Shown here piece by piece: positions 1-64,000 of a DNA stretch of 64,000 nucleotides; positions within the stretch are counted from its first letter, which is position 1; each line of letters starts with the position of its first letter. The notes under the pieces are model-generated. The model did not search any database. It was given only the letters and a program-made list of their open reading frames with translations, and was not told the origin of the DNA. The stretch covers positions 868,001-932,000 of the forward strand of contig NZ_CP130713.1 in assembly GCF_030553055.1 (NCBI RefSeq), read 5' to 3'. The position numbers and the translations under genes are program-made. This DNA comes from Streptomyces sp. XD-27. Its GTDB lineage: Bacteria; Actinomycetota; Actinomycetes; Streptomycetales; Streptomycetaceae.

Positions 1-1
1 C

Positions 2-1357
<1,356 letters not shown>

Positions 1358-1412
1358 CACCCTCCGGCCGACCCGAGACCCCCCATCCCACCCCCGATCG
1401 AAGGGAACCCTC

Positions 1413-2765
1413 ATGAGAAACCTCGCGGCACGACGCATACGCACCGGCATCCGGACCGCCGTATCCGGCACCGCCGTGCTCGGCCTCGCGCTGACCGCCA
1501 CCGCGTGCGGCGGTGACAGCGGCGACAGCTCCGGGGGCGGCAAGCAGACGCTCAAGGGCCAGTCGGTGACCGTCGCCGGGGTCTGGACGGGGGTGGAGCA
1601 GAAGAACTTCAAGAAGGTCCTGGACGCGTTCTCCGAGAAGACCGGCGCCAAGACCTCCTTCGTCTCCACCGGCGACAACGTCTCCACCGTCATCGGCAGC
1701 AAGATCGAGGGCGGCAACGCCCCGGACGTGGTGATGGTGCCGCAGGTCGGCGTGCTGGAGCAGTTCGCCGAGAAGAAGTGGCTGGAGCCGCTGTCGAAGG
1801 AGGTCGCGAGCCGTGCCGCGGCCGACTTCGCGCCGGTGTGGAAGGAGTACGGCACGGTCGGCGGCACCTACTACGGCCTGTACTTCAAGGCCTCCCACAA
1901 GTCGACGGTCTGGTACAGCCCGGAAGCGTTCGAGCAGGCGGGTGTCGGGCCCGCGAAGAGCTACCAGGACCTGCTGAAGACCGGCCGGACCCTCTCCGAC
2001 TCGGGCGTGCCCGCCTTCTCGGTCGCGGGCGAGGCCGGGTGGCCGCTCACCGACTGGTTCGAGAACATCTACCTCTCCCAGGCGGGCCCGGAGAACTACG
2101 ACAAGCTGGCCGCCCACGAGATCCCGTGGACCCACCCCACCGTGGTCAAGGCGCTCACCACGCTCGGCAAGCTGTTCGGGGACAAGGACCTGGTCGCCGG
2201 GGGCGGGGCGGGCGCGCTGCGCACCGACTTCCCGGAGTCCGTCGAGCAGGTCTTCGGCCCCGAGCCCAAGGCGGGCATGGTCTACGAGGGCGACTTCGTC
2301 GGCGGGCTGGTCACCGATCAGCTCAAGAAGAAGGTCGGCGAGGACGCGAAGTTCTTCCCCTTCCCCGCTGTCGACGGCGGCAAGGCGCCGGTGGTCAGCG
2401 GCGGTGACGCCGCGGTGGTGCTCAAGGCCGGGAAGAACAAGAAGGCCGCCATGGAGCTGGTGAAGTACCTCGCCTCCCCGGAGGCGGCGGGCATCTGGGC
2501 CGAGGCCGGCGGCTTCATCTCCCCCAACACCAAGGTGGACCTGGGCCGGTACGCGGACGACACCGCCCGGCAGACCGCCAAGTCGCTGATCGACGCGGGT
2601 GACTCGGTGCGGTTCGACATGTCCGACCAGGCCCCGGCCGCGTTCGGCGGCACCCAGGGCGCGGGCGAGTGGAAGCTGCTCCAGGACTTCCTGCGCGACC
2701 CGTCCGACCCGAAGGCCACGGCCCGCAAGCTGGAGGCCGCGGCGGCCAAGGCGTACCGGAAGTAA
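1413..2765 (+). CDS. ABC transporter sugar-binding lipoprotein (AglE-like)
   Basis: Extracellular solute-binding protein of the family-1 (MalE/AglE) type, 450 residues, delivering an alpha-glucoside to the permease pair encoded next. The N-terminus is basic, then hydrophobic, and ends in a lipobox (LTATAC, Cys32), followed by a Gly/Ser-rich tether typical of actinobacterial lipoproteins. The body shows the expected SBP features (NAPDVVMVPQ near residue 106, later Trp-rich ligand-binding stretches and a late GGDAAVVLK segment). ATG at 1413 is preceded by GAAGGGAAC, an adequate ribosome binding site. It is 13 nt from the next gene, consistent with an operon. Agl rather than Mal specificity is a guess from the GH13 neighbour and general resemblance. 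Confidence 0.92.
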   Translation: MRNLAARRIRTGIRTAVSGTAVLGLALTATACGGDSGDSSGGGKQTLKGQSVTVAGVWTGVEQKNFKKVLDAFSEKTGAKTSFVSTGDNVSTVIGSKIEGGNAPDVVMVPQVGVLEQFAEKKWLEPLSKEVASRAAADFAPVWKEYGTVGGTYYGLYFKASHKSTVWYSPEAFEQAGVGPAKSYQDLLKTGRTLSDSGVPAFSVAGEAGWPLTDWFENIYLSQAGPENYDKLAAHEIPWTHPTVVKALTTLGKLFGDKDLVAGGGAGALRTDFPESVEQVFGPEPKAGMVYEGDFVGGLVTDQLKKKVGEDAKFFPFPAVDGGKAPVVSGGDAAVVLKAGKNKKAAMELVKYLASPEAAGIWAEAGGFISPNTKVDLGRYADDTARQTAKSLIDAGDSVRFDMSDQAPAAFGGTQGAGEWKLLQDFLRDPSDPKATARKLEAAAAKAYRK

Positions 2766-2778
2766 GGACCCCCGCCCG

Positions 2779-4203
2779 ATGTCTGTGACCACCCCTCAGG
2801 TGCCGCCCGCGAAGGCGGGCGGCACCCCGCCCGGCCCCTCTGGAGCCGAGCGCCGCCCCGGCCCGCGGCGCACCCCCGACCCCAGGCGGCGCGCCGCCGG
2901 ACGGCGCAGGATCGTCGCCGCGCTGTTCCTGCTGCCCGCGCTGCTGCTGCTCGGCGCCCTGGTCGCGTACCCGATCCTGTTCTCGGTCGGCCGCAGCCTC
3001 TTCGACGCCTCGGGAGAGAAGTTCGTCGGCACCGACAACTACGCCGAGATCTTCCATGACCCGGCGACGCTCAAGGCCATCCGCAACAGCGCGATCTGGG
3101 TGGTGTTCGCCCCCGCGCTGCTGACCGGGCTCGGCCTGATCCTCGCCGTGCTGACCGAGAAGGTGCGCTGGAAGACCGCCTTCAAACTGCTGATGTTCAT
3201 GCCGATGGCGATCTCCTTCCTCGCCGCCGGGATCATCTTCCGGCTCGCGTACGAGCAGGACCCGGACCGCGGGGTGCTCAACGCGGTGGCGGTCGGCATC
3301 CACGACAGCTTCGAGGAGCCGTCCGCCTACCCCACCGCCAAGGCCCGCTTCGGCGACCAGCTGCTGCAGAAGCGGGACGACGGCTCGTACCGCACGGTGC
3401 GCGCCACCCGGCTGACCGCGGGAGCGGGGCAGACGGTCAACCTCGGGCTGGTCGGCGTCCCGGCCAAGGAGCTGCCCGCGGAGGCGAAGCCGGCCGCGAA
3501 GGCCGCGACCGCCCCGGCCGCCGCCGGGGAGCTGCGCGGCACGGTCTACCTCGACTTCACCCTCGGTGGCGGCGGCAAGCCGGGCCGGGTGGATCGCACC
3601 GAGCGGGGCCTGCCGAAGATGGCCGTGGAGGCGGTCGACGCGCAGGGGAAGGTCGTGGGGAAGGCCACGGCCGGGCCGGACGGCGGGTACCGGTTCGCCG
3701 GCCTGGAGCCGGGCACGTACACCGTCCAGCTGCCCGCGAGGAACTTCGCCCCGCCCTACGAGGGGATCTCCTGGCTCGGCCCCGCCCTGGTCACCCCGGC
3801 CATCATCGGCGCGTACATGTGGATCTGGACCGGCTTCGCCATGGTCCTCATCGGCGCCGGGCTCTCCGCCATGCCGCGTGACGTCCTGGAGGCGGCCCGG
3901 ATGGACGGCGCCAACGAGTGGCAGATCTTCCGCAAGATCACCGTCCCGCTGCTGGGGCCCGTTCTCGGCGTGGTCTTCGTGACCATGGTGATCAACGTGA
4001 TGAAGGTCTTCGACCTCGTCTACATCATCGCCCCGGGACCGGTGCAGCAGGACGCCAACGTCCTGGCCATGCAGATGTGGCTGGTCTCCTTCGGCGGCGG
4101 CAACAACCAGGGACTCGGCAGCGCGCTGGGCGTCCTGCTGCTGCTCCTGGTGGTCCCCGCCATGGCCCTCAACATCCGACGCTTCCGCAGGAGCCAGTCA
4201 TGA
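2779..4203 (+). CDS. ABC sugar permease (AglF/MalF-like) with an inserted extracytoplasmic beta domain
   Basis: Inner-membrane permease of 474 residues. Transmembrane helices are visible near residues 45-70, 105-125 and 135-155, then a long non-membrane stretch of about 165 residues, then further helices from about 335. The EAA cytoplasmic loop (EAARMDGANEWQIF, about 371-384) that contacts the ATPase is intact. The insertion (about 165-330) contains Ala/Pro/Lys linkers and a segment with the pattern of a carboxypeptidase-regulatory or SdrD-B beta sandwich (DGGYRFAGLEPGTYTVQLPA, about 301-320). ATG 2779 was chosen because upstream codons overlap the preceding gene and the following residues match a normal permease N-terminus. 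No ATPase gene is present; such systems commonly share MsiK, encoded elsewhere. Confidence 0.88.
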   Translation: MSVTTPQVPPAKAGGTPPGPSGAERRPGPRRTPDPRRRAAGRRRIVAALFLLPALLLLGALVAYPILFSVGRSLFDASGEKFVGTDNYAEIFHDPATLKAIRNSAIWVVFAPALLTGLGLILAVLTEKVRWKTAFKLLMFMPMAISFLAAGIIFRLAYEQDPDRGVLNAVAVGIHDSFEEPSAYPTAKARFGDQLLQKRDDGSYRTVRATRLTAGAGQTVNLGLVGVPAKELPAEAKPAAKAATAPAAAGELRGTVYLDFTLGGGGKPGRVDRTERGLPKMAVEAVDAQGKVVGKATAGPDGGYRFAGLEPGTYTVQLPARNFAPPYEGISWLGPALVTPAIIGAYMWIWTGFAMVLIGAGLSAMPRDVLEAARMDGANEWQIFRKITVPLLGPVLGVVFVTMVINVMKVFDLVYIIAPGPVQQDANVLAMQMWLVSFGGGNNQGLGSALGVLLLLLVVPAMALNIRRFRRSQS

Positions 4204-5099
4204 CGACGACCACACCCCGCGCGTCCGGGCCCCGCGCGTCCGGACCCCGCAAGCAGCCGGCCGCCCGGCTGGCGAAGTGGCTCAGCGGCGGCCTGATCCA
4301 GATCTTCCTGCTGGTCGTCGGGCTGATCTGGGTCACCCCTGTCGCCGGGCTGTTCTTCTCCTCGCTGCGTACGGAGGAGGAGAACGCGACCAGCGGCTGG
4401 TGGACCGCGCTGACCTCGCCGGGCAGGCTCTCGGTCGACAACTACACGGCGCTGCTGGAGAACTCCGGCATCACGCAGGCGTTCTGGAACACCCTGCTGA
4501 TCTCCGTGCCGACGACCATCCTGGTCGTGGTGATCGCGGCACTGGCCGGGTACGCCTTCGCCTGGCTGGAGTTCCCCGGCCGGGACTGGATCTTCCTGCT
4601 CGTGGTCGCGATGCTGGTGGTGCCCATCCAGATCGGCCTGCTGCCGGTGGCCAAGATGTTCGGGGCCCTGGGGCTCTTCGGCTCCATCCCCGGCGTGGTG
4701 CTCTTCCACGTCGCCTACGGCCTGCCGTTCGCCATCTTCCTGCTGCGCAACTACTTCGCGGAGATCCCGAAGGAGATGCTGGAGGCCGCCCGGATGGACG
4801 GCGGCGGGGAGTGGCGGATCTTCTCCCGGCTGGTGCTGCCGCTGGGCCGGCCCGCCATCGCGAGCCTGGCCATCTTCCAGTTCCTGTGGGTGTGGAACGA
4901 CATGCTGGTGGCGCTGATCTTCGCCGACAGCGAGTCGCAGCCGCTGACCGTGGCCCTCCAGTCGGAGATGCGGCAGTTCGGCAGCAACATCGGGGTGCTG
5001 GCGCCCGGCGCCTTCCTCTCCCTCGTCGTACCGCTCATCGTGTTCTTCGCCTTCCAGCGGCACTTCGTCCAGGGCGTCATGGCCGGGTCCGTGAAGTAG
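4200..5099 (+). CDS. ABC sugar permease (AglG/MalG-like)
   Basis: Second membrane subunit of the same importer, 299 residues with about six hydrophobic helices and an EAA loop (EAARMDGGGEWRIF). Its ATG overlaps the stop codon of the preceding permease (ATGA), a usual sign of translational coupling. The cytoplasmic N-terminus has a small tandem repeat (ASGPR twice). MalG-like features include the conserved WNDMLVALIF stretch in the last third. The gene ends 93 nt before dnaK; I see no hairpin between them, so transcriptional read-through cannot be excluded. Confidence 0.92.
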   Translation: MTTTTPRASGPRASGPRKQPAARLAKWLSGGLIQIFLLVVGLIWVTPVAGLFFSSLRTEEENATSGWWTALTSPGRLSVDNYTALLENSGITQAFWNTLLISVPTTILVVVIAALAGYAFAWLEFPGRDWIFLLVVAMLVVPIQIGLLPVAKMFGALGLFGSIPGVVLFHVAYGLPFAIFLLRNYFAEIPKEMLEAARMDGGGEWRIFSRLVLPLGRPAIASLAIFQFLWVWNDMLVALIFADSESQPLTVALQSEMRQFGSNIGVLAPGAFLSLVVPLIVFFAFQRHFVQGVMAGSVK

Positions 5100-5192
5100 C
5101 CGAAGAGAGTCGACCCTGTGACCGGAATGCGGATATTGAGAGCTATGTGCGAAGATTTGAGGTGCGTCATGTAGCCCGGGAGGAGGGCCGAC

Positions 5193-7055
<1,863 letters not shown>

Positions 7056-7091
7056 GCCTGCCCGTGATCCCCCTCCACAGCTGTCGGACGC

Positions 7092-8084
7092 TCAGGTCGT
7101 CTGCGCCTGTTCGTAGAGGGACTTGATCTCGTCGCCGAAGTACGGGCCGAACATCGTGTTCGGCAGGAAGCGGTAGCCGAAGCTGTTCACCGAGGACTGC
7201 AGGCCGGTGCCCTTGGCCTCGTCGAACGAGGCGAACCACGGGCCGCCGCTGGAACCGCCCGTCATGTTGCAGGCCAGTCCGTGGTCCTTGGTGAGCAGGA
7301 AGTCCTTGGACGTGTTCCCGCTGCAGTAGATGAGCTTCTTGCCGTCGTACGGGGAGGCGGCGGGAAACCCGAAGGCGTACATGGCCTTGTTGTAGCCGCC
7401 GTTGAACTGGAGGCCCTGGGCGCCGACGACCTCGGTGAGCTTCTTGCCGTCGAGGGGGCCGACGACGGCGGCGCCGACGTCGAAGTTCATGTCCTCGCTG
7501 GCCGTCCACTGCGGGGTGGACAGCGTCTTGGTGGCCGTCCAGGTGCCGTAGGGGGTCTGTCCGTCGTTGTAGCCGGGCACGAACGCCCAGTTGGTGTGCC
7601 AGTTGCCCTGGTACTTGACGCAGTGCCCGGCGGTGATCACGGTGCTGCCGTTGTTGCTGGTCACCGCGTTGCCCGAGCAGGAGGCCGTGCGGCCCTGCAT
7701 GGTGAAGAACACCCGGCCGGAGGTCTTGACGACCGCGCCGCCGCCGGTCCATGGCCCGCCCGCCTGCGGGAAGGACCTGGTCTGCGCGGTGGGGGCGGTG
7801 GGCGCGACCGTGGTGGTCCTGCCGCTCTTCTTGGGGGTGGAGAGGGCACCGGGGGCGACGTCGAGCCGGTCGAGCGGGGTGGCGGTCCGCATCCGCTCGG
7901 GCGTCCAGAAGTCCCTGACCCGCTGCTGCTCGCTCGCGGAGTCCGCGGCGGTGTGCGCGGCGGCGGGGGACGGAGCGGGAGAGGGATCGGGGGCGGCGGT
8001 GGCGGTGGCGGTCTGAAGTCCGGTGGCGAGCAGGGCACCTGCGGCCAGCACGATGCCGATGGCGGTACGGCGGGGACGTCTCAC
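7092..8084 (-). CDS. Secreted trypsin/V8-like serine protease
   Basis: Exported serine endopeptidase of 330 residues. The GTG at 8084 is preceded by AGAAGGAG and starts a typical signal peptide (VRRPRRTAIG followed by a hydrophobic run to about residue 30), then a Pro/Ala-rich segment and a proregion to about residue 100. The catalytic triad is readable: His154 in VITAGHC, Asp202 in MNFDVGAAVV and Ser279 in GGSSGGPW. The arrangement resembles glutamyl-endopeptidase/V8-type S1 peptidases rather than streptogrisins. It is convergent with dnaK, leaving 36 nt between the stops. Cleavage specificity cannot be told from sequence alone. Confidence 0.9.
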   Translation of the reverse strand: MRRPRRTAIGIVLAAGALLATGLQTATATAAPDPSPAPSPAAAHTAADSASEQQRVRDFWTPERMRTATPLDRLDVAPGALSTPKKSGRTTTVAPTAPTAQTRSFPQAGGPWTGGGAVVKTSGRVFFTMQGRTASCSGNAVTSNNGSTVITAGHCVKYQGNWHTNWAFVPGYNDGQTPYGTWTATKTLSTPQWTASEDMNFDVGAAVVGPLDGKKLTEVVGAQGLQFNGGYNKAMYAFGFPAASPYDGKKLIYCSGNTSKDFLLTKDHGLACNMTGGSSGGPWFASFDEAKGTGLQSSVNSFGYRFLPNTMFGPYFGDEIKSLYEQAQTT

Positions 8085-8513
8085 GCGTACTCCTTCTGCC
8101 CAGGCCGCGCGAGTCGTCGCGCGGGCAGTGTGGGGGGCCGGACCGCGGTGGGTCGCGGTCCGGGCAGATGAGCGGTGCGGATCGGGGGTGCGTGGGGCAG
8201 AGTGCCACGGAAGCGCCACACTGTCAGGAGCGCGTCGGTGACATGGCCGAAACGCGATGGGTTCCGGGCGCGGCCACAGCGTGGCCGGGCGCCGGTTCAG
8301 GCGGTGCAGGCAGCGCGACCTGGGTGAGCGGGTCGGCGAGGAGGACGAGGGCGGACTCGGGGGTGGCGGCGGCCGGTTGCCGGGCCGGCGCGTCGTCGGC
8401 ACGCACGTCGCCGCCGCCCTCGGGCAGGGCGGCGGCGAAGCGGGCGGCCCCAACGGCCGGGGCCGGGTGCCGGATGTGGTTCCAGCCGAAGCCGAGTCTC
8501 CGACATCGCGCGG
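8085..8513. other. Intergenic region, possible minus-strand coding remnant
   Basis: About 430 bases without a convincing gene. The part nearest 8084 must hold the promoter of the serine protease. On the minus strand a short frame ending at 8224 reads RLGFGWNHIRHPAPAVG and continues as an Ala/Pro-rich tail; it could be the C-terminal remnant of a lost gene, but I cannot assign a family and it lacks a start. The frames on the plus strand look like composition shadows. Confidence 0.4.
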
Positions 8514-9581
8514 TCAGGCGTACGGCTTGTCCCCGGCGGGACGCAGGCCGCCGTCCTTGACGGGGCCGAGGCCCTTGTCCTGGTCGATGAGTGGCGAGAC
8601 CGTCAGCGGGCGCCCGCCCGCCGCCCCGTTGACCGGCAGTCGCGGTCCGGCCGCGGGCGGCGTCTCCGTGCCCGCGGGGCTCTGGCGCAGTTCCGGGGCG
8701 AGGCGTTGCAGCGTCTCCACCACGATGGCGGCCTGGTCGGCCATCCGCTCGCCGTCCGCGTGGTCGGTGACCGCGTCTGGGGCGGTCACCGCCGGGTCGC
8801 CCGGCATGAGGTGCACCGGCCGCGCGACGCGGACGAGGTCGGGGGTCTCGTAGGTGGGTACGAACCCACCGGAACCGGGAGGGTTGCCGGTGTGCAGGTC
8901 CAACGGGACGTCGACCGCCTGCCGCATCGCCGCCACGGCCGCCGTCGGCAGTCCGGTGACGGGGGTGACGCTGTCGGCGCCGAGCCCGGCCAGCAGCCGC
9001 ACGCCGGCGGCGTTGGCGTACCCGAGGTGCGCCGGCGCCTTGAACCGCACCTCGGCGGGGATCCGGCGGCGGGACCGGGCGAGCGAGAGGATGTGCAGCA
9101 GCCCCTCGTCGTACACCACGAAGTTGCGGCAGCCCAGGTCGATGCCGCGCAGCACGTCGTCGAGCGCGTTGCGGAGCTGGTCCACGCCGCGCAGCCGGTC
9201 GCCTGCGGGGGCGCCGCGCTGTGAGCCCGTGTCGTACGCCGCCGGTGGACCGGCGGAGAAGTACATCGCGACGCCCTCGTCGCGGGCGAGCGAGAGATAG
9301 TCCCTCAGTTCCCGGCCGGTGTGCCGGAAGAGGCCCAGCGTCTCGGTCGCCCGGTTGATGAAGACGCCCTGGCGGCGGGCGCGGCGGAGAATTCCGGAAA
9401 ATGTCGCCGAACTGTTCACGGCCGGGACTTCTATTCGGAAGTCGGTGCCGTCATCGAATTTCGCGAACGATTCGGTGAGATGGTGATCGTCGTGTGCCGC
9501 GAAACCGAGTTGCCGCAATATGTCCGCGCCCGGGGTCGTCGAATGCATCTGACTCACCACCGTTCCGGGATGATGACACAT
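8514..9581 (-). CDS. TIM-barrel protein, peptidase U32-like, next to a type III PKS
   Basis: Protein of 355 residues that I cannot assign to a characterised enzyme. Repeated beta-strand/helix units (FRIEVPAV, VFINRATETLGLF, VAMYFSAGP, CRNFVVYDEGLL, SVTPVTGLPTAAVAAM, VPLDLHTG) suggest a TIM barrel, and the overall look recalls peptidase U32 family proteins; this is pattern resemblance only. The last 80 residues are Pro/Gly-rich and probably disordered. No Shine-Dalgarno site precedes ATG 9581, but TACGCT lies exactly 7 nt upstream with TTGCGC 16 nt further up, so the transcript may be leaderless; an internal ATG at 9548 is the alternative. It lies directly downstream of the type III polyketide synthase, with a 61-nt gap, and may tailor or prime that pathway. 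Confidence 0.72.
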   Translation of the reverse strand: MCHHPGTVVSQMHSTTPGADILRQLGFAAHDDHHLTESFAKFDDGTDFRIEVPAVNSSATFSGILRRARRQGVFINRATETLGLFRHTGRELRDYLSLARDEGVAMYFSAGPPAAYDTGSQRGAPAGDRLRGVDQLRNALDDVLRGIDLGCRNFVVYDEGLLHILSLARSRRRIPAEVRFKAPAHLGYANAAGVRLLAGLGADSVTPVTGLPTAAVAAMRQAVDVPLDLHTGNPPGSGGFVPTYETPDLVRVARPVHLMPGDPAVTAPDAVTDHADGERMADQAAIVVETLQRLAPELRQSPAGTETPPAAGPRLPVNGAAGGRPLTVSPLIDQDKGLGPVKDGGLRPAGDKPYA

Positions 9582-9588
9582 CGAATTG

Positions 9589-9616
9589 AGCGTAGCAGCG
9601 GGCCGTCGCCGCGCAA
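9589..9616 (-). promoter_or_regulatory. Putative leaderless promoter of the TIM-barrel gene
   Basis: On the minus strand a -35-like TTGCGC (9611-9616), a 16-nt spacer and a -10-like TACGCT (9589-9594) end 7 nt before ATG 9581. The same layout (TTGCCC, 16 nt, GATAAT, 7 nt, ATG) precedes the adjacent PKS gene. Transcription start is inferred, not shown. Confidence 0.45.
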
Positions 9617-9642
9617 CTCGGCGCGGCGCGCGACGGCCTGCC

Positions 9643-10704
9643 TCATGTGCCGCGCAGCAGCACGGCGTAGATGGTCAGTCCGGGGCCGAACGCCACGGCG
9701 ATGCCGTGCTTCCCGGGTTCCAGGGGCGCGGCGCTCTGCAGGGCCTCCATGACCATGAGCACGCCCGCGGAGGCGCAGTTGCCGTAGTCGTGGAGCACTT
9801 TGCGGGAGGCGTCGGCGGCGGCGGGGTCGAGGTCCAGGCTGTTCACGGCGGCGTCGATGATGGCGGGCCCGCCCGGGTGGATCGCCCACCACTCCACGTC
9901 GGAGACGTCGAGCCCGCGGCGCCCGAGCAGTTCCCGGACCATGCCGGGCAGATGGGTGCCGACCACGCCGGGGACCTGCGGGGACAGGCCCATCCGGAAC
10001 CCCTTGTCGGTCACCGTCCAGGACATGCAGTCCTCGTGCTCGGCGTCGGTGCGGGTGTTGACGTCCACCACCTCCAGGCCCCAGCCGTCGCGGTGCTGCT
10101 CGCGCTGGACGACCGTGGCCACGGCCGCGTCGGCGAACAGCGAGCTCACCACGACCTGCTGGTTGTCGTAGGGCGGTGGTTGCAGGTGCAGGGACGAGAG
10201 TTCCACGTTGATCATCAACGCGGGCCGCTCGTTGTGGCGCACGAAGTCCGCGCAGACCTCCAGGGCGGGAAGGGCCGCGAAGCATCCCATGTGCCCGACC
10301 GAGACGCGCTTGGTGTCCGGCGCCATGCCGAAGTCCCGGGCGATGCCGGTGTCGACGCCGGGCGTCACGTATCCGGTCGACGACACCAGGCACAGCAGCC
10401 CGATGTCGTCGGCGTCGAGTGACGTCCGCTTGAGGGCGGTGGCGATGGCCTCCTCGCTGAGCGGCAGCGCCTCGTCCAGGTGGCGGCTCATGCGCGCCCC
10501 GGTGGACCAGTTCCGCACGTCCTCGGCGATCGGGTCCACCGCCAGATAGCGGCCCTCGATTCCGCAGTGGGCAACGACCTTCTGGAGGAAGCCCTTCTTG
10601 GGATAGTCGTCCGGCAGGAAGTCGGGGATCTCCGCCTGGGACTGGTAAATCGACGGGAGAGCCACGCCGAAGCCGGTGATTCGTGGAACCCATATGTCGT
10701 CCAT
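9643..10704 (-). CDS. Type III polyketide synthase (chalcone-synthase superfamily)
   Basis: Homodimeric ketosynthase of 353 residues that extends a CoA-bound starter with malonyl-type units, releasing pyrones, resorcinols or phloroglucinol-like products. The Cys-His-Asn triad is clear: Cys141 in GHMGCFAALPAL, His276 in WAIHPGGPAIID and Asn309 in DYGNCASAG, and the C-terminal FGPGLT motif of the superfamily is present. These motifs (HPGGP and GFGPGLT type) separate it from FabH-type KAS III. ATG 10704 lacks a Shine-Dalgarno site but has GATAAT 7 nt upstream, so it may be leaderless. It is followed by the TIM-barrel protein. Whether it is RppA-like, germicidin-synthase-like or alkylresorcinol-type cannot be decided here; no cytochrome P450 or quinone-forming oxygenase is adjacent. 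Confidence 0.93.
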   Translation of the reverse strand: MDDIWVPRITGFGVALPSIYQSQAEIPDFLPDDYPKKGFLQKVVAHCGIEGRYLAVDPIAEDVRNWSTGARMSRHLDEALPLSEEAIATALKRTSLDADDIGLLCLVSSTGYVTPGVDTGIARDFGMAPDTKRVSVGHMGCFAALPALEVCADFVRHNERPALMINVELSSLHLQPPPYDNQQVVVSSLFADAAVATVVQREQHRDGWGLEVVDVNTRTDAEHEDCMSWTVTDKGFRMGLSPQVPGVVGTHLPGMVRELLGRRGLDVSDVEWWAIHPGGPAIIDAAVNSLDLDPAAADASRKVLHDYGNCASAGVLMVMEALQSAAPLEPGKHGIAVAFGPGLTIYAVLLRGT

Positions 10705-10711
10705 GGCGACA

Positions 10712-10739
10712 ATTATCCGAGTACCGGCATTCGGGGCAA
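10712..10739 (-). promoter_or_regulatory. Putative leaderless promoter of the type III PKS
   Basis: On the minus strand TTGCCC (10734-10739), a 16-nt spacer and GATAAT (10712-10717; five of six matches to TATAAT) end exactly 7 nt before ATG 10704. No ribosome binding site lies between, so transcription probably begins at or next to the start codon. Confidence 0.5.
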
Positions 10740-10990
10740 TTCGGCGACTCGAATGGACGTTCGCGAAACGCCGCCCCCTCACGCTCCGTCAGCTCCGGTC
10801 ACCGGTGAAACGAGCGAGTTTACCCGACCGGCGGCCCGCGCGGCGGAATTCATCACAGCTTGAGTGCCCTCGAATGGGGGCGGCACGGACCCCGTACGAA
10901 TGGATGACCAGCGCGCACGGGGCGCCGAAGGGCGCGGAACGGGCCCACCGCGGCGATTCCCCCGTGCTCCCCCGACCGGAGGACAGTGAG

Positions 10991-12136
10991 TTGAGCCATC
11001 GACACGTGAACAAGCGGACGGGTCTCATAGTGGGAGCCTCCGGAACCGCCCTCCTGGCAGCGGTCATCCTGCTCCCCGACGCCAACGCGAGCCCGGACGC
11101 GAAGCCCTCCGCCCGGACGTTCACCGCCCGCTCCGCGACGCAGGTCGCGGGCACGCTGGTGCCGGAGCTCGGCCCGAGGGCAGCGGGCTGGTACTACGAC
11201 GGGGACCGCGGCCGACTGGTGGTCAACGTGTTGGACGAGGCCGCCGCCCGCCGGGTCCGGGAGAGCGGCGCGGAAGCCAGGGCGGTCGAGAACAGCACGG
11301 CCGAACTGCGGGCCGCGACCCGCACCCTGAGCGACTCGGCTGCGCTGCCCGGCACCGCCTGGTCCATCGACCCGCGCACCAACAAGGTGCGCGTCATCGC
11401 CGACAGAACCGTGACGGGGAGCAGGCTGCGCACCCTGACCAGGACCGTCGAGCGGATGGGCGGGCTGGTGTCCGTTCAGCGCTCCCGGGGCGAGTTCACG
11501 GCGTTCGACACCGACGGCGCCGTCAACGGCGGCGACGCCATCTTCGGCGGCGGGTCGCGCTGCTCGCTCGGGTTCAACGTCACCGTCGGCGGGGCGCCGG
11601 CGTTCCTGACCGCGGGTCACTGCGGCAACATCGCCCCGAGCTGGACCAGCGACCAGGGCGGCGCTCAGCCCCTGGGCACCACGCGGGAGTCGCAGTTCCC
11701 GGGCAGCGACTTCGCGCTCGTGACGTACGACGACCCGAACGCCGCGGCTCCCAGCAGCGTCGACCTCCAGGACGGCGGAACGCAGGAGATCACCCGGGTC
11801 GCCGACGCCGCCGTGGGCATGGAGGTGCAGCGCGCCGGCAGCACCACCGGCCGCAGCGCCGGCACCGTCACCGGCCTGGACGCCACCGTCAACTACGGCA
11901 ACGGCGACATCGTGAACGGGCTCATCCAGACGGACGTGTGCGCGGAACCGGGCGACAGCGGCGGCGCGATGTTCTCCGGCGACGCCGCGGTCGGCCTCAC
12001 CTCGGGCGGCAGCGGTGACTGCACCCAGGGCGGCGAGACCTTCTTCCAGCCGGTCTCGGCCGCGCTGGAGGCCACGGGCGCGGTCATCGGCGGCGAGGGC
12101 GGCGCCGCGTCCGCCCCGGGTGCCGCGGTGAACTGA
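10991..12136 (+). CDS. Streptogrisin-like secreted serine protease with propeptide
   Basis: Preproprotease of 381 residues, S1 family of the alpha-lytic/streptogrisin type. The TTG start at 10991 follows GGAGGACAGTGAG. Residues 1 to about 34 form a signal peptide; about 40-170 is an alpha-lytic-type foldase propeptide (WYYDGDRGRLVVNVLDE is characteristic); the mature enzyme begins near residue 171. The triad is His210 (LTAGHC), Asp240 (SDFALVTY) and Ser323 (EPGDSGG), and two disulphide pairs are likely (Cys191/211 and Cys317/344). A Gly/Ala-rich tail follows residue 365, without a recognisable substrate-binding module. It is divergent from the PKS gene, with both promoters in the 286-nt spacer. 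Confidence 0.93.
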   Translation: MSHRHVNKRTGLIVGASGTALLAAVILLPDANASPDAKPSARTFTARSATQVAGTLVPELGPRAAGWYYDGDRGRLVVNVLDEAAARRVRESGAEARAVENSTAELRAATRTLSDSAALPGTAWSIDPRTNKVRVIADRTVTGSRLRTLTRTVERMGGLVSVQRSRGEFTAFDTDGAVNGGDAIFGGGSRCSLGFNVTVGGAPAFLTAGHCGNIAPSWTSDQGGAQPLGTTRESQFPGSDFALVTYDDPNAAAPSSVDLQDGGTQEITRVADAAVGMEVQRAGSTTGRSAGTVTGLDATVNYGNGDIVNGLIQTDVCAEPGDSGGAMFSGDAAVGLTSGGSGDCTQGGETFFQPVSAALEATGAVIGGEGGAASAPGAAVN

Positions 12137-12331
12137 CGGCCGCGCCGGAGGCCGCCGTACGGGAAGCCGCCGTACCGGAAGCCGCCCGCACGAGACAGCG
12201 CCGGGCGGCGCGCCCCGCCGCGTGAGACGCCGTCGCCGCGAAGCCGTACCGGAACCGGCCGGCCACCCGGCCCGCACGCCGGGCCCCGGGCTCCCCCCTC
12301 CCTCCCCGGCGCCCGGGGCCCTCCGCGCACG

Positions 12332-13462
12332 TCAGACGCCCTTGCCGCGGCTCCTGCGCTCCTTGGCCACCGCGCGGCGGACCTCCTCCTGGTCCCATAA
12401 GCGCTTCAGTTCCAAGGTCCGCTCGTCGAGCTCGATCGGCTCGTCCTCGTCCCTCTCCTTCCACAGCCCTTCCGCCTTGAGCCGCGCCGTCTGGACCTCG
12501 ATGGGCGGGTCCGGGTCGAAGTCCGAGGGACGCGGGCCCTCGGGCCCGTCGGGGCCGATGCGGACCAGCCGCTCGACCCGTGTCACCCGGAAGCGGCGGC
12601 CGGCGACGCTCACCGCGTTGCCGCGCTTGTCGTCGAGCCGGTCGGCCGCCCGCGCGTACTCCGCGCGCTCCGTCTCGTCCAGCTCCATCGTGAACGGCGC
12701 CATCACCCGCAGCCAGGTCGCCAGGGCGTCCCGCGCGCCCTGCGGCGTCGAGTACGTCGAGCCCGGGTTGTGCGCCTGCCACTGCCCGTCCACCCGCTCG
12801 GAGACGGCGTACGCGGCCGGCAGCAGCACCCCGCCCGGGTACCTGGCGATGGCCCGCCGCGCGTCCTCCGCCATCTCCGGCGGCCCCCCGACCGACGCCC
12901 CGGCGAAGCGCACCAGGTCCAGCTTGAGGATGCCGTCGGACAGGCCGGTGCCGGCGAACGGGTCCACGACGAAGCCCTTGGTGCGGCACGGCAGCCGGTA
13001 CGACTCCCCGACCTCCCCCGGGTCGGGGTCGGAGGGGCGGGGCGGCTCCGGGCCGCCGCCGCCCGCCCGGATGAAGTGCGCGGCGCGGACGATCCGGTGC
13101 CTCTCGCCCTGGACGCGCACGTCGTCGACGACCTCCCGGTCCATGCGCGCCGCCGCCGCCAGCCACTTCCGGTGCGCCTTCTCCTCCCCGGCCCCGGCGG
13201 CCTCGGCGGCCCGCTTCCGGAAGGACGAGCCGAGTGAGTCCCGCGCCTGCTGCGGCGTGCCGTTCCCGTACCCCGACAGCTCCCAGCCGCCCGTCTCGAG
13301 CTCCTTGGCGTGGAAGAACTCCGGCGCCCCCAGGCCCATCAGCTTCGGGTACCGCTCCCTGGCCTCCCACGCCTCCTGCTCGGCGAAGGCCGCGATCGGG
13401 CCGTCCTGCAAGGTCACCCGCACCGTCAGATAGGCGGGGACCTCGTCCTCGTAACCACTCAT
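12332..13462 (-). CDS. DUF5954-like Streptomyces protein
   Basis: Cytoplasmic protein of 376 residues without signal peptide or membrane helix. It appears to be an internal duplication: two halves of about 180 residues each contain a similar block (FRVTRVERLVRIGPDGPEGP and RHRIVRAAHFIRAGGGGPEPP followed by RPSDPDP or RPSDFDP). It resembles actinobacterial proteins annotated DUF5954, from memory of that family; no function is known to me. The C-terminus is highly charged. ATG 13462 was chosen over a GTG at 13516 because the intervening residues look non-coding, but neither has a clear ribosome binding site. No functional link to neighbours is evident. Confidence 0.75.
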   Translation of the reverse strand: MSGYEDEVPAYLTVRVTLQDGPIAAFAEQEAWEARERYPKLMGLGAPEFFHAKELETGGWELSGYGNGTPQQARDSLGSSFRKRAAEAAGAGEEKAHRKWLAAAARMDREVVDDVRVQGERHRIVRAAHFIRAGGGGPEPPRPSDPDPGEVGESYRLPCRTKGFVVDPFAGTGLSDGILKLDLVRFAGASVGGPPEMAEDARRAIARYPGGVLLPAAYAVSERVDGQWQAHNPGSTYSTPQGARDALATWLRVMAPFTMELDETERAEYARAADRLDDKRGNAVSVAGRRFRVTRVERLVRIGPDGPEGPRPSDFDPDPPIEVQTARLKAEGLWKERDEDEPIELDERTLELKRLWDQEEVRRAVAKERRSRGKGV

Positions 13463-13689
13463 GGAGCGAATGTGCACGAGCGGCGCCGGGCGCGCCGCGT
13501 GAACCCGATATTCCACACGCGGCGGTGAACGGATCTTGCGGCGGACGCGGAGGACCGGCTATGACGCGCCGGGTTCCACGGTCGGCCGCATGCGCCTCGT
13601 CAGCGGCGTCCCGCCCCGGTTGCCGCAGGTGAGGCGCTGGTCAAGGCTGGAAGTAGGTGCCCTGCGAACCTTGGCCTTGAGGAGAGGCG

Positions 13690-14148
13690 GTGGACGATCG
13701 GGTGCCTGCCGACCGGCCTTCCGACAGCGGTCACCGGGCGGTGCCGCACACCGCGGACACCCGCCTGGAGGCGTGGTCCACCACGCCCGAGGGCTGCATC
13801 GCCGAGGCCGTGCGCGCGATGGTGGAAGGCTTCGCCGACACCTCCGCGGCCGACGTCGTGGCGGACCGGGAGTGCTCCGTGGCCGCCGGCACCGACGAGG
13901 ACCTGCTGTACGCGGTGCTGGAGGAGGTCGTCTCGCGGATGGACATCGACGGGGAGGTCCCCCGGGACGTGGCGGTGGAGCCGATCAGAGCGGCGGGCGG
14001 TCGCCGTACCGCGACGGTCCGCTTCCGGATGGTCGACGCCGCCGCGGCGGCACCGGTCGGAGCCGTGCCCAAGGCCGTCGCCCTGCACGGCCTCCACTTG
14101 GAGGGCTCGCCGGGCAGGTGGACCTGCCGCGTGACGGTCGACGTCTGA
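13690..14148 (+). CDS. Archease, RtcB ligase cofactor protein
   Basis: Protein of 152 residues matching the archease family, which accelerates guanylylation and multiple turnover of the RNA ligase RtcB and binds metal through acidic residues. The diagnostic [10 protein letters not shown] segment (usual form HTADxxxxAxG) is near residue 20, followed by the usual helix with a [11 protein letters not shown] region and a C-terminal strand containing the conserved [14 protein letters not shown] 13690 is preceded by GAGGAGAGG. The rtcB gene starts 30 nt downstream, so the pair forms an operon. Normal archease length is about 140 residues, so the gene appears complete. Confidence 0.9.
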
Positions 14149-14178
14149 CGCCGCGATGCCGGACTGGAGGTGAGCGGC

Positions 14179-15602
14179 ATGGAGATCACCCTGGTCGAGG
14201 AGGGCCCGTTCCGCTTCCGTATCGAGCAGTGCGGCCCCATGCGCGTGCCCGGAGTGGTGTTCGGCTCGAAGGACCTGCTTCCCCAGGCGGCGGGCGACCA
14301 GGCGCTGGATCAGGTGGCGAACGTCGCGACGCTGCCCGGGATCGTGCGCGCCTCCTTCGCCATGCCCGACGTCCACTGGGGTACGGCTTCCCCATCGGCG
14401 GCGTGGCCGCCACCGACGTCGCGGCGGGCGGCGTGATCTCCCCCGGCGGCGTCGGCTTCGACATCTCCTGCGGCGTCCGGCTGCTGGCGGCCGGCATCGA
14501 CCGCGGTCCGCTGGCCCGCCGGTTGCCGCGGCTGATGGACATCCTCGACGCCACCATCCCGCGCGGCCTGCGTGGCGGCGGTCTGTGGCACCTGACCGGC
14601 CGCGGGGACGTGGACGGGCTGCTGACCGGCGGCGCCCGGTACGCGGTCGAGCACGGCCACGGCGTGCCGCGCGACCTGGCGCGCTGCGAGGACGCGGGCG
14701 TCCTGGCCGGGGCCGATCCGGCGCAGGTCGGGGCGCGGGCCGTGGAGCGCGGGCTCGGCCAGGTGGGCAGCCTCGGCTCGGGCAACCACTTCCTGGAGGT
14801 GCAGGCGGTGGACGAGGTGTACGACCCGGCCACCGCGGCCGCCTTCGGGCTCCGGCCCGAGCAGGTGTGCGTGATGATCCACTGCGGCTCGCGCGGTCTG
14901 GGCCACCAGGTGTGCACCGACCACGTGCGGGTGATGGACCAGGCGATGCGCCGCTACGGCATCGAGGTCCCGGACCGGCAGCTGGCCTGCGTACCCGTGG
15001 AGTCCCCGCCCGGCCACGCCTACCTGGGGGCGATGGCGGCGGCCGCCAACTACGGCCGCGCCAACCGGCAGCTGCTCTCCGAAGCCGCCCGCAGGGCGTT
15101 CGCCACCGCGGCGGAGACGGGCCTGGACCTGGTGTACGACATCTCCCACAACATGGCGAAACTGGAGACGCACGAGATCGACGGCGAACCGCGGCGGCTC
15201 TGCGTCCACCGCAAGGGCGCCACGCGGGCGCTGCCGCCCGGCGACCCCGAGCTGCCGGACGACCTCGCGGCCGCCGGCCAGCCCGTACTCATCCCCGGCA
15301 CCATGGGAACCGCCTCCTACGTGATGGTGGGCATGCCCGGCAACGACGCCTTCTTCTCGGCCTGCCACGGCGCGGGGCGGGTGTGGAGCCGGCACAAGGC
15401 GCTGCGCATGGTGCGCGGGCAGGAGCTGCGCGACGAACTGGTGTCCCGGGGCATCGCCGTCCGCCCGTCCTCCTGGCGCGGACTGGCCGAGGAGGCGCCC
15501 GACGCGTACAAGGACGTGGACGCGGTGGCCGCCGCCACCGAGGGCGCCGGGCTGGCCCGTGTCGTCGCCCGTCTCGTGCCCCTCGGTGTCGTCAAGGGCT
15601 GA
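14179..15602 (+). pseudogene. rtcB: RNA ligase RtcB, interrupted by one frameshift
   Basis: GTP-dependent RNA ligase that joins 2',3'-cyclic phosphate (or 3'-phosphate) to 5'-hydroxyl ends. ATG 14179 follows GGAGGTGA. The first 67 or so residues run in one frame to AMPDVHWG, then the family motif [12 protein letters not shown] and the rest continue in the -1 frame from about 14382 to the stop at 15602. Downstream motifs are intact: DISCGVR with the metal-binding Cys, [20 protein letters not shown] and the C-terminal YKDVDAV. The break falls in a GGGG run (14378-14381); one more G restores W-G-Y-G and a protein of about 475 residues, normal for RtcB. Assembly error is therefore as likely as a true pseudogene. 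Operon with archease upstream. Confidence 0.88.
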
Positions 15603-15661
15603 CCCGGCGCGCGAGGCTGGAGGGGGCACCACACAGCAGGGCACCGAAAGGGGGAGCGATC

Positions 15662-16761
15662 GTGAAGCTGACCTTTCTCGACCCGGTGTACGCGAGTCCG
15701 GGCCCCTACGCCTGTGCCTACGTGGACAGCTCGCGTGACATCGACGACCCGGAGACGGCGATGGGGCTGCGCCGGCGGCACGTGCGCGAGGAACTGGCCC
15801 AGCAGGGGGCCGACACCGCCACCGTGGCCGCCGTCGCCGGGCCGCGGGCGCCGACCGGCAGGTGTCCGGGCGGCACGGACAGGCGATCTTCGCCAGCCAC
15901 GGCCACCTGGTCCTGGTGGACGAGCTGCCGGAGCCGCCGGCGCGGGACGCGGCCCGGTTCACCCGGCTGCCCGATGTGCTGCCGCTGGTGGTGCAGCACG
16001 CGCCCGACATCCCGTACACCGCGGCGGCCGTGCACCGGGTCGCGCACGCGGACACCGGTGCTCCGGAGGAGGTGGAGGTGGACTTCCAGGCGGGCAGGTG
16101 GCCGAGCAGCAAGGTCTCGCCGGGGGTCCGCCACCACCGGCGCGGTCCCGCCGACCAGTGGCCGCGCGGCGCCGCGCGGATCGCCGGCGAGCTGGCGGAG
16201 CTGGCCTACGGCAGCGACGCCGAGGCGATCGTGGTGAGCGGCACGCCCTGGGCCCGCAACGTCCTGGTCAACCGCCTTCCCCGGCCGCTGCGTGAGCGCG
16301 TCGTCGCGGTGCCGGGCGACGGGCGGGGCACCGGCCCGGGCCGCGCGCTGATGGAGCGGGAGCTGGACGAGGCGCTCCGGGGAAGGCTGAGCGCGCGGGA
16401 CAGGGCCCGGATGGAGACGTTCCTGGCGCAGCGGGCCCGGGGCGGGGGCGCGGTCGAGGGGATGGCCGACGTCGTGGCGGCGTTGCAGCGCGGGCAGGTG
16501 AGCGCGCTGCTGCTCAACACCCCCGTCCAGTTCTGGGGGCCGCTGTGGACCGGGTCGCAGCCGACGGAGATCGCCCTGTCACCCGCGGAGCTGGAGTCGT
16601 TCGGCGTGCTGGGCTTCCAGGAGGGCCCGGCCGGGGCGGCCCTGATCCGCGCGCTGGTCCGCACGGGTGCCGAGCTGGTCGTCGTACCGCGCACCGAATT
16701 GCCGTTGGTGGAGGGCGTCGGGGTGCTGCTGCGGTACACCGACCCGGACACGCGGTCGTGA
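15662..16761 (+). pseudogene. Rv2629-like eRF1-related (baeRF) protein, one frameshift
   Basis: Relative of mycobacterial Rv2629, a bacterial branch of the eRF1/Vms1 release-factor superfamily connected to ribosomes and peptidyl-tRNA. The N-terminal part from GTG 15662 reads PYACAYVDSSRDIDD, which matches the YFDDSHD opening of the family; after about 60 residues the frame is lost and the remainder (RQVSGRHGQAIFASHGHL to GVGVLLRYTDPD) continues in the -1 frame from about 15842. Inserting one G in the GGG at 15839-15841 gives a continuous protein of about 366 residues, similar to Rv2629. The C-terminal ALLLNTP and GVGVLLRY patterns are family-like. It lies 59 nt after rtcB, probably the third gene of the same unit. 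Biochemical role is inferred from the superfamily only. Confidence 0.8.
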
Positions 16762-16804
16762 CGTGCGCGCGGCCGGTGCGGCGCGGTGGCCGCGGCCGGT
16801 CCGC

Positions 16805-18948
<2,144 letters not shown>

Positions 18949-19040
18949 CCCCTTTGACCCCTTTTGCGAACCGGGAGCCGAGTGACGAGTCTGGAACCTG
19001 ACCGGTACGTACCAGCACGATGTCGCGGAGGCCGATGACG

Positions 19041-19250
19041 ATGACCGACAACCCCGCCGCCCAGCAGGCACCGGAAGGCACCGATGAGCGGCTGCGCCTC
19101 CTGGAATCGCAGGTCCAGACACTCGCCGACGCCGTTCGGGCCCTCGCCCAGGGCCTGGAGCGGATTCCGTCGGAGGACGCGGGCCCCGAGGACAGCGCCG
19201 ACCGCGGCGCGCGGCTGGCGCACGAGCTGCTGCTCGCGCAGGGCCTATAG
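19041..19250 (+). CDS. Small coiled-coil protein
   Basis: Predicted 69-residue acidic protein with one amphipathic helix (ERLRLLESQVQTLADAVRAL) whose heptad spacing of Leu/Val suggests a coiled coil or dimer. GGAGG at 19027-19031 lies 9 nt before ATG 19041; an in-frame ATG at 19035 is only 3 nt away and less likely. There is no signal peptide. The stop overlaps the 3' end of the convergent gene by a few bases. Function unknown; such small coiled-coil proteins are common in Streptomyces. Confidence 0.62.
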   Translation: MTDNPAAQQAPEGTDERLRLLESQVQTLADAVRALAQGLERIPSEDAGPEDSADRGARLAHELLLAQGL

Positions 19251-19630
19251 CCGTCGCCCGTCCTTGAGCAGCGCTTCCGTGATCAGCCGCACTCCGCACG
19301 CGAGGCGGTTGAGCTGCTCCAGCTCGGTCGCGTACATCCGGATGGTGCCTTCGATGACCGTCTCGGCGACTCCGAGGCCGGGCAGTTCGGCCCGGGCGGT
19401 CCGCAGCGCCACCCGTACGGCGCGGATCTCGTGCTCCAGCTGGAGCCGCGCGTGCCGGGCGAGCAGGACGGGATGCCGGGTGAGCGTGGAGTACCCCGCG
19501 TAGCGGGCCGGCAGGAGGTCTCGGAGCCAGCGGGCCGCCGCGCGCTCCCAGTCCCGGGTACCGGGGCCGGAACCTGGCAGGGCCAGGCCGCGCTGATCGG
19601 CTGGTAGGTCTGGGTCATCGCCTGGGACAT
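19245..19630 (-). pseudogene. Small unknown protein, probable frameshift
   Basis: A coherent C-terminal coding segment (DWERAAARWLRDLLPARYAG to GVRLITEALLKDGRRL) is predicted to be mostly helical and soluble. In its own frame no start codon lies nearby upstream, whereas the adjacent frame begins with ATG 19630 (MSQAMTQTYQPISAAWP) and joins it if one base is added in the CCCGGG at 19553-19558. The restored protein would have about 128 residues. I do not recognise the family. It lies downstream of an AT-rich island that may hold its promoter and overlaps the end of the small coiled-coil gene on the opposite strand. Confidence 0.6.
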
Positions 19631-19968
19631 CGCCGTCGCTTCCGGAGCTGAGGGTTCTGGTCGCGGGGACCAGATGATGACCGACGGCCCCGGCCCAGGG
19701 GTTGACCGGGGGCCGCCGGGGGCGGGTCCGAGGGGAGCGGACCGCCCGAACGCAACACCGCCGGGCCGACGAGGAGGGAAGTCGTCCCAGGGTGTTCGTC
19801 CACGTGACTCCCGGGGCTCGCCGTCGCGAGCGCTGTGACCGGCTCACCCCCGCGAGGGGCCCAGGTGCCACACGTAGTAAATATATATACTGCGAAGTAC
19901 GCAAGGACATGAAAAATTTCATGCATCACGGGGCGTGAAAATCCCGCCCGGAGCAGCGTCCGGGCGGG
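19631..19968. other. Intergenic region with an AT-rich island
   Basis: About 340 bases. The segment 19875-19925 is strikingly AT-rich for this DNA and holds two imperfect palindromes: AGTA-TACT arms around an AATATATA core (19876-19891) and CATGAAA/TTTCATG arms (19908-19923). It is followed by the terminator of the regulator gene. It probably contains the promoter of the small minus-strand gene ending at 19245; no gene is convincing. Confidence 0.5.
19943..19968 (-). terminator. Rho-independent terminator of the RpiR-family gene
   Basis: Perfect 10-bp stem (CCCGCCCGGA pairing with TCCGGGCGGG) with a 6-nt loop, starting within a few bases of the stop codon of the minus-strand regulator and followed on that strand by ATTTTC. 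Confidence 0.75.
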
Positions 19969-20892
19969 TCAGTGGTCCAGGAAGAAGTGGTGCTGCTCCG
20001 CGGCCTGTTCGTACTTCTCCAACCGCAGTTGCGTGCGCTCGGGATCCGCGTCGGCCATCGCCTGGAGGATCGCCGCGGCCAGGACCCCCGGCGCCGCGTA
20101 CGAGTCGAAGACGAGACGTGACCCCGTGCCGGCGGTGAGCGCCACCTCGGCCTCCTCCACCAGCGGCCCGAGCGTCAGGTCCGTGATCAGCGCGACGCGC
20201 AGCCCGGTCCGGCGCGCGGCCCGCATCGCCGCCAGGGTCTCGTGGGCGTGCCGCGGCATCGCGAACGCCAGCACCCACGTGCCGCCGGCCTCCCGCGACT
20301 GGAGCAGCGCGTCATAGGCCACGCTGCCGCCGCGGGACACCAACCGCACGTCCGGGTGGATGCGCTTCGCCGCGTACGCGAAGTACTCCGCCAGCGAGGC
20401 GGAGATCCGCAGTCCCAGGATCGTCAGCGGGACCGATCTGGCGAGTTCGCGGCCGACGTCGAGCACCTGGTCGGTGTCGGCGAACACCCGGCGCAGGCTC
20501 TCCAGGTTGGCGATCTCGGCGTCGACGGCCGCCTGGAGCTCGTTGCGGCGGATCTCCTCCCGGGTCCCCGGGGCCCCGGAGAGCGCGCTCAGCGCGATCG
20601 GCTGCAGTGCCTCCCGGAGCCCGGGGTATCCGCTGAAGCCCAGGGAGGACGCGAAGCGGGTCACCGACGGCTGGCTCACGCCCACCCGCTCGGCGAGGTC
20701 CGTGATCGACAGGAACGCGGCCTCGGTGAGGTGGTCGGTGATGTACTGCGCGATGCGCCGCTGCGCGGGGGAGAGCCGGTGGCCGCCGAACAGGGCGCGC
20801 ACCTTGTCGGCAGGCAGCGGCTCCGCCTCCGCGGACCGCTTTCCCGGGGTGATCGCGGACGCCTGCGCGCGTGCCTGCTGCCCTGATGACAC
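19969..20892 (-). CDS. RpiR/MurR-family transcriptional regulator
   Basis: DNA-binding regulator of 307 residues. The N-terminal HTH_6 domain (LSPAQRRIAQYI, then ITDLAERVGVSQPSVTRFAS) spans about residues 35-115, and a SIS phosphosugar-binding domain follows (about 140-290; LTILGLRISASLAEYFAYAA and a later DSYAAPGVLAAAIL). Proteins of this family usually sense a sugar phosphate or amino-sugar phosphate. GTG 20892 follows GAAGGAGG. No sugar operon is directly adjacent; the divergent gene at 21093 encodes an unrelated pentapeptide protein. The nearest phosphosugar operon in the window is 9 kb away, so no target can be named. Confidence 0.9.
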   Translation of the reverse strand: MSSGQQARAQASAITPGKRSAEAEPLPADKVRALFGGHRLSPAQRRIAQYITDHLTEAAFLSITDLAERVGVSQPSVTRFASSLGFSGYPGLREALQPIALSALSGAPGTREEIRRNELQAAVDAEIANLESLRRVFADTDQVLDVGRELARSVPLTILGLRISASLAEYFAYAAKRIHPDVRLVSRGGSVAYDALLQSREAGGTWVLAFAMPRHAHETLAAMRAARRTGLRVALITDLTLGPLVEEAEVALTAGTGSRLVFDSYAAPGVLAAAILQAMADADPERTQLRLEKYEQAAEQHHFFLDH

Positions 20893-21092
20893 CGCTGTGC
20901 CTCCTTCTCGACCCTCTCCCGCTCAACATAGCTCACGCACCGTGGTCGCCAGAGGGAAGATCTTTCCGGTCGGTGTACGCACCGTACGCCCCGCGCCGTC
21001 GGCGTACGCCCCCGCGCCGTCTGGGAGAATGGCGTCCCGTCAAGAGCAGTCCAGGAGGCGGCGACCGTCTCACCGGCAGGAGATCACACACA

Positions 21093-21926
21093 TTGTCCCC
21101 CCAGCACCAGGCCCCGTCCGGCCCCGCCGACCGCCGCGACCTCCAGGCGGACTGCGCGAACTGCTTCGGGCTGTGCTGCGTGGCGCTGCCCTTCGCGCGC
21201 TCGGCCGACTTCGCGGCCGACAAGCCGGCCGGGCAGCCGTGCGCGAACCTGCGGGCGGACTTCCGCTGCGGCATCCACGCCGACCTGCGGGAGAAGGGCT
21301 TCTCCGGCTGCACCGTCTTCGACTGCTTCGGCGCGGGCCAGAAGGTCTCCCAGGTCACCTTCGGCGGCGAGGACTGGCGGCGGCAGCCGCGGACCGCACG
21401 CCGGATGTTCGAGGTCTTCCCCGTGATGCGGCAGCTGCACGAGCTGCTCTGGTACGTGTCCGAGGCCCTCGATCTGGCCCCGGCCCGCCCCGTCCACAAG
21501 GATCTGCGTCGCGCCCTGGACCGCCTCGACCGACTCACCCGGGGCGACGCCGCGTCCCTCGTCGAGCTCGATGTGGCGGCACTGCGCGGCGAGGCCAACG
21601 CGCTCCTGCTGCGGGCCAGTGAGCTGGTGCGGGCCGAGGTCCCGGGCCGCAAGAAGAACCACCGGGGTGCCGACCTGATCGGCGCCCGGCTGCGGGGCGC
21701 CGACCTGCGGGGGGCCAACCTCCGCGGCGCCTACCTCATCGCGGCCGACCTCGGCGGCGCGGACCTGCGCACGGCCGACCTGATCGGGGCGGACTTCCGC
21801 GACGCCGACCTGAGCGGGGCCGACCTCACCGGCAGCATCTTCCTCACCCAGGCCCAGCTCAACGCGGCCAAGGGGGACGCCGCGACCAGGCTGCCCGCGG
21901 CACTCACCCGCCCCGCGCACTGGTAG
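21093..21926 (+). CDS. Cys-cluster and pentapeptide-repeat protein
   Basis: Protein of 277 residues starting at TTG 21093 behind GGCAGGAGA. The first 75 residues contain a cysteine cluster (CANCFGLCC, then single Cys at CANL, FRCG, GCTVFDC) suggestive of metal or Fe-S binding as in YkgJ-like zinc/iron-chelating clusters. A helical middle follows (about 95-185). The last 90 residues hold about 10 pentapeptide units of the A(D/N)LxG type (GADLRGANLRGAYLIAADL), predicted to form a right-handed quadrilateral helix that can mimic DNA or mediate binding. No signal peptide. The role is unknown. Confidence 0.8.
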   Translation: MSPQHQAPSGPADRRDLQADCANCFGLCCVALPFARSADFAADKPAGQPCANLRADFRCGIHADLREKGFSGCTVFDCFGAGQKVSQVTFGGEDWRRQPRTARRMFEVFPVMRQLHELLWYVSEALDLAPARPVHKDLRRALDRLDRLTRGDAASLVELDVAALRGEANALLLRASELVRAEVPGRKKNHRGADLIGARLRGADLRGANLRGAYLIAADLGGADLRTADLIGADFRDADLSGADLTGSIFLTQAQLNAAKGDAATRLPAALTRPAHW

Positions 21927-22100
21927 CCGGACGGGCGGGCCGCGATCAGCCGCAGCCGCCCGTGGACGGCCTGCCCGCGAAGCGGTCCACGAGCCATTCC
22001 ATGGTCCGAGAAATCCGCAGTGAACGACGCAACCCATCCCTGACTTCCCCCCTCTATCAGGGCGAAGGTCGTCCAATTCACACGATGTGGAAAAAATGCC

Positions 22101-22508
22101 ATGAACCAGACGCGTCGCGTTGTCATCGCCACCACCCTCGCCGCCGCGCTCCTCGGCGGCGGTGCCGCCACGGCGATGGCCGCCTCCCCCGCCCCGGCCA
22201 AGCCCGTGGCGCAGGTGAAGGTCCAGCCCAAGGCCAAGGCGGCGCTCACCGCCAAGCCGTCCGTGGACAGCGTCCGCGCCTGGCAGGAGTTCCGGATCAC
22301 CGGCAAGGCGACGGGCATCGCGGCGGGCAGCAAGGTCGGCCTCCAGCAGAAGCAGCGGGGCAAGTGGGTCGCCCTGCCCGCCGGCACCGTCGTCAACAAG
22401 AGCGGCGCCTACTCGCTGCGCGCCAAGCTCGGCCTGAAGGGCAAGAACGAGCTGCGCATGGTCAGCGGCAAGACCGCCTCCGCCGTCTTCACCGTGACGG
22501 TGCGCTGA
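22101..22508 (+). CDS. Small secreted protein with a predicted Ig-like fold
   Basis: Exported protein of 135 residues. ATG 22101 begins a signal peptide ([18 protein letters not shown], cleavage near AMAASP at about residue 28), followed by a Lys/Ala/Pro linker and a beta-rich domain ([21 protein letters not shown] through VFTVTVR) that looks like a small bacterial Ig-like fold. It carries no catalytic motif. A strong terminator follows. The gene stands alone; function unknown, possibly cell-surface association. Confidence 0.78.
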
Positions 22509-22525
22509 GCGCCGTGCGTGCACGG

Positions 22526-22568
22526 AAAGGGGCCCCCGGCCGTCGCGTGGACGGCCGGGGGCCCCTTT
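22526..22568. terminator. Bidirectional terminator between secreted protein and isocitrate dehydrogenase
   Basis: Perfect 19-bp stem (arm AAAGGGGCCCCCGGCCGTC) with a 5-nt loop GCGTG. It sits between two convergent genes and has A/T runs on both outer sides, so it can serve both. Confidence 0.9.
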
Positions 22569-22583
22569 TCGTGAGTCGGTCCG

Positions 22584-24815
<2,232 letters not shown>

Positions 24816-24959
24816 TCACGTCTACATTTCGTCTCGACATCAAGATATCTCGTGATCGGGGCTCCCTGACACCGACCCCCCGCGCCCCTGATCCGTCAGG
24901 GTGGCGTCCCGGTAGGCCGGCATCGCGCGGCGCAGCCGCTTGCTCTGCGCGGCCAGGCG

Positions 24960-25526
24960 CCGGAGAGCCTGCTGGACAGCTACCACGCCGAGCGCCACCC
25001 CGTCGCCGAGCGCGTTCTGCACAACACCCGGGCGCAGGCGGCCCTGAACCGCCCCGGCGTCGACGTGGACGCGCTGCGCGACGTGTTCGGCTCGCTCATC
25101 GTGTTCGACGACGTCAACCGGCATCTGCGCCACATGCTGACCGCACTGGACATCCGGTACCCGGTCGGCGGCCACCACCCGCTGGCGGGCCGCCGGGTCC
25201 CCGACGCCGACCTCAAGACGCCTGACGGCGCCACCCGCGTCTACGAGCTGCTGCACGCCGGCCGCCCCGTCCTGCTCGACCTGCGCGGCAGCGCCGAGGT
25301 GGCGGCGGCCGCGCAGGGCTGGGCCGATCGCGTCGACCTCGTCGAGGCGCGGAGCGAGGACGACCACTGGCCCGTCCCGGCCATCGGCGAGATCCCCGCT
25401 CCCGCCGCGCTCCTCATCCGCCCCGACGGCCATGTCGCCTGGGCGGCCGCCGCCGGCGGCGCGCCGGACACCTCCGCGCTCCGCACCGCCCTCGCCACCT
25501 GGTTCGGTCCGGCCCCGCAGGGGTGA
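24960..25526 (+). pseudogene. Remnant of an FAD aromatic hydroxylase (C-terminal part only)
   Basis: Reading from about 24965, PESLLDSYHAERHPVAERVL is the conserved C-terminal part of the FAD-binding domain of PheA/TfdB-type monooxygenases (as in rifampicin or anhydrotetracycline monooxygenases), followed by the thioredoxin-like C-terminal domain (YPVGGHHPLAGRRVPDADL to TALATWFG). About 190 residues are left of an expected 500; the Rossmann GxGxxG part and the active-site half are missing and the sequence turns into unrelated DNA abruptly near 24955. An internal GTG at 25065 would start a 153-residue peptide, but it would not be an enzyme. A functional FAD monooxygenase of another subtype follows at 25637. 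Confidence 0.72.
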
Positions 25527-25636
25527 GACACCGCCCGAAATGACCGGTTCACGACGGCGGAGGCCCTACGCTCGACTCGCCGCCCCGTAAGGCGGGTATG
25601 GCTGGCGGGTATCAGGCTCAAGGGAGGGACGCACCC

Positions 25637-27013
25637 ATGAAGAAGAGAGCTCTCCGGTCCGGTGCCCGCTGGGGGAAGGCCGTCGTCGTCGGTGGCGGGT
25701 ACGCCGGTCTGGTGGCGGCCCGGGTACTCGCGGACCACTTCTCCGACGTGGTCATCCTGGAGCGGGACCCGGTGGACGAGCACACCGGTACCCATCCCCA
25801 TTGCCCGCAGGGCTACCACGCCCATGCCATGCTCGCCAAAGGCGCGGAGGTCCTGGAGAAGCTCTTCCCCGGGCTCCGTGCGGAGTTGAAGGACATCGGG
25901 GCACCGGTCTTCGACTACGGCGAGCACATCAGCTTCCTGCTGCCGTCCGGGTTCGCCCCGCGGGCCCGGACGGGCGTGGAGATCCAGTCGTTCACCCGGG
26001 ACGAACTGGAGCGGCGCCTGCGGCGCAGGGTGCTCGCGCTGCCCGAGGTGACGCTGCTCTCCTCGACCCGGTGCGAGGGCCTGAAAATGGGCAGCCCCGG
26101 CACGGTGAACCGGGTGCTGTACCGGACGGACGGCGCCGAGCAGCCGGTGGAGCTCGCGGCGGACCTGGTCGTCGACGCCTCCGGGCGGTCCAGCGCCCTG
26201 GACGGCTGGTTGAAGGAGATGGGCCTGCCGGTCCCCCGCAAGCGCGTGGTGAAGGCGAAGATGACCTACACGTCGATGAACTTCGACCGGCCGGAGAAGG
26301 GCCATCCGGACTTCAACATCGCCTACCAGATGACGTTCGCCCCCCACATTCCCCGGGGCGGTGTCGTCCTGGCCGTGGAGCGGAACCGCTGGACGTGCTC
26401 GTTGATCGGGTTCGGGGACCACGCGCCGCCGACCGACGACGCGGCATACCTGGATTTCGCCAAGAGCCTCGACAACGCCCATCTGGCCGAGCAGATCGAA
26501 CGCCGCACCCGCCAGGAACCGATCCACCGCTACACCAACGTCAACAACCAGTGGCGTCCCTACCACAAGGTCAAAGAATGGCCGGACCGCCTGATCGCCA
26601 TCGGCGACTCGGTCTGCGTGTTCAACCCGGTCTACGGGCAGGGCCTGACCGTCGCCGCGCTGGAGGCCGACCTCCTCCACCGCACGCTGGGCAGACACCG
26701 GCGGCTCAAGGCCGGCCTCGACGGTCTGAGCAGGACGTTCCAACGCGCGGTGGCGCGCATCGTCCTGGTGCCGTGGACGCTGTCGATCAACTCGGACCTC
26801 ATGTGGAACCCGCACCACCAGCCCGTCACGGCGAGGATCGCCCACTGGTACAACACGCACCTCTTCGCGGTGTCGGTGCGCGACGCGGGGGTGTGGTCCC
26901 GGTTCGTGCGGGTCGCCAACATGCTGGCGCCGCCATCCATCCTGTTCCATCCCGCGGTGGTGGCGAAGGTCGTCACCCAGGCCCTGTCCGGCCGCTCGCG
27001 CCCCTCCGCCTGA
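25637..27013 (+). CDS. FAD-dependent monooxygenase/oxidoreductase
   Basis: Flavoprotein of 458 residues of the PHBH-like group. ATG 25637 follows AAGGGAGGG. The N-terminal Rossmann motif VVVGGGYAGLVAARVL with the ribose-binding acidic residue in ILERD, the middle DGR-like DLVVDASGRSS, and the second FAD motif LIAIGDSVCVFNPVYGQGLT are all present. The C-terminus is helical and has no thioredoxin domain, unlike the remnant upstream. It resembles uncharacterised actinobacterial FAD-dependent oxidoreductases related to squalene epoxidase-like enzymes; substrate unknown. It is separated from the remnant by 110 nt and appears to have its own promoter. Confidence 0.85.
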   Translation: MKKRALRSGARWGKAVVVGGGYAGLVAARVLADHFSDVVILERDPVDEHTGTHPHCPQGYHAHAMLAKGAEVLEKLFPGLRAELKDIGAPVFDYGEHISFLLPSGFAPRARTGVEIQSFTRDELERRLRRRVLALPEVTLLSSTRCEGLKMGSPGTVNRVLYRTDGAEQPVELAADLVVDASGRSSALDGWLKEMGLPVPRKRVVKAKMTYTSMNFDRPEKGHPDFNIAYQMTFAPHIPRGGVVLAVERNRWTCSLIGFGDHAPPTDDAAYLDFAKSLDNAHLAEQIERRTRQEPIHRYTNVNNQWRPYHKVKEWPDRLIAIGDSVCVFNPVYGQGLTVAALEADLLHRTLGRHRRLKAGLDGLSRTFQRAVARIVLVPWTLSINSDLMWNPHHQPVTARIAHWYNTHLFAVSVRDAGVWSRFVRVANMLAPPSILFHPAVVAKVVTQALSGRSRPSA

Positions 27014-27101
27014 GCCCGGTGGCCGGGTCCGTGCCGGGGTGCTCTTACGGGCGGGCATGTTAGCCTGATCCCGATTCGTTCTTGGTACCCATGAACTCCG
27101 C

Positions 27102-27196
27102 GCGCCTGACCGGAATCCTCCTCAGGCGCCTTGTTGTTTTCCGGCAGCTCCGGATGGGGCCTACAACGGGGCCCGCACCTTCGCGGTGCGGGCCCC
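27102..27196 (+). promoter_or_regulatory. Structured 5' leader of the DEAD-box helicase gene
   Basis: Two hairpins precede the gene: an 8-bp stem GCGCCTGA/TCAGGCGC (27102-27109 with 27122-27129) and a perfect 12-bp stem GGGGCCCGCACC/GGTGCGGGCCCC (27168-27179 with 27185-27196) around a UUCG-containing loop. A GGGGCC just upstream (about 27157) could compete for the GGCCCC arm. The second hairpin ends 39 nt before ATG 27236 and could be an attenuator or cold-responsive element; this is inference. Confidence 0.5.
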
Positions 27197-27235
27197 GACT
27201 TGTGCTGTCCGTGAGGCCCAGGAAGGCATTTCCCC

Positions 27236-28849
27236 ATGACTCGATCCGCACGCTCGGCGCGCACGCGACCGGCGGGCTCCCGCGGTACGGCCCCTGCGAA
27301 GGGCGCCAAGAAGGGCGCCGGCAGGGCCCCCGCCCGCACGGCCTCGCCGCCGCAGGAGTTCGCGCTGCCGGAGACCGTCACCCCGGCGCTGCCCGCCGTC
27401 GAGACGTTCGACGCGCTGGACATGCCGGCCGCCCTGGCCAAGACCCTCGCGGCGCAGGGCGTGACCGAGCCCTTCCCGATCCAGGGCGCGACGCTGCCGA
27501 ACTCCCTCGCCGGACGGGACATCCTCGCCCGTGGCCGCACCGGCTCGGGCAAGACCCTCGCGTTCGGCCTCGCGCTGCTCGCCCGCACCGCGGGCCGCCG
27601 CGCCGAGCCGAGGGCGCCGCTCGCGCTGGTGCTGGTGCCCACGCGTGAGCTCGCGCAGCAGGTCACCGACGCCCTGACGCCGTACGCGACGGCCGTGAAC
27701 CTGCGGCTGGCCACGGTCGTCGGCGGGCTCTCGATCACCAAGCAGGCCGGCACGCTGCGACGCGGCGCCGAGGTGCTCGTGGCCACGCCCGGGCGGCTCA
27801 AGGACCTCATAGAACGGGGCGACTGCGCCCTCGACCGGGTGTCGATCACCGTCCTGGACGAGGCCGACCAGATGGCCGACATGGGCTTCATGCCGCAGGT
27901 CACGGCGCTGCTCAAGCAGGTCGAGCCGGACGGGCAGCGGATGCTGTTCTCGGCGACGCTGGACAAGAACATCGACCGGCTCGTCCGGATGTTCCTGACC
28001 GACCCCGTGGTGCACTCGGTCGACCCGTCGGCCGGCGCGGTGACCACCATGGACCACCATGTGCTGCACGTCGCGGACGAGACCGACAAGAAAGCCGTGG
28101 CCATGCGCATCGCGGCCCGCGACGGCCGGGTGATCCTCTTCGTGGACACCAAGCGCGCGGCCGACCGCTTCGCCAAGCGGCTGCTCGCCAACGGCGTACG
28201 AGCGGACGCGCTGCACGGCGGCCGCTCGCAGCCGCAGCGCAACCGCACCCTCGACTACTTCAAGAACGGGCACGTCACCGCGCTCGTGGCCACCAATGTG
28301 GCGGCCCGCGGCATCCACGTCGACGATCTGGACCTGGTCGTCAACGTCGATCCGCCGACCGATCACAAGGACTACCTGCACCGAGGCGGGCGCACCGCCA
28401 GGGCCGGGGAGTCCGGCAGCGTCGTGACGCTGGTGCTGCCCGAGCAGCGCAGGGAGATGTCGCGGCTGATGGCGGACGCCGGGATCAGCCCGCGCACCGC
28501 CCGGATCAAGTCCAGCGACGAGGAACTGGCGCGGCTCACCGGGGCGCGCGAGCCGTCCGGCGTGGCCGTGACGCTCGAGGTGCCGGCCGCCGCCGACCAG
28601 CACAAGCAGAAGGCACCCGCCAAGGCCAAGGCGGGCACGCGGTCGAAGGGCGGCGCGGGCGGGTCCCGTGCCCGAGGCCGGTCCGGTGCCGCGAGCGGGT
28701 CCGGCGGTGCGGGCGCGGCCAGTGCCGCGGGCGCGGCCGGTTCCGGCGGGTCCGGTGCCGGGAGGGCGGGCGGCCGCAGCCGGCGCCGTCGTCCGCGGCG
28801 CGGTGCGCAGGGCGGTGCCCAGGGCGGCGGCAGCCGTACGACGGCCTGA
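27236..28849 (+). CDS. DEAD-box ATP-dependent RNA helicase (RhlE/CsdA-like)
   Basis: Cytoplasmic RNA helicase of 537 residues, likely unwinding structured RNA in ribosome assembly or cold adaptation. Ordered motifs are the Q motif (PFPIQ), motif I (GRTGSGKT), Ia (PTRELAQQ), Ib (ATPGRL), motif II as DEAD in VLDEADQMAD, motif III (FSATLD), IV to VI (FVDTKRAADRF, TNVAARGIHVDD, HRGGRTARAG). Motif VI reads RTARAG where RTGRAG is usual. The last 110 residues are low-complexity Gly/Ser/Arg/Ala with a basic end, a typical RNA-binding tail. ATG 27236 follows AGGAAGG and a structured leader. A terminator follows at 28852. Confidence 0.95.
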   Translation: MTRSARSARTRPAGSRGTAPAKGAKKGAGRAPARTASPPQEFALPETVTPALPAVETFDALDMPAALAKTLAAQGVTEPFPIQGATLPNSLAGRDILARGRTGSGKTLAFGLALLARTAGRRAEPRAPLALVLVPTRELAQQVTDALTPYATAVNLRLATVVGGLSITKQAGTLRRGAEVLVATPGRLKDLIERGDCALDRVSITVLDEADQMADMGFMPQVTALLKQVEPDGQRMLFSATLDKNIDRLVRMFLTDPVVHSVDPSAGAVTTMDHHVLHVADETDKKAVAMRIAARDGRVILFVDTKRAADRFAKRLLANGVRADALHGGRSQPQRNRTLDYFKNGHVTALVATNVAARGIHVDDLDLVVNVDPPTDHKDYLHRGGRTARAGESGSVVTLVLPEQRREMSRLMADAGISPRTARIKSSDEELARLTGAREPSGVAVTLEVPAAADQHKQKAPAKAKAGTRSKGGAGGSRARGRSGAASGSGGAGAASAAGAAGSGGSGAGRAGGRSRRRRPRRGAQGGAQGGGSRTTA

Positions 28850-28851
28850 CC

Positions 28852-28877
28852 CCGGTGCCGTCGGCGGACGGCACCGG
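28852..28877 (+). terminator. Terminator after the DEAD-box helicase
   Basis: Perfect 11-bp stem (CCGGTGCCGTC with GACGGCACCGG) and a 4-nt loop, two bases after the TGA stop. There is no T-run, which is common for actinobacterial terminators. Confidence 0.6.
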
Positions 28878-28956
28878 TGAGGCAACTTTCGGCCGCCGCG
28901 GCGCATCTACCACGCGGGAGTCTGCTCGGCCCCCTCACGCGTGAACGGAGCTCTTA

Positions 28957-29895
28957 GTGATCATCGGCCTCCTGACGGCCGTCGCGGCCTCGGCCTGCTA
29001 CGGCACGGGATCGGTCCTGCAAGCCGTGGGATCCCGCAAGTCCGCCCGTCGGGAGGCGGCCGCGGCGTCCACCACCGGCACCACCCAGCACGGCGGACCG
29101 AGCCTGTCCTCCACCGCCAAAGCCGCCATGACCTGGGAGTTCATGGTCGGCACGGTGCTGGACTTCGTGGGCTTCGGCCTCGGCGCGCTGGCCGCCCGGC
29201 TGCTTCCGCTGTTCCTCTCGCAGACCGTGATCAGCGCCAATCTGGTGGTCACCGCGCTGCTGGGCATCAAGCTGCTGGGCATCCGGCTGTCCCGTGCGGA
29301 GTGGGGCTCCATCGGCGTCGTCTGCGCGTCGCTGGTCATGCTGGCCACGGCGGCCGGGGCGGAGGGCGACAGCCGGGGCTCCGACGCGGCGCACTGGTGG
29401 CTGCTCGCGGTCACCGTGCTGCTGATGGGCGGTGGCACCCTCCTGGTCCGCCGGCTCGGTTCCCGGGGCGCCATCACCGCCGGCCTCCTGTCGGGCCTCG
29501 GATTCGGCGCCATCGGTGTGGGAGTACGGGTGCTGGAGGGGGTGGATCCGTTCGACCCACTGGCCCTGCTGGCCGACCCCGCGCTGTACGCGATCCTCGT
29601 CGCCGGCGCCGTCGGGATGTACCTGCACACCGTGGCCCTGCAGATCGGATCGGTGAACGGCGCCACGGCGGCGCTGGTCGTGGGCGAGACGATCCTGCCG
29701 GGGATCCTCGGCGTGTTGTGGCTCGGCGACTCCTCGCGCCCCGGGTTCCTGTGGCTCGCGATCGCGGGCTTCGTCCTCGCCGTGGCGGGAGCCGTGGCGG
29801 TCGCCTGGTTCGGCGAGCCGGACGGCGGGGCCGGAGCCGGGCCCGTCGGGGACGACGGGCCCGGCGTCCGGCACGAGGACCTGGCACACACGTAG
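28957..29895 (+). CDS. DMT/NIPA-like integral membrane transporter
   Basis: Membrane protein of 312 residues with about nine or ten hydrophobic helices starting immediately at GTG 28957 (VIIGLLTAVAASACYGTGSVLQAVGSRK). The organisation, with a repeated GLxxAxxxxxGxxLQ opening and a late SVNGATAALVVGETILPG helix, resembles the drug/metabolite transporter superfamily and NIPA-like proteins; the substrate is unknown. A hydrophilic Gly/Asp-rich tail follows residue 285. It is preceded by GGAG 9 nt upstream, and the helicase terminator separates it from the gene before. Confidence 0.75.
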   Translation: MIIGLLTAVAASACYGTGSVLQAVGSRKSARREAAAASTTGTTQHGGPSLSSTAKAAMTWEFMVGTVLDFVGFGLGALAARLLPLFLSQTVISANLVVTALLGIKLLGIRLSRAEWGSIGVVCASLVMLATAAGAEGDSRGSDAAHWWLLAVTVLLMGGGTLLVRRLGSRGAITAGLLSGLGFGAIGVGVRVLEGVDPFDPLALLADPALYAILVAGAVGMYLHTVALQIGSVNGATAALVVGETILPGILGVLWLGDSSRPGFLWLAIAGFVLAVAGAVAVAWFGEPDGGAGAGPVGDDGPGVRHEDLAHT

Positions 29896-29954
29896 GCGCC
29901 CGGGGCGCTCCGCTCCCCCGGCCCTCCCCCGCTACCGCCGCGCGGGGGCCCGCC

Positions 29955-30266
29955 CTAGCCGACGGACGGCTGCCCCACCGGCCGGGTGTCGAAGTGGCGC
30001 AGGGTGGGCTCGCGGTCGAAGAAGTGCTCGATGGCCGCGGCGAACTTCCCCGCCTGCTCGCTCTTGGGGAACTTCTCCACGTGGTCGTCGAGGTGCGCCC
30101 AGCCGACCCGCAGCAGGTAGGACCCGGTGGTCTCGACGTCGCGGTAGAGGTCGACGGACTCGCAGCCCTCCGCGGATTTCAGGATCGGGCTCGCGGTGAC
30201 GAGCGCCTGCTCGAACTCGTCCTCGCGGCCGGGGGTGATGTAGAGGTAGGCGTATTCGTAGATCAC
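29955..30266 (-). CDS. Antibiotic biosynthesis monooxygenase (ABM) fold protein
   Basis: Small soluble protein of 103 residues with the dimeric alpha-beta barrel pattern of the ABM/YgiN family (MIYEYAYLYITPGREDEFEQ, GCESVDLYRDVE, YLLRVGWAHLDDH). Members act as cofactor-free oxygenases or as binding or isomerising proteins, so the reaction cannot be named. A good GGAGGAA site precedes the ATG. It is the last gene of a six-gene minus-strand unit, 35 nt after the MFS stop, and likely serves the same sugar-related pathway. Confidence 0.82.
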   Translation of the reverse strand: MIYEYAYLYITPGREDEFEQALVTASPILKSAEGCESVDLYRDVETTGSYLLRVGWAHLDDHVEKFPKSEQAGKFAAAIEHFFDREPTLRHFDTRPVGQPSVG

Positions 30267-30301
30267 GGGTTCCTCCGTAGGGCCAGTGGTGCGGCTGGTG
30301 G

Positions 30302-31551
30302 TCAGCGCACGGTCTTGATCCGGGTGACGGTCACGGCCCCTGCGAGCCCGACGACCATCGTGAACAGGTAGAGTGCGGTGTAGTTGTGTCCCGAGCCGAC
30401 CGCCAGCAGCAGCGGCGCGAGGGCCGGGCCGATGGACTGCGGCAGGACGTCGGCGCTGTTGATGACGCCGAGGTCCTTGCCGATGTCGGCCGAGTTGGGC
30501 AGTACCTCAGTTGCCAGGGCCATGTCCACGGCGAAGTAGAAGCCGGAGCCGACGCCGAGCAGCGCCTGCGCGACGTACACCCAGGGCAGTGCGGTCGCGG
30601 TCGCGAGGATGGCGAGGCCCGCTGCGAGGAGGATCGCGGCCGCGGTCACGAAGGGCTTGCGGCGGCCGATGCGGTCGGAGAGCCAGCCGCACAGGGCCGC
30701 GGTCACGCCGCTGAGGCCGTAGTTGATCGTGGTCAGCAGCGCGACGGTGGCAGCCACCTCGCCGTCGGAGACGTCCAACTCGGAGGTGAGGTAGTAGGCG
30801 AGGTAGGGCACGGGTGCCACGGAGGCGAAGAAGGTCAGGAACCGCGTCAGCCACACCCAGCCGAAGTCCGGGTGGCTGCGCGGATCGGTCCAGAAGCTGC
30901 CGAGGAACTCCCGCGTGGAGAAGGGAACCTGGCCGGACGGCGCCGCGCGGTCGCGCAGGGGCACGGCGAACAGGGTGATGACGGCCACCGCCGCCGCGGC
31001 CGGGACGAGGAACCCGGCGGCGCCCGACGAGAACAGCGCGGCCGCTCCCATGCCCAGGGGACGGCCAGGCGCTGGCTGAACCCCACGACGCCGGAGACCA
31101 GGCCGCGCTGCGGTGCCGGCACCTGCTCGGGCACGGTGGCGGCCAGCGCGGCGATGGTCGCGTTGAAGCAGAGCTGCGCCAGGCACCATCCGGCGGCGAC
31201 CGCGGCGACGGACGGGACCAGGGCCATGACCGCCAGCCCGAGGGTGCCGCCGAGGACCCCGCCGACGAGCCACGGCCGGCGCCGCCCGAACCGGGAGGTG
31301 GTGCGGTCCGACAGCCGCCCGGCCAGCGGGTTGGCCAGCAGGGCGACCAGGGCCCCGAGGCTCGCCACCACCGCGAGAGAGGTCTCCTTGTGCCGCGGGT
31401 CGACATCCTCGATCCGCAGGGCGAGGGTGACCAGCGCGACGGACAGCACCGCGCTGTACAGGCCCAGGTAGCCGAGCCCGAGCCGGACCACGAATGCCCG
31501 CGACACCCGTGGTCCGCTCTCGGTCGTCGCCGGTACGGCGGTCGACGTCAT
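30302..31551 (-). pseudogene. MFS sugar-type transporter, one frameshift
   Basis: Twelve-helix transporter. From ATG 31551 (MTSTAVPATTES) the frame runs through helix 1 and the signature GRLSDRTTSRFGRRRPW, typical of SLC45/GPH-type sugar carriers, to FSQRLAVP; the remainder (LGMGAAALFSSGAAGFLVP to VTRIKTVR) is in the neighbouring frame. Adding one base to the run at 31057-31060 (GGGG on the plus strand) restores a protein of about 416 residues. Either assembly error or a recent mutation explains it. It lies 16 nt after transaldolase and 35 nt before the ABM gene, in the sugar-phosphate operon, and would import or export its free sugar. Confidence 0.82.
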
Positions 31552-31567
31552 CGTGCGTCCGCGCTCG

Positions 31568-32695
31568 TCACTCGGCCGGGCCCTCGCCCAGGCGCAGGAG
31601 AGAGCTGCCGACACTCCCGAGGAGTGCCTGCCACGCGTCCTCGAACGCCTTGACCCCCTCGTCCTCCAGTACCTGGACGACCTCGTCGTAGTCGATGCCC
31701 GCTCCGGCCAGTCCGGCGAAGACCTCCGCGGCCTGCGCGTACCGGCCGCGGACCGTGTCGCCCTGGATGTCGCCGTGGTCGGCCACGGCGTCCAGGGTCG
31801 CTTCCGGCAGGGTGTTGACCGTTCCCGCCGTGACCAGGCCGGTGACGTAGGCGGTGTCCGGGTACGCGGGGTTCTTCGTGCTGGTCGAGGTCCACAGCAG
31901 CCGCTGCGGATTCGCACCGGCCGCCTCCAGGGCGCGCCACCGCTCCGAGGCGACGATCTCCTCGTACGCCTCGTGGGCCAGGCGGGAGTTGGCGAGCCCG
32001 GCCTGGCCGCGCAGCGCCAGGGCCTTCTCGGTCCCCACCTGCTCCAGGCGCCGGTCGGTCTCGGTGTCCAGCCGGGAGACGAAGAAGGACGCCACCGACT
32101 CGATGCCGGACAGGTCGCGGCCCGCTTCGAGGGCCGCTTCGAGCCCGCTGAGGTAGGCGTCGGCCACCGCCCGGTACCGCTCGATCGAGAAGATCAGCGT
32201 CACGTTCACGCTGATGCCCTCGGCGATGGCCCGGGTGATCGCCGGGAGGCCCGCCCGGGTGGCGGGGATCTTGATGAGGACGTTGGGGCGGTCCACCATC
32301 CACCACAGCTGCCGGGCCTCGGCCACGGTGGCGTCCGTGCGGTGGGCGAGCCGGGGATCCACCTCCAGGGAGATGCGTCCGTCGTGCCCTTCGGTGCGGT
32401 CGTACACCGGCCGCAGGGTGTCGGCCGCCGCACGCACGTCCGCGGTCGTCAGGACCCGGACCGCTTCCTCCGCGGTGACCCCGCGCAGGGCGAGGTCCCG
32501 CAGTTGCGCCTCGTACGCGGACCCCGAGCCGCCGGCGATGGCCCGCTGGAAGATGGAGGGGTTGGTGGTGACGCCGACCACCGCCTTGTCGCGGATGACG
32601 GCGGCGAGGTTGCCGGAGACGAGACGGTCACGGCTGAGGTCGTCCAGCCATATGGATACGCCGTGTTCGCTGAGCCGCGTCAGGGGATTCGTCAT
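31568..32695 (-). CDS. tal: Transaldolase (paralogue in a sugar operon)
   Basis: Schiff-base class I aldolase of 375 residues that transfers a dihydroxyacetone unit between sugar phosphates. Motifs: [10 protein letters not shown] near the N-terminus, the catalytic Lys in [22 protein letters not shown] and a late [15 protein letters not shown]. The length suits actinobacterial transaldolases. It is not next to zwf, opcA or tkt, where the housekeeping copy is normally found, so it is probably a pathway-specific paralogue. The start at 32695 is 6 nt after the SDR stop, indicating an operon. Confidence 0.93.
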
Positions 32696-32701
32696 CGGGG
32701 C

Positions 32702-33535
32702 TCAGGCCTTGATCGCCGCGCCGGCGTCCACCGGCAGGGTCGCGCCGGTGACGTAGCGGGCCTCGTCGGACGCCAGCCACAGCACGGCGTTGCTGACGTC
32801 GACGGATTCCACCCACGGCACCGGGATGACGCTGAGCTCGGTGAAGGCCTCGGCGGCCTGCTCGCGGGTGGGGTCCTCCACGTCGGGCAGCAGCAGTTTG
32901 CGCCCGGTGGTGTTCTGCACCATGTCGGTGTCCACATTGCCCGGGTGGATGCTGTTGACCCTGATGAAATACGGCGCCAGTTCGTTGGCGAGCGACCGCA
33001 TCAGGCCCACGAGCCCGTGCTTGGATGCCGCGTAGTGCGCCATGTTGGGGCGCCCGAGGGTGCCGGCCACCGAGTTGGTGAAGATGATGGACCCGCCGCG
33101 GCCGGCCTCGATCATGTGCGGGATGACGGCCCGCACGGTGTTCCACGCCCCCGTCAGATTGACGTCGAGCATGTCGCCCCACTGCTTGTCGGAGAGCTCC
33201 CAGGCCCGTCCGAGGGAGCCGATTCCGGCGTTGGCGCACACGATGTCGATGTGCCCGAACTCCGATAAGCCGGCGTCGACCGCGGCCTTCAGCTGCTCCG
33301 GCTCGCGCACGTCGGCACTGACGGTGAGGATCTTCCCGCCCTCGTTCTCCACGAGCCGCCGGGTCTCGTCGAGATCCTTGCTGGTCGCCAGCGTGTAGTG
33401 GGTGCTTCCGACTTCCTCGCAGATGTCGGAGGCGATGATGTGCGCCCCTTCCTGCGCGAGCCGGACGGCGTGCGAACGCCCCTGTCCGCGAGCGGCGCCG
33501 GTGATGAGGGCGACCTTTCCCTCTACGCGTCCCAT
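32702..33535 (-). CDS. Mycofactocin-coupled-type SDR oxidoreductase
   Basis: Short-chain dehydrogenase of 277 residues, likely oxidising a secondary alcohol. The coenzyme motif is TGAARGQGRSHAVRL, followed by a family-specific insertion (DICEEVGSTHYTLATSKDL) that marks the mycofactocin-coupled carveol-dehydrogenase-like SDRs, whose NAD is often non-exchangeable. The catalytic Ser-Tyr-Lys set is visible (TNSVAG, then HYAASKHGL). ATG 33535 follows GGAAGGAAC. No mycofactocin biosynthesis genes occur in the window. Operon partners are rpe and HAD upstream and transaldolase downstream. Confidence 0.9.
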   Translation of the reverse strand: MGRVEGKVALITGAARGQGRSHAVRLAQEGAHIIASDICEEVGSTHYTLATSKDLDETRRLVENEGGKILTVSADVREPEQLKAAVDAGLSEFGHIDIVCANAGIGSLGRAWELSDKQWGDMLDVNLTGAWNTVRAVIPHMIEAGRGGSIIFTNSVAGTLGRPNMAHYAASKHGLVGLMRSLANELAPYFIRVNSIHPGNVDTDMVQNTTGRKLLLPDVEDPTREQAAEAFTELSVIPVPWVESVDVSNAVLWLASDEARYVTGATLPVDAGAAIKA

Positions 33536-33594
33536 GTGATCGTTCCTTCCGAGTGAAGTGGGGGGGGTGCCCCGCACGGGCGATGTGCAGGCGG

Positions 33595-34296
33595 TCAGGA
33601 CGCTTCGGCGACGACCAGCTTCGCGTCCTGGGCCTTCGCGCGCAGGGCGCGCACGGCGGCCGCGGGGTCGGCGGCGGCGTACACGGCCGAACCGGCCACG
33701 AACGAGTCCGCGCCCGCCTCGGAGCAGCGCGCGATGGTGCTCTCGTTGACGCCGCCGTCGACCTGCAGCCACAGGGGGATGTCGCGGCCGGTCAGGCGCC
33801 GCAGCGCGTCGATGGCCTCGCGTGCCTGCCGGACCTTGTCCAGCGTGAAGTCCAGGAACTTCTGGCTGCCGAAGCCGGGTTCGACGGTCATCACCAGGAG
33901 CGTGTCGACCTCCTCCAGCAGCCCCTCGTAGGGCAGCAGAGGGGTGGCGGGGCTGAGCGCGAGCCCGGCCTGGGCGCCCGCCGCCCGGATCGCCCGCAGC
34001 GTGCGGACCGGGGAGTGGGTGGCCTCCGCGTGGATGGTCACGCTGCCCGCTCCGGCCTCGGCGTAGCCCGGGGCCCAGCGGTCGGGGTCGGCGACACCGA
34101 GGTGGATGTCGAGGGGGAGCCGCACGTTCTTCACCAAGGACTCCACCACCGGGAGCCCCACGGTGAGGTTGGGGACGAAATGGTTGTCCATCACGTCGAC
34201 GTGGAGCAGGTCGGCGTCGTTCGCGACCGCGTCGGCCTCGTCGGCGAGCCGGGTGAAGTCGGCCGCGAGGATGCTCGGTGATATGCGTACGGTCAT
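33595..34296 (-). CDS. rpe: Ribulose-phosphate 3-epimerase-like protein
   Basis: TIM-barrel metal-dependent epimerase of 233 residues. Visible family motifs are [26 protein letters not shown] with metal ligands His32 and Asp34, [12 protein letters not shown] with His65, [13 protein letters not shown] (GFGGQ is usual) and VDGGVNE with the catalytic Asp. The changes Leu-Gly for Leu-Met and Ser for Gly in two motifs suggest a paralogue, perhaps with another ketose phosphate as substrate (allulose-6-phosphate epimerases belong here). Its start overlaps the HAD gene stop by 4 nt (ATGA), indicating translational coupling. Confidence 0.9.
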
Positions 34297-34958
34297 GACT
34301 GAACTCCGGGTATGTGGAGGGCGATTCCGTCGGGCCGTATCTCGAAGGTGAGGGAGCCCACGCCGTCCGCGATGGCGTGCGCTTCCCGCAGTGCGCTGTC
34401 CTCCTGCCGGAATCGCACCGCGATGGTCGTCAGGCCGGCGGCCCTGGCCGCGGCGATGCCCATGGGAGAGTCGTCGATGCCCACCGCGGACGCGGGGTCG
34501 ACGCCCATCTTCCGCGCGGCGAGCAGGAATCCCTCCGGGTGGGGCTTGGGGTGGACGACGTCGTCCGCGCTGACGATGACGTCGGGGGCCGGAAGGCCCG
34601 CGCTGCGCAGACGCGCCAGTGCGACCTCCGTGTCGTTCGACGTGACGATGCCCCACCGGTCGCCGGGAAGCGAGGCGAGCACCTCCGCCGCGCCGGGCAG
34701 CGCGACCACCTTCGCGACCCGGGCCCGCTCGGCGATCCTGACCTGCTCCGCGTGGTCCAGGATCTCCTGCTCGGACAGGTGCGGGAGCAGGGTCCGCACG
34801 ATGTCGCTGCGCTTCTGCCCGTAGAACCGCGCCAGGTCGAACACATCACCTACGCCGACGGACTCGGCCCACTCGCCCCAGCAGTCCTCAGCGTCTGCGT
34901 AGGAGTCGACGAGCGTGCCATCCAGATCGAACAAGATCGCGCCGTGAACTTTGCTCAT
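34293..34958 (-). CDS. HAD-family sugar phosphatase or phosphoglucomutase-like
   Basis: Haloacid dehalogenase superfamily enzyme of 221 residues. Motif [10 protein letters not shown] (Asp11 and Asp13), a helical cap (about 20-85), motif II TSND, motif III Lys in [10 protein letters not shown] and motif [19 protein letters not shown] are all present. The cap and length fit beta-phosphoglucomutase/2-deoxyglucose-6-phosphatase type enzymes, so it probably removes phosphate from a sugar phosphate. ATG 34958 follows GGGAAGG with an 8-nt spacing. It is the first gene of the six-gene unit, so the operon promoter should lie in 34959-35190. Confidence 0.88.
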
Positions 34959-35194
34959 TACACGTACCTTCCCGAGGAAGGGGATCAAGCAGCTGGCATA
35001 TTCACCTTATGTGGGCGGTCGTTGATCTCTGCGTAGGCGAATCGGTCCTTCCGGTTCAGCTGATTCCACGCACTCGACCTGCGGAGTCAAGGCCCGTGAC
35101 AGAAGATTCTTTGCCTATGACCGATTCGGGAGCGGCCGGAATTCGGCAGTCCGATGCCCGTGTGGACCACGGCGGGCAGGCGGGCACGCAAAAG

Positions 35195-35225
35195 GGGCGG
35201 GGCGGGGAATTCCCCCGCCCCGCCC
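35195..35225 (-). terminator. Terminator of the MacB-like ABC transporter operon
   Basis: A 13-bp perfect stem (GGGCGGGGCGGGG with CCCCGCCCCGCCC) and 5-nt AATTC loop just after the permease stop; on the minus strand it is followed by CCTTTTGCG, giving a short T-run. Confidence 0.85.
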
Positions 35226-35237
35226 GGCGTCGTGCTC

Positions 35238-37781
35238 TCAACTCGCCTGGATCGACTGCAGCATGTTCAGGCGCGCGGCCCTGCGGGCCGGCCAGATCGC
35301 CGCCAGGACGCCGATCACCAGCGCCAGCCCCAGGAAGATCCCGAGCCGCCCCCACGGCAGCACCATCTCGTACATCGTCATCGACGACGCCGTCAGGCTG
35401 CCCCCGGCCCAGGCCAGGAAGATGCCCGTACCGATCCCGAGCACCGCGCCGAACATCGAGATCACCACGGATTCCAGCCGCACCATCTGCTTGATGCCGG
35501 AGCGGTCGAGGCCGATGGCCCGCAGCATCCCGATCTCGCGGGTGCGCTCGAAGACCGACATGGCCAGGGTGTTGACGACGCCGAGCACCGCGATGACGAC
35601 GGCCATGCCGAGCAGCCCGTACATCATGTTGAGGACCAGGGTGATCGACCCGTTGCCGTCCTTGACGATCTGCTCCTGGTCCTGGATCTTCAGCAGCGGG
35701 CTGTCGCCGAGAGCCTTCCGGATGCCCCGGTCCAGATCCGCGGCCTTGCCGGGCTCGGCCTTCACCAGGACGCTGTCGAGCTTCTTGGAGCCGGTGTGCG
35801 GCAGCACGTCGTTCAGCGTGCCCAGCGCGTCGTACACGACGCGGTTCGTCTCGTACACGCCGACGACCTTCAGCGTCCTGCCCGGCTTGCCGGAGTCCAG
35901 GTCCGTGTCGATCGTGTCGCCCACCCGGAGTCCGGCCTGCCGGGCGAACTCCTCGGACACCGCGATCCTCCCGCGGCCGATGTCGCCCAGCGAGCCGTCG
36001 CGGAACTCCAGGTCCACGACCTTGCCGAGTGCCGCCGGGTCCGTACCGGTGATCGACGCGAAGTGGCCCTTCGTCTCGAGGCTCGCGGACGTGACGGGCG
36101 CGGCGGTCGCGACGCCCGGCACCTTCGCGACCTTGTCGCCCGCGCCCCCCTCGAGCCCGTGGTAGGAGCTGCTGGAGACCTTGTAGTCGGCGGCCAGGCC
36201 CTGGGTCGCTTCCTTGTCCATGGCCTGCTGGGTGGAGTGCCCGGCCACCGTGAGACCGGTGATCAGGGCGAGCCCGATCATCAGGGCCGAGGCGGTGGCG
36301 GCGGTGCGCCGCGGGTTGCGCAGCGCGTTCTCCTTGGCCAGCTTGCCGCTGACGCCGAAGAGACGGGTGGTGACCTTGCCGGCCAGGGTGATCAGCGGCT
36401 TGGACAGCAGCGGGGCCAGGACGATCATGCCGCTCAGGGTCAGCGCGGAGCCGAGCATGGCGATCATCAGGTCCGACTCGTTGCTGGTCTTGAGCGTGGA
36501 GACGTACAGCATGACCAGCACGCCGAGGCCGGTGAGGAGCGTGCCGAGCACGTTGCGGACCACCAGGGCGCGGGTGGGCGGTGCCTGGTCGATGGTGCTG
36601 AGCGCCTCGACGGGCGCAATCTTCGCGGCCTTGCGGGACGGCAGCCAGGCGGCCAGCACGGTCACGACGACGCCGACCGCGAGCGACCACAGCAGGGCCG
36701 CGGGCGAGATGACCAGCGGTCCGTCGGGCAGGCCCGCGCCGCCCGCGTTGAGCAGCGGGCGCAGCGCGGCGGCGATGCCGATGCCGAGCCCGAACCCGGC
36801 GGCGGAGGCGCCGAGCCCGAGGAGGGCCGCCTCGGCGAGGACGGCGCGCACGACCTGGCGGCGCGAGGCGCCCACGGCCCGCATCAGCGCGATCTCGCGG
36901 CCGCGCTGGGCGATCAGCATGGTGAAGGTGTTGGCGATGATGAACACGCCGACGAACAGCGCGATGCCGGCGAAGACCAGCAGCGTCTTGGTGAGGGACT
37001 TGGTGTCCTCGGTGATCTGCCGGGACTGCTCGGCGGCGAGCTCGGCACCGCTGGTGGCCGTGGCGCCCTCCTTGGGCAGCAGCGCCCGCACCTCGTCGGT
37101 CAGTGCGCGGTCGCTCGCGCCGGGCTTGGCCGCCACCGCGATCTCGTCGAAGTGGCCGGGGGTGAGGTACAGCTTCTGCGCGGTCCTGGTGTCGAACAGC
37201 GTCAGCGTGCCGCCCGCGGTGACCCGCGGGTCGTCGGTGGAGACGATGCCGACCAGCTTCTTGGTCAGCGCGGGCCCGTCGACGGCGAAGCGGACGGTGT
37301 CGCCGATCTCGTAACCGGCCTTGTCGGCGGTCTTGGCGTCCAGGGCCAGCTCGCCCGCGGCGGCCGGGCCGCGGCCTTCCTTGAGCGGGAAGCGGCTGTC
37401 CTTGCCGCCCTTGCCGGGCACGTAGTTCGTGGCGAGGTTCTGCCAGGTGTTGTCGGCGTTGACCGGGCGGCCGTCCTTGCCGGCCAGCGTGGCCTCGCCG
37501 TTGACGGTGGGGCGCACCGAGGCGACGCCGGGCAGCGCGCGGATCTTCCGCGCCAGCGCGGTGTCGAGGGCGGTGCCGTCCTTGTCGCCGGCGTCCTCCG
37601 CCTGTATGGAGACGGCCACGTCCTTGAGGCTCTTGGCGGAGGCGTTGCGGAAGGCGTTCGCGACGCTGTCGCCGAAGACGAGGGTGCCGGCGACGAAGGC
37701 GACGCCGAGCAGGACCGCGAGGGCGGTCATGACCAATCGGGCTTTGTGCGCAACGACGTTGCGCAGGGCTGTACGCAGCAT
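35238..37781 (-). CDS. FtsX-like ABC transporter permease (MacB/LolC type)
   Basis: Membrane component of 847 residues. The layout is a helix near residues 15-35 (KARLVMTALAVLLGVAFVAG), a large extracytoplasmic MacB-like domain, three helices around 260-400, a helix near 430-460, then a second half of the same layout with a helix around 490, another extracytoplasmic domain, and three C-terminal helices (about 720-840, ending in ARRAARLNMLQSIQAS). Both halves carry the FtsX motif (ALMRAVGASRRQV, GMLRAIGLDRSGI). It works with the ATPase encoded 78 nt upstream, probably exporting a peptide or lipid or acting mechanically; the cargo is unknown. Confidence 0.93.
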   Translation of the reverse strand: MLRTALRNVVAHKARLVMTALAVLLGVAFVAGTLVFGDSVANAFRNASAKSLKDVAVSIQAEDAGDKDGTALDTALARKIRALPGVASVRPTVNGEATLAGKDGRPVNADNTWQNLATNYVPGKGGKDSRFPLKEGRGPAAAGELALDAKTADKAGYEIGDTVRFAVDGPALTKKLVGIVSTDDPRVTAGGTLTLFDTRTAQKLYLTPGHFDEIAVAAKPGASDRALTDEVRALLPKEGATATSGAELAAEQSRQITEDTKSLTKTLLVFAGIALFVGVFIIANTFTMLIAQRGREIALMRAVGASRRQVVRAVLAEAALLGLGASAAGFGLGIGIAAALRPLLNAGGAGLPDGPLVISPAALLWSLAVGVVVTVLAAWLPSRKAAKIAPVEALSTIDQAPPTRALVVRNVLGTLLTGLGVLVMLYVSTLKTSNESDLMIAMLGSALTLSGMIVLAPLLSKPLITLAGKVTTRLFGVSGKLAKENALRNPRRTAATASALMIGLALITGLTVAGHSTQQAMDKEATQGLAADYKVSSSSYHGLEGGAGDKVAKVPGVATAAPVTSASLETKGHFASITGTDPAALGKVVDLEFRDGSLGDIGRGRIAVSEEFARQAGLRVGDTIDTDLDSGKPGRTLKVVGVYETNRVVYDALGTLNDVLPHTGSKKLDSVLVKAEPGKAADLDRGIRKALGDSPLLKIQDQEQIVKDGNGSITLVLNMMYGLLGMAVVIAVLGVVNTLAMSVFERTREIGMLRAIGLDRSGIKQMVRLESVVISMFGAVLGIGTGIFLAWAGGSLTASSMTMYEMVLPWGRLGIFLGLALVIGVLAAIWPARRAARLNMLQSIQAS

Positions 37782-37859
37782 GGTGGTGTCAGTCCTGGAG
37801 TGACGCGGAGACGGGGTACGGAGGGAGCACCCGGGGGGCGGGAGCGGGGAAGGGGCGCG

Positions 37860-38642
37860 TCAGCTGGTGCGCCCGGCGGCGTCGAAGAGCCGCATGCGGT
37901 CGAGCACGGCTTCGGGGGTGGGGGCGGGCAGCTCGTCGGTGATGCGTCCGTCGGCGAGGAAGACCACCCGGTCCGCGTGGGCGGCGGCCACCGGGTCGTG
38001 GGTGACCATCACGACGGTCTGCCCCAGCTCGCGCACGGACTCCCGCAGGAAGCCCAGGACTTCCGCGCCGGAGCGGGAGTCGAGGTTGCCGGTCGGCTCG
38101 TCCGCGAAGATGATCTCCGGTCGGCCGGCCAGCGCGCGGGCCACGGCGACCCGCTGCTGCTGGCCTCCGGAGAGCTGCGAGGGGCGGTGCTGGAGCCGTC
38201 CGGTGAGGCCGAGGGTCCGGATGACCAGGTCCACCCACTTCTGGTCGGGCTTGCGGCCCGCGATGTCCATCGGCAGCGTGATGTTCTCGATGGCGCTCAG
38301 CGTGGGGAGCAGGTTGAACGCCTGGAAGACGAAGCCGACCTTGTCCCGGCGGAGCTTGGTGAGCTGCCGGTCGTTCAGGCTGGCCAGCTCGGTCTCGCCG
38401 ATCCGGGCGGATCCCGCGGAGAACGAGTCGAGGCCCGCCATGCAGTGCATCAGCGTCGACTTGCCGGAGCCGGACGGCCCCATGATCGCGGTGAACCGCC
38501 CGCGGCCGAACTCCACGGAGACCGAGTCGAGGGCGACGACGCGGGTCTCGCCCTCGCCGTAGACCTTGCTCAGCTCGGTCGCGCGGGCGGCGGCGACGGC
38601 GGGGACCTGGTGGGATGCGGGGGTGGTCGCTGTCTGCGTCAT
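37860..38642 (-). CDS. ABC transporter ATPase (MacB/LolD type)
   Basis: Cytoplasmic ATPase of 260 residues energising the FtsX-type permease downstream. It contains Walker A GPSGSGKST, the Q-loop region FVFQAFNLLP typical of LolD/MacB ATPases, the signature LSGGQQQRVAVARAL, Walker B IIFADEPTGNLD and the H-loop VMVTHDP. ATG 38642 is preceded by AGGAG. The response regulator and kinase encoded next on the same strand upstream may control the pair, as in many Bce-like or peptide-stress modules; that is inferred from position. Confidence 0.95.
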   Translation of the reverse strand: MTQTATTPASHQVPAVAAARATELSKVYGEGETRVVALDSVSVEFGRGRFTAIMGPSGSGKSTLMHCMAGLDSFSAGSARIGETELASLNDRQLTKLRRDKVGFVFQAFNLLPTLSAIENITLPMDIAGRKPDQKWVDLVIRTLGLTGRLQHRPSQLSGGQQQRVAVARALAGRPEIIFADEPTGNLDSRSGAEVLGFLRESVRELGQTVVMVTHDPVAAAHADRVVFLADGRITDELPAPTPEAVLDRMRLFDAAGRTS

Positions 38643-38887
38643 GGGGGCTCCTGGACGGGGTGGTCAACTCCCTTCCATCGTGGTCGCGGCCCACCCTCGG
38701 ATCCGTCGCTCTCAGGGCCTGAATGCGCTGCCTGCCCCAGGGCAGAGCCGACCCGCGGAGGTGCTACTTCCGGATTACCGGGCCTCTGCCATGAGGTAGA
38801 CCCGCCCCCTTAGGGGCGTCGCCGGGCTCCTTGGGGTCGCCGTGACTCCTTGGGGGGCCGCCCGGGCTGCCGCCGCCGCTTGGCGGC

Positions 38888-39589
38888 TCAGCCCATCAGC
38901 CCCGCCTGGTGCGCCAGCAGCGCCGCCTGCACCCGGCTGCTCGACCCCGTCTTCTCCAGGATCGACCGGACGTGCGTCTTGACCGTCCCCACGCCGATGC
39001 CGAGCCGCTCGCCGATCTCCAGGTTCGACAGCCCCTCCCCCAGCATGGCCAGCACCTCGCGCTCCCGGCCCGTCAGGCCCGCCAGCCGCCGGTCCGGCGC
39101 GGCGGCCCCGGCACCGGCGCCGCCGCCGCGCAGCATCCGGCGGATGACGGCTCCGGTGACCCCGGGCGAGAGGACGGCGTCCCCGGCGGCCGCGGCCCGT
39201 ACCGCGCTGATCAGCTCCTGCGGCCCCTCGTCCTTGAGCAGGAAGCCGGTGGCGCCGGACGTGAGGGCCCGGATGACGTTCTCCTCGTCGCCGAAGGTGG
39301 TGAGCATGACGACCTGCGGCGCGGGGTCCGGGGCGAGCAGCTGCTCGATGGCCGCGAGCCCGTCGAGCACGGGCATGCGGATGTCGAGGAGCACCACGTC
39401 GGGCCGGTGCTCGGCGGCGAGCCGGACGGCCTCGGCGCCGTTGACCGCCTCGCCCACCACCTCGATGCCGTCGGCATGCCGGAGAATCAACCGGACGCCG
39501 TGCCGGATCATCTGCTCGTCGTCGGCGAGCAGCACCCGGATCGCGGAACCCGCCCCGGGGCCCTGTGCGGCATGGGCCTGGTCAGTCAT
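38888..39589 (-). CDS. NarL/LuxR-family response regulator
   Basis: Two-component DNA-binding regulator of 233 residues. The receiver domain shows the acidic pair (LLADDEQ), the phosphorylated Asp in VVLLDIRMPVLDG, the switch Thr in MLTTFGDEE and the Lys of FLLKDEGP. A Gly/Ala-rich linker leads to the LuxR HTH (LTGREREVLAMLGEGLSNLEIGERL, VGTVKTHVRSILEKTG). ATG 39589 was chosen for the GGAGGCAGGA site; the alternative is GTG 39604. The start overlaps the sensor kinase stop by 8 nt, so the two are translated together. Confidence 0.93.
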   Translation of the reverse strand: MTDQAHAAQGPGAGSAIRVLLADDEQMIRHGVRLILRHADGIEVVGEAVNGAEAVRLAAEHRPDVVLLDIRMPVLDGLAAIEQLLAPDPAPQVVMLTTFGDEENVIRALTSGATGFLLKDEGPQELISAVRAAAAGDAVLSPGVTGAVIRRMLRGGGAGAGAAAPDRRLAGLTGREREVLAMLGEGLSNLEIGERLGIGVGTVKTHVRSILEKTGSSSRVQAALLAHQAGLMG

Positions 39590-41285
39590 GTGTCCTGCCT
39601 CCACGGGGCGGTTCGGTCACCATGGCGACCTTGAAACGGTCGATCGCGATCAAAGTGTCGGCGCGGAAACAGTAGCGGACGATCTCCAGCCGCCCGCCTT
39701 CGCTCTCGCCTCCCGCGTACGGGTAGATGCAGGTCGTGGCGGACCGCGGCCGCGGCGGCTCGCGCCCGGCGGCGGCCGCCCGCACCACGTCGTCGTCGTA
39801 GGCGACGGCGTCCTGCACCTGCTCCCTGGTCATCCCCAGCCGGGGCTCGGGCGGGGGCTGGTAGTCCGACTCCCGCGCCTGGTCCACCAGGACGAGCCCG
39901 AACAGCATCATCACGCCCACCCCCGCCAGCCCGAGCAGCCCGGTGACGGCGCCGGCCAGGCGCCGCTGGACGGCGGAGAGCTCCCGGCCGGGCTGAACGG
40001 CGGCGCGGACCGGCCCGTCCTCGTACGGTGCCGCGCCGGTCGCCTCGGCGCCGGGCCCGGGATCCCCCGGGATGTCCGCCGCCACGGCGAACCCGCCGCC
40101 CGGCGTCGGGCCCGCCTCGAAGTCGCCGCCGAGCAGCGCCGCCCGCTCGCGCAGGCCCGTCAGCCCGCGCCCGGAGCCGAGTCCCGTCGCGGCGGCGGGC
40201 GGGGCGGGCGGCGCGCCGTTGCGCACCCGGATCTCCACCCGGTCGTCGGTGTGCGTGACGGCGACGGACACGTGGGCCCCTGCCGCGTACCGGTGCACGT
40301 TGGTCAGGGACTCGCGCACCACCCGGTGCACCGCCCGCCGCACGCGGGCCGGGCGGGCGTCGAGATCGGCGCCCTGCCAGGAGAACTCGACGGGGATGCC
40401 GCCGGCGCGCGACTCCTCGACCAGCGCCCCGATGTCCGCGCGGGTGCCCGTCGCGTCGGTCAGCGCGTCGGTGCCGGTGTCCCGCCCCAGCGGGCCGAGG
40501 ACCCCCAGCGCCTCGCGCAGCTCCTGCATCGCGTCGCGGGTGGCGCGGCGCACCAGCGCGGCCTCGTCCCGCAGCTCGGGCGCCTCCTTGAGCAGCGCCA
40601 TCTCCAGGCCGCCCGCGTGCAGCGAGATCAGGCTCAGCCGGTGCCCGACCAGGTCGTGCATCTCCGCGGCGATCCGCGACCGCTCGTGCATGCGCGACTC
40701 GCTGTCCGCGAGCCGGCGCGCCTCCTCGGCGGCGGCCGTGCGCTCCCGCAGCGCCTGGAGCAGGCGGTCCTGCTGCCCCGCCGCCGTGCCGACGAGGCCG
40801 GGGACGATCACGGTGGTCGCGGCGAGCACCGCGCCGAGCACGAGTCCGTACGGCCTGCTGCCGAGCCCCACGTCGGGCGCGAACCCGGCGCACGTCGACA
40901 TCGCCAGCGCGACCCCCGCGAGCAGCAGCCCGGCACGCCGCCGGGGCGCCTCCGTCTGCCGGGTCGCGCCGTACACGGCCACCGCGGTCAGCAGCGCGAC
41001 CGCGGGCATGATCCCCATCAGCGCGGCCAGCCCGAGCGCGCTGGGCACCGGGTACCGGCGCCGCACCAGCACCAGCCCGATACCGGCGAACCCCAGGAAC
41101 GTCGTGGCCCCGCCGGCGAGCGTGCTGCTGATCCCCCCCTCGCCCTGGTACGTGAGCAGCACCAGCAGCCCGGCGAGGCCCCCCTCCCAAAGGGCCCGCC
41201 ACAGCCGCCGCCCCTGCTCGCCCGGCCCGGCGAAGGGGCTCCGGGTCGGACGGTGCTGCGGATCTGGCGGAGCGCTGGGCGACAT
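39582..41285 (-). CDS. Sensor histidine kinase with an unusual C-terminal membrane/BamE-like extension
   Basis: HisKA_3-type kinase of 567 residues. N-terminal helices span about 35-165, followed by the dimerisation and phosphoacceptor helix with His210 in EMHDLVGHRLSLISLHAGG and an HATPase domain (ESLTNVHRYA N-box, GLGSGRGLTGLRERAALLGG). Unlike ordinary NarX/DesK kinases, the chain continues past residue 410 with an additional transmembrane helix (about 444-468) and a 95-residue segment containing RLGMTREQVQDAVAYDDD, the opening pattern of SmpA/BamE-like domains, plus two Cys. ATG 41285 lacks a Shine-Dalgarno site and has GATAAT 7 nt upstream, so it may be leaderless. Partner regulator is encoded next. 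Confidence 0.9.
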   Translation of the reverse strand: MSPSAPPDPQHRPTRSPFAGPGEQGRRLWRALWEGGLAGLLVLLTYQGEGGISSTLAGGATTFLGFAGIGLVLVRRRYPVPSALGLAALMGIMPAVALLTAVAVYGATRQTEAPRRRAGLLLAGVALAMSTCAGFAPDVGLGSRPYGLVLGAVLAATTVIVPGLVGTAAGQQDRLLQALRERTAAAEEARRLADSESRMHERSRIAAEMHDLVGHRLSLISLHAGGLEMALLKEAPELRDEAALVRRATRDAMQELREALGVLGPLGRDTGTDALTDATGTRADIGALVEESRAGGIPVEFSWQGADLDARPARVRRAVHRVVRESLTNVHRYAAGAHVSVAVTHTDDRVEIRVRNGAPPAPPAAATGLGSGRGLTGLRERAALLGGDFEAGPTPGGGFAVAADIPGDPGPGAEATGAAPYEDGPVRAAVQPGRELSAVQRRLAGAVTGLLGLAGVGVMMLFGLVLVDQARESDYQPPPEPRLGMTREQVQDAVAYDDDVVRAAAAGREPPRPRSATTCIYPYAGGESEGGRLEIVRYCFRADTLIAIDRFKVAMVTEPPRGGRTHD

Positions 41286-41292
41286 ACCGCCG

Positions 41293-41298
41293 ATTATC
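41293..41298 (-). promoter_or_regulatory. Putative -10 element of a leaderless sensor kinase transcript
   Basis: GATAAT on the minus strand ends exactly 7 nt before ATG 41285. No convincing -35 hexamer is visible. The same spacing occurs at the PKS, TIM-barrel and EamA genes. Confidence 0.35.
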
Positions 41299-41428
41299 GG
41301 TCACGCCCGCGCGGCGTTCCCTGCGCCTTGCGGCCGACCGCCCCTCTACCGAAAGGCAGAGGGGGGCTGAACGAGTTGCGACACGGCGCATGACGTGACC
41401 TGGCCCGGGGGCATTCGTTGTTCCGGTC

Positions 41429-41956
41429 ATGATCAAGAAGACCGCCACTGCGGCCTGGCTGGCCGCGGCCGCCCTCGTGGCGCCTCAGACGTCCGCGTCG
41501 GCAACCGAGGACGCGCCGATCCGGGTGGCCCAGGGACACGGCCTGGACGCCTGCCCGGAGGAGTCCCTGTGCCTGTACGAGGACGCCGACTACAACGGCG
41601 AGCACGACGCCCAGATCTGGATCATCACGGGCCAGGTGGACTCCCTGGCCCCGTACGGCGCGAACGACCTCGCCAGCTCCGCGTACATGAACACGTCCGA
41701 CGAGACCGAGGCGTATCTGCGGGAGCACGTCCAGGTCGGCCACAACCCGTACGTCCACATGCACGGCCAGGAGACCCACGCCCAGCTGAACAACGTCTAC
41801 ATCCACGCCGAGCAGGACGACTGGACCGGGGACTTCAACGACCGGATCTCGTCCGTCGACTGGTTCGACTCCTCCACCGACGGCGAGGGCTTCGCGCCGG
41901 ACCTCCAGCCCTCGTTCCAGGGTCTGCTCGGCCCAGGCGACGCCGGCCCTCAGTGA
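41429..41956 (+). CDS. Secreted peptidase inhibitor family I36 protein
   Basis: Exported protein of 175 residues. After the signal peptide (MIKKTATAAWLAAAALVAP, cleavage near ASA at about 24) comes a betagamma-crystallin-like domain of the I36/SMPI metalloprotease-inhibitor group, with CPEESLCLYEDADYNGE as the typical opening and a later NDRISSVDWF strand motif. Only two Cys are present (about 37 and 42), fewer than in SMPI. The C-terminal 20 residues are Pro/Gly-rich. Two secreted serine proteases occur elsewhere in the window, but a direct link is not shown. Confidence 0.82.
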   Translation: MIKKTATAAWLAAAALVAPQTSASATEDAPIRVAQGHGLDACPEESLCLYEDADYNGEHDAQIWIITGQVDSLAPYGANDLASSAYMNTSDETEAYLREHVQVGHNPYVHMHGQETHAQLNNVYIHAEQDDWTGDFNDRISSVDWFDSSTDGEGFAPDLQPSFQGLLGPGDAGPQ

Positions 41957-42027
41957 CCCTCGCCGCCGCGCACTGAGCGGCCTGCCTCCCGCAGCCCGCC
42001 GGGAGCATGGCATGATCACGCAATCGA

Positions 42028-42056
42028 CCGCTCCTGGGCAAACCGCCCACGAGCGG
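42028..42056 (+). terminator. Putative terminator after the I36 inhibitor
   Basis: Two-step hairpin: outer CCGCTC/GAGCGG and inner TGGGC/GCCCA with C-C mismatches between them and an AAACC loop, 70 nt after the stop. Confidence 0.5.
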
Positions 42057-42150
42057 CCGGTCTTCATGTCGATGACGTGTGACGCGGCCCCAAGTCGCCC
42101 TTCCGTGACGCCTTGTGGCCACCCCCACCTCACGCTCCCGAGGATCCAAC

Positions 42151-43632
42151 GTGCGCAAGATATCCAGAACCGCTTTACTGCCTGCGCTCAGTGCCCTGGC
42201 ACTGCTCGCTGTCGGATGCTCGGCGGCCGGGCCGTCCGAGTCGTCCGGCCCCGGCAAGCCCGCCGCCGCGCGGCCCTCGACCGCCGGTGACGCGGCCACC
42301 GACTCCGCTGCCTCCGGGCAGCTCGCCGTCGGCAAGGGCCCCGCGGCCTCGGCCGCCCCGACCGCCGTCGCCCGCCCCGCCGGTGGCGACCGAGCGGTCC
42401 AGAAGTCCTCGCTGAAGATCACCTCGTTCGACCGGCGCAGCGGACGGGCCGTCATCGCCGCGCCCGCGCCCGCGGCGAAGCCTTCCAAGGACGCCGGGCC
42501 CAGCCGGACGCCCGCGTCCGGCACCCCGGAGGACGGCCAGGACCGCCTCGCCGTGGGCGACGTCGTCGCCAGCGGGCCCGTGCCCGGTGCCCCCGACGGC
42601 GTACTCGCCAAGGTCACCGAGGTGGTCGGCACCACCGAGAAGGCCACCGAGGTCAAGACCGCCCCGGCCACCCTCAACTCGCTGCTGGGCAGCGCCAAGG
42701 CCAATGGCCAAGTGCCCGTCGACCCGGCCTCCGTGACGGTCGAACCGCTGGTCAAGGGCGTCAAGGTGTCCTGGTCGAAGGCCGGCGGCGTGCACTCCGG
42801 GCCTCAGGGCACGAAGGTGCCGCTGGGCAACCTCCGCCTCGACGTCGGCGCCGCGATCGCCACCCCCGAGGACGCCCCGGCGTCCGCCGCCGCGTCGGTC
42901 TCGGGCTACGTCCAGCTGGCGCCGCAGGTCGAGTTCTCGTACAACGGCGGCGCCGGCCACGCGGGCTCACCCGGCGGCGCGTACCTGGGCCTGTCCGGCG
43001 ACTGGTCGTCGCAGTGGCGGCTCAAGGGCCGGGCGGCCGCCCACACCCCGGACGGCAAGCCGCTGCGGATACCGTTCGCCAAGCTGCACGCCGACCCGGT
43101 CATCCAGGTCGGCCCGGTCCCGGTCGTGGTCAACCTCGACCTCACCGCCTACGTCGCGGTCGACGCCGACGGCCGCGTCAGCGTCGACGTCAAGGAGGAC
43201 CTCAAGGGCGACTTCCGGATCGGCGGCAGCTACAGCCGGGCCGACGGCTGGCACGCCGTCAGCGAGTCCGACATCAAGGCGTCGCCGGTCACGGCCACCG
43301 TGGCGGCGGCGGGCAAGGTCAAGGCCACCCTCGGCGCCGAGGCCACCGTCGGCCTCTACGGCGTGACCGGCGTGACCGCCGAACTCGCCCCGTACCTGCG
43401 CGGCGAGGCCGAGGCGAGCGCGACGGGCTCCAGCGACGGCAGCGGCTCGGCCGTGGGCCACTGGCTGGTCGCCGGCGGCGTCGACCTGTCCGGAGCGCTC
43501 CTGTTCCATCTGAAGATCTTCGGAACTCCGGTCTTCGAGAAGCGGATTCCGCTGGGCTCGCTGCACCGGGAGTGGAAGCTCTCCGAGGGCAACGGGTCTG
43601 TCCGCACCACCCCGGCCAAGAACGGCCGGTAG
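42151..43632 (+). CDS. Large beta-rich lipoprotein of unknown function
   Basis: Protein of 493 residues beginning with GTG 42151 after GAGGATCC. The N-terminus has a basic start, a hydrophobic run and a lipobox ending at Cys23 (LLAVGCS). A long Ala/Pro/Ser/Gly-rich linker with low complexity follows, then about 300 residues of alternating beta pattern (VSGYVQLAPQVEFSYN, VVVNLDLTAYVAVDADGRVSVDV, FHLKIFGTPVFEKRIPLG). No catalytic motif is visible. It looks like an extracellular cell-wall-associated protein; I do not recognise the family. Confidence 0.78.
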   Translation: MRKISRTALLPALSALALLAVGCSAAGPSESSGPGKPAAARPSTAGDAATDSAASGQLAVGKGPAASAAPTAVARPAGGDRAVQKSSLKITSFDRRSGRAVIAAPAPAAKPSKDAGPSRTPASGTPEDGQDRLAVGDVVASGPVPGAPDGVLAKVTEVVGTTEKATEVKTAPATLNSLLGSAKANGQVPVDPASVTVEPLVKGVKVSWSKAGGVHSGPQGTKVPLGNLRLDVGAAIATPEDAPASAAASVSGYVQLAPQVEFSYNGGAGHAGSPGGAYLGLSGDWSSQWRLKGRAAAHTPDGKPLRIPFAKLHADPVIQVGPVPVVVNLDLTAYVAVDADGRVSVDVKEDLKGDFRIGGSYSRADGWHAVSESDIKASPVTATVAAAGKVKATLGAEATVGLYGVTGVTAELAPYLRGEAEASATGSSDGSGSAVGHWLVAGGVDLSGALLFHLKIFGTPVFEKRIPLGSLHREWKLSEGNGSVRTTPAKNGR

Positions 43633-43653
43633 GCGGCGACTCGGCCGGACAGC

Positions 43654-43693
43654 GGAAGGCCCGGGACCGCGGAGGTGCGGTCCCGGGCCTTCC
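43654..43693. terminator. Bidirectional terminator between lipoprotein and MFS exporter
   Basis: Perfect 17-bp stem (arm GGAAGGCCCGGGACCGC) with a 6-nt loop GGAGGT between two convergent genes. Confidence 0.88.
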
Positions 43694-43697
43694 GGCG

Positions 43698-45227
43698 TCA
43701 GCCCATGTGGGCGGGGGCCGCGCCCTCGGTGTGCCGCTGCCTGCCGGCGTTGACGGCCAGCGCGGTGACGGCCAGGCCGGCCAGGAACATGGCGCCCGCG
43801 GCGGCGAACGCCACCGTGTAGCCGTGGGTCAGCGCCTCACCCGCCCGCGCCGCCAGGCCGAAGTCCTCCGTGGCCAGGCCCCGATAGAGGGCGGAGGCCG
43901 CCTTCGGGAGCTTGTCGTCCGACGCCGAGGTGGAGATGGTCGACAGCACCGCGAGGCCCAGTGCGCCGCCGATCTGCCGCGCGGTGTTCAGCAGCGCCGA
44001 GGCGATCCCCGTGTCCTCGTGCGCGACCCCGCTGACCGCGCCCAGCGTCATCGGGACGAAGCTCATGCCCAGGCCCAGGGCCGTGACGAACATGGCAGGC
44101 ATCAGGTGCGCGGTGTACGAGGAGTCCGGCTCCAACGTGGCGAACCAGAACATGCCCGCGGCCGCGACCAGCAGGCCCGGCCCGGCGATGGCCCGGGGTG
44201 CGACGTGGGTGACCAGCTTGGAGCTGATGCCCGCCGCCGCGGCCATGCCGAAGCTGAACGGCAGGTAGGCGAAGCCGGTCCGCACCGGGCTGTAGCCGAG
44301 GATCAGCTGCATATAGAGCGTCAGGAAGTAGAAGGTGGCGAACATGCCGGAGCCGATGAGCAGCATGGTGGCGTAGCTGCCCCATCGGTTGCGGTCCTTG
44401 AACAGCCGCAGCGGCATCATCGGGTGCCCGGTGCGGGCCTGGACGACCAGGAAGGCGGCAAGCAGGACCGCGGCGGTGGCGAAGGAGGCCAGCGTCAGGC
44501 CGCCGGTCCAGCCGTGCTCGCCGCCGCGGGTGATGCCGTAGACCAGGGCGATCAGACCGCCGGTGCCGGTGATCGCGCCGGGGATGTCGAGGCGGCCGGG
44601 GTGGCGTTCGGCCTCCACGAGGGTCCTGGTCCCGGCCAGCACGGCCAGGCCGATCGGGATGTTGACGAAGAAGACCCAGCGCCAGTCCAGGTAGTCGGTC
44701 AGGACGCCGCCCAGGAGCAGGCCGATGGTGGAGCCGAGACCCGCCATCGCGGCGTACACGCCCATCGCCGTGTTGCGCGGCTTGCCCGCCGGGAACGTCG
44801 TGGCGATCAACGCCAGCGCACTGGGCGCGGCGAGCGCCGCACCGACTCCCTGAAGCACGCGCGCGCCGATCAGCAGCGCCTCGTTCGGGGCCAGCCCGCC
44901 GAGCAGCGACGCCAGCGTGAACACCGCGATGCCGGCCTGGAACATCCGCCGGCGCCCGAACAGGTCGCCGGCCCGGCCGCCGAGCAGCAACAGACCGCCG
45001 AAGGCCAGCGCGTACGAGTTGACGATCCACGCCAGGCCCGAGTCGGACACGTCCAAATCGGTCTGGATGCTGGGCAGGGCGATGTTCGTGATCGTGGCGT
45101 CCAGGACCACCATCAACTGGGCCGCGGCGATCACGACCAGGGCCAGGCCGAGATGACGCCCCCGGGGTGAATCCCCGGGGGCCGCCGGCCGCGCGGAAGC
45201 GACGGCGATTGTGCTGTCAGAAGACAT
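43698..45227 (-). CDS. MFS drug exporter, DHA2 (14-TM) family
   Basis: Proton-coupled efflux protein of 509 residues with about 14 hydrophobic helices. Motif C-like and motif A features of the EmrB/QacA group are present: DATITNIALPSIQTDL in helix 1 and GGRAGDLFGRRRMF between helices 2 and 3, with a GLGSTIGLLLGG stretch in helix 5. ATG 45227 is preceded by CGGAG. No TetR or MarR regulator is adjacent; the spacer upstream (45228-45533) should hold the promoter. The substrate is unknown. Confidence 0.93.
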   Translation of the reverse strand: MSSDSTIAVASARPAAPGDSPRGRHLGLALVVIAAAQLMVVLDATITNIALPSIQTDLDVSDSGLAWIVNSYALAFGGLLLLGGRAGDLFGRRRMFQAGIAVFTLASLLGGLAPNEALLIGARVLQGVGAALAAPSALALIATTFPAGKPRNTAMGVYAAMAGLGSTIGLLLGGVLTDYLDWRWVFFVNIPIGLAVLAGTRTLVEAERHPGRLDIPGAITGTGGLIALVYGITRGGEHGWTGGLTLASFATAAVLLAAFLVVQARTGHPMMPLRLFKDRNRWGSYATMLLIGSGMFATFYFLTLYMQLILGYSPVRTGFAYLPFSFGMAAAAGISSKLVTHVAPRAIAGPGLLVAAAGMFWFATLEPDSSYTAHLMPAMFVTALGLGMSFVPMTLGAVSGVAHEDTGIASALLNTARQIGGALGLAVLSTISTSASDDKLPKAASALYRGLATEDFGLAARAGEALTHGYTVAFAAAGAMFLAGLAVTALAVNAGRQRHTEGAAPAHMG

Positions 45228-45533
45228 GGAGGAACTCCGAAGAATGGCCGGGACGAATTCAACCGGCGAACCGCTTTCGTGAATGGAACGTAGCAGTCCC
45301 GGGACCCCGGGAAGCCGCCAAAAGACGGGGGTTTTCCGGGGTGATGATCCTCACTCTTGACAAACCCATTCGGCTTGCGTGCACACGAGAAGAAGACCTC
45401 TCCCGGTGTCCACACTTTTCCCCGAAATGCAAGTGAAAAGCGCCCGGAAAGTCTCCCGCTAAAGCGAGAATGGCTTATTGTGCCGCGTTGTCCAGGCCGT
45501 GAAAGGGCCACGCGGTGGCTCGGGCGGCGGCCG
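45228..45533. other. Intergenic region upstream of the DHA2 exporter
   Basis: About 305 bases, visibly less GC-rich than the surroundings. No gene is convincing on either strand. It must contain the promoter of the exporter (minus strand). On the plus strand TTGACA (45357-45362) is a perfect -35 hexamer, but no matching -10 or plus-strand gene follows. Confidence 0.5.
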
Positions 45534-46550
45534 TTACGCGGTGCGTTCCAGCTCCGCGGGGTCGATGCGGTGGGCCAGCTCGCGGCCGGTCAGCAGCCGC
45601 TCCAGCTCCTCGGTCACGGTGTGGCCGAGCCGCGCCAGCTCGTTGCCCTGGGAACCCGCGACGTGCGGGGTGACGAAGGCGTTCGGCAGGTCGAAGAGCG
45701 GTGAGTCGACGGGCAGCGGCTCGGGGTCGGTGACGTCGAGGATCGCGCTGATCCGGCCGCCGCGCAGTTCCTCGACGAGTGCCGCGTGGTCGACGAGCGA
45801 TCCGCGCGCGGTGTTGAGGAGCACCGATCCGTCGGGCATCAGCGCGAGTTCGCGGCGGCCGATGAGGTGGTGGGTCTCCGGGGTCTGCGGGGCGTGCACG
45901 GTGACGATGTCGCTGGTGCGCAGCAGGTCGTCGAGGGGCAGCAGCGGCACGCCGAGCGCCGCGGCGGCCGCCTCGTCGACGTGCGGGTCGGCGAGGCCGA
46001 CCCGCAGGTCGAAGGGGCGCAGGAGCTCGATGAGGCGGCGGCCGATGCGGGACGCGCCGATGACGCCGACCCGGCGGCCGAGGTTGCCGACGCCGGGGAC
46101 GATCTCGCCGAACGGGAAGGCGCGCCGGGCGCGGTAGCGGTCGCGCTGCGCGAACACGTCCTTGCCCGCGAGCAGCACCATGGCCAGCGTGTACTCGGCG
46201 ACCGGCAGCGCGTTGGCCGAGGCCGCCGACGACACCGCGATGCCGCGCTCCCAGACGGCGGGGGTGGTGAAGCCCTTGACCGAGCCCGCCGCGTGCAGCA
46301 CGGCCCGCAGCTCGGGCGCCGCGTCCAGCACGGCCTCGTCCAGGCGCGGGCAGCCCCAGCCGGTGATCAGGACCTCGGCGCGGGCCAGCGCCTCGCGGGC
46401 CCTCGGGTCGGCGAAGTCGTCTGCGACCAGGGCGGGATCGATCTCCACGGACCGCCGGACCCGGTCCAGGACCTCGGGCGGGAAGAGCCGGGAGACGTGT
46501 CCGGGCGTCATGGCGAACAGTGCGCGCGGACGCGTGGGCACGTCAGGCAT
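45534..46550 (-). CDS. D-2-hydroxyacid dehydrogenase (PGDH/hydroxypyruvate reductase-like)
   Basis: NAD(P)-dependent dehydrogenase of 338 residues. The central Rossmann motif is VGVIGASRIGRRLIELL with the following Asp in GLADPHVD, then LLNTARGSLVDHAALVEEL with the substrate-binding Arg, an acidic ILDVTDPEPLP segment with the catalytic Glu and the His in VTPHVAGSQGNELA. This set matches the D-isomer-specific 2-hydroxyacid dehydrogenases. There is no C-terminal ACT domain, so it is not a classic SerA. ATG 46550 has GGAGGG 10 nt upstream. It is divergent from a metabolite symporter gene, whose product may import the hydroxyacid or a related metabolite. Confidence 0.9.
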   Translation of the reverse strand: MPDVPTRPRALFAMTPGHVSRLFPPEVLDRVRRSVEIDPALVADDFADPRAREALARAEVLITGWGCPRLDEAVLDAAPELRAVLHAAGSVKGFTTPAVWERGIAVSSAASANALPVAEYTLAMVLLAGKDVFAQRDRYRARRAFPFGEIVPGVGNLGRRVGVIGASRIGRRLIELLRPFDLRVGLADPHVDEAAAAALGVPLLPLDDLLRTSDIVTVHAPQTPETHHLIGRRELALMPDGSVLLNTARGSLVDHAALVEELRGGRISAILDVTDPEPLPVDSPLFDLPNAFVTPHVAGSQGNELARLGHTVTEELERLLTGRELAHRIDPAELERTA

Positions 46551-46822
46551 GGAAGTGGCCCTCCGGCTCGGCGGCTTGGGGCAGCAACCGGTTTCTATCA
46601 CGAGGGCGGGTGATCCTGCCGCAGGACGGCGGTCGTCATCGGCGCCACCTCCGGTACGGCGCCAGGGCGCACCGTCGGGTGGTGCCGCGGGCCGCCCGGA
46701 CAGAACCGGCCCGCGCCCGCGGTCCCGCGGGAGTCGGACTTCGCGCCGGTTGGCGGCACGGGTCCGGCGAGCGCCCCCGCACGCCCGGTGACCGGCCCGC
46801 GGGCGCGCTCGTTGAGCGCGGC

Positions 46823-48187
46823 GTGGATGATCGCACGGACACCATCCGGCGCCCCTCGGCGCACCACCCCTCCATGCTCCGGCTGGCGGCTGCCTCGCTC
46901 GCGGGCACCGCCATCGAGTTCTACGACTTCTTCGTCTACGGCACGGCCGCGGCGCTGGTCCTCGGCCCGCTGTTCTTCCCGAGCTTCTCCCCGCTCGCCG
47001 GTACCCTCGCCGCCTTCGGCACCTTCGGCGTCGGCTTTCTCGCACGGCCGCTCGGCTCGATGCTGTTCGGGCACATCGGCGACCGCTACGGGCGGCGGCC
47101 GGTCCTCGTCGCCTCGCTGCTGCTGACGGGCGTGGCGACCGTCGCCGTCGGCTGTGTGCCCACGTACGCCTCGATCGGGATCGCCGCCCCCGTGCTGCTG
47201 CTCGTGCTGCGGTTCCTCCAGGGGCTCGGGGTCGGCGGCGAGTGGGGCGGCGCGGTGCTGATCACCGCCGAGCACGCGCCCGCGCGGCGCCGCGTGCTGT
47301 GGACCAGCTTTCCGCAGTTCGGCCCGTCGGTCGGCTTCCTGCTGGCCAACGGTGTGGTGCTGGCCCTGTCCGCGTCGCTCAGCGACGCCCAGTTCCGCTC
47401 CTGGGGCTGGCGGGTGCCGTTCTGGGCGGCGGGCGTGCTGGCGCTGGGCGGCCTGCTGCTGCGTCGCGCTCTGGCCGAGAGCCCCCGGTTCGAGGAACTG
47501 GCCGCCGAGGGCGGCCGGGCGCGGCTGCCGCTGGCCGAGGTGGTGCGCGACCACTGGCGGACCGTGCTGCTGGCGGCGGGCGGGCTGACAGCCGGCTACG
47601 CGGTCTTCTATACGGTCAGCACCTGGTCCCTGGCGTACGCGACCGAGGAACTGGGCGTCAGCCGGACGGTGGTGCTGGCCTGCATCATGGCGGCCGTGGC
47701 GGTCAAGGCCGCGTTCACTCCCCTCGCGGCGCTGTTCGGCGACCGGTTCGGGCGCAAGCCCATGTGCCTGCTGGGCTGTGCGGCCTCGGCGCTGTGGGCG
47801 TACCCGCTGATCGCGCTGCTGCACACGGGCGAGCCGCTGCTGATGTTCTTCGGCTTCGTGGGCGCGGGGATGGCCTTCACCTCCACGTTCGCCGTCGTCG
47901 CGGCGTACCTCCCGGAGCTCTTCGAGCCGCGGGTGCGCTGCACGGGGGCCGCGGTCGGCTACAACCTGAGCGGGGTCTTCGGCGGCGCCCTGACGCCGCT
48001 GGTGGCGACCGCCGTGACGAGCGGCGGCGGGCCGCCCTGGGGCGTCGCGGCGTATCTCGCCGGTGTCGCGCTCCTGAGCCTGGTCTGCTTCGCGCTGCTG
48101 CCGGAGACCCGCCCCGCCCCGGCCGCCGCGGACCGCATGACTCCGGCCGACGCGGCCGATCCGGCGCCGGGCTGCTCGGCCGCCTGA
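46823..48187 (+). CDS. MFS metabolite:H+ symporter (MHS family)
   Basis: Twelve-helix transporter of 454 residues. It shows family features of ProP/KgtP/ShiA-like symporters: GTAIEFYDFFVYGTAAALV in helix 1, GHIGDRYGRRPVL between helices 2 and 3, LQGLGVGGEWGGA in helix 4, and FGDRFGRKPMCL in the second half. Substrates of the family are organic acids, osmolytes or amino acids. The start is uncertain; GTG 46823 gives a short cytoplasmic N-terminus but has only a weak GAGCG site, and the ATG at 46874 is a late alternative. Divergent from the hydroxyacid dehydrogenase gene. Confidence 0.9.
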   Translation: MDDRTDTIRRPSAHHPSMLRLAAASLAGTAIEFYDFFVYGTAAALVLGPLFFPSFSPLAGTLAAFGTFGVGFLARPLGSMLFGHIGDRYGRRPVLVASLLLTGVATVAVGCVPTYASIGIAAPVLLLVLRFLQGLGVGGEWGGAVLITAEHAPARRRVLWTSFPQFGPSVGFLLANGVVLALSASLSDAQFRSWGWRVPFWAAGVLALGGLLLRRALAESPRFEELAAEGGRARLPLAEVVRDHWRTVLLAAGGLTAGYAVFYTVSTWSLAYATEELGVSRTVVLACIMAAVAVKAAFTPLAALFGDRFGRKPMCLLGCAASALWAYPLIALLHTGEPLLMFFGFVGAGMAFTSTFAVVAAYLPELFEPRVRCTGAAVGYNLSGVFGGALTPLVATAVTSGGGPPWGVAAYLAGVALLSLVCFALLPETRPAPAAADRMTPADAADPAPGCSAA

Positions 48188-48334
48188 CCCGTCGTGCCCG
48201 GGGAGGTGGCACACCTCGCCGGCCGCCGAGATGACGTCTGCCGGTCGGGCTCGCGTGGCGCGTTGCCCGGCCTGCCGGAAGCGGCCAGACTCGACCGTCC
48301 ACGGCCTCCGCCATCCGCACCGGGTGACCACCTC

Positions 48335-49120
48335 ATGAGCAGACCAGGGGACGCAGTGACAGGGCAGGTTGTTCCGCACGACGTGCAGGGAAGCGGTTCC
48401 GAACGAGTCCTCGTACTCCACAACTGGTTCGGCGACCGGTCGAGCTTCGACCCGATGCGCCGGTATCTGAACGGGGACGCCTTCAGTTACGCGTTCCTCG
48501 ATTGCCGCGGGTACGGCGAGGCGATCGACGCCGACGGCGCTTTCACGATGGAGGAGGTCGCCGAGGACGCCCTCACGGTGGCCGACCGCCTCGGCTGGCA
48601 GACCTTCTCGGTCATCGGTCACTCCATGGGCGGCAAGGCGGCCCAGCTGATGCTGCTGGACGCCCCGTCACGCGTCCGCTCGATCGTCGGCGTCTCGCCC
48701 GTGCCCGCGTCCGGCTTCCCCCTCGAAGGAGAGACCTGGGAGCTGTTCGCCGGGGCGGCGGAGTATCCCGGCAACCGCAGGGCGATCATCGACAACACCA
48801 CCGGCGGGCGGCACGACGACGCCTGGCTGGACGCCATGGTGAGCCGCTCCGTGGAGCGTTCCTCACCGGCGGCCTTCCGCGCGTATCTGGACTCGTGGTC
48901 GCGTGCCGACTTCCACGAGCGGGTACGGGGCAACCCGGTCCCGGTACTGCTTGTCGCCGGCGCCGAGGACCCCGCGCTGGGGCCCGAGGCCATGCGCGCG
49001 ACCTGGCTGCAGTGGTATCCGAACGCCGAGCTTGAGGTCCTCCAGGACGCGGGCCACTACGCGCCGGAGGAATCCCCCGAAGCGCTGGCGGCGGTTGTGG
49101 AGCGGTTCCTCAGCCGATGA
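48335..49120 (+). CDS. Alpha/beta hydrolase
   Basis: Soluble hydrolase of 261 residues. The oxyanion strand (LVLHNWFGD), the nucleophile elbow GHSMGGKAA with Ser, the acid in LLVAGAEDPALGP and the His in VLQDAGHYAPEESPEAL are all present. The HNWFG form in place of HGxxG is unusual but is known in some families. Two starts are possible: ATG 48335, or GTG 48356, which has a better AGGGGA site. It lies 147 nt after the symporter on the same strand. Substrate unknown. Confidence 0.9.
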   Translation: MSRPGDAVTGQVVPHDVQGSGSERVLVLHNWFGDRSSFDPMRRYLNGDAFSYAFLDCRGYGEAIDADGAFTMEEVAEDALTVADRLGWQTFSVIGHSMGGKAAQLMLLDAPSRVRSIVGVSPVPASGFPLEGETWELFAGAAEYPGNRRAIIDNTTGGRHDDAWLDAMVSRSVERSSPAAFRAYLDSWSRADFHERVRGNPVPVLLVAGAEDPALGPEAMRATWLQWYPNAELEVLQDAGHYAPEESPEALAAVVERFLSR

Positions 49121-49187
49121 CCGCCGCGGCCTGTGGGGCTGGTCGCGCGAGTCTCGGCGGCGGAGCAGGCCACCGCGCGGCGGCCGG

Positions 49188-50039
49188 TCATCGTGCGGCG
49201 GGGCGTCCGAGGAAGATGCCGGTCAGGACCAGGAGGAGGCCGCAGATCTGCTGGGCCGTGAGGGTCTCTCCGGCGATCGCCATGCCCAGCAGCACGCCCG
49301 TCACCGGGTTGAGCAGTCCGACCAGGCCGACCGTCGCAGCGGGCAGGCGCCGCAGGCCCGCGAACCACGCGGCGAAGGCCAGCGCCGTCGCCACGGCCGC
49401 GACGTAGCCGAATCCGACGAGGGCCGAACCGTCGAGACTCGGCGGCGGCCCCTCCACGACGGCGGCGAAGGGCAGCAGCAGGAGGCCTCCGGCCATGAGC
49501 TGCCAGGAGGTGGAGGCGAGTACGTCGACGTCGGAACTCCATCGCTTGGCGAGGATGTAGCCGAGGGATGACATCGCCATGGCGGCGACGGAAGCGAGCA
49601 CGCCGCACGCGTCGATCGACACGGTCGCGGTGAGCAGCATGAGGCAGACTCCGCCGGCACCGACGGCGGTACCGACCAGGTGCGTCAGGCGCGGTCGTTC
49701 GGCGATCAGCGCCCAGGCGATGAGCGTCATGGCCATCGGCGAGGTCGCCATGACGGTCGAGGCCACGCTCGTCGGGAGCCGCTGGGCGGCGACGTAGACC
49801 AGGGCGAAGAAACCGCCCATGTTGAGCACGCCGAGGACCGGCGACTTCCACCACCAGGGTCCGCGCGGCGGCAGTCTGCGGCATATGAGCAGGAGCAGAA
49901 CGCCGGCGGGCAGCGCTCTGATCGCCGCTCCGTACAGCGGGTGGTCGGCGGGCAGGAACTCGTGGGTGACGAAGTAGTTCGTGCCCCACGCCACGGGCGC
50001 GAGTGCGGTGACCAGCGACCACCGCAGATTATCTTCCAT
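49188..50039 (-). CDS. EamA/DMT-family transporter, MarR-controlled
   Basis: Ten-helix permease of 283 residues with two EamA repeats (WGTNYFVTHEFLP opening, ATSPMAMTLIAWALIAERP at the end of the first half, LLNPVTGVLLGMAIAGE in the second). It is likely an exporter of a small metabolite or drug. ATG 50039 was chosen because TATATT lies exactly 7 nt upstream (50047-50052), suggesting a leaderless transcript; an ATG at 50060 would add seven residues. Both ATGs fall in 12-bp palindromes that are probably the operator of the divergent MarR gene at 50087. Confidence 0.9.
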   Translation of the reverse strand: MEDNLRWSLVTALAPVAWGTNYFVTHEFLPADHPLYGAAIRALPAGVLLLLICRRLPPRGPWWWKSPVLGVLNMGGFFALVYVAAQRLPTSVASTVMATSPMAMTLIAWALIAERPRLTHLVGTAVGAGGVCLMLLTATVSIDACGVLASVAAMAMSSLGYILAKRWSSDVDVLASTSWQLMAGGLLLLPFAAVVEGPPPSLDGSALVGFGYVAAVATALAFAAWFAGLRRLPAATVGLVGLLNPVTGVLLGMAIAGETLTAQQICGLLLVLTGIFLGRPAAR

Positions 50040-50065
50040 GGAAGGCAATATAGCTTCCATGGAAG
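50033..50065. promoter_or_regulatory. Tandem palindromic operator between the EamA and marR-like genes
   Basis: CTTCCATGGAAG, a perfect 12-bp palindrome, occurs twice (50033-50044 and 50054-50065), with centres 21 bp apart, that is two helical turns. The sites flank the -10-like TATATT of the transporter gene and lie just before the marR-like start, so binding could shut both promoters. Assignment to the neighbouring MarR protein is inferred from position. Confidence 0.8.
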
Positions 50066-50086
50066 ATATAGCGGTACGCTGGTGCC

Positions 50087-50596
50087 GTGCAGCAGCCCAT
50101 GGACCATGTCGCCCGCATCCAAGCCGAGTGGGCCCGCGAACGAGCCGACCTCGACGTGAGCCCCCAGGCGGTGATCGGGCGCCTGCACCGCCTCGGCAGG
50201 CTGCTGACGGAGCGCCTCTGCCTCGTCTACCGCCGATACGGCCTGAGCGAGGGGGAGTTCGACGTCCTGGCCGCACTTCGGCGAGCGGGCGAGCCGTTCG
50301 AGCGGGCGCCTGGCGAGCTGGCGGCGCACACCATGGTCACGACGGGCGCGATGACCAAGCGGATCGACCGTCTCGAACGCGACGGCCTCGTCACCCGCCG
50401 CCGGTCGACCGTCGACGGCCGAGGACGGGTCGTGGCGCTCACCCAGGCGGGTCGGGACCTGTTCGACCAGGCGTTCACCTCCCACATGCACAACGAGCGG
50501 CGCCTCCTCGATGCCCTGACACCGGAAGAGGCCGCACAGTTGGAGAGGCTCCTGACCGCGTGGCTGGCCCGCGTCGAACCGCCGCCGCATCCGTAA
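50087..50596 (+). CDS. MarR-family transcriptional regulator
   Basis: Winged-helix dimeric regulator of 169 residues. The core is LSEGEFDVLAALRRAGEP, then the recognition region TTGAMTKRIDRLERDGLVTRR and the wing STVDGRGRVVALTQAGRDLF, all typical of MarR. GTG 50087 has no Shine-Dalgarno site; TACGCT lies 6 nt upstream (50075-50080), so this transcript may be leaderless as well. It is divergent from the EamA transporter, and tandem palindromes lie between them, so it likely represses both. Its ligand is unknown. Confidence 0.93.
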   Translation: MQQPMDHVARIQAEWARERADLDVSPQAVIGRLHRLGRLLTERLCLVYRRYGLSEGEFDVLAALRRAGEPFERAPGELAAHTMVTTGAMTKRIDRLERDGLVTRRRSTVDGRGRVVALTQAGRDLFDQAFTSHMHNERRLLDALTPEEAAQLERLLTAWLARVEPPPHP

Positions 50597-50695
50597 GCAC
50601 GCCGCGGCCGCTCGTCTCGGGCCGCCCGAAGCTGTTGCGGGCGCCTGGGCCCGCGGCAACGCGGTCCCAGGCGATGTTCACTCCGCGGGCAGGCG

Positions 50696-51010
50696 CTACG
50701 GGCACCGCTGCGCCCTCTTGACCACGGCGAACTTGAGCTGCTGGATCTGCTGAGGCGTTCCCGGGGCCGGCTGCTGGAGACAGAGCTTCCAAGCCGGGGG
50801 CCAGATCATGCTGCCGTTTTGGCCGCTCACTTCCTTGAGGTCCACACGCTCCAGGGTGTCGAGGGTCTTGAGAGACTTGAGGGTCTTGGCGACGGGCAGG
50901 TCCTTGCCCTTCAGGTCCAGCGCGGAGCCGCCATCGGCGGCATGGGCAGGGGCAGCCAGCGCGACGACGGACAGCGTCAGGGCGGCGGCAGCGGTGATGT
51001 TCCTCTCCAT
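50696..51010 (-). CDS. Small secreted protein, Leu-Lys repeat
   Basis: Predicted exported protein of 104 residues. The signal peptide (MERNITAAAALTLSVVALAAPAHA) is clear and followed by a short repeat region (VAKTLKSLKTLDTLERVDLKEV) with Leu every three to four residues, then two Cys (LCLQQ and QRCP at the C-terminus) that could pair. ATG 51010 was used; a GTG at 51028 is possible but would put residues before the signal peptide. I do not recognise the family. Confidence 0.7.
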   Translation of the reverse strand: MERNITAAAALTLSVVALAAPAHAADGGSALDLKGKDLPVAKTLKSLKTLDTLERVDLKEVSGQNGSMIWPPAWKLCLQQPAPGTPQQIQQLKFAVVKRAQRCP

Positions 51011-51127
51011 AGCCCAATAAACGATCACCAGGGGCGGTGGTAACCGTCAGCCACTCACCCGTCGGGCGGAGGCGGATCGTTCGGGCGGCCGACGCCACGG
51101 CATCGCCGTCGGTGCGAGGTTCGGAGC

Positions 51128-52156
51128 ATGATCGATGCTGTACGGACGGTGGGAAGGCCCCGGCGCACCTGGGGGCAGCGGTGGTCGCGCTGGGTGGGCC
51201 GGGTGACGGTGTGCTGGGGAGTGGCGTACGCCTGCTTCGGCCTGGCCTGCGCCGTGAGCGGGACCCCGCTGCTCTACCACGGCGACGACCCGGGGCCCTC
51301 CGCCTTGGGGTGGGGTGTCGCCGCGGTGGGCGCGCTGGCGGCGCTGGCCTGCGCGGCGGTGGCGCGCTATGGGCTGCGTCCGGCCCTGCGGGTGCTGCTG
51401 TGGGTGATCTGCGCGCTGGCGGGGATCGCCGCGTTCAGCCTGCTGATGGACGTCATCACGCTGATGGTCGGCCAAGGGGTGGACAGTCGGGCGTCTGCCG
51501 CGAACCACGCGCTGGCGGCGGCCGGGGTGCTCCTGCTCGCGGCGACCGCCCGGTCCGACCGCCTGCCGCCCGCCGCGGCCTCCGTGCCGGCGCCGTCCGC
51601 CGCTCCCCCGCCGGTGCAACGCGCCGCCTGGGCCGGGACGCTGGCCTTCCTCCCGTACGCGGCGATGAAGCTCGTATGGGCCTTCGGTGGCACCTTCGCC
51701 GGGGTGTCGGGCGAGGAGATGCTCGCGGTCTCGAGACGTAACGGGGCCTCGGAGCTGTGGCTCACCCTGGAGTCCTGGGGGCTGGACGCCACCGTGCTGC
51801 TGGCAGCGCTCGGCGTCTTCCTGCTCTGGGGTCTGGTCCGCCCGTGGGGCCAGGTCTTCCCGCGCTGGACGCTGCTCCTGCACGGACGCCGCGTCCCGCG
51901 CTGGCTGCCCCTGGCCCCCGCCCTGGTCGGCGCCGCCACGCTCGCCCCGTACGGGGTGGTCGGGGTCGGCTACTCGGCCCTGGCCACGGTCGGCGTGGTG
52001 ACGATGCCGCGCGGTGACTTCCCCTCCTCGCAGGACGCGCTGCTGGTCTGCTGGATCGGCATGGCCGCGTTCGCCGTGTACGGCGTCGCGCTGACCGCCG
52101 CCGCCCGCTCGTACTGGCTGCGCACGCGCCCCGTCTGCCGCGTGCTCACGTCGTGA
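51128..52156 (+). CDS. Integral membrane protein sharing an RPWG motif with the protein at 61974
   Basis: Membrane protein of 342 residues with about eight hydrophobic helices. The last half contains LLWGLVRPWGQVFPRW followed by LHGRRVPRWLPLAPAL, a pattern found again in the 197-residue protein encoded at 61974. A Pro/Ala-rich hydrophilic loop lies at about residue 150. No transporter motif is recognised. Its 3' end overlaps that of the convergent phytase gene by 11 nt. Function unknown. Confidence 0.8.
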   Translation: MIDAVRTVGRPRRTWGQRWSRWVGRVTVCWGVAYACFGLACAVSGTPLLYHGDDPGPSALGWGVAAVGALAALACAAVARYGLRPALRVLLWVICALAGIAAFSLLMDVITLMVGQGVDSRASAANHALAAAGVLLLAATARSDRLPPAAASVPAPSAAPPPVQRAAWAGTLAFLPYAAMKLVWAFGGTFAGVSGEEMLAVSRRNGASELWLTLESWGLDATVLLAALGVFLLWGLVRPWGQVFPRWTLLLHGRRVPRWLPLAPALVGAATLAPYGVVGVGYSALATVGVVTMPRGDFPSSQDALLVCWIGMAAFAVYGVALTAAARSYWLRTRPVCRVLTS

Positions 52157-53204
52157 TGCGTTCCAGCGGTATGAGCTTGAAGTTCTGGTTGCCGCTGGTG
52201 CCGGGCGAGGTGTTGGAGCCGTCCTGGCAGACGAAGACGCCGTGGGGGAAGGCCGGTCCCAGGTTCGCCGTCGTCGCGTCGATGCCGTCGGTGTCCTCGC
52301 AGCCGTCGGCGGCGCTGCCCCGGACCACGGAGAAGCGGCCGGTGTAACTGCCCGTGGCCCGGTCGTAGGTGGTGTAGTCGTTGCTGCCCTGGGAGGAGAC
52401 GATGATCCGGTCGCCCGCGGCGGTGATGCCCTCGACGTCGGCGGTGAGGTGACCGTCCGAGCCGGTGGAGTCCATCAGGGTGCGGCCGGTGCCCGCGTCC
52501 GGCTCGGCACCGTAAGCCCACACGCCGACGTCCTCCTCGCCGAGGTACAGCTTGCCGGTGGTCTCGTCGGCGAAGCAGCCCTCCACGGTGCTCTCGGCGC
52601 CGAAGAGCCGCACCGACCGGGTGGCCACCGCGTCGCCGTCGACGGTGATCTCCCACTGCTCGACGCGTCCGGAGGTGGAGTTGGGGAAGGCGTAGAGCTT
52701 TCCGGACGACGGCGACTTGTACATGCAGATGCCGTGCGCGGTGACCTCGGTGGGCACGTCCTTGAGGTGCTTCAGCTTCCGGGTGGCCGCGTCCATGCGG
52801 TAGATGTGCATGGCGCCGTTGCCGTTCTCCGCCTCGTCGTCCGCCGAGACGACGATGTCGCCGCGGAGGTCGACGTTGTTGCCATGGTCTCCGGCGACGC
52901 GCTGGATGCGGGCGCCCTTCAGGTCGTAGACCTCCAGGGCGCCCTTCTTGTCGGTACCGACCACCACGGACTTCGCCGGATCGCCGGGGTGCACCCAGAC
53001 GGCGGGGTCGTCGGCGGCGTCGCCACTGTGGGAGACCGGCGCCGTCTCGACGGTGGCCGTCACCTCGGTGCCCGCGGTGTGCGGGGTGTCCGCGTGGGAC
53101 GGCGCGGCGGCCTGCCAGAGCAGGGCCGCGGCGGCGGTGACGGTGACGGCAACGGCGGTACCGCGTACGGCCGGTCGGGTGGGGGTGATGTCAGGGGACA
53201 CCAT
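52146..53204 (-). CDS. Beta-propeller phytase
   Basis: Secreted phytate phosphatase of 352 residues. After a signal peptide (hydrophobic run to about APSHADT at residue 40) the sequence shows family signatures DAADDPAVWVHPGDPAKSVV, GTDKKGALEVYDLKG, HGNNVDLRG and a later calcium-binding EGCFADETTGKLYLGEEDVGVW, which matches the six-bladed BPP fold. It releases phosphate from phytate in a calcium-dependent manner. ATG 53204 follows AAGGGA; an ATG at 53216 and a GTG one codon later are alternatives. It may serve phosphate scavenging; no PHO box was identified. Confidence 0.92.
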   Translation of the reverse strand: MVSPDITPTRPAVRGTAVAVTVTAAAALLWQAAAPSHADTPHTAGTEVTATVETAPVSHSGDAADDPAVWVHPGDPAKSVVVGTDKKGALEVYDLKGARIQRVAGDHGNNVDLRGDIVVSADDEAENGNGAMHIYRMDAATRKLKHLKDVPTEVTAHGICMYKSPSSGKLYAFPNSTSGRVEQWEITVDGDAVATRSVRLFGAESTVEGCFADETTGKLYLGEEDVGVWAYGAEPDAGTGRTLMDSTGSDGHLTADVEGITAAGDRIIVSSQGSNDYTTYDRATGSYTGRFSVVRGSAADGCEDTDGIDATTANLGPAFPHGVFVCQDGSNTSPGTSGNQNFKLIPLERITT

Positions 53205-53324
53205 GGTTCCCTTCATGTGGGGGTGGGACAACGAGGACGATAGGAAGCCCGTTCGAGTGTTTCCTGAACGACAGGTGAACGGAATACCCATGACCGGCGG
53301 CAGGCGTCACTGTGTGACGGTTCG

Positions 53325-54950
53325 TCAACTCTCGGACGTCCAGGTGCCCTCGGGCAGCCACCGCACCTCGCCCGTCCCCAGCGTGATGGTGGCCCGCGGC
53401 CGCATGGGCTCGTCGCCTCGGCGGGAGAGCAGGACCACCTCCCCCACCCGCGCCGACATGCCGCCCAACAGGGCCTCGCACTGGGCGGCGAGCCGGTGCG
53501 GGTCCCGGGTCCGGCCCAGGGAGAGGTGCGGCGTGAAGCCCTTGGCGCGGCCGACGCAGCGGGGGAACCGCTGCTCGAGGGCGTGGTGCAGTTCCGCCCA
53601 CGGGGCCGCGCCGGCCGCCGCCGGGTCGAGCCAGACGGTGGCGTCCTCCCGGTGCCGGAAGGCGCGTACCCCCTCCAGCCGGGCGGTGAACGCCGTCGTC
53701 TCGGCCGCCGCCGCGGCGAGCAACGGCGCCGCCCGCTCGAAATCGGCCTCCGGTACGAAGCCGAAGAGCAGGTTGACGTGCGGTGGCCAGCGGCGGATCT
53801 GCCGATCGTGCTGCCGTCGGATGTACTGGATCGACGGCCACAGCTCCTGTGGGGGGATCCACGCCACCGCGGTACGGGGCGTCGGCGCGACGGCGAGCAC
53901 ATCGGTGGCCCCGGTCGCGCCGGTGTCCTGATCGCCGTGGGCCAGGTCCACCTCCACGCCGTACGCGCCGGAGACCGGGTCCGCCGCCACGCCATGGTGG
54001 TCTGATGCGTACGACTCCTCCGGGGTGGGTGAGCCCGGGACCGCTCGGGTCGGGCGCCAGCCGCCCGCGCGCACGAGCACCCGGTCGCGGGGCCGGTGCC
54101 CGCGCCCGTTCCCGTGCACGTCGGTCCAGGCGTCCCGCAGTCCGAGCGCCGCGGCGGGTCCGCCTCCACCCTCGCCGCCGCCGTTGACGTCACCGTTGAC
54201 GTCGCCGAGCAGGATCAGGTCGCCGACCACACCGGCCAGCACCTCGGCGAGCTGGTCCCATGCGGCCGGACGGGTGGCGGCCACGACGAGCGGTCCGGAT
54301 TCGGCGTCCGGGGCGGTGTCCACGACGATGGCGGTCACAGCCCCGTGCGGTCCGAGGGTGTGCCACCCCGCCTCCCGTACGGGCAACCGGCTGAGCAGCA
54401 GCGGGCCGCCGTCGTCGATGTCCTGGCCGGCCGGATCGGTGCTCAGTGTGTAGCCGGCCCGCACCCACGGGGCCCGCAGCAGCAGGGCGAGCGGTTCCGG
54501 GTCGGCCTCCTCCAGCGCGATGATGTCCGCGTCGGCGGCCGTCAGGGCGAGCGTGTGCCAGGTCAGGACGCGCAGCCCCGCCACCGTCGGCGGTGGGCGG
54601 GGCGTACGGCCCTGCGTACGGCCTACGGGGCACCAGCCGGCCGCCGGGTCCCATGCGTACGGCGTCCTGGCCATGAAGAACGGCGCCCGCAGGCGGCGCG
54701 GGTCCGGTACCCGTCCGGCCCGCGAGGCGTCGATGCGGTCCATGCCGGTGGCGCGGTCCCAGACCAGCTCGCCGTCCGCCTCGACGAACAGCACGCGATG
54801 CCAGGGGATGTCACCTCCGGGGACGAAGGCGGGCAGCGGGATCCGCTCGGGCGCGGCGGTGCCGCGCTGCCTGATCCCCAGCACGAACCGGGCGGGATCG
54901 AACCGCGGGTCGTAGCAGACACGGTGGTAGATCTCCTGGCTGGTGCGCAT
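53325..54950 (-). CDS. Three-domain RNA-end-repair fusion: MJ1316 (DUF504), EEP nuclease-like and 2H phosphoesterase
   Basis: Protein of 541 residues without signal peptide. Domain 1 (1-75) has the MJ1316/DUF504 pattern [20 protein letters not shown], then [18 protein letters not shown] and MDRID; this domain is thought to recognise RNA with cyclic phosphate ends. Domain 2 (about 125-325) resembles endonuclease/exonuclease/phosphatase enzymes ([37 protein letters not shown]), although two usual residues are changed (WH for WN, ATR for THL). Domain 3 (about 385-541) is a 2'-5' RNA ligase-like 2H domain with HVN at 391 and HLS at 475. It is 64 nt after a P-loop NTPase/TPR gene and on the same strand. 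The combination points to processing of damaged RNA ends; substrate and partners are inference. Confidence 0.85.
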
Positions 54951-55014
54951 CGCTCACGCCTCCGTGGCCTCCGGTACCCACAGTGCCACCACGCGCGCGG
55001 CCGCTGCCTGCCTC

Positions 55015-57987
55015 TCACGGGCCTGCGTCGCTCGCGGCGCCGAGACCCGCGACGGCGCGGCGGATCCGGTCGGCCGCGTCGGGGCGGCGTTCGGCGGCCA
55101 GCTGGTCGGCGAGCCGGGAGCCGACGGCCTGGTGCAGCCCGGCGACGACCGCCGCCGTGGCACGGCTCCGCTCGCAGATGCCCGTGGCCTCGGAGAACAG
55201 GTGGACGGCTTCCTGCAGCCGGGAGCCGCCCGCCTCGGCCCGGACGCCCACGGCGTTGAGCAGGGCGTGGGTGAGCTTCGGCGTGACCCCCGGGTCGGCC
55301 TCGGCCATCCTGCGGCGTACGGCCACGCACTCGTCGGCCGCGGCGAGGGCGTCGTCATGCCGCCGGGTGACGAGCAGGACCGTGCTGAGCGCGCCCAGCG
55401 CCTCGGCCAGGAAGTGCCCGTGGGCCTCCGGCTGCCGCTCGGCCAGTCGGCGCAGGATCGCCACCGACTCGTGGGCGGCGGAGAGCGCCTCGGCAGGCCG
55501 GCCCGCCATGAGGAACCGCAGGCCGAGCCCGGACAGGACGTTCGCCAGTTCGCTCTCGTAGGAGGCCGGATTGGTTGCGGCGAGCTGCCGGTACAGCGTC
55601 GCGGCCTCCTGCCCCGTGGGGACGGCGTCACGGCTGCCGGTGCGGGCCAGGGCCGCGGCGAGGTTGGTCAGGGCAGTGGCCAGGGCCGGGGTGTAGGCGG
55701 CCGGCTCCGCCCGCGCGAGCCGGCGCAGGATGGTCACGCCTTCCCGGGTCGCCGTCACCGCTTCCTCCGGTCGGCCGGTCCGGCCGAGGCACAGGCCGAG
55801 CGCCACCAGCGACGCGGACAGGTCCGGCTCGTGTGCGGCGGGGTCGGCCGCGGCCAGCCGCCGGTGCAGCGCCACACACTCCTCCTGCGCGGCGGCCGCC
55901 TCGTCCCAGCGGTCGGCGAGGGACAGGCCGCGTCCCACGTTGAGCAGCGCGTTCGCGAGGTCGGGAAGGAAGCGCTCGTCGCGCTCGGCGAGCCCGCGCA
56001 GGATGCCCACGGATTCCTCGGTGACGGCCTGCGCCTCGGCGCGCCGCCCGACGGCGGCCAGCCGGACGCCGTGGGCCTTCAGCGCGACCGCGAGGTTGCG
56101 TTCGACCGTGACCGCCAGGGCGGGAGTGGGCATGTCGGCCGGATCGATCGCCCGGTACTGCTCGACGGCGGTCGCGGACTGGGCCACGGCCTCTTCCAGC
56201 CGACCCGCGTGGTGGAGCCGGATGCTGAGTTGGTGCCGTACGGCGGCCTGGTCGCCGGGGTGCCCGGCGCCTGCGAGGCGGTGCGGCAGCAGCCGGACGC
56301 TGACGGCGGCGATGCCCGGGTCGAGGTCGACGTCGGGCCGCCGGAAGGACGGGAAGTGCGCGGCGACGGCCTCGAGGAGCTCCGGAGCGATGTCGTCGAG
56401 CGCGGCCAGGGCGGACAGCGCGCCGCTGCCGCCGGCGACGGCGAGCTGCGGGGCGGACGCGAGCAGCGGGAACAGGTACCGCGGGCCGACGTGCGGCCAG
56501 CGCTGGGCGGCGGCGACGAGGAAGGTGACGGCACGGGGTGTCCAGGTGTCGGCGACCGAGCCCGTGCCGATGCCGGTCCGGATCCTGACGCCGCCACCGC
56601 CGCCGCTACCAGGACCGGTGCCGCTGCCGGTGCCCGCGCCCGTCCCGGTGCCCGCGCCCGTCCTCGTACCGTTGCCCGCGCCCGTTCCGGTGCCCATGCC
56701 CGCGCCGGTGAGCAGAGCGCTGATCGTCGGCCCGGCCCACGGCTGTGCCGGGTACTCGGCTCGGTGTCCCGGGAGAGTGAGCGCCAGGAAGTCCTCGCTC
56801 AGCCGGTCCGGGTACAGCGGTTCCAGCACGGTGTCCTGGTCCGGATCCGCCGGGGGGTAGCACACGGCGTGGTCCGCGAGGACGCGCCGGGCCGGCAGCC
56901 GCAGGTCCATCCCGTCGACGACGTCCCGCCCCTTCGCGGGCGCCAGCGGCCCGGTGAGCGCCGCGGCGAAGACCGTACGGTTCATCACGTCGGGCGGCGT
57001 GGTGAACGCCGTGCCGGACGGGGCGATCTCGTGGCCGGCGTCCCCGGCGTCTTTGTGGAGGCGCGCCCAGTGGAGGTGTTCGCGGTCCAGGAGGTAGCTG
57101 GTCAGCCCGGCGAGGTCGGCCGGTGGCCGCCGGCCCGCGGCGCGGGCGTCGACGGCGACCAGAGCGGCCATGTGCACCGCCAGGGTCAGGCCGAAGTCGG
57201 CGCTCACGAGCGCCTCGGGTGCGGTGATGCCGGCGGACGGGATGCCGTACCGGACGGCGAAGCTGTCGCGGGCGACGGTGAACATCTCCGCCCGCGGCGA
57301 CCGGGACCCGCCCTCCCCATCCCCCTCGTTCCCTTCCCGGTCTCCGCCCCCCTCGTCGGACACGCCGGGCAGCGGCGGGAGGAACTGGGCGGACGTCGCC
57401 GCCTGTTGGTTGGCCAGTGCGGCGCGGACGGCGGGCCAGACGTCGTCGCTGCGGGCCAGCAGCAGGACGCGGGCGCGCCCGGCAGGCCGGTGCAGCAGCG
57501 CGTTGCTGAGCAGCCACAACAGGTGGGACAGCGGCCAGCGGTCGGCGTAGTCGACGATCAGCAGGGTCCTGGCGTCGGCCGCGGCGCCGAGGTCCTGGCT
57601 GCCGGGCGGTGGCAGGACGCTGCCCGGGCCGTGCGTGGCGGTCACGACCTGCCAGCCGTCGGCCGCGGACTGCTGTGCGAAGTGGTCGGCGAGCCGGGTC
57701 TTGCCCTGGCCGCCCGGGGCGTGCAGCCACCGCACGGCCAGCCGCGCCCCCTCGTCGCGCCACCGCCGCAGCGCCGCCAGCTCCGCCGCGCGCCCGGTGA
57801 ACTCCACGACGCCGAACCGGGCGTTGAGCATCCGGCTCGGCAGCTCGCGCAGAAACCCGTCGTCGGGTGGGGCCGTCGGCCTCCACCGCTGGAGCAGGTA
57901 CACCGGTACGCCGTCGCCGAAGACGTGGATGTCGGCGCCGATCGCACCGTAGGCGAAACCGTTCTCGGCGCGTACGTGCTGGGTCAC
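55015..57987 (-). CDS. P-loop NTPase (STAND/NB-ARC-like) with TPR C-terminus
   Basis: Cytoplasmic protein of 990 residues. An N-terminal region of about 60 residues of unknown type is followed by a P-loop GGQGKT (92-97) and Walker B TLLIVDYADRW (141-151), then a helical region. About residues 426-466 form a Gly/Thr-rich linker of tandem GTGTGAG-type units. After a further helical block, residues about 560-980 form TPR-like repeats (ALAVTVERNLAVALK, LANALLNVGRGLSLADRWDEA, LATALTNLAAALARTG). GTG 57987 follows GGGGGAC. It resembles signal-transducing ATPases that sense a trigger through repeats. It is encoded 64 nt upstream of the RNA-repair fusion, so I infer a functional pair. Confidence 0.85.
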   Translation of the reverse strand: MTQHVRAENGFAYGAIGADIHVFGDGVPVYLLQRWRPTAPPDDGFLRELPSRMLNARFGVVEFTGRAAELAALRRWRDEGARLAVRWLHAPGGQGKTRLADHFAQQSAADGWQVVTATHGPGSVLPPPGSQDLGAAADARTLLIVDYADRWPLSHLLWLLSNALLHRPAGRARVLLLARSDDVWPAVRAALANQQAATSAQFLPPLPGVSDEGGGDREGNEGDGEGGSRSPRAEMFTVARDSFAVRYGIPSAGITAPEALVSADFGLTLAVHMAALVAVDARAAGRRPPADLAGLTSYLLDREHLHWARLHKDAGDAGHEIAPSGTAFTTPPDVMNRTVFAAALTGPLAPAKGRDVVDGMDLRLPARRVLADHAVCYPPADPDQDTVLEPLYPDRLSEDFLALTLPGHRAEYPAQPWAGPTISALLTGAGMGTGTGAGNGTRTGAGTGTGAGTGSGTGPGSGGGGGVRIRTGIGTGSVADTWTPRAVTFLVAAAQRWPHVGPRYLFPLLASAPQLAVAGGSGALSALAALDDIAPELLEAVAAHFPSFRRPDVDLDPGIAAVSVRLLPHRLAGAGHPGDQAAVRHQLSIRLHHAGRLEEAVAQSATAVEQYRAIDPADMPTPALAVTVERNLAVALKAHGVRLAAVGRRAEAQAVTEESVGILRGLAERDERFLPDLANALLNVGRGLSLADRWDEAAAAQEECVALHRRLAAADPAAHEPDLSASLVALGLCLGRTGRPEEAVTATREGVTILRRLARAEPAAYTPALATALTNLAAALARTGSRDAVPTGQEAATLYRQLAATNPASYESELANVLSGLGLRFLMAGRPAEALSAAHESVAILRRLAERQPEAHGHFLAEALGALSTVLLVTRRHDDALAAADECVAVRRRMAEADPGVTPKLTHALLNAVGVRAEAGGSRLQEAVHLFSEATGICERSRATAAVVAGLHQAVGSRLADQLAAERRPDAADRIRRAVAGLGAASDAGP

Positions 57988-58145
57988 GAGAGATCGTCCC
58001 CCGCGCCCGGCACGGCGAGTAACGACAGCGGCTCCGGCATCGTGGTCTCCTCCCACCCCGAGGCGGTCGGCTGACCGCCGTGAGGCAAACGTACCTCCCC
58101 CCTCTGACACCGAAGCGGGGTGCGGCCGGGTTCCCGCCGGCGGGA

Positions 58146-61022
58146 CTACCGCTTCTCGGCGGAGAGGGCGTCGCGGACGTGTCGCCTCGTGACGCCCAGC
58201 TTCTTGAGTACGTGGGCCACGTGCTGTTCGACGGTGCGGGGAGACAGGAACAGGGCCTGCGCGATGTCCTGGTTGGTGGCGCCTCGGGCGAGCAGCTCGG
58301 CGACCTGCCGTTCGCGCGGCGAGAGTTGGTCCCCGTAGCCGCGGCGGCCGCGCGGCGACGGGCGGGCCAGGCCGAGTTCGCGCAGGGTCCGCTGGCACCG
58401 GGCGGCGTCGGAGGGGGCGCCGAGCGTGCCGTACGCGTCGGCGGCCTGGGTGAGATGCTCGGCGGCCGCGTCGGGGCGGGAGCGGCCCAGGGCGCGCCCC
58501 TGGCGTTCGGCCGCGCGGGCGGACTCGTACGGGCGCCCGATCCGCCGCCACAGTTCGCGGGCGTACCCGAACTGCTCGGCGGCGGCTTCGGCGTCCTCGC
58601 GCAACAGGCCGCGTACGAGGTGCAGTTCGGCGACGGCGCCGGGCGCGTCCCGGCCTCGCAGTCCGCTGTCGGCGTCGTCGGCCAGCCGTCCGGCGGCCTC
58701 CCGGTCGCCGTGGGCGAGCGCCGCCTCAACGGCCACGGGCACCAGGCCGGTGGCCCGCGCCCACGCGCCTGCCCGGCGCAGCGCCACCACCGCCGGCACG
58801 GTGGCCGCCGAAGCGGCCTCCGGTGCCCCCTCCGCCAGCCGGATCGCGGCGGTCTCCGCGGCGGCCCGGCACGCCATGGTCACCTGGGACTCCCGCTCCC
58901 CGGAGGCGGCGGCCGCGGCCAGCCACTCCAGGGCACGGGCGTGCTGTCCCCGGGCCGCCGCCAGCCGCGCGCCCACCATGGCCTGCTCGGCCGTGGCCAT
59001 GCGGATGTCGGGGAACTCGTCGCCGAGCGCGGCGAAGCGCTGCTCCAGGTCCGTCCAGTGCCCGGCCAGACCGGCCAGCCGCAGCAGGGCGATGCGGCTG
59101 TAGCACTCCAGATACGGGATGCCCGCGCGCCGGGCGAGCTCCCGGCTCTCCTCCAGCAGCGCAGCGGCGCGGCGGTCGTGGCCCAGTTCGATGGCGATCT
59201 CGCCGACGTTGTAGAGGGCGCGGACCGTCTGCCTGAGGACTTCCGCGTCGTCCGCCCGCCGGGGCAGCCGGTCCAGCAGGGCCCACACCTCGGCGTTGCC
59301 GTCCCGGGCGAGCAGCGTGAGCCGGGTGGCGCGCACCGTCGCCCGGATGGCATCAGCTTGACTGTCCTGGCTGTCGCGGATGGTGTGCTCGGCCCGGTCC
59401 AGCCAGGTCCAGGCGTGGTCCGAGGCGCCGTTCTGCTCGTTCATGGCCAGGGCGGCCATGGCTCGGGCGGCGCGTTCGGGGCGGCTGCGCAGCTCCTCGA
59501 CGGCCTCTTCGAGCCGCTCGAAACCGGCCCGGTCGCCGACCTGGCTGATCATGATGATGCCCAGCGTCAGCCGGATGTCGCCGCGGGTGGCCTCCGGCAG
59601 CTGCGGGTCGGCGAGGATGCGGCGCAGTACGGCGGCGTTGGCGGCGTAGTCCACGCCGTTGACGGCGATTCCCGCCAGCGCGAGGGCGGCCCGCGACCGC
59701 AGGTCGGCGTCCAGCCGCGGCTGGTCCAGGATCCGGTGCAGCAGCGTGGCGGCGGTGCCCTGGTCGCCCAGGGCGATCGCCTGGTCGGCGGCGGCCTCCG
59801 CCTGCCGCAGCCATGCCTCGTGGTCGCCCAGGGCGTAGGTGTGGTGCGCGATCTGCACCAGCGGCGGGGGCGACTGCGCCGTCAGCGCCTCGACGGCCCG
59901 CCGGTGCAGGCGGGTGCGGCGAGGGCCGGGGACGTGCTCGTAGGCGGCCTGCTGGGCGAGGACGTGCCGGAACACGTACCGGCCCGATCCGGTCTCGCGC
60001 AGGACGGAGGACCGCAGCGCCTCGGTCAGCCCCTTGGCGCCGGCGTCCGCCTCCAGCCCGGCGACGCCGGTGAGCAGGGGCTCCGGGGCGGGGACGGCGA
60101 GCACACAGGCCGCGTCGACGATCGCCGCCCCGTCCGGCGACAGGGCCGCCAGGCGTTCCGTGACCGCTTCGCGCAGGCTCCTGGGCACCTCGGCGCGTTC
60201 GAGCCCGACGGTGAGATCGCCGCTACCGGCCACCTGTGCGTGCTCGCACAGAGTGATCAGGTCCTCCTCGGCGGCCAGCGGCAGGCCCTCGCTGCGGCGG
60301 TACAGGACGTGGCCCAGCGCCGGTGTGGCGCGCGGGCCGAGCGCGGCGCACGCCAGATCGCGTACGTCGTGCTCGGACAGCGGGTCGAGGCGGATCGTGG
60401 TGCCGCCGGTCCCGGGCGGGCGGCGGTACGCGGCCCCGAGCGGCGGAGTGTCCAGGGGCAGGTCCTCGGCCCGGTAGGTGAGCACCAGGCTCAGCTGCTC
60501 GGGCAGGTCCCTGGCGATCAGCAGGAGCAGCTCGCGGGTGGCTTCGTCGACCCAGTGCAGGTCCTCGACGACCAGGACCGCGGGGCCCAGTGCCTCCAGG
60601 AACGCGCGGACCGCCTGCACCAGCTGGTGGCGCCGGGACTGGGCGTCCTCCGGCCGCGGCGGCGGAGGCGGGAGCCGGTCCGCGAGGTCCGGCAGCAGCC
60701 GCGCCAGGGCGCCGGCGGTCGGGGAGACGCGGCCGGGCGGCGGCAGCCAGCGGCCCGCCTTCCGCAGGGCGTCCACGACCGGGCCGAACGGGAAGGGCTC
60801 GCGCAGCGGGTGGCAGAAGCCCGTCAGCACCCGGCGGTCCGCCGCGGACCGCACCGCCTCGCGGACCAGCCGGGACTTCCCGATCCCGGCCTCCCCCTCG
60901 ACCAGGACGACCGCGGGCGGATGTCCGAGCGCAGCAAGCAGCAGGCCGAACTCCCGCTGCCTGCCGACGAATCGGAAGGTCCCGCCGGTCGCCGCGGCAG
61001 CGTGGTCGGGGCCGAGTCGCAC
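58146..61022 (-). CDS. LAL-type (large ATP-binding LuxR) transcriptional regulator
   Basis: Regulator of 958 residues. Walker A GEAGIGKS (about 43-50) and Walker B AVLVVEDLHWVDE lie in the N-terminal AAA part, followed by a long TPR-like helical middle and a C-terminal LuxR HTH (LSPRERQVAELLARGATNQDIAQALFL, LSPRTVEQHVAHVLKKLG). LAL regulators commonly activate secondary-metabolite or sugar genes. GTG 61022 was chosen because AGGTGAT precedes it; GTG 61043 without a ribosome site would add seven residues. Its stop is about 160 nt from the start of the NTPase gene on the same strand, so it could co-regulate that unit; this is inference only. Confidence 0.9.
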   Translation of the reverse strand: MRLGPDHAAAATGGTFRFVGRQREFGLLLAALGHPPAVVLVEGEAGIGKSRLVREAVRSAADRRVLTGFCHPLREPFPFGPVVDALRKAGRWLPPPGRVSPTAGALARLLPDLADRLPPPPPRPEDAQSRRHQLVQAVRAFLEALGPAVLVVEDLHWVDEATRELLLLIARDLPEQLSLVLTYRAEDLPLDTPPLGAAYRRPPGTGGTTIRLDPLSEHDVRDLACAALGPRATPALGHVLYRRSEGLPLAAEEDLITLCEHAQVAGSGDLTVGLERAEVPRSLREAVTERLAALSPDGAAIVDAACVLAVPAPEPLLTGVAGLEADAGAKGLTEALRSSVLRETGSGRYVFRHVLAQQAAYEHVPGPRRTRLHRRAVEALTAQSPPPLVQIAHHTYALGDHEAWLRQAEAAADQAIALGDQGTAATLLHRILDQPRLDADLRSRAALALAGIAVNGVDYAANAAVLRRILADPQLPEATRGDIRLTLGIIMISQVGDRAGFERLEEAVEELRSRPERAARAMAALAMNEQNGASDHAWTWLDRAEHTIRDSQDSQADAIRATVRATRLTLLARDGNAEVWALLDRLPRRADDAEVLRQTVRALYNVGEIAIELGHDRRAAALLEESRELARRAGIPYLECYSRIALLRLAGLAGHWTDLEQRFAALGDEFPDIRMATAEQAMVGARLAAARGQHARALEWLAAAAASGERESQVTMACRAAAETAAIRLAEGAPEAASAATVPAVVALRRAGAWARATGLVPVAVEAALAHGDREAAGRLADDADSGLRGRDAPGAVAELHLVRGLLREDAEAAAEQFGYARELWRRIGRPYESARAAERQGRALGRSRPDAAAEHLTQAADAYGTLGAPSDAARCQRTLRELGLARPSPRGRRGYGDQLSPRERQVAELLARGATNQDIAQALFLSPRTVEQHVAHVLKKLGVTRRHVRDALSAEKR

Positions 61023-61153
61023 GCGATCACCTGCCTCGCCCACGGCACCGGGCGGAGCGGCCCTGACCGGTCCCGTGGCCCTGTGCTGGCCACGCTAGAC
61101 CGGTGCGCGGGGGCGGCAACAGACCGGTGGCGCGACGGGCGGCGACGCGGCGG

Positions 61154-61663
61154 TCAGCCGGGCGGGACGGCCCCGCCACCGAGCGGTGGTCCGCCACCGG
61201 CTCCCGGCACCAGTTCCGCGGTCACCCGGGTGCCGCCCGCCGTGACCGTGACGCAGCAGCTCGCCGCGTACGCCTCCACCAACCGCAGGCCGCGGCCGCC
61301 GCACGGCGTGTCGCCGGCCTCCTCCTCGTCCGCGCCGCGCGCGACCGACCGCGGCCGCCACCGTCCGGTGTCGCTGACCTGGATCTTCATCGTCGCGCCG
61401 GTGACGGCCAGCAGGACGGTCACGTCGGGGCTGCCGCTGTGCCGTACCGCGTTCGCGACCAGTTCGGTCACGATGACGGCCACCGCCTCGTCGACCGCTT
61501 CGGACGCCTCCCACCGCCGCGCCGTGTCACGGGCGAACCGCCGCAGGACGGGCACCGATGCCGCCGCGGCGGGCATGACGCACACGGCCGACCTCGTCGC
61601 GTCGGCGGTCCGGCTCGGCAGGTGGTAGTCGAGGGCAGCGGAGCGTGTCTTCTCGACCGTCAT
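61154..61663 (-). CDS. Anti-sigma-type ATP-binding protein (RsbW-like)
   Basis: HATPase_c_2 domain protein of 169 residues. The N-box EAVAVIVTELVANAVRHS, the G1 motif QVSDTGRW and the late GGRGLRLVEAYA identify the RsbW/SpoIIAB-like kinase group. Streptomyces genomes carry many such proteins that bind sigma or anti-anti-sigma factors. ATG 61663 has AAGGAG about 10 nt upstream. It is divergent from the membrane protein gene at 61974. A SpoIIE-type phosphatase gene lies 1.7 kb away on the same strand, so a partner-switching relation is possible but not shown. Confidence 0.9.
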   Translation of the reverse strand: MTVEKTRSAALDYHLPSRTADATRSAVCVMPAAAASVPVLRRFARDTARRWEASEAVDEAVAVIVTELVANAVRHSGSPDVTVLLAVTGATMKIQVSDTGRWRPRSVARGADEEEAGDTPCGGRGLRLVEAYAASCCVTVTAGGTRVTAELVPGAGGGPPLGGGAVPPG

Positions 61664-61973
61664 CACGGGAAGCTCCTTCACGTCCCTGGCCTTCTCAGGC
61701 CCGTACGTGCGGTGGGGGATGTTCGTAAGGCCGACCGCCGCAGCGGTGACGCCACCACCCTCGCCTCCGGACCACGGCCGGAACAATCAGGGAACGCTCA
61801 GGTACGGGTACGCAAGAAATGCCCGTCGATCGACGGCCTGTCCATCGCCCCCATGCGACTCAGGGCGCATGCCCGCATACGACCAGGGTGTGACGGGCAT
61901 CGTGCTTCGGCGCGATGCGGCGGCGGCCTGACGGGCAGTTGGATGGCGGGGTAGCTGATCACAGGGAGACCTC
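61664..61973. other. Divergent intergenic region with a 14-bp palindrome
   Basis: About 310 bases between the RsbW-like gene (minus) and the membrane protein gene (plus). It holds a perfect palindrome CCGTCGATCGACGG (61823-61836), which may be an operator. Short frames on both strands look non-coding. Confidence 0.4.
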
Positions 61974-62567
61974 ATGCCGGCCACCGCCACCACCGCCACC
62001 CCCTCGCCGTCCGACGCCACGGCCGCCCCGGTCCCGCGCTGGGCCCGCAGGGCGGCCACCGCCGCCGCCCTGACCAATGTGCCCTCGGGGCTGTGGCGCA
62101 TCGCCATCGCCGTGGGCATCCCGGTCGGTCTGGCCCGCTCGGAGTACGACGCGATGGACGCGCCCGGTTGGGGTTCGCTGTTCCTGGTCTGCCTGAGCGT
62201 GGTGTCCGAGGCGTTCGCACTCCTCGCGCTCGGGCTCGTCAGACCGTGGGGCGAGAGGTGGCCGCGCTGGGTGCCATGGTTACGCGGGCGTACGATCCCC
62301 GTGGCCGCGGCCGTGATCCCGGCGACGCTCGGTGTCGTGGCGACGTCGGTCTACGGAGTGGCGTTCGTCTACACCACCCTCAACGGCGAGATGGCGGCGG
62401 AGCCCTGGGGGATCGTGCTGCTGAACATCTGCTACCTGCCGCTGCTGGCCTGGGGGCCGCTGCTCGGCGCCGTCACCGTCCACTACTACCGGCGGCGGGC
62501 CCGGCCGGCGGCCGGGCCCGCGCCTGATGCGGTTGTCAGCCCTCCGTCGGGCGGACGGTGTTCATGA
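61974..62567 (+). CDS. Small integral membrane protein with RPWG motif
   Basis: Protein of 197 residues with four hydrophobic helices and hydrophilic Ala/Thr/Ser/Pro-rich N-terminus and Pro-rich C-terminus. Helix 2 is followed by LGLVRPWGERWPRWVPWL, then a GRTIP segment, which matches part of the protein at 51128, so the two belong to one family. ATG 61974 follows GGGAGA. The last 32 nt overlap the 3' end of the lipoprotein gene on the other strand. Function unknown. Confidence 0.78.
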   Translation: MPATATTATPSPSDATAAPVPRWARRAATAAALTNVPSGLWRIAIAVGIPVGLARSEYDAMDAPGWGSLFLVCLSVVSEAFALLALGLVRPWGERWPRWVPWLRGRTIPVAAAVIPATLGVVATSVYGVAFVYTTLNGEMAAEPWGIVLLNICYLPLLAWGPLLGAVTVHYYRRRARPAAGPAPDAVVSPPSGGRCS

Positions 62568-63354
62568 TCTTCTCGATCTCGGCGGAGGTCAGCGCGTTCG
62601 GCACGCCCTGGTCCGCGTAGATCACCCAGCCGTGCATGGTGCCGTCCGGGAGCTTCTGCGCGATGCTGTGCACGATGGCGGTCGGCGGCACGCACGGACT
62701 CGGCCGGTTGGTGACGGTGACCTTGGCGGTCGCGGTGTAGCCGTCGATGCCGTTCCGCTTCCACGGCCTGGCCTGGCCGACCTCCATCTTGGGCTTGTTG
62801 TCCTCGCCGCCGTAGGCGGTGAAGCCCCAGTTGCCGGCCCAGTTGCGGGCGTTCTCCTGCAGGGTGCCGTCCTTGCCGCCGCCGGTGGTACCGACCGTGC
62901 CCAGCTGGCCCTTGCCCGCCTGACCGAACGCCTTGGGGTTCGGGGTGGAGGCGCAGCCGCCCTCCCGGTAGTGGGAGACGCCGGTCATGACGACGATCGG
63001 CTTGCCGTCCTTGCCCGTGTAGGAGACGGCGAGGTCCTGGTCGAGGACCTTCCACTTCTTGGACTCGGCCGGGACGTCGTAGCGGAAGTGGTGCTCACCG
63101 CGGGTCTGCGTCTGCCAGCCGGCGACCATGGGCTGGTCCCCGGTGGCGCCCGAGGGAGCCGACGAGCTCGCGGGAGCCGACGGTTTGGTCGCGTCCTGCG
63201 AAGGAGCCGAGGACGCGGCCGACGGCGCCTTGGACTCGGCGGCGTCGTCCGCGGAGCTGCCGTCGTCGTTGCACCCGGTCAGGGTGAGGGTCATGCCGAG
63301 CGCGACGGTCGCGAACAGCGTCTTCTTGTGTGGCAAACGTTCTGACCAAGACAT
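62536..63354 (-). CDS. Lipoprotein of unknown function
   Basis: Lipid-anchored protein of 272 residues. The N-terminus MSWSERLPHKKTLFATVAL leads to the lipobox LTLTGC, then a Ser/Ala/Pro linker of about 55 residues, followed by a soluble domain (HFRYDVPAESKKWKVLDQDL, GKPIVVMTGVSHYREGGC, YADQGVPNALTSAEIEKIMNTVRP). I cannot name the domain; the pattern is common among actinobacterial surface proteins. It is encoded 10 nt after the phosphatase stop on the same strand, so the two likely form an operon. Confidence 0.82.
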   Translation of the reverse strand: MSWSERLPHKKTLFATVALGMTLTLTGCNDDGSSADDAAESKAPSAASSAPSQDATKPSAPASSSAPSGATGDQPMVAGWQTQTRGEHHFRYDVPAESKKWKVLDQDLAVSYTGKDGKPIVVMTGVSHYREGGCASTPNPKAFGQAGKGQLGTVGTTGGGKDGTLQENARNWAGNWGFTAYGGEDNKPKMEVGQARPWKRNGIDGYTATAKVTVTNRPSPCVPPTAIVHSIAQKLPDGTMHGWVIYADQGVPNALTSAEIEKIMNTVRPTEG

Positions 63355-63364
63355 GACCAAGACC

Positions 63365-64000
63365 TTATGCGGCCCCCGCCTGCCTCCGCACACCAGGGTG
63401 TGCCGGCGCTCGCCAGGCGGCCGGTACCCCGGTCGTCGAGCCGCGAACGGCCGGTCTGCGGAGCAGGAGCAGTGCCGCGTCGTCGTGCAGCCGTCCGCCC
63501 ACGTGTGCCAGCAGCTCCCCGTGGAGCGCCGCGAGGGTGCGGTTCACATCGTCCGACGCGTGCCGCGCCACCCGCTCGACCAGCGGGTAGAACTCACGAC
63601 GGTGATTGCGCGCCTCGGTGACTCCGTCGGTGTAGAGCAGCAACTGGTCGCCGTCGGCGAAGGGCAGCCTCTGGAGGGTCGGGGTCTCGCCGGTGAGGGC
63701 GCGCAGCCCGAGAGGCGGGGACGACCGGGTCGGCTCTACGGCCACCACCTCGGACCGGCTGATCATCAGCGGCGGGGCGTGCCCGCAGTTGACCACCTCC
63801 ATGTGCCCGTCTTCGGGGTAGCCGACGACCACGGCGGTGACGAAGTCGTCGGAGGCGAGGTTGCGTGCCAGGCTCCGCTCGATCCTGTCGACGACGTCGA
63901 GGAGGTCCGGCTCGTCGTAGGCGGCCTCGCGGAACACGCCGAGCACCAGCGCGGCGGTGCCCACCGCGGGCAGCCCCTTGCCGCGTACGTCGCCGACGAT
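63365..64000 (-). CDS. SpoIIE-type PP2C phosphatase, N-terminal part outside the window
   Basis: The frame runs through the right edge. The visible 210 residues start within IVGDVRGKGLPAVGTAALVLG, the conserved metal-binding motif of the PP2C-like SpoIIE/RsbU phosphatase domain, followed by VVNCGHAPPLM and LLLYTDGVTEARN and ending in the usual LHDDAALLLLRR. It would dephosphorylate an anti-anti-sigma factor. The upstream sensor part, which commonly holds PAS or GAF domains, is not in the window. The last 25 residues form a Pro/Gly/Ala-rich tail. Confidence 0.92.
   Translation of the reverse strand: MVGDVRGKGLPAVGTAALVLGVFREAAYDEPDLLDVVDRIERSLARNLASDDFVTAVVVGYPEDGHMEVVNCGHAPPLMISRSEVVAVEPTRSSPPLGLRALTGETPTLQRLPFADGDQLLLYTDGVTEARNHRREFYPLVERVARHASDDVNRTLAALHGELLAHVGGRLHDDAALLLLRRPAVRGSTTGVPAAWRAPAHPGVRRQAGAA

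Follow-up and report, generated by a model that had tools for sequence, protein, structure and literature searches.

The 541-aa protein encoded on the reverse strand of the window (the whole 64,000-nt stretch of Streptomyces sp. XD-27 DNA analysed here) probably derives by reduction from an RNA-repair protein of actinobacteria made up of MJ1316, EEP, 2H and poly(A) polymerase domains, its own EEP domain being in decay and the NTPase gene beside it a chance neighbour. Its parts are as follows.

53325..54950, reverse strand: 541-aa MJ1316–(degenerate EEP)–2H protein (exact ORF; Pfam)
54753..54950, reverse strand: MJ1316 domain, Pfam match to residues 1–66 (Pfam, alignment)
54555..54557, reverse strand: His132 at the first EEP motif, where 47/47 full-length relatives of the alignment have Asn (alignment)
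53997..54545, reverse strand: degenerate EEP domain, Pfam match to residues 136–318 (Pfam, alignment)
53409..53855, reverse strand: 2H phosphoesterase domain, Pfam match to residues 366–514 (Pfam, alignment)
53778..53780, reverse strand: 2H motif 1, His391 (HVNL; sequence motif)
53526..53528, reverse strand: 2H motif 2, His475 (HLSL; sequence motif)

Domain content of the fusion protein

A preliminary description of this DNA had delimited the ORF at 54950-53325 on the reverse strand and assigned MJ1316, EEP and 2H domains to its product; the coordinates proved exact, and all three domains score above their Pfam cut-offs. MJ1316 (PF04457) reaches 61.2 bits against a cut-off of 26.3, placing the protein in that family, and Exo_endo_phos (PF03372) reaches 39.3 bits against 24.5, which identifies the central region as a member of the EEP superfamily by descent. 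The third domain matches 2_5_RNA_ligase2 (PF13563) at 109.8 bits against 27, and both histidine motifs occur as had been pointed out (HVN at 391, HLS at 475); these two motifs, together with the fold, make the protein a member of the 2H superfamily. Structure prediction, which had been proposed as a check, agrees with this, as Foldseek matches the 2H part of the model to YjcG, the Arabidopsis CPDase (AtCPDase) and Escherichia coli LigT, and the EEP part to Tdp2 and Nocturnin. Searching PDB sequences with the 541-aa protein alone returned no match. The first 2H motif takes the form HxN in 47/48 relatives of the alignment. The window protein is a single-sequence cluster whose nearest relative, among the matches listed, is 63% identical, and in tblastn comparisons it shows 45-63% identity to full-length relatives.

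Decay of the EEP domain

Conservation was assessed against 47 full-length relatives, with positions conserved in ≥95% of them regarded as near-invariant and each of the 47 controls scored against the others; the comparison excluded L010, L060 and rows L011-L013, which have no EEP. By this measure the window EEP has lost 45/96 near-invariant positions, compared with a median of 1 and a maximum of 5 in the controls. The same protein has changed 1/39 such positions in MJ1316 (residues up to the W106 region; controls ≤3) and 0/60 in 2H (controls ≤6), giving a joint loss of 1/99 that lies inside the control range. Decay is confined to one domain, the EEP, and the MJ1316 and 2H domains of the window lineage are best read as being under continuing constraint.

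The EEP changes (L006 numbering) comprise N125 to H, K216 to G and deletion of H236 and D240, with the THLTSDH stretch absent. E161, D272, N274, D352 and H353 are kept, and an SDH motif is retained. We take these residues to be catalytic or metal-binding, as is also indicated by their invariance in the alignment. The 541-aa protein does not possess the intact set expected of an active EEP enzyme, and the earlier reading of a nuclease-like domain in working order fails on the active-site positions that are gone. The domain may nonetheless have a residual or new function, because it scores above the Pfam cut-off and keeps its E, D and N residues and the SDH motif. Sequencing error was rejected as the source of the decay, which comprises several in-frame deletions as well as substitutions in a frame that stays open; a second broken EEP, in the relative P0012, also counts against it.

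Relatives and the ligase–kinase neighbour

The fusion protein finds matches in 120/297 genomes sampled from the family at E ≤ 1e-20 (window genome included), and the MJ1316 domain is above cut-off in 85/297. Neighbourhoods were compared at 115 further loci, of which 12 lie on genome contigs, 100 belong to the family sample and 3 come from plasmid records (species may recur between these sets). The loci were selected for their resemblance to the window protein or MJ1316, irrespective of neighbours, and classed by tblastn at E ≤ 1e-4. These comprise 78 MJ1316-EEP-2H-PAP, 4 MJ1316-EEP-PAP, 18 MJ1316-2H, 12 2H-only (the 12 fetched from among the matches listed) and 1 MJ1316-only loci, along with 1 MJ1316-EEP-2H and 1 MJ1316-EEP locus that both look broken. 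Broken-looking copies occur at L060 (frame-shifted), L104 and L106.

One gene family lies directly upstream of the fusion in 39/52 of the first relatives clustered, and its member at L006 (Nonomuraea) encodes an RNA ligase (PF09414, 107 bits) joined to a kinase (AAA_33, 77 bits); a PDB sequence search with one ligase–kinase gave no match. Across the 115 loci, this gene adjoins 84/84 EEP-bearing loci and 0/31 EEP-less loci by tblastn, counts that are drawn from related genomes and hence not independent, with a median distance between matched stretches of 14 nt (-33 to 209). The association with RNA-end repair made in the preliminary description is thereby strengthened. No ligase–kinase adjoins the window fusion, which is the only EEP-bearing locus of this kind among those with a neighbourhood examined, namely the window and the 115 loci (the relatives P0012 and P0018 come from a metagenome-type source). 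Nor did a whole-genome search find one in the window genome (96.92% complete), where the sole match to the query (E 9.3e-6) falls within the kinase part of a Pnkp.

Genome-wide searches located a ligase–kinase in 5/20 genomes. It occurs away from the MJ1316-2H gene in 4/12 genomes with a solo gene of that type (G255, G144, G259, G092) and is not found in the other 8/12, nor in any of five genomes with 2H-only genes. Since four of the solo MJ1316-2H genomes carry a ligase–kinase elsewhere, the link between EEP and ligase–kinase is one of neighbourhood and not of genome content. A solo MJ1316-2H gene lies ~6.5 kb from an apparent RtcB-like protein (by eye) encoded at L013:15397-16821.

A poly(A) polymerase domain is also encoded at 82/84 EEP-bearing loci. 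PAP_central was found in the full-length protein of L006 (the copy scanned), and the family profile matches the eukaryotic poly(A) polymerase 4lt6 over its C-terminal part (1.1e-27), as well as Tdp2 (2.5e-4). Among the first 52 relatives, frames with both EEP and 2H measure 849-1207 aa (48 frames, without the frame-shifted L060); the window protein ends right after 2H, with no C-terminal polymerase, and the rest of its genome yielded no match for the polymerase segment. NCBI names for the full-length relatives are 'poly(A) polymerase' or 'RNA repair domain-containing protein'. L006:7998-10736 and its relatives represent a bacterial repair protein whose profile resembles eukaryotic canonical poly(A) polymerases at the C-terminus.

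A graded series of reduced forms

Two further relatives also lack the polymerase. P0012 (578 aa) has an EEP with 26/96 near-invariant positions lost, and its losses differ from those of the window protein; P0018 (580 aa) is less damaged at 11/96, which is still above every control. The EEP is wholly absent from the MJ1316-2H forms at 18/115 loci. Amongst the 2H-only genes, an EEP tail is recognisable before 2H in 5/12 (≤4/200 shuffles as good), which points to loss and not gain; the shuffle comparison revealed no clear EEP remnant in the other 7/12.

A 2H tree was built from 79 sequences, being the window, P0012, P0018 and 76 loci (L010, whose 2H segment was missed by the cutting pattern, and L060, L100-L106, L120-L127, L133 and L172-L192 are absent from it). 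It requires five changes between long and reduced forms, four of which are forced by well-supported branches. The reduced groups are the window/P0012 pair (support 86/41), a group R2 of P0018 with MJ1316-2H genes (100/99) and a group R3 of further MJ1316-2H genes (100/98); outside these groups fall a single MJ1316-2H gene, L095, and the genes with 2H only. On a tree of MJ1316 plus 2H, the window and P0012 split from the rest with a support of 96. The AU test weakly rejects the hypothesis that all reduced forms arose once (p 0.030, the groups having been named after the tree was seen) and does not reject a shared origin of the window type and R3 (p 0.21). The window fusion is best read as an intermediate stage of a reduction, undergone repeatedly, from the full repair protein to MJ1316-2H and to 2H alone.

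With regard to the MJ1316-EEP-PAP operons without 2H, three of the four genomes concerned (G144, G255 and G259, the fourth being G257) also carry a solo MJ1316-2H gene, the 2H-less loci L101, L102 and L105 going with the separate MJ1316-2H loci L089, L090 and L088, respectively. The separate gene accompanies the 2H-less operon in these genomes as if its 2H were working in trans.

The adjacent NTPase/TPR gene

55015..57987, reverse strand: STAND-like NTPase/TPR gene, 990 aa; adjacent, not a conserved partner (ORF, Pfam, neighbourhoods)
54951..55014, no strand: 64-nt intergenic gap without a terminator-like site (ORF ends, terminator scan)
57988..58145, no strand: 158-nt gap upstream of the NTPase gene; a ~160-aa gene occurs here in 17/20 relatives (ORFs, search)

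The gene before the fusion had been described as a STAND-like NTPase with TPRs, lying 64 nt away on the same strand. Gap (54951-55014) and strand are correct and the TPRs score above their Pfam cut-off; the NTPase part falls below it, at 15 of 34 bits for nSTAND_NTPase5. A Walker-A-like GGQGKT sequence is present. The protein belongs to a large family (of 7989 proteins scored, 1419 match at E ≤ 1e-10), and its N-terminal 429 residues have a match at E ≤ 1e-60 in 16/199 genus genomes, that of the window included; relatives occur in 26 plasmid records. Residues 428-476 (window 56560-56706) form a Gly/Thr-rich low-complexity insert, absent from the 82%-identical relative P0122. Comparison by tblastn (E ≤ 1e-3) covered 20 loci outside the window, 17 chromosomal and 3 on plasmids; a further partial match of 292 residues, in G308, is outside this set.

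The usual companion of the NTPase gene is a ~160-aa gene at its start, present in 17/20 loci and overlapping it by 4 nt, as called, in seven; examples are L153:6240-9514 (oriented), L128:4510-7808, L154, L159-L161, L164, L166 and L167. No match to it was obtained at L156, L158 and L163, nor below E 0.1 in the window using four copies, and two copies scanned against Pfam matched nothing at E ≤ 1. A glycine/histidine-rich motif is common to the C-terminus of its product and the N-terminus of the NTPase (52% over 23 residues, E 0.18).

Further upstream, a LuxR-type gene ends 158 nt from the NTPase/TPR gene; its product matches only CARF models of PADLOC, over the HTH end. On the other side, a phytase ORF (window 52146-53291, reverse strand; PF02333, 250 bits) follows the fusion after 33 nt on the same strand and, judged by eye, is probably a gene of its own, read from a later start that gives it a signal peptide. 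Scans of the DNA found 0 promoters against 0.1 expected from shuffles, and 2 terminators against 0.4 expected, neither of which is in the 64-nt gap.

Alternative explanations

The preliminary description had joined the NTPase/TPR protein and the fusion in a two-gene RNA-damage response or anti-phage module, and the single strand, the short gap lacking a terminator-like site and the patchy, plasmid-borne distribution of NTPase relatives are all compatible with such a unit. The co-occurrence of the two genes across homologues, on which that description had staked the proposal, tells against it: the NTPase gene is found at 0/115 fusion or 2H loci, and MJ1316, EEP, 2H, ligase–kinase and polymerase are found at 0/20 NTPase loci, so that the conserved adjacency expected of a STAND-effector conflict module is missing from both sides. 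Each gene has instead another usual neighbour, neither of which is found at the window. Defence assignment by PADLOC was likewise rejected, as neither protein matches a model at E ≤ 0.01. The two-gene module is therefore rejected as highly improbable, and a chance neighbour is the best explanation of the NTPase/TPR gene. Adjacency and domain names alone would have classed the locus as a defence module.

Within the fusion itself, the EEP could be a pseudoenzyme retained for a structural or regulatory role and not simply decaying. Its frame is open, GC by codon position across it (0.822, 0.558 and 0.893) is still coding-like, the AlphaFold mean pLDDT is 69-93 per ten-residue block from residues 121 to 250, and an EEP-sized region is also kept in P0012. 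We nevertheless regard this as unlikely, given that the window and P0012 have suffered different losses, that pLDDT drops below 50 at residues 254-262, 309-329 and 341-348, and that the domain is dispensable, since MJ1316-2H genes do without any EEP. Decay might alternatively extend to the whole gene, as a pseudogene on its way out; the ligase partner, the polymerase and the EEP active-site positions have all been lost, and relatives include the broken-looking copies noted above. Against this, MJ1316 and 2H have lost no more near-invariant positions than in controls, and MJ1316-2H and 2H-only forms persist across clades, making a pseudogene very unlikely. A reduced repair protein in which the EEP alone is decaying accordingly remains the favoured reading of the fusion.

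Proposed mechanism and comparison with known systems

We infer both the biochemical activities and the order of losses. The ancestral MJ1316-EEP-2H-poly(A) polymerase protein would normally have been encoded directly after the RNA ligase–polynucleotide kinase gene. MJ1316 would dock the 2′,3′-cyclic-phosphate RNA end, which 2H would hydrolyse to a monophosphate, probably the 2′ one. In the full system the kinase and ligase would seal the break, with 2H opening the cyclic end and the EEP clearing the remaining phosphate. The EEP of full-length relatives may act only in ligation-coupled repair, perhaps removing the phosphate left by 2H. The window lineage would have lost the ligase–kinase gene and the polymerase domain; with the ligase gone, the EEP would therefore be without a job and freed from selection, decaying in frame. 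This would leave one domain that recognises RNA ends and one that hydrolyses cyclic phosphates, and the window protein now probably only opens 2′,3′-cyclic phosphates. PMC9503650 describes 2H enzymes as opening 2′,3′-cyclic phosphates to leave a 2′-phosphate, which KptA removes in some systems.

The nearest known arrangement is the actinobacterial pair of ligase–kinase and MJ1316-EEP-2H-poly(A) polymerase genes, which has the same order of MJ1316, EEP and 2H as the window fusion; the window differs in having neither the ligase–kinase gene nor the polymerase domain, and in its broken EEP active site. The MJ1316-2H genes found in Streptomyces and elsewhere in the family (L011-L013, L088-L099 and, on plasmids, L131-L133) resemble the window in being solo, with no ligase–kinase adjoining and MJ1316 and 2H kept, but have the EEP removed entirely, whereas in the window it is present in decayed form. 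Bacterial LigT/ThpR and plant CPDase have the 2H fold in common with the window protein, and the first motif of LigT/ThpR-type enzymes follows the rule HxT/S; the window family instead has HxN and an extra MJ1316 domain, and the window protein falls well short of the score demanded by TIGR02258 (25.8 of 65.7 bits). The fungal and plant tRNA ligase Trl1/RNL combines ligase, kinase and 2H phosphodiesterase. The two genes of the relatives unite domains for the same three activities, a likeness of domain content, but spread them over two proteins and add MJ1316, EEP and polymerase.

Bacterial Pnkp-Hen1 repairs ribotoxin-cut RNA, according to PMC4411300. The window's own genome has a Pnkp (TIGR04075, 1388.6 bits) at a locus unrelated to the fusion (G000:C1:6172000-6184000; L107:5616-8165), preceded by an ORF judged Hen1-like by eye. 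This Pnkp/Hen1-like locus could conceivably take over ends opened by the fusion.

For the family as a whole, it is possible, and put forward tentatively, that the EEP is a ligation-coupled phosphatase removing the 2H-left phosphate, with MJ1316-2H proteins a separate, repeatedly evolved class that opens cyclic phosphates on RNA ends with no ligation close by and that may, in certain genomes, act in trans for a repair operon lacking 2H. Such a phosphatase would explain why the EEP stands beside the ligase at all 84 EEP-bearing loci compared outside the window and is decayed or absent without it. The relatives provide a natural deletion series, from the full repair protein through polymerase-less, dead-EEP and EEP-less forms to 2H alone, which ties the survival of one domain to the presence of one partner gene and yields a direct, testable prediction of the role of the EEP in a bacterial RNA-repair pathway.
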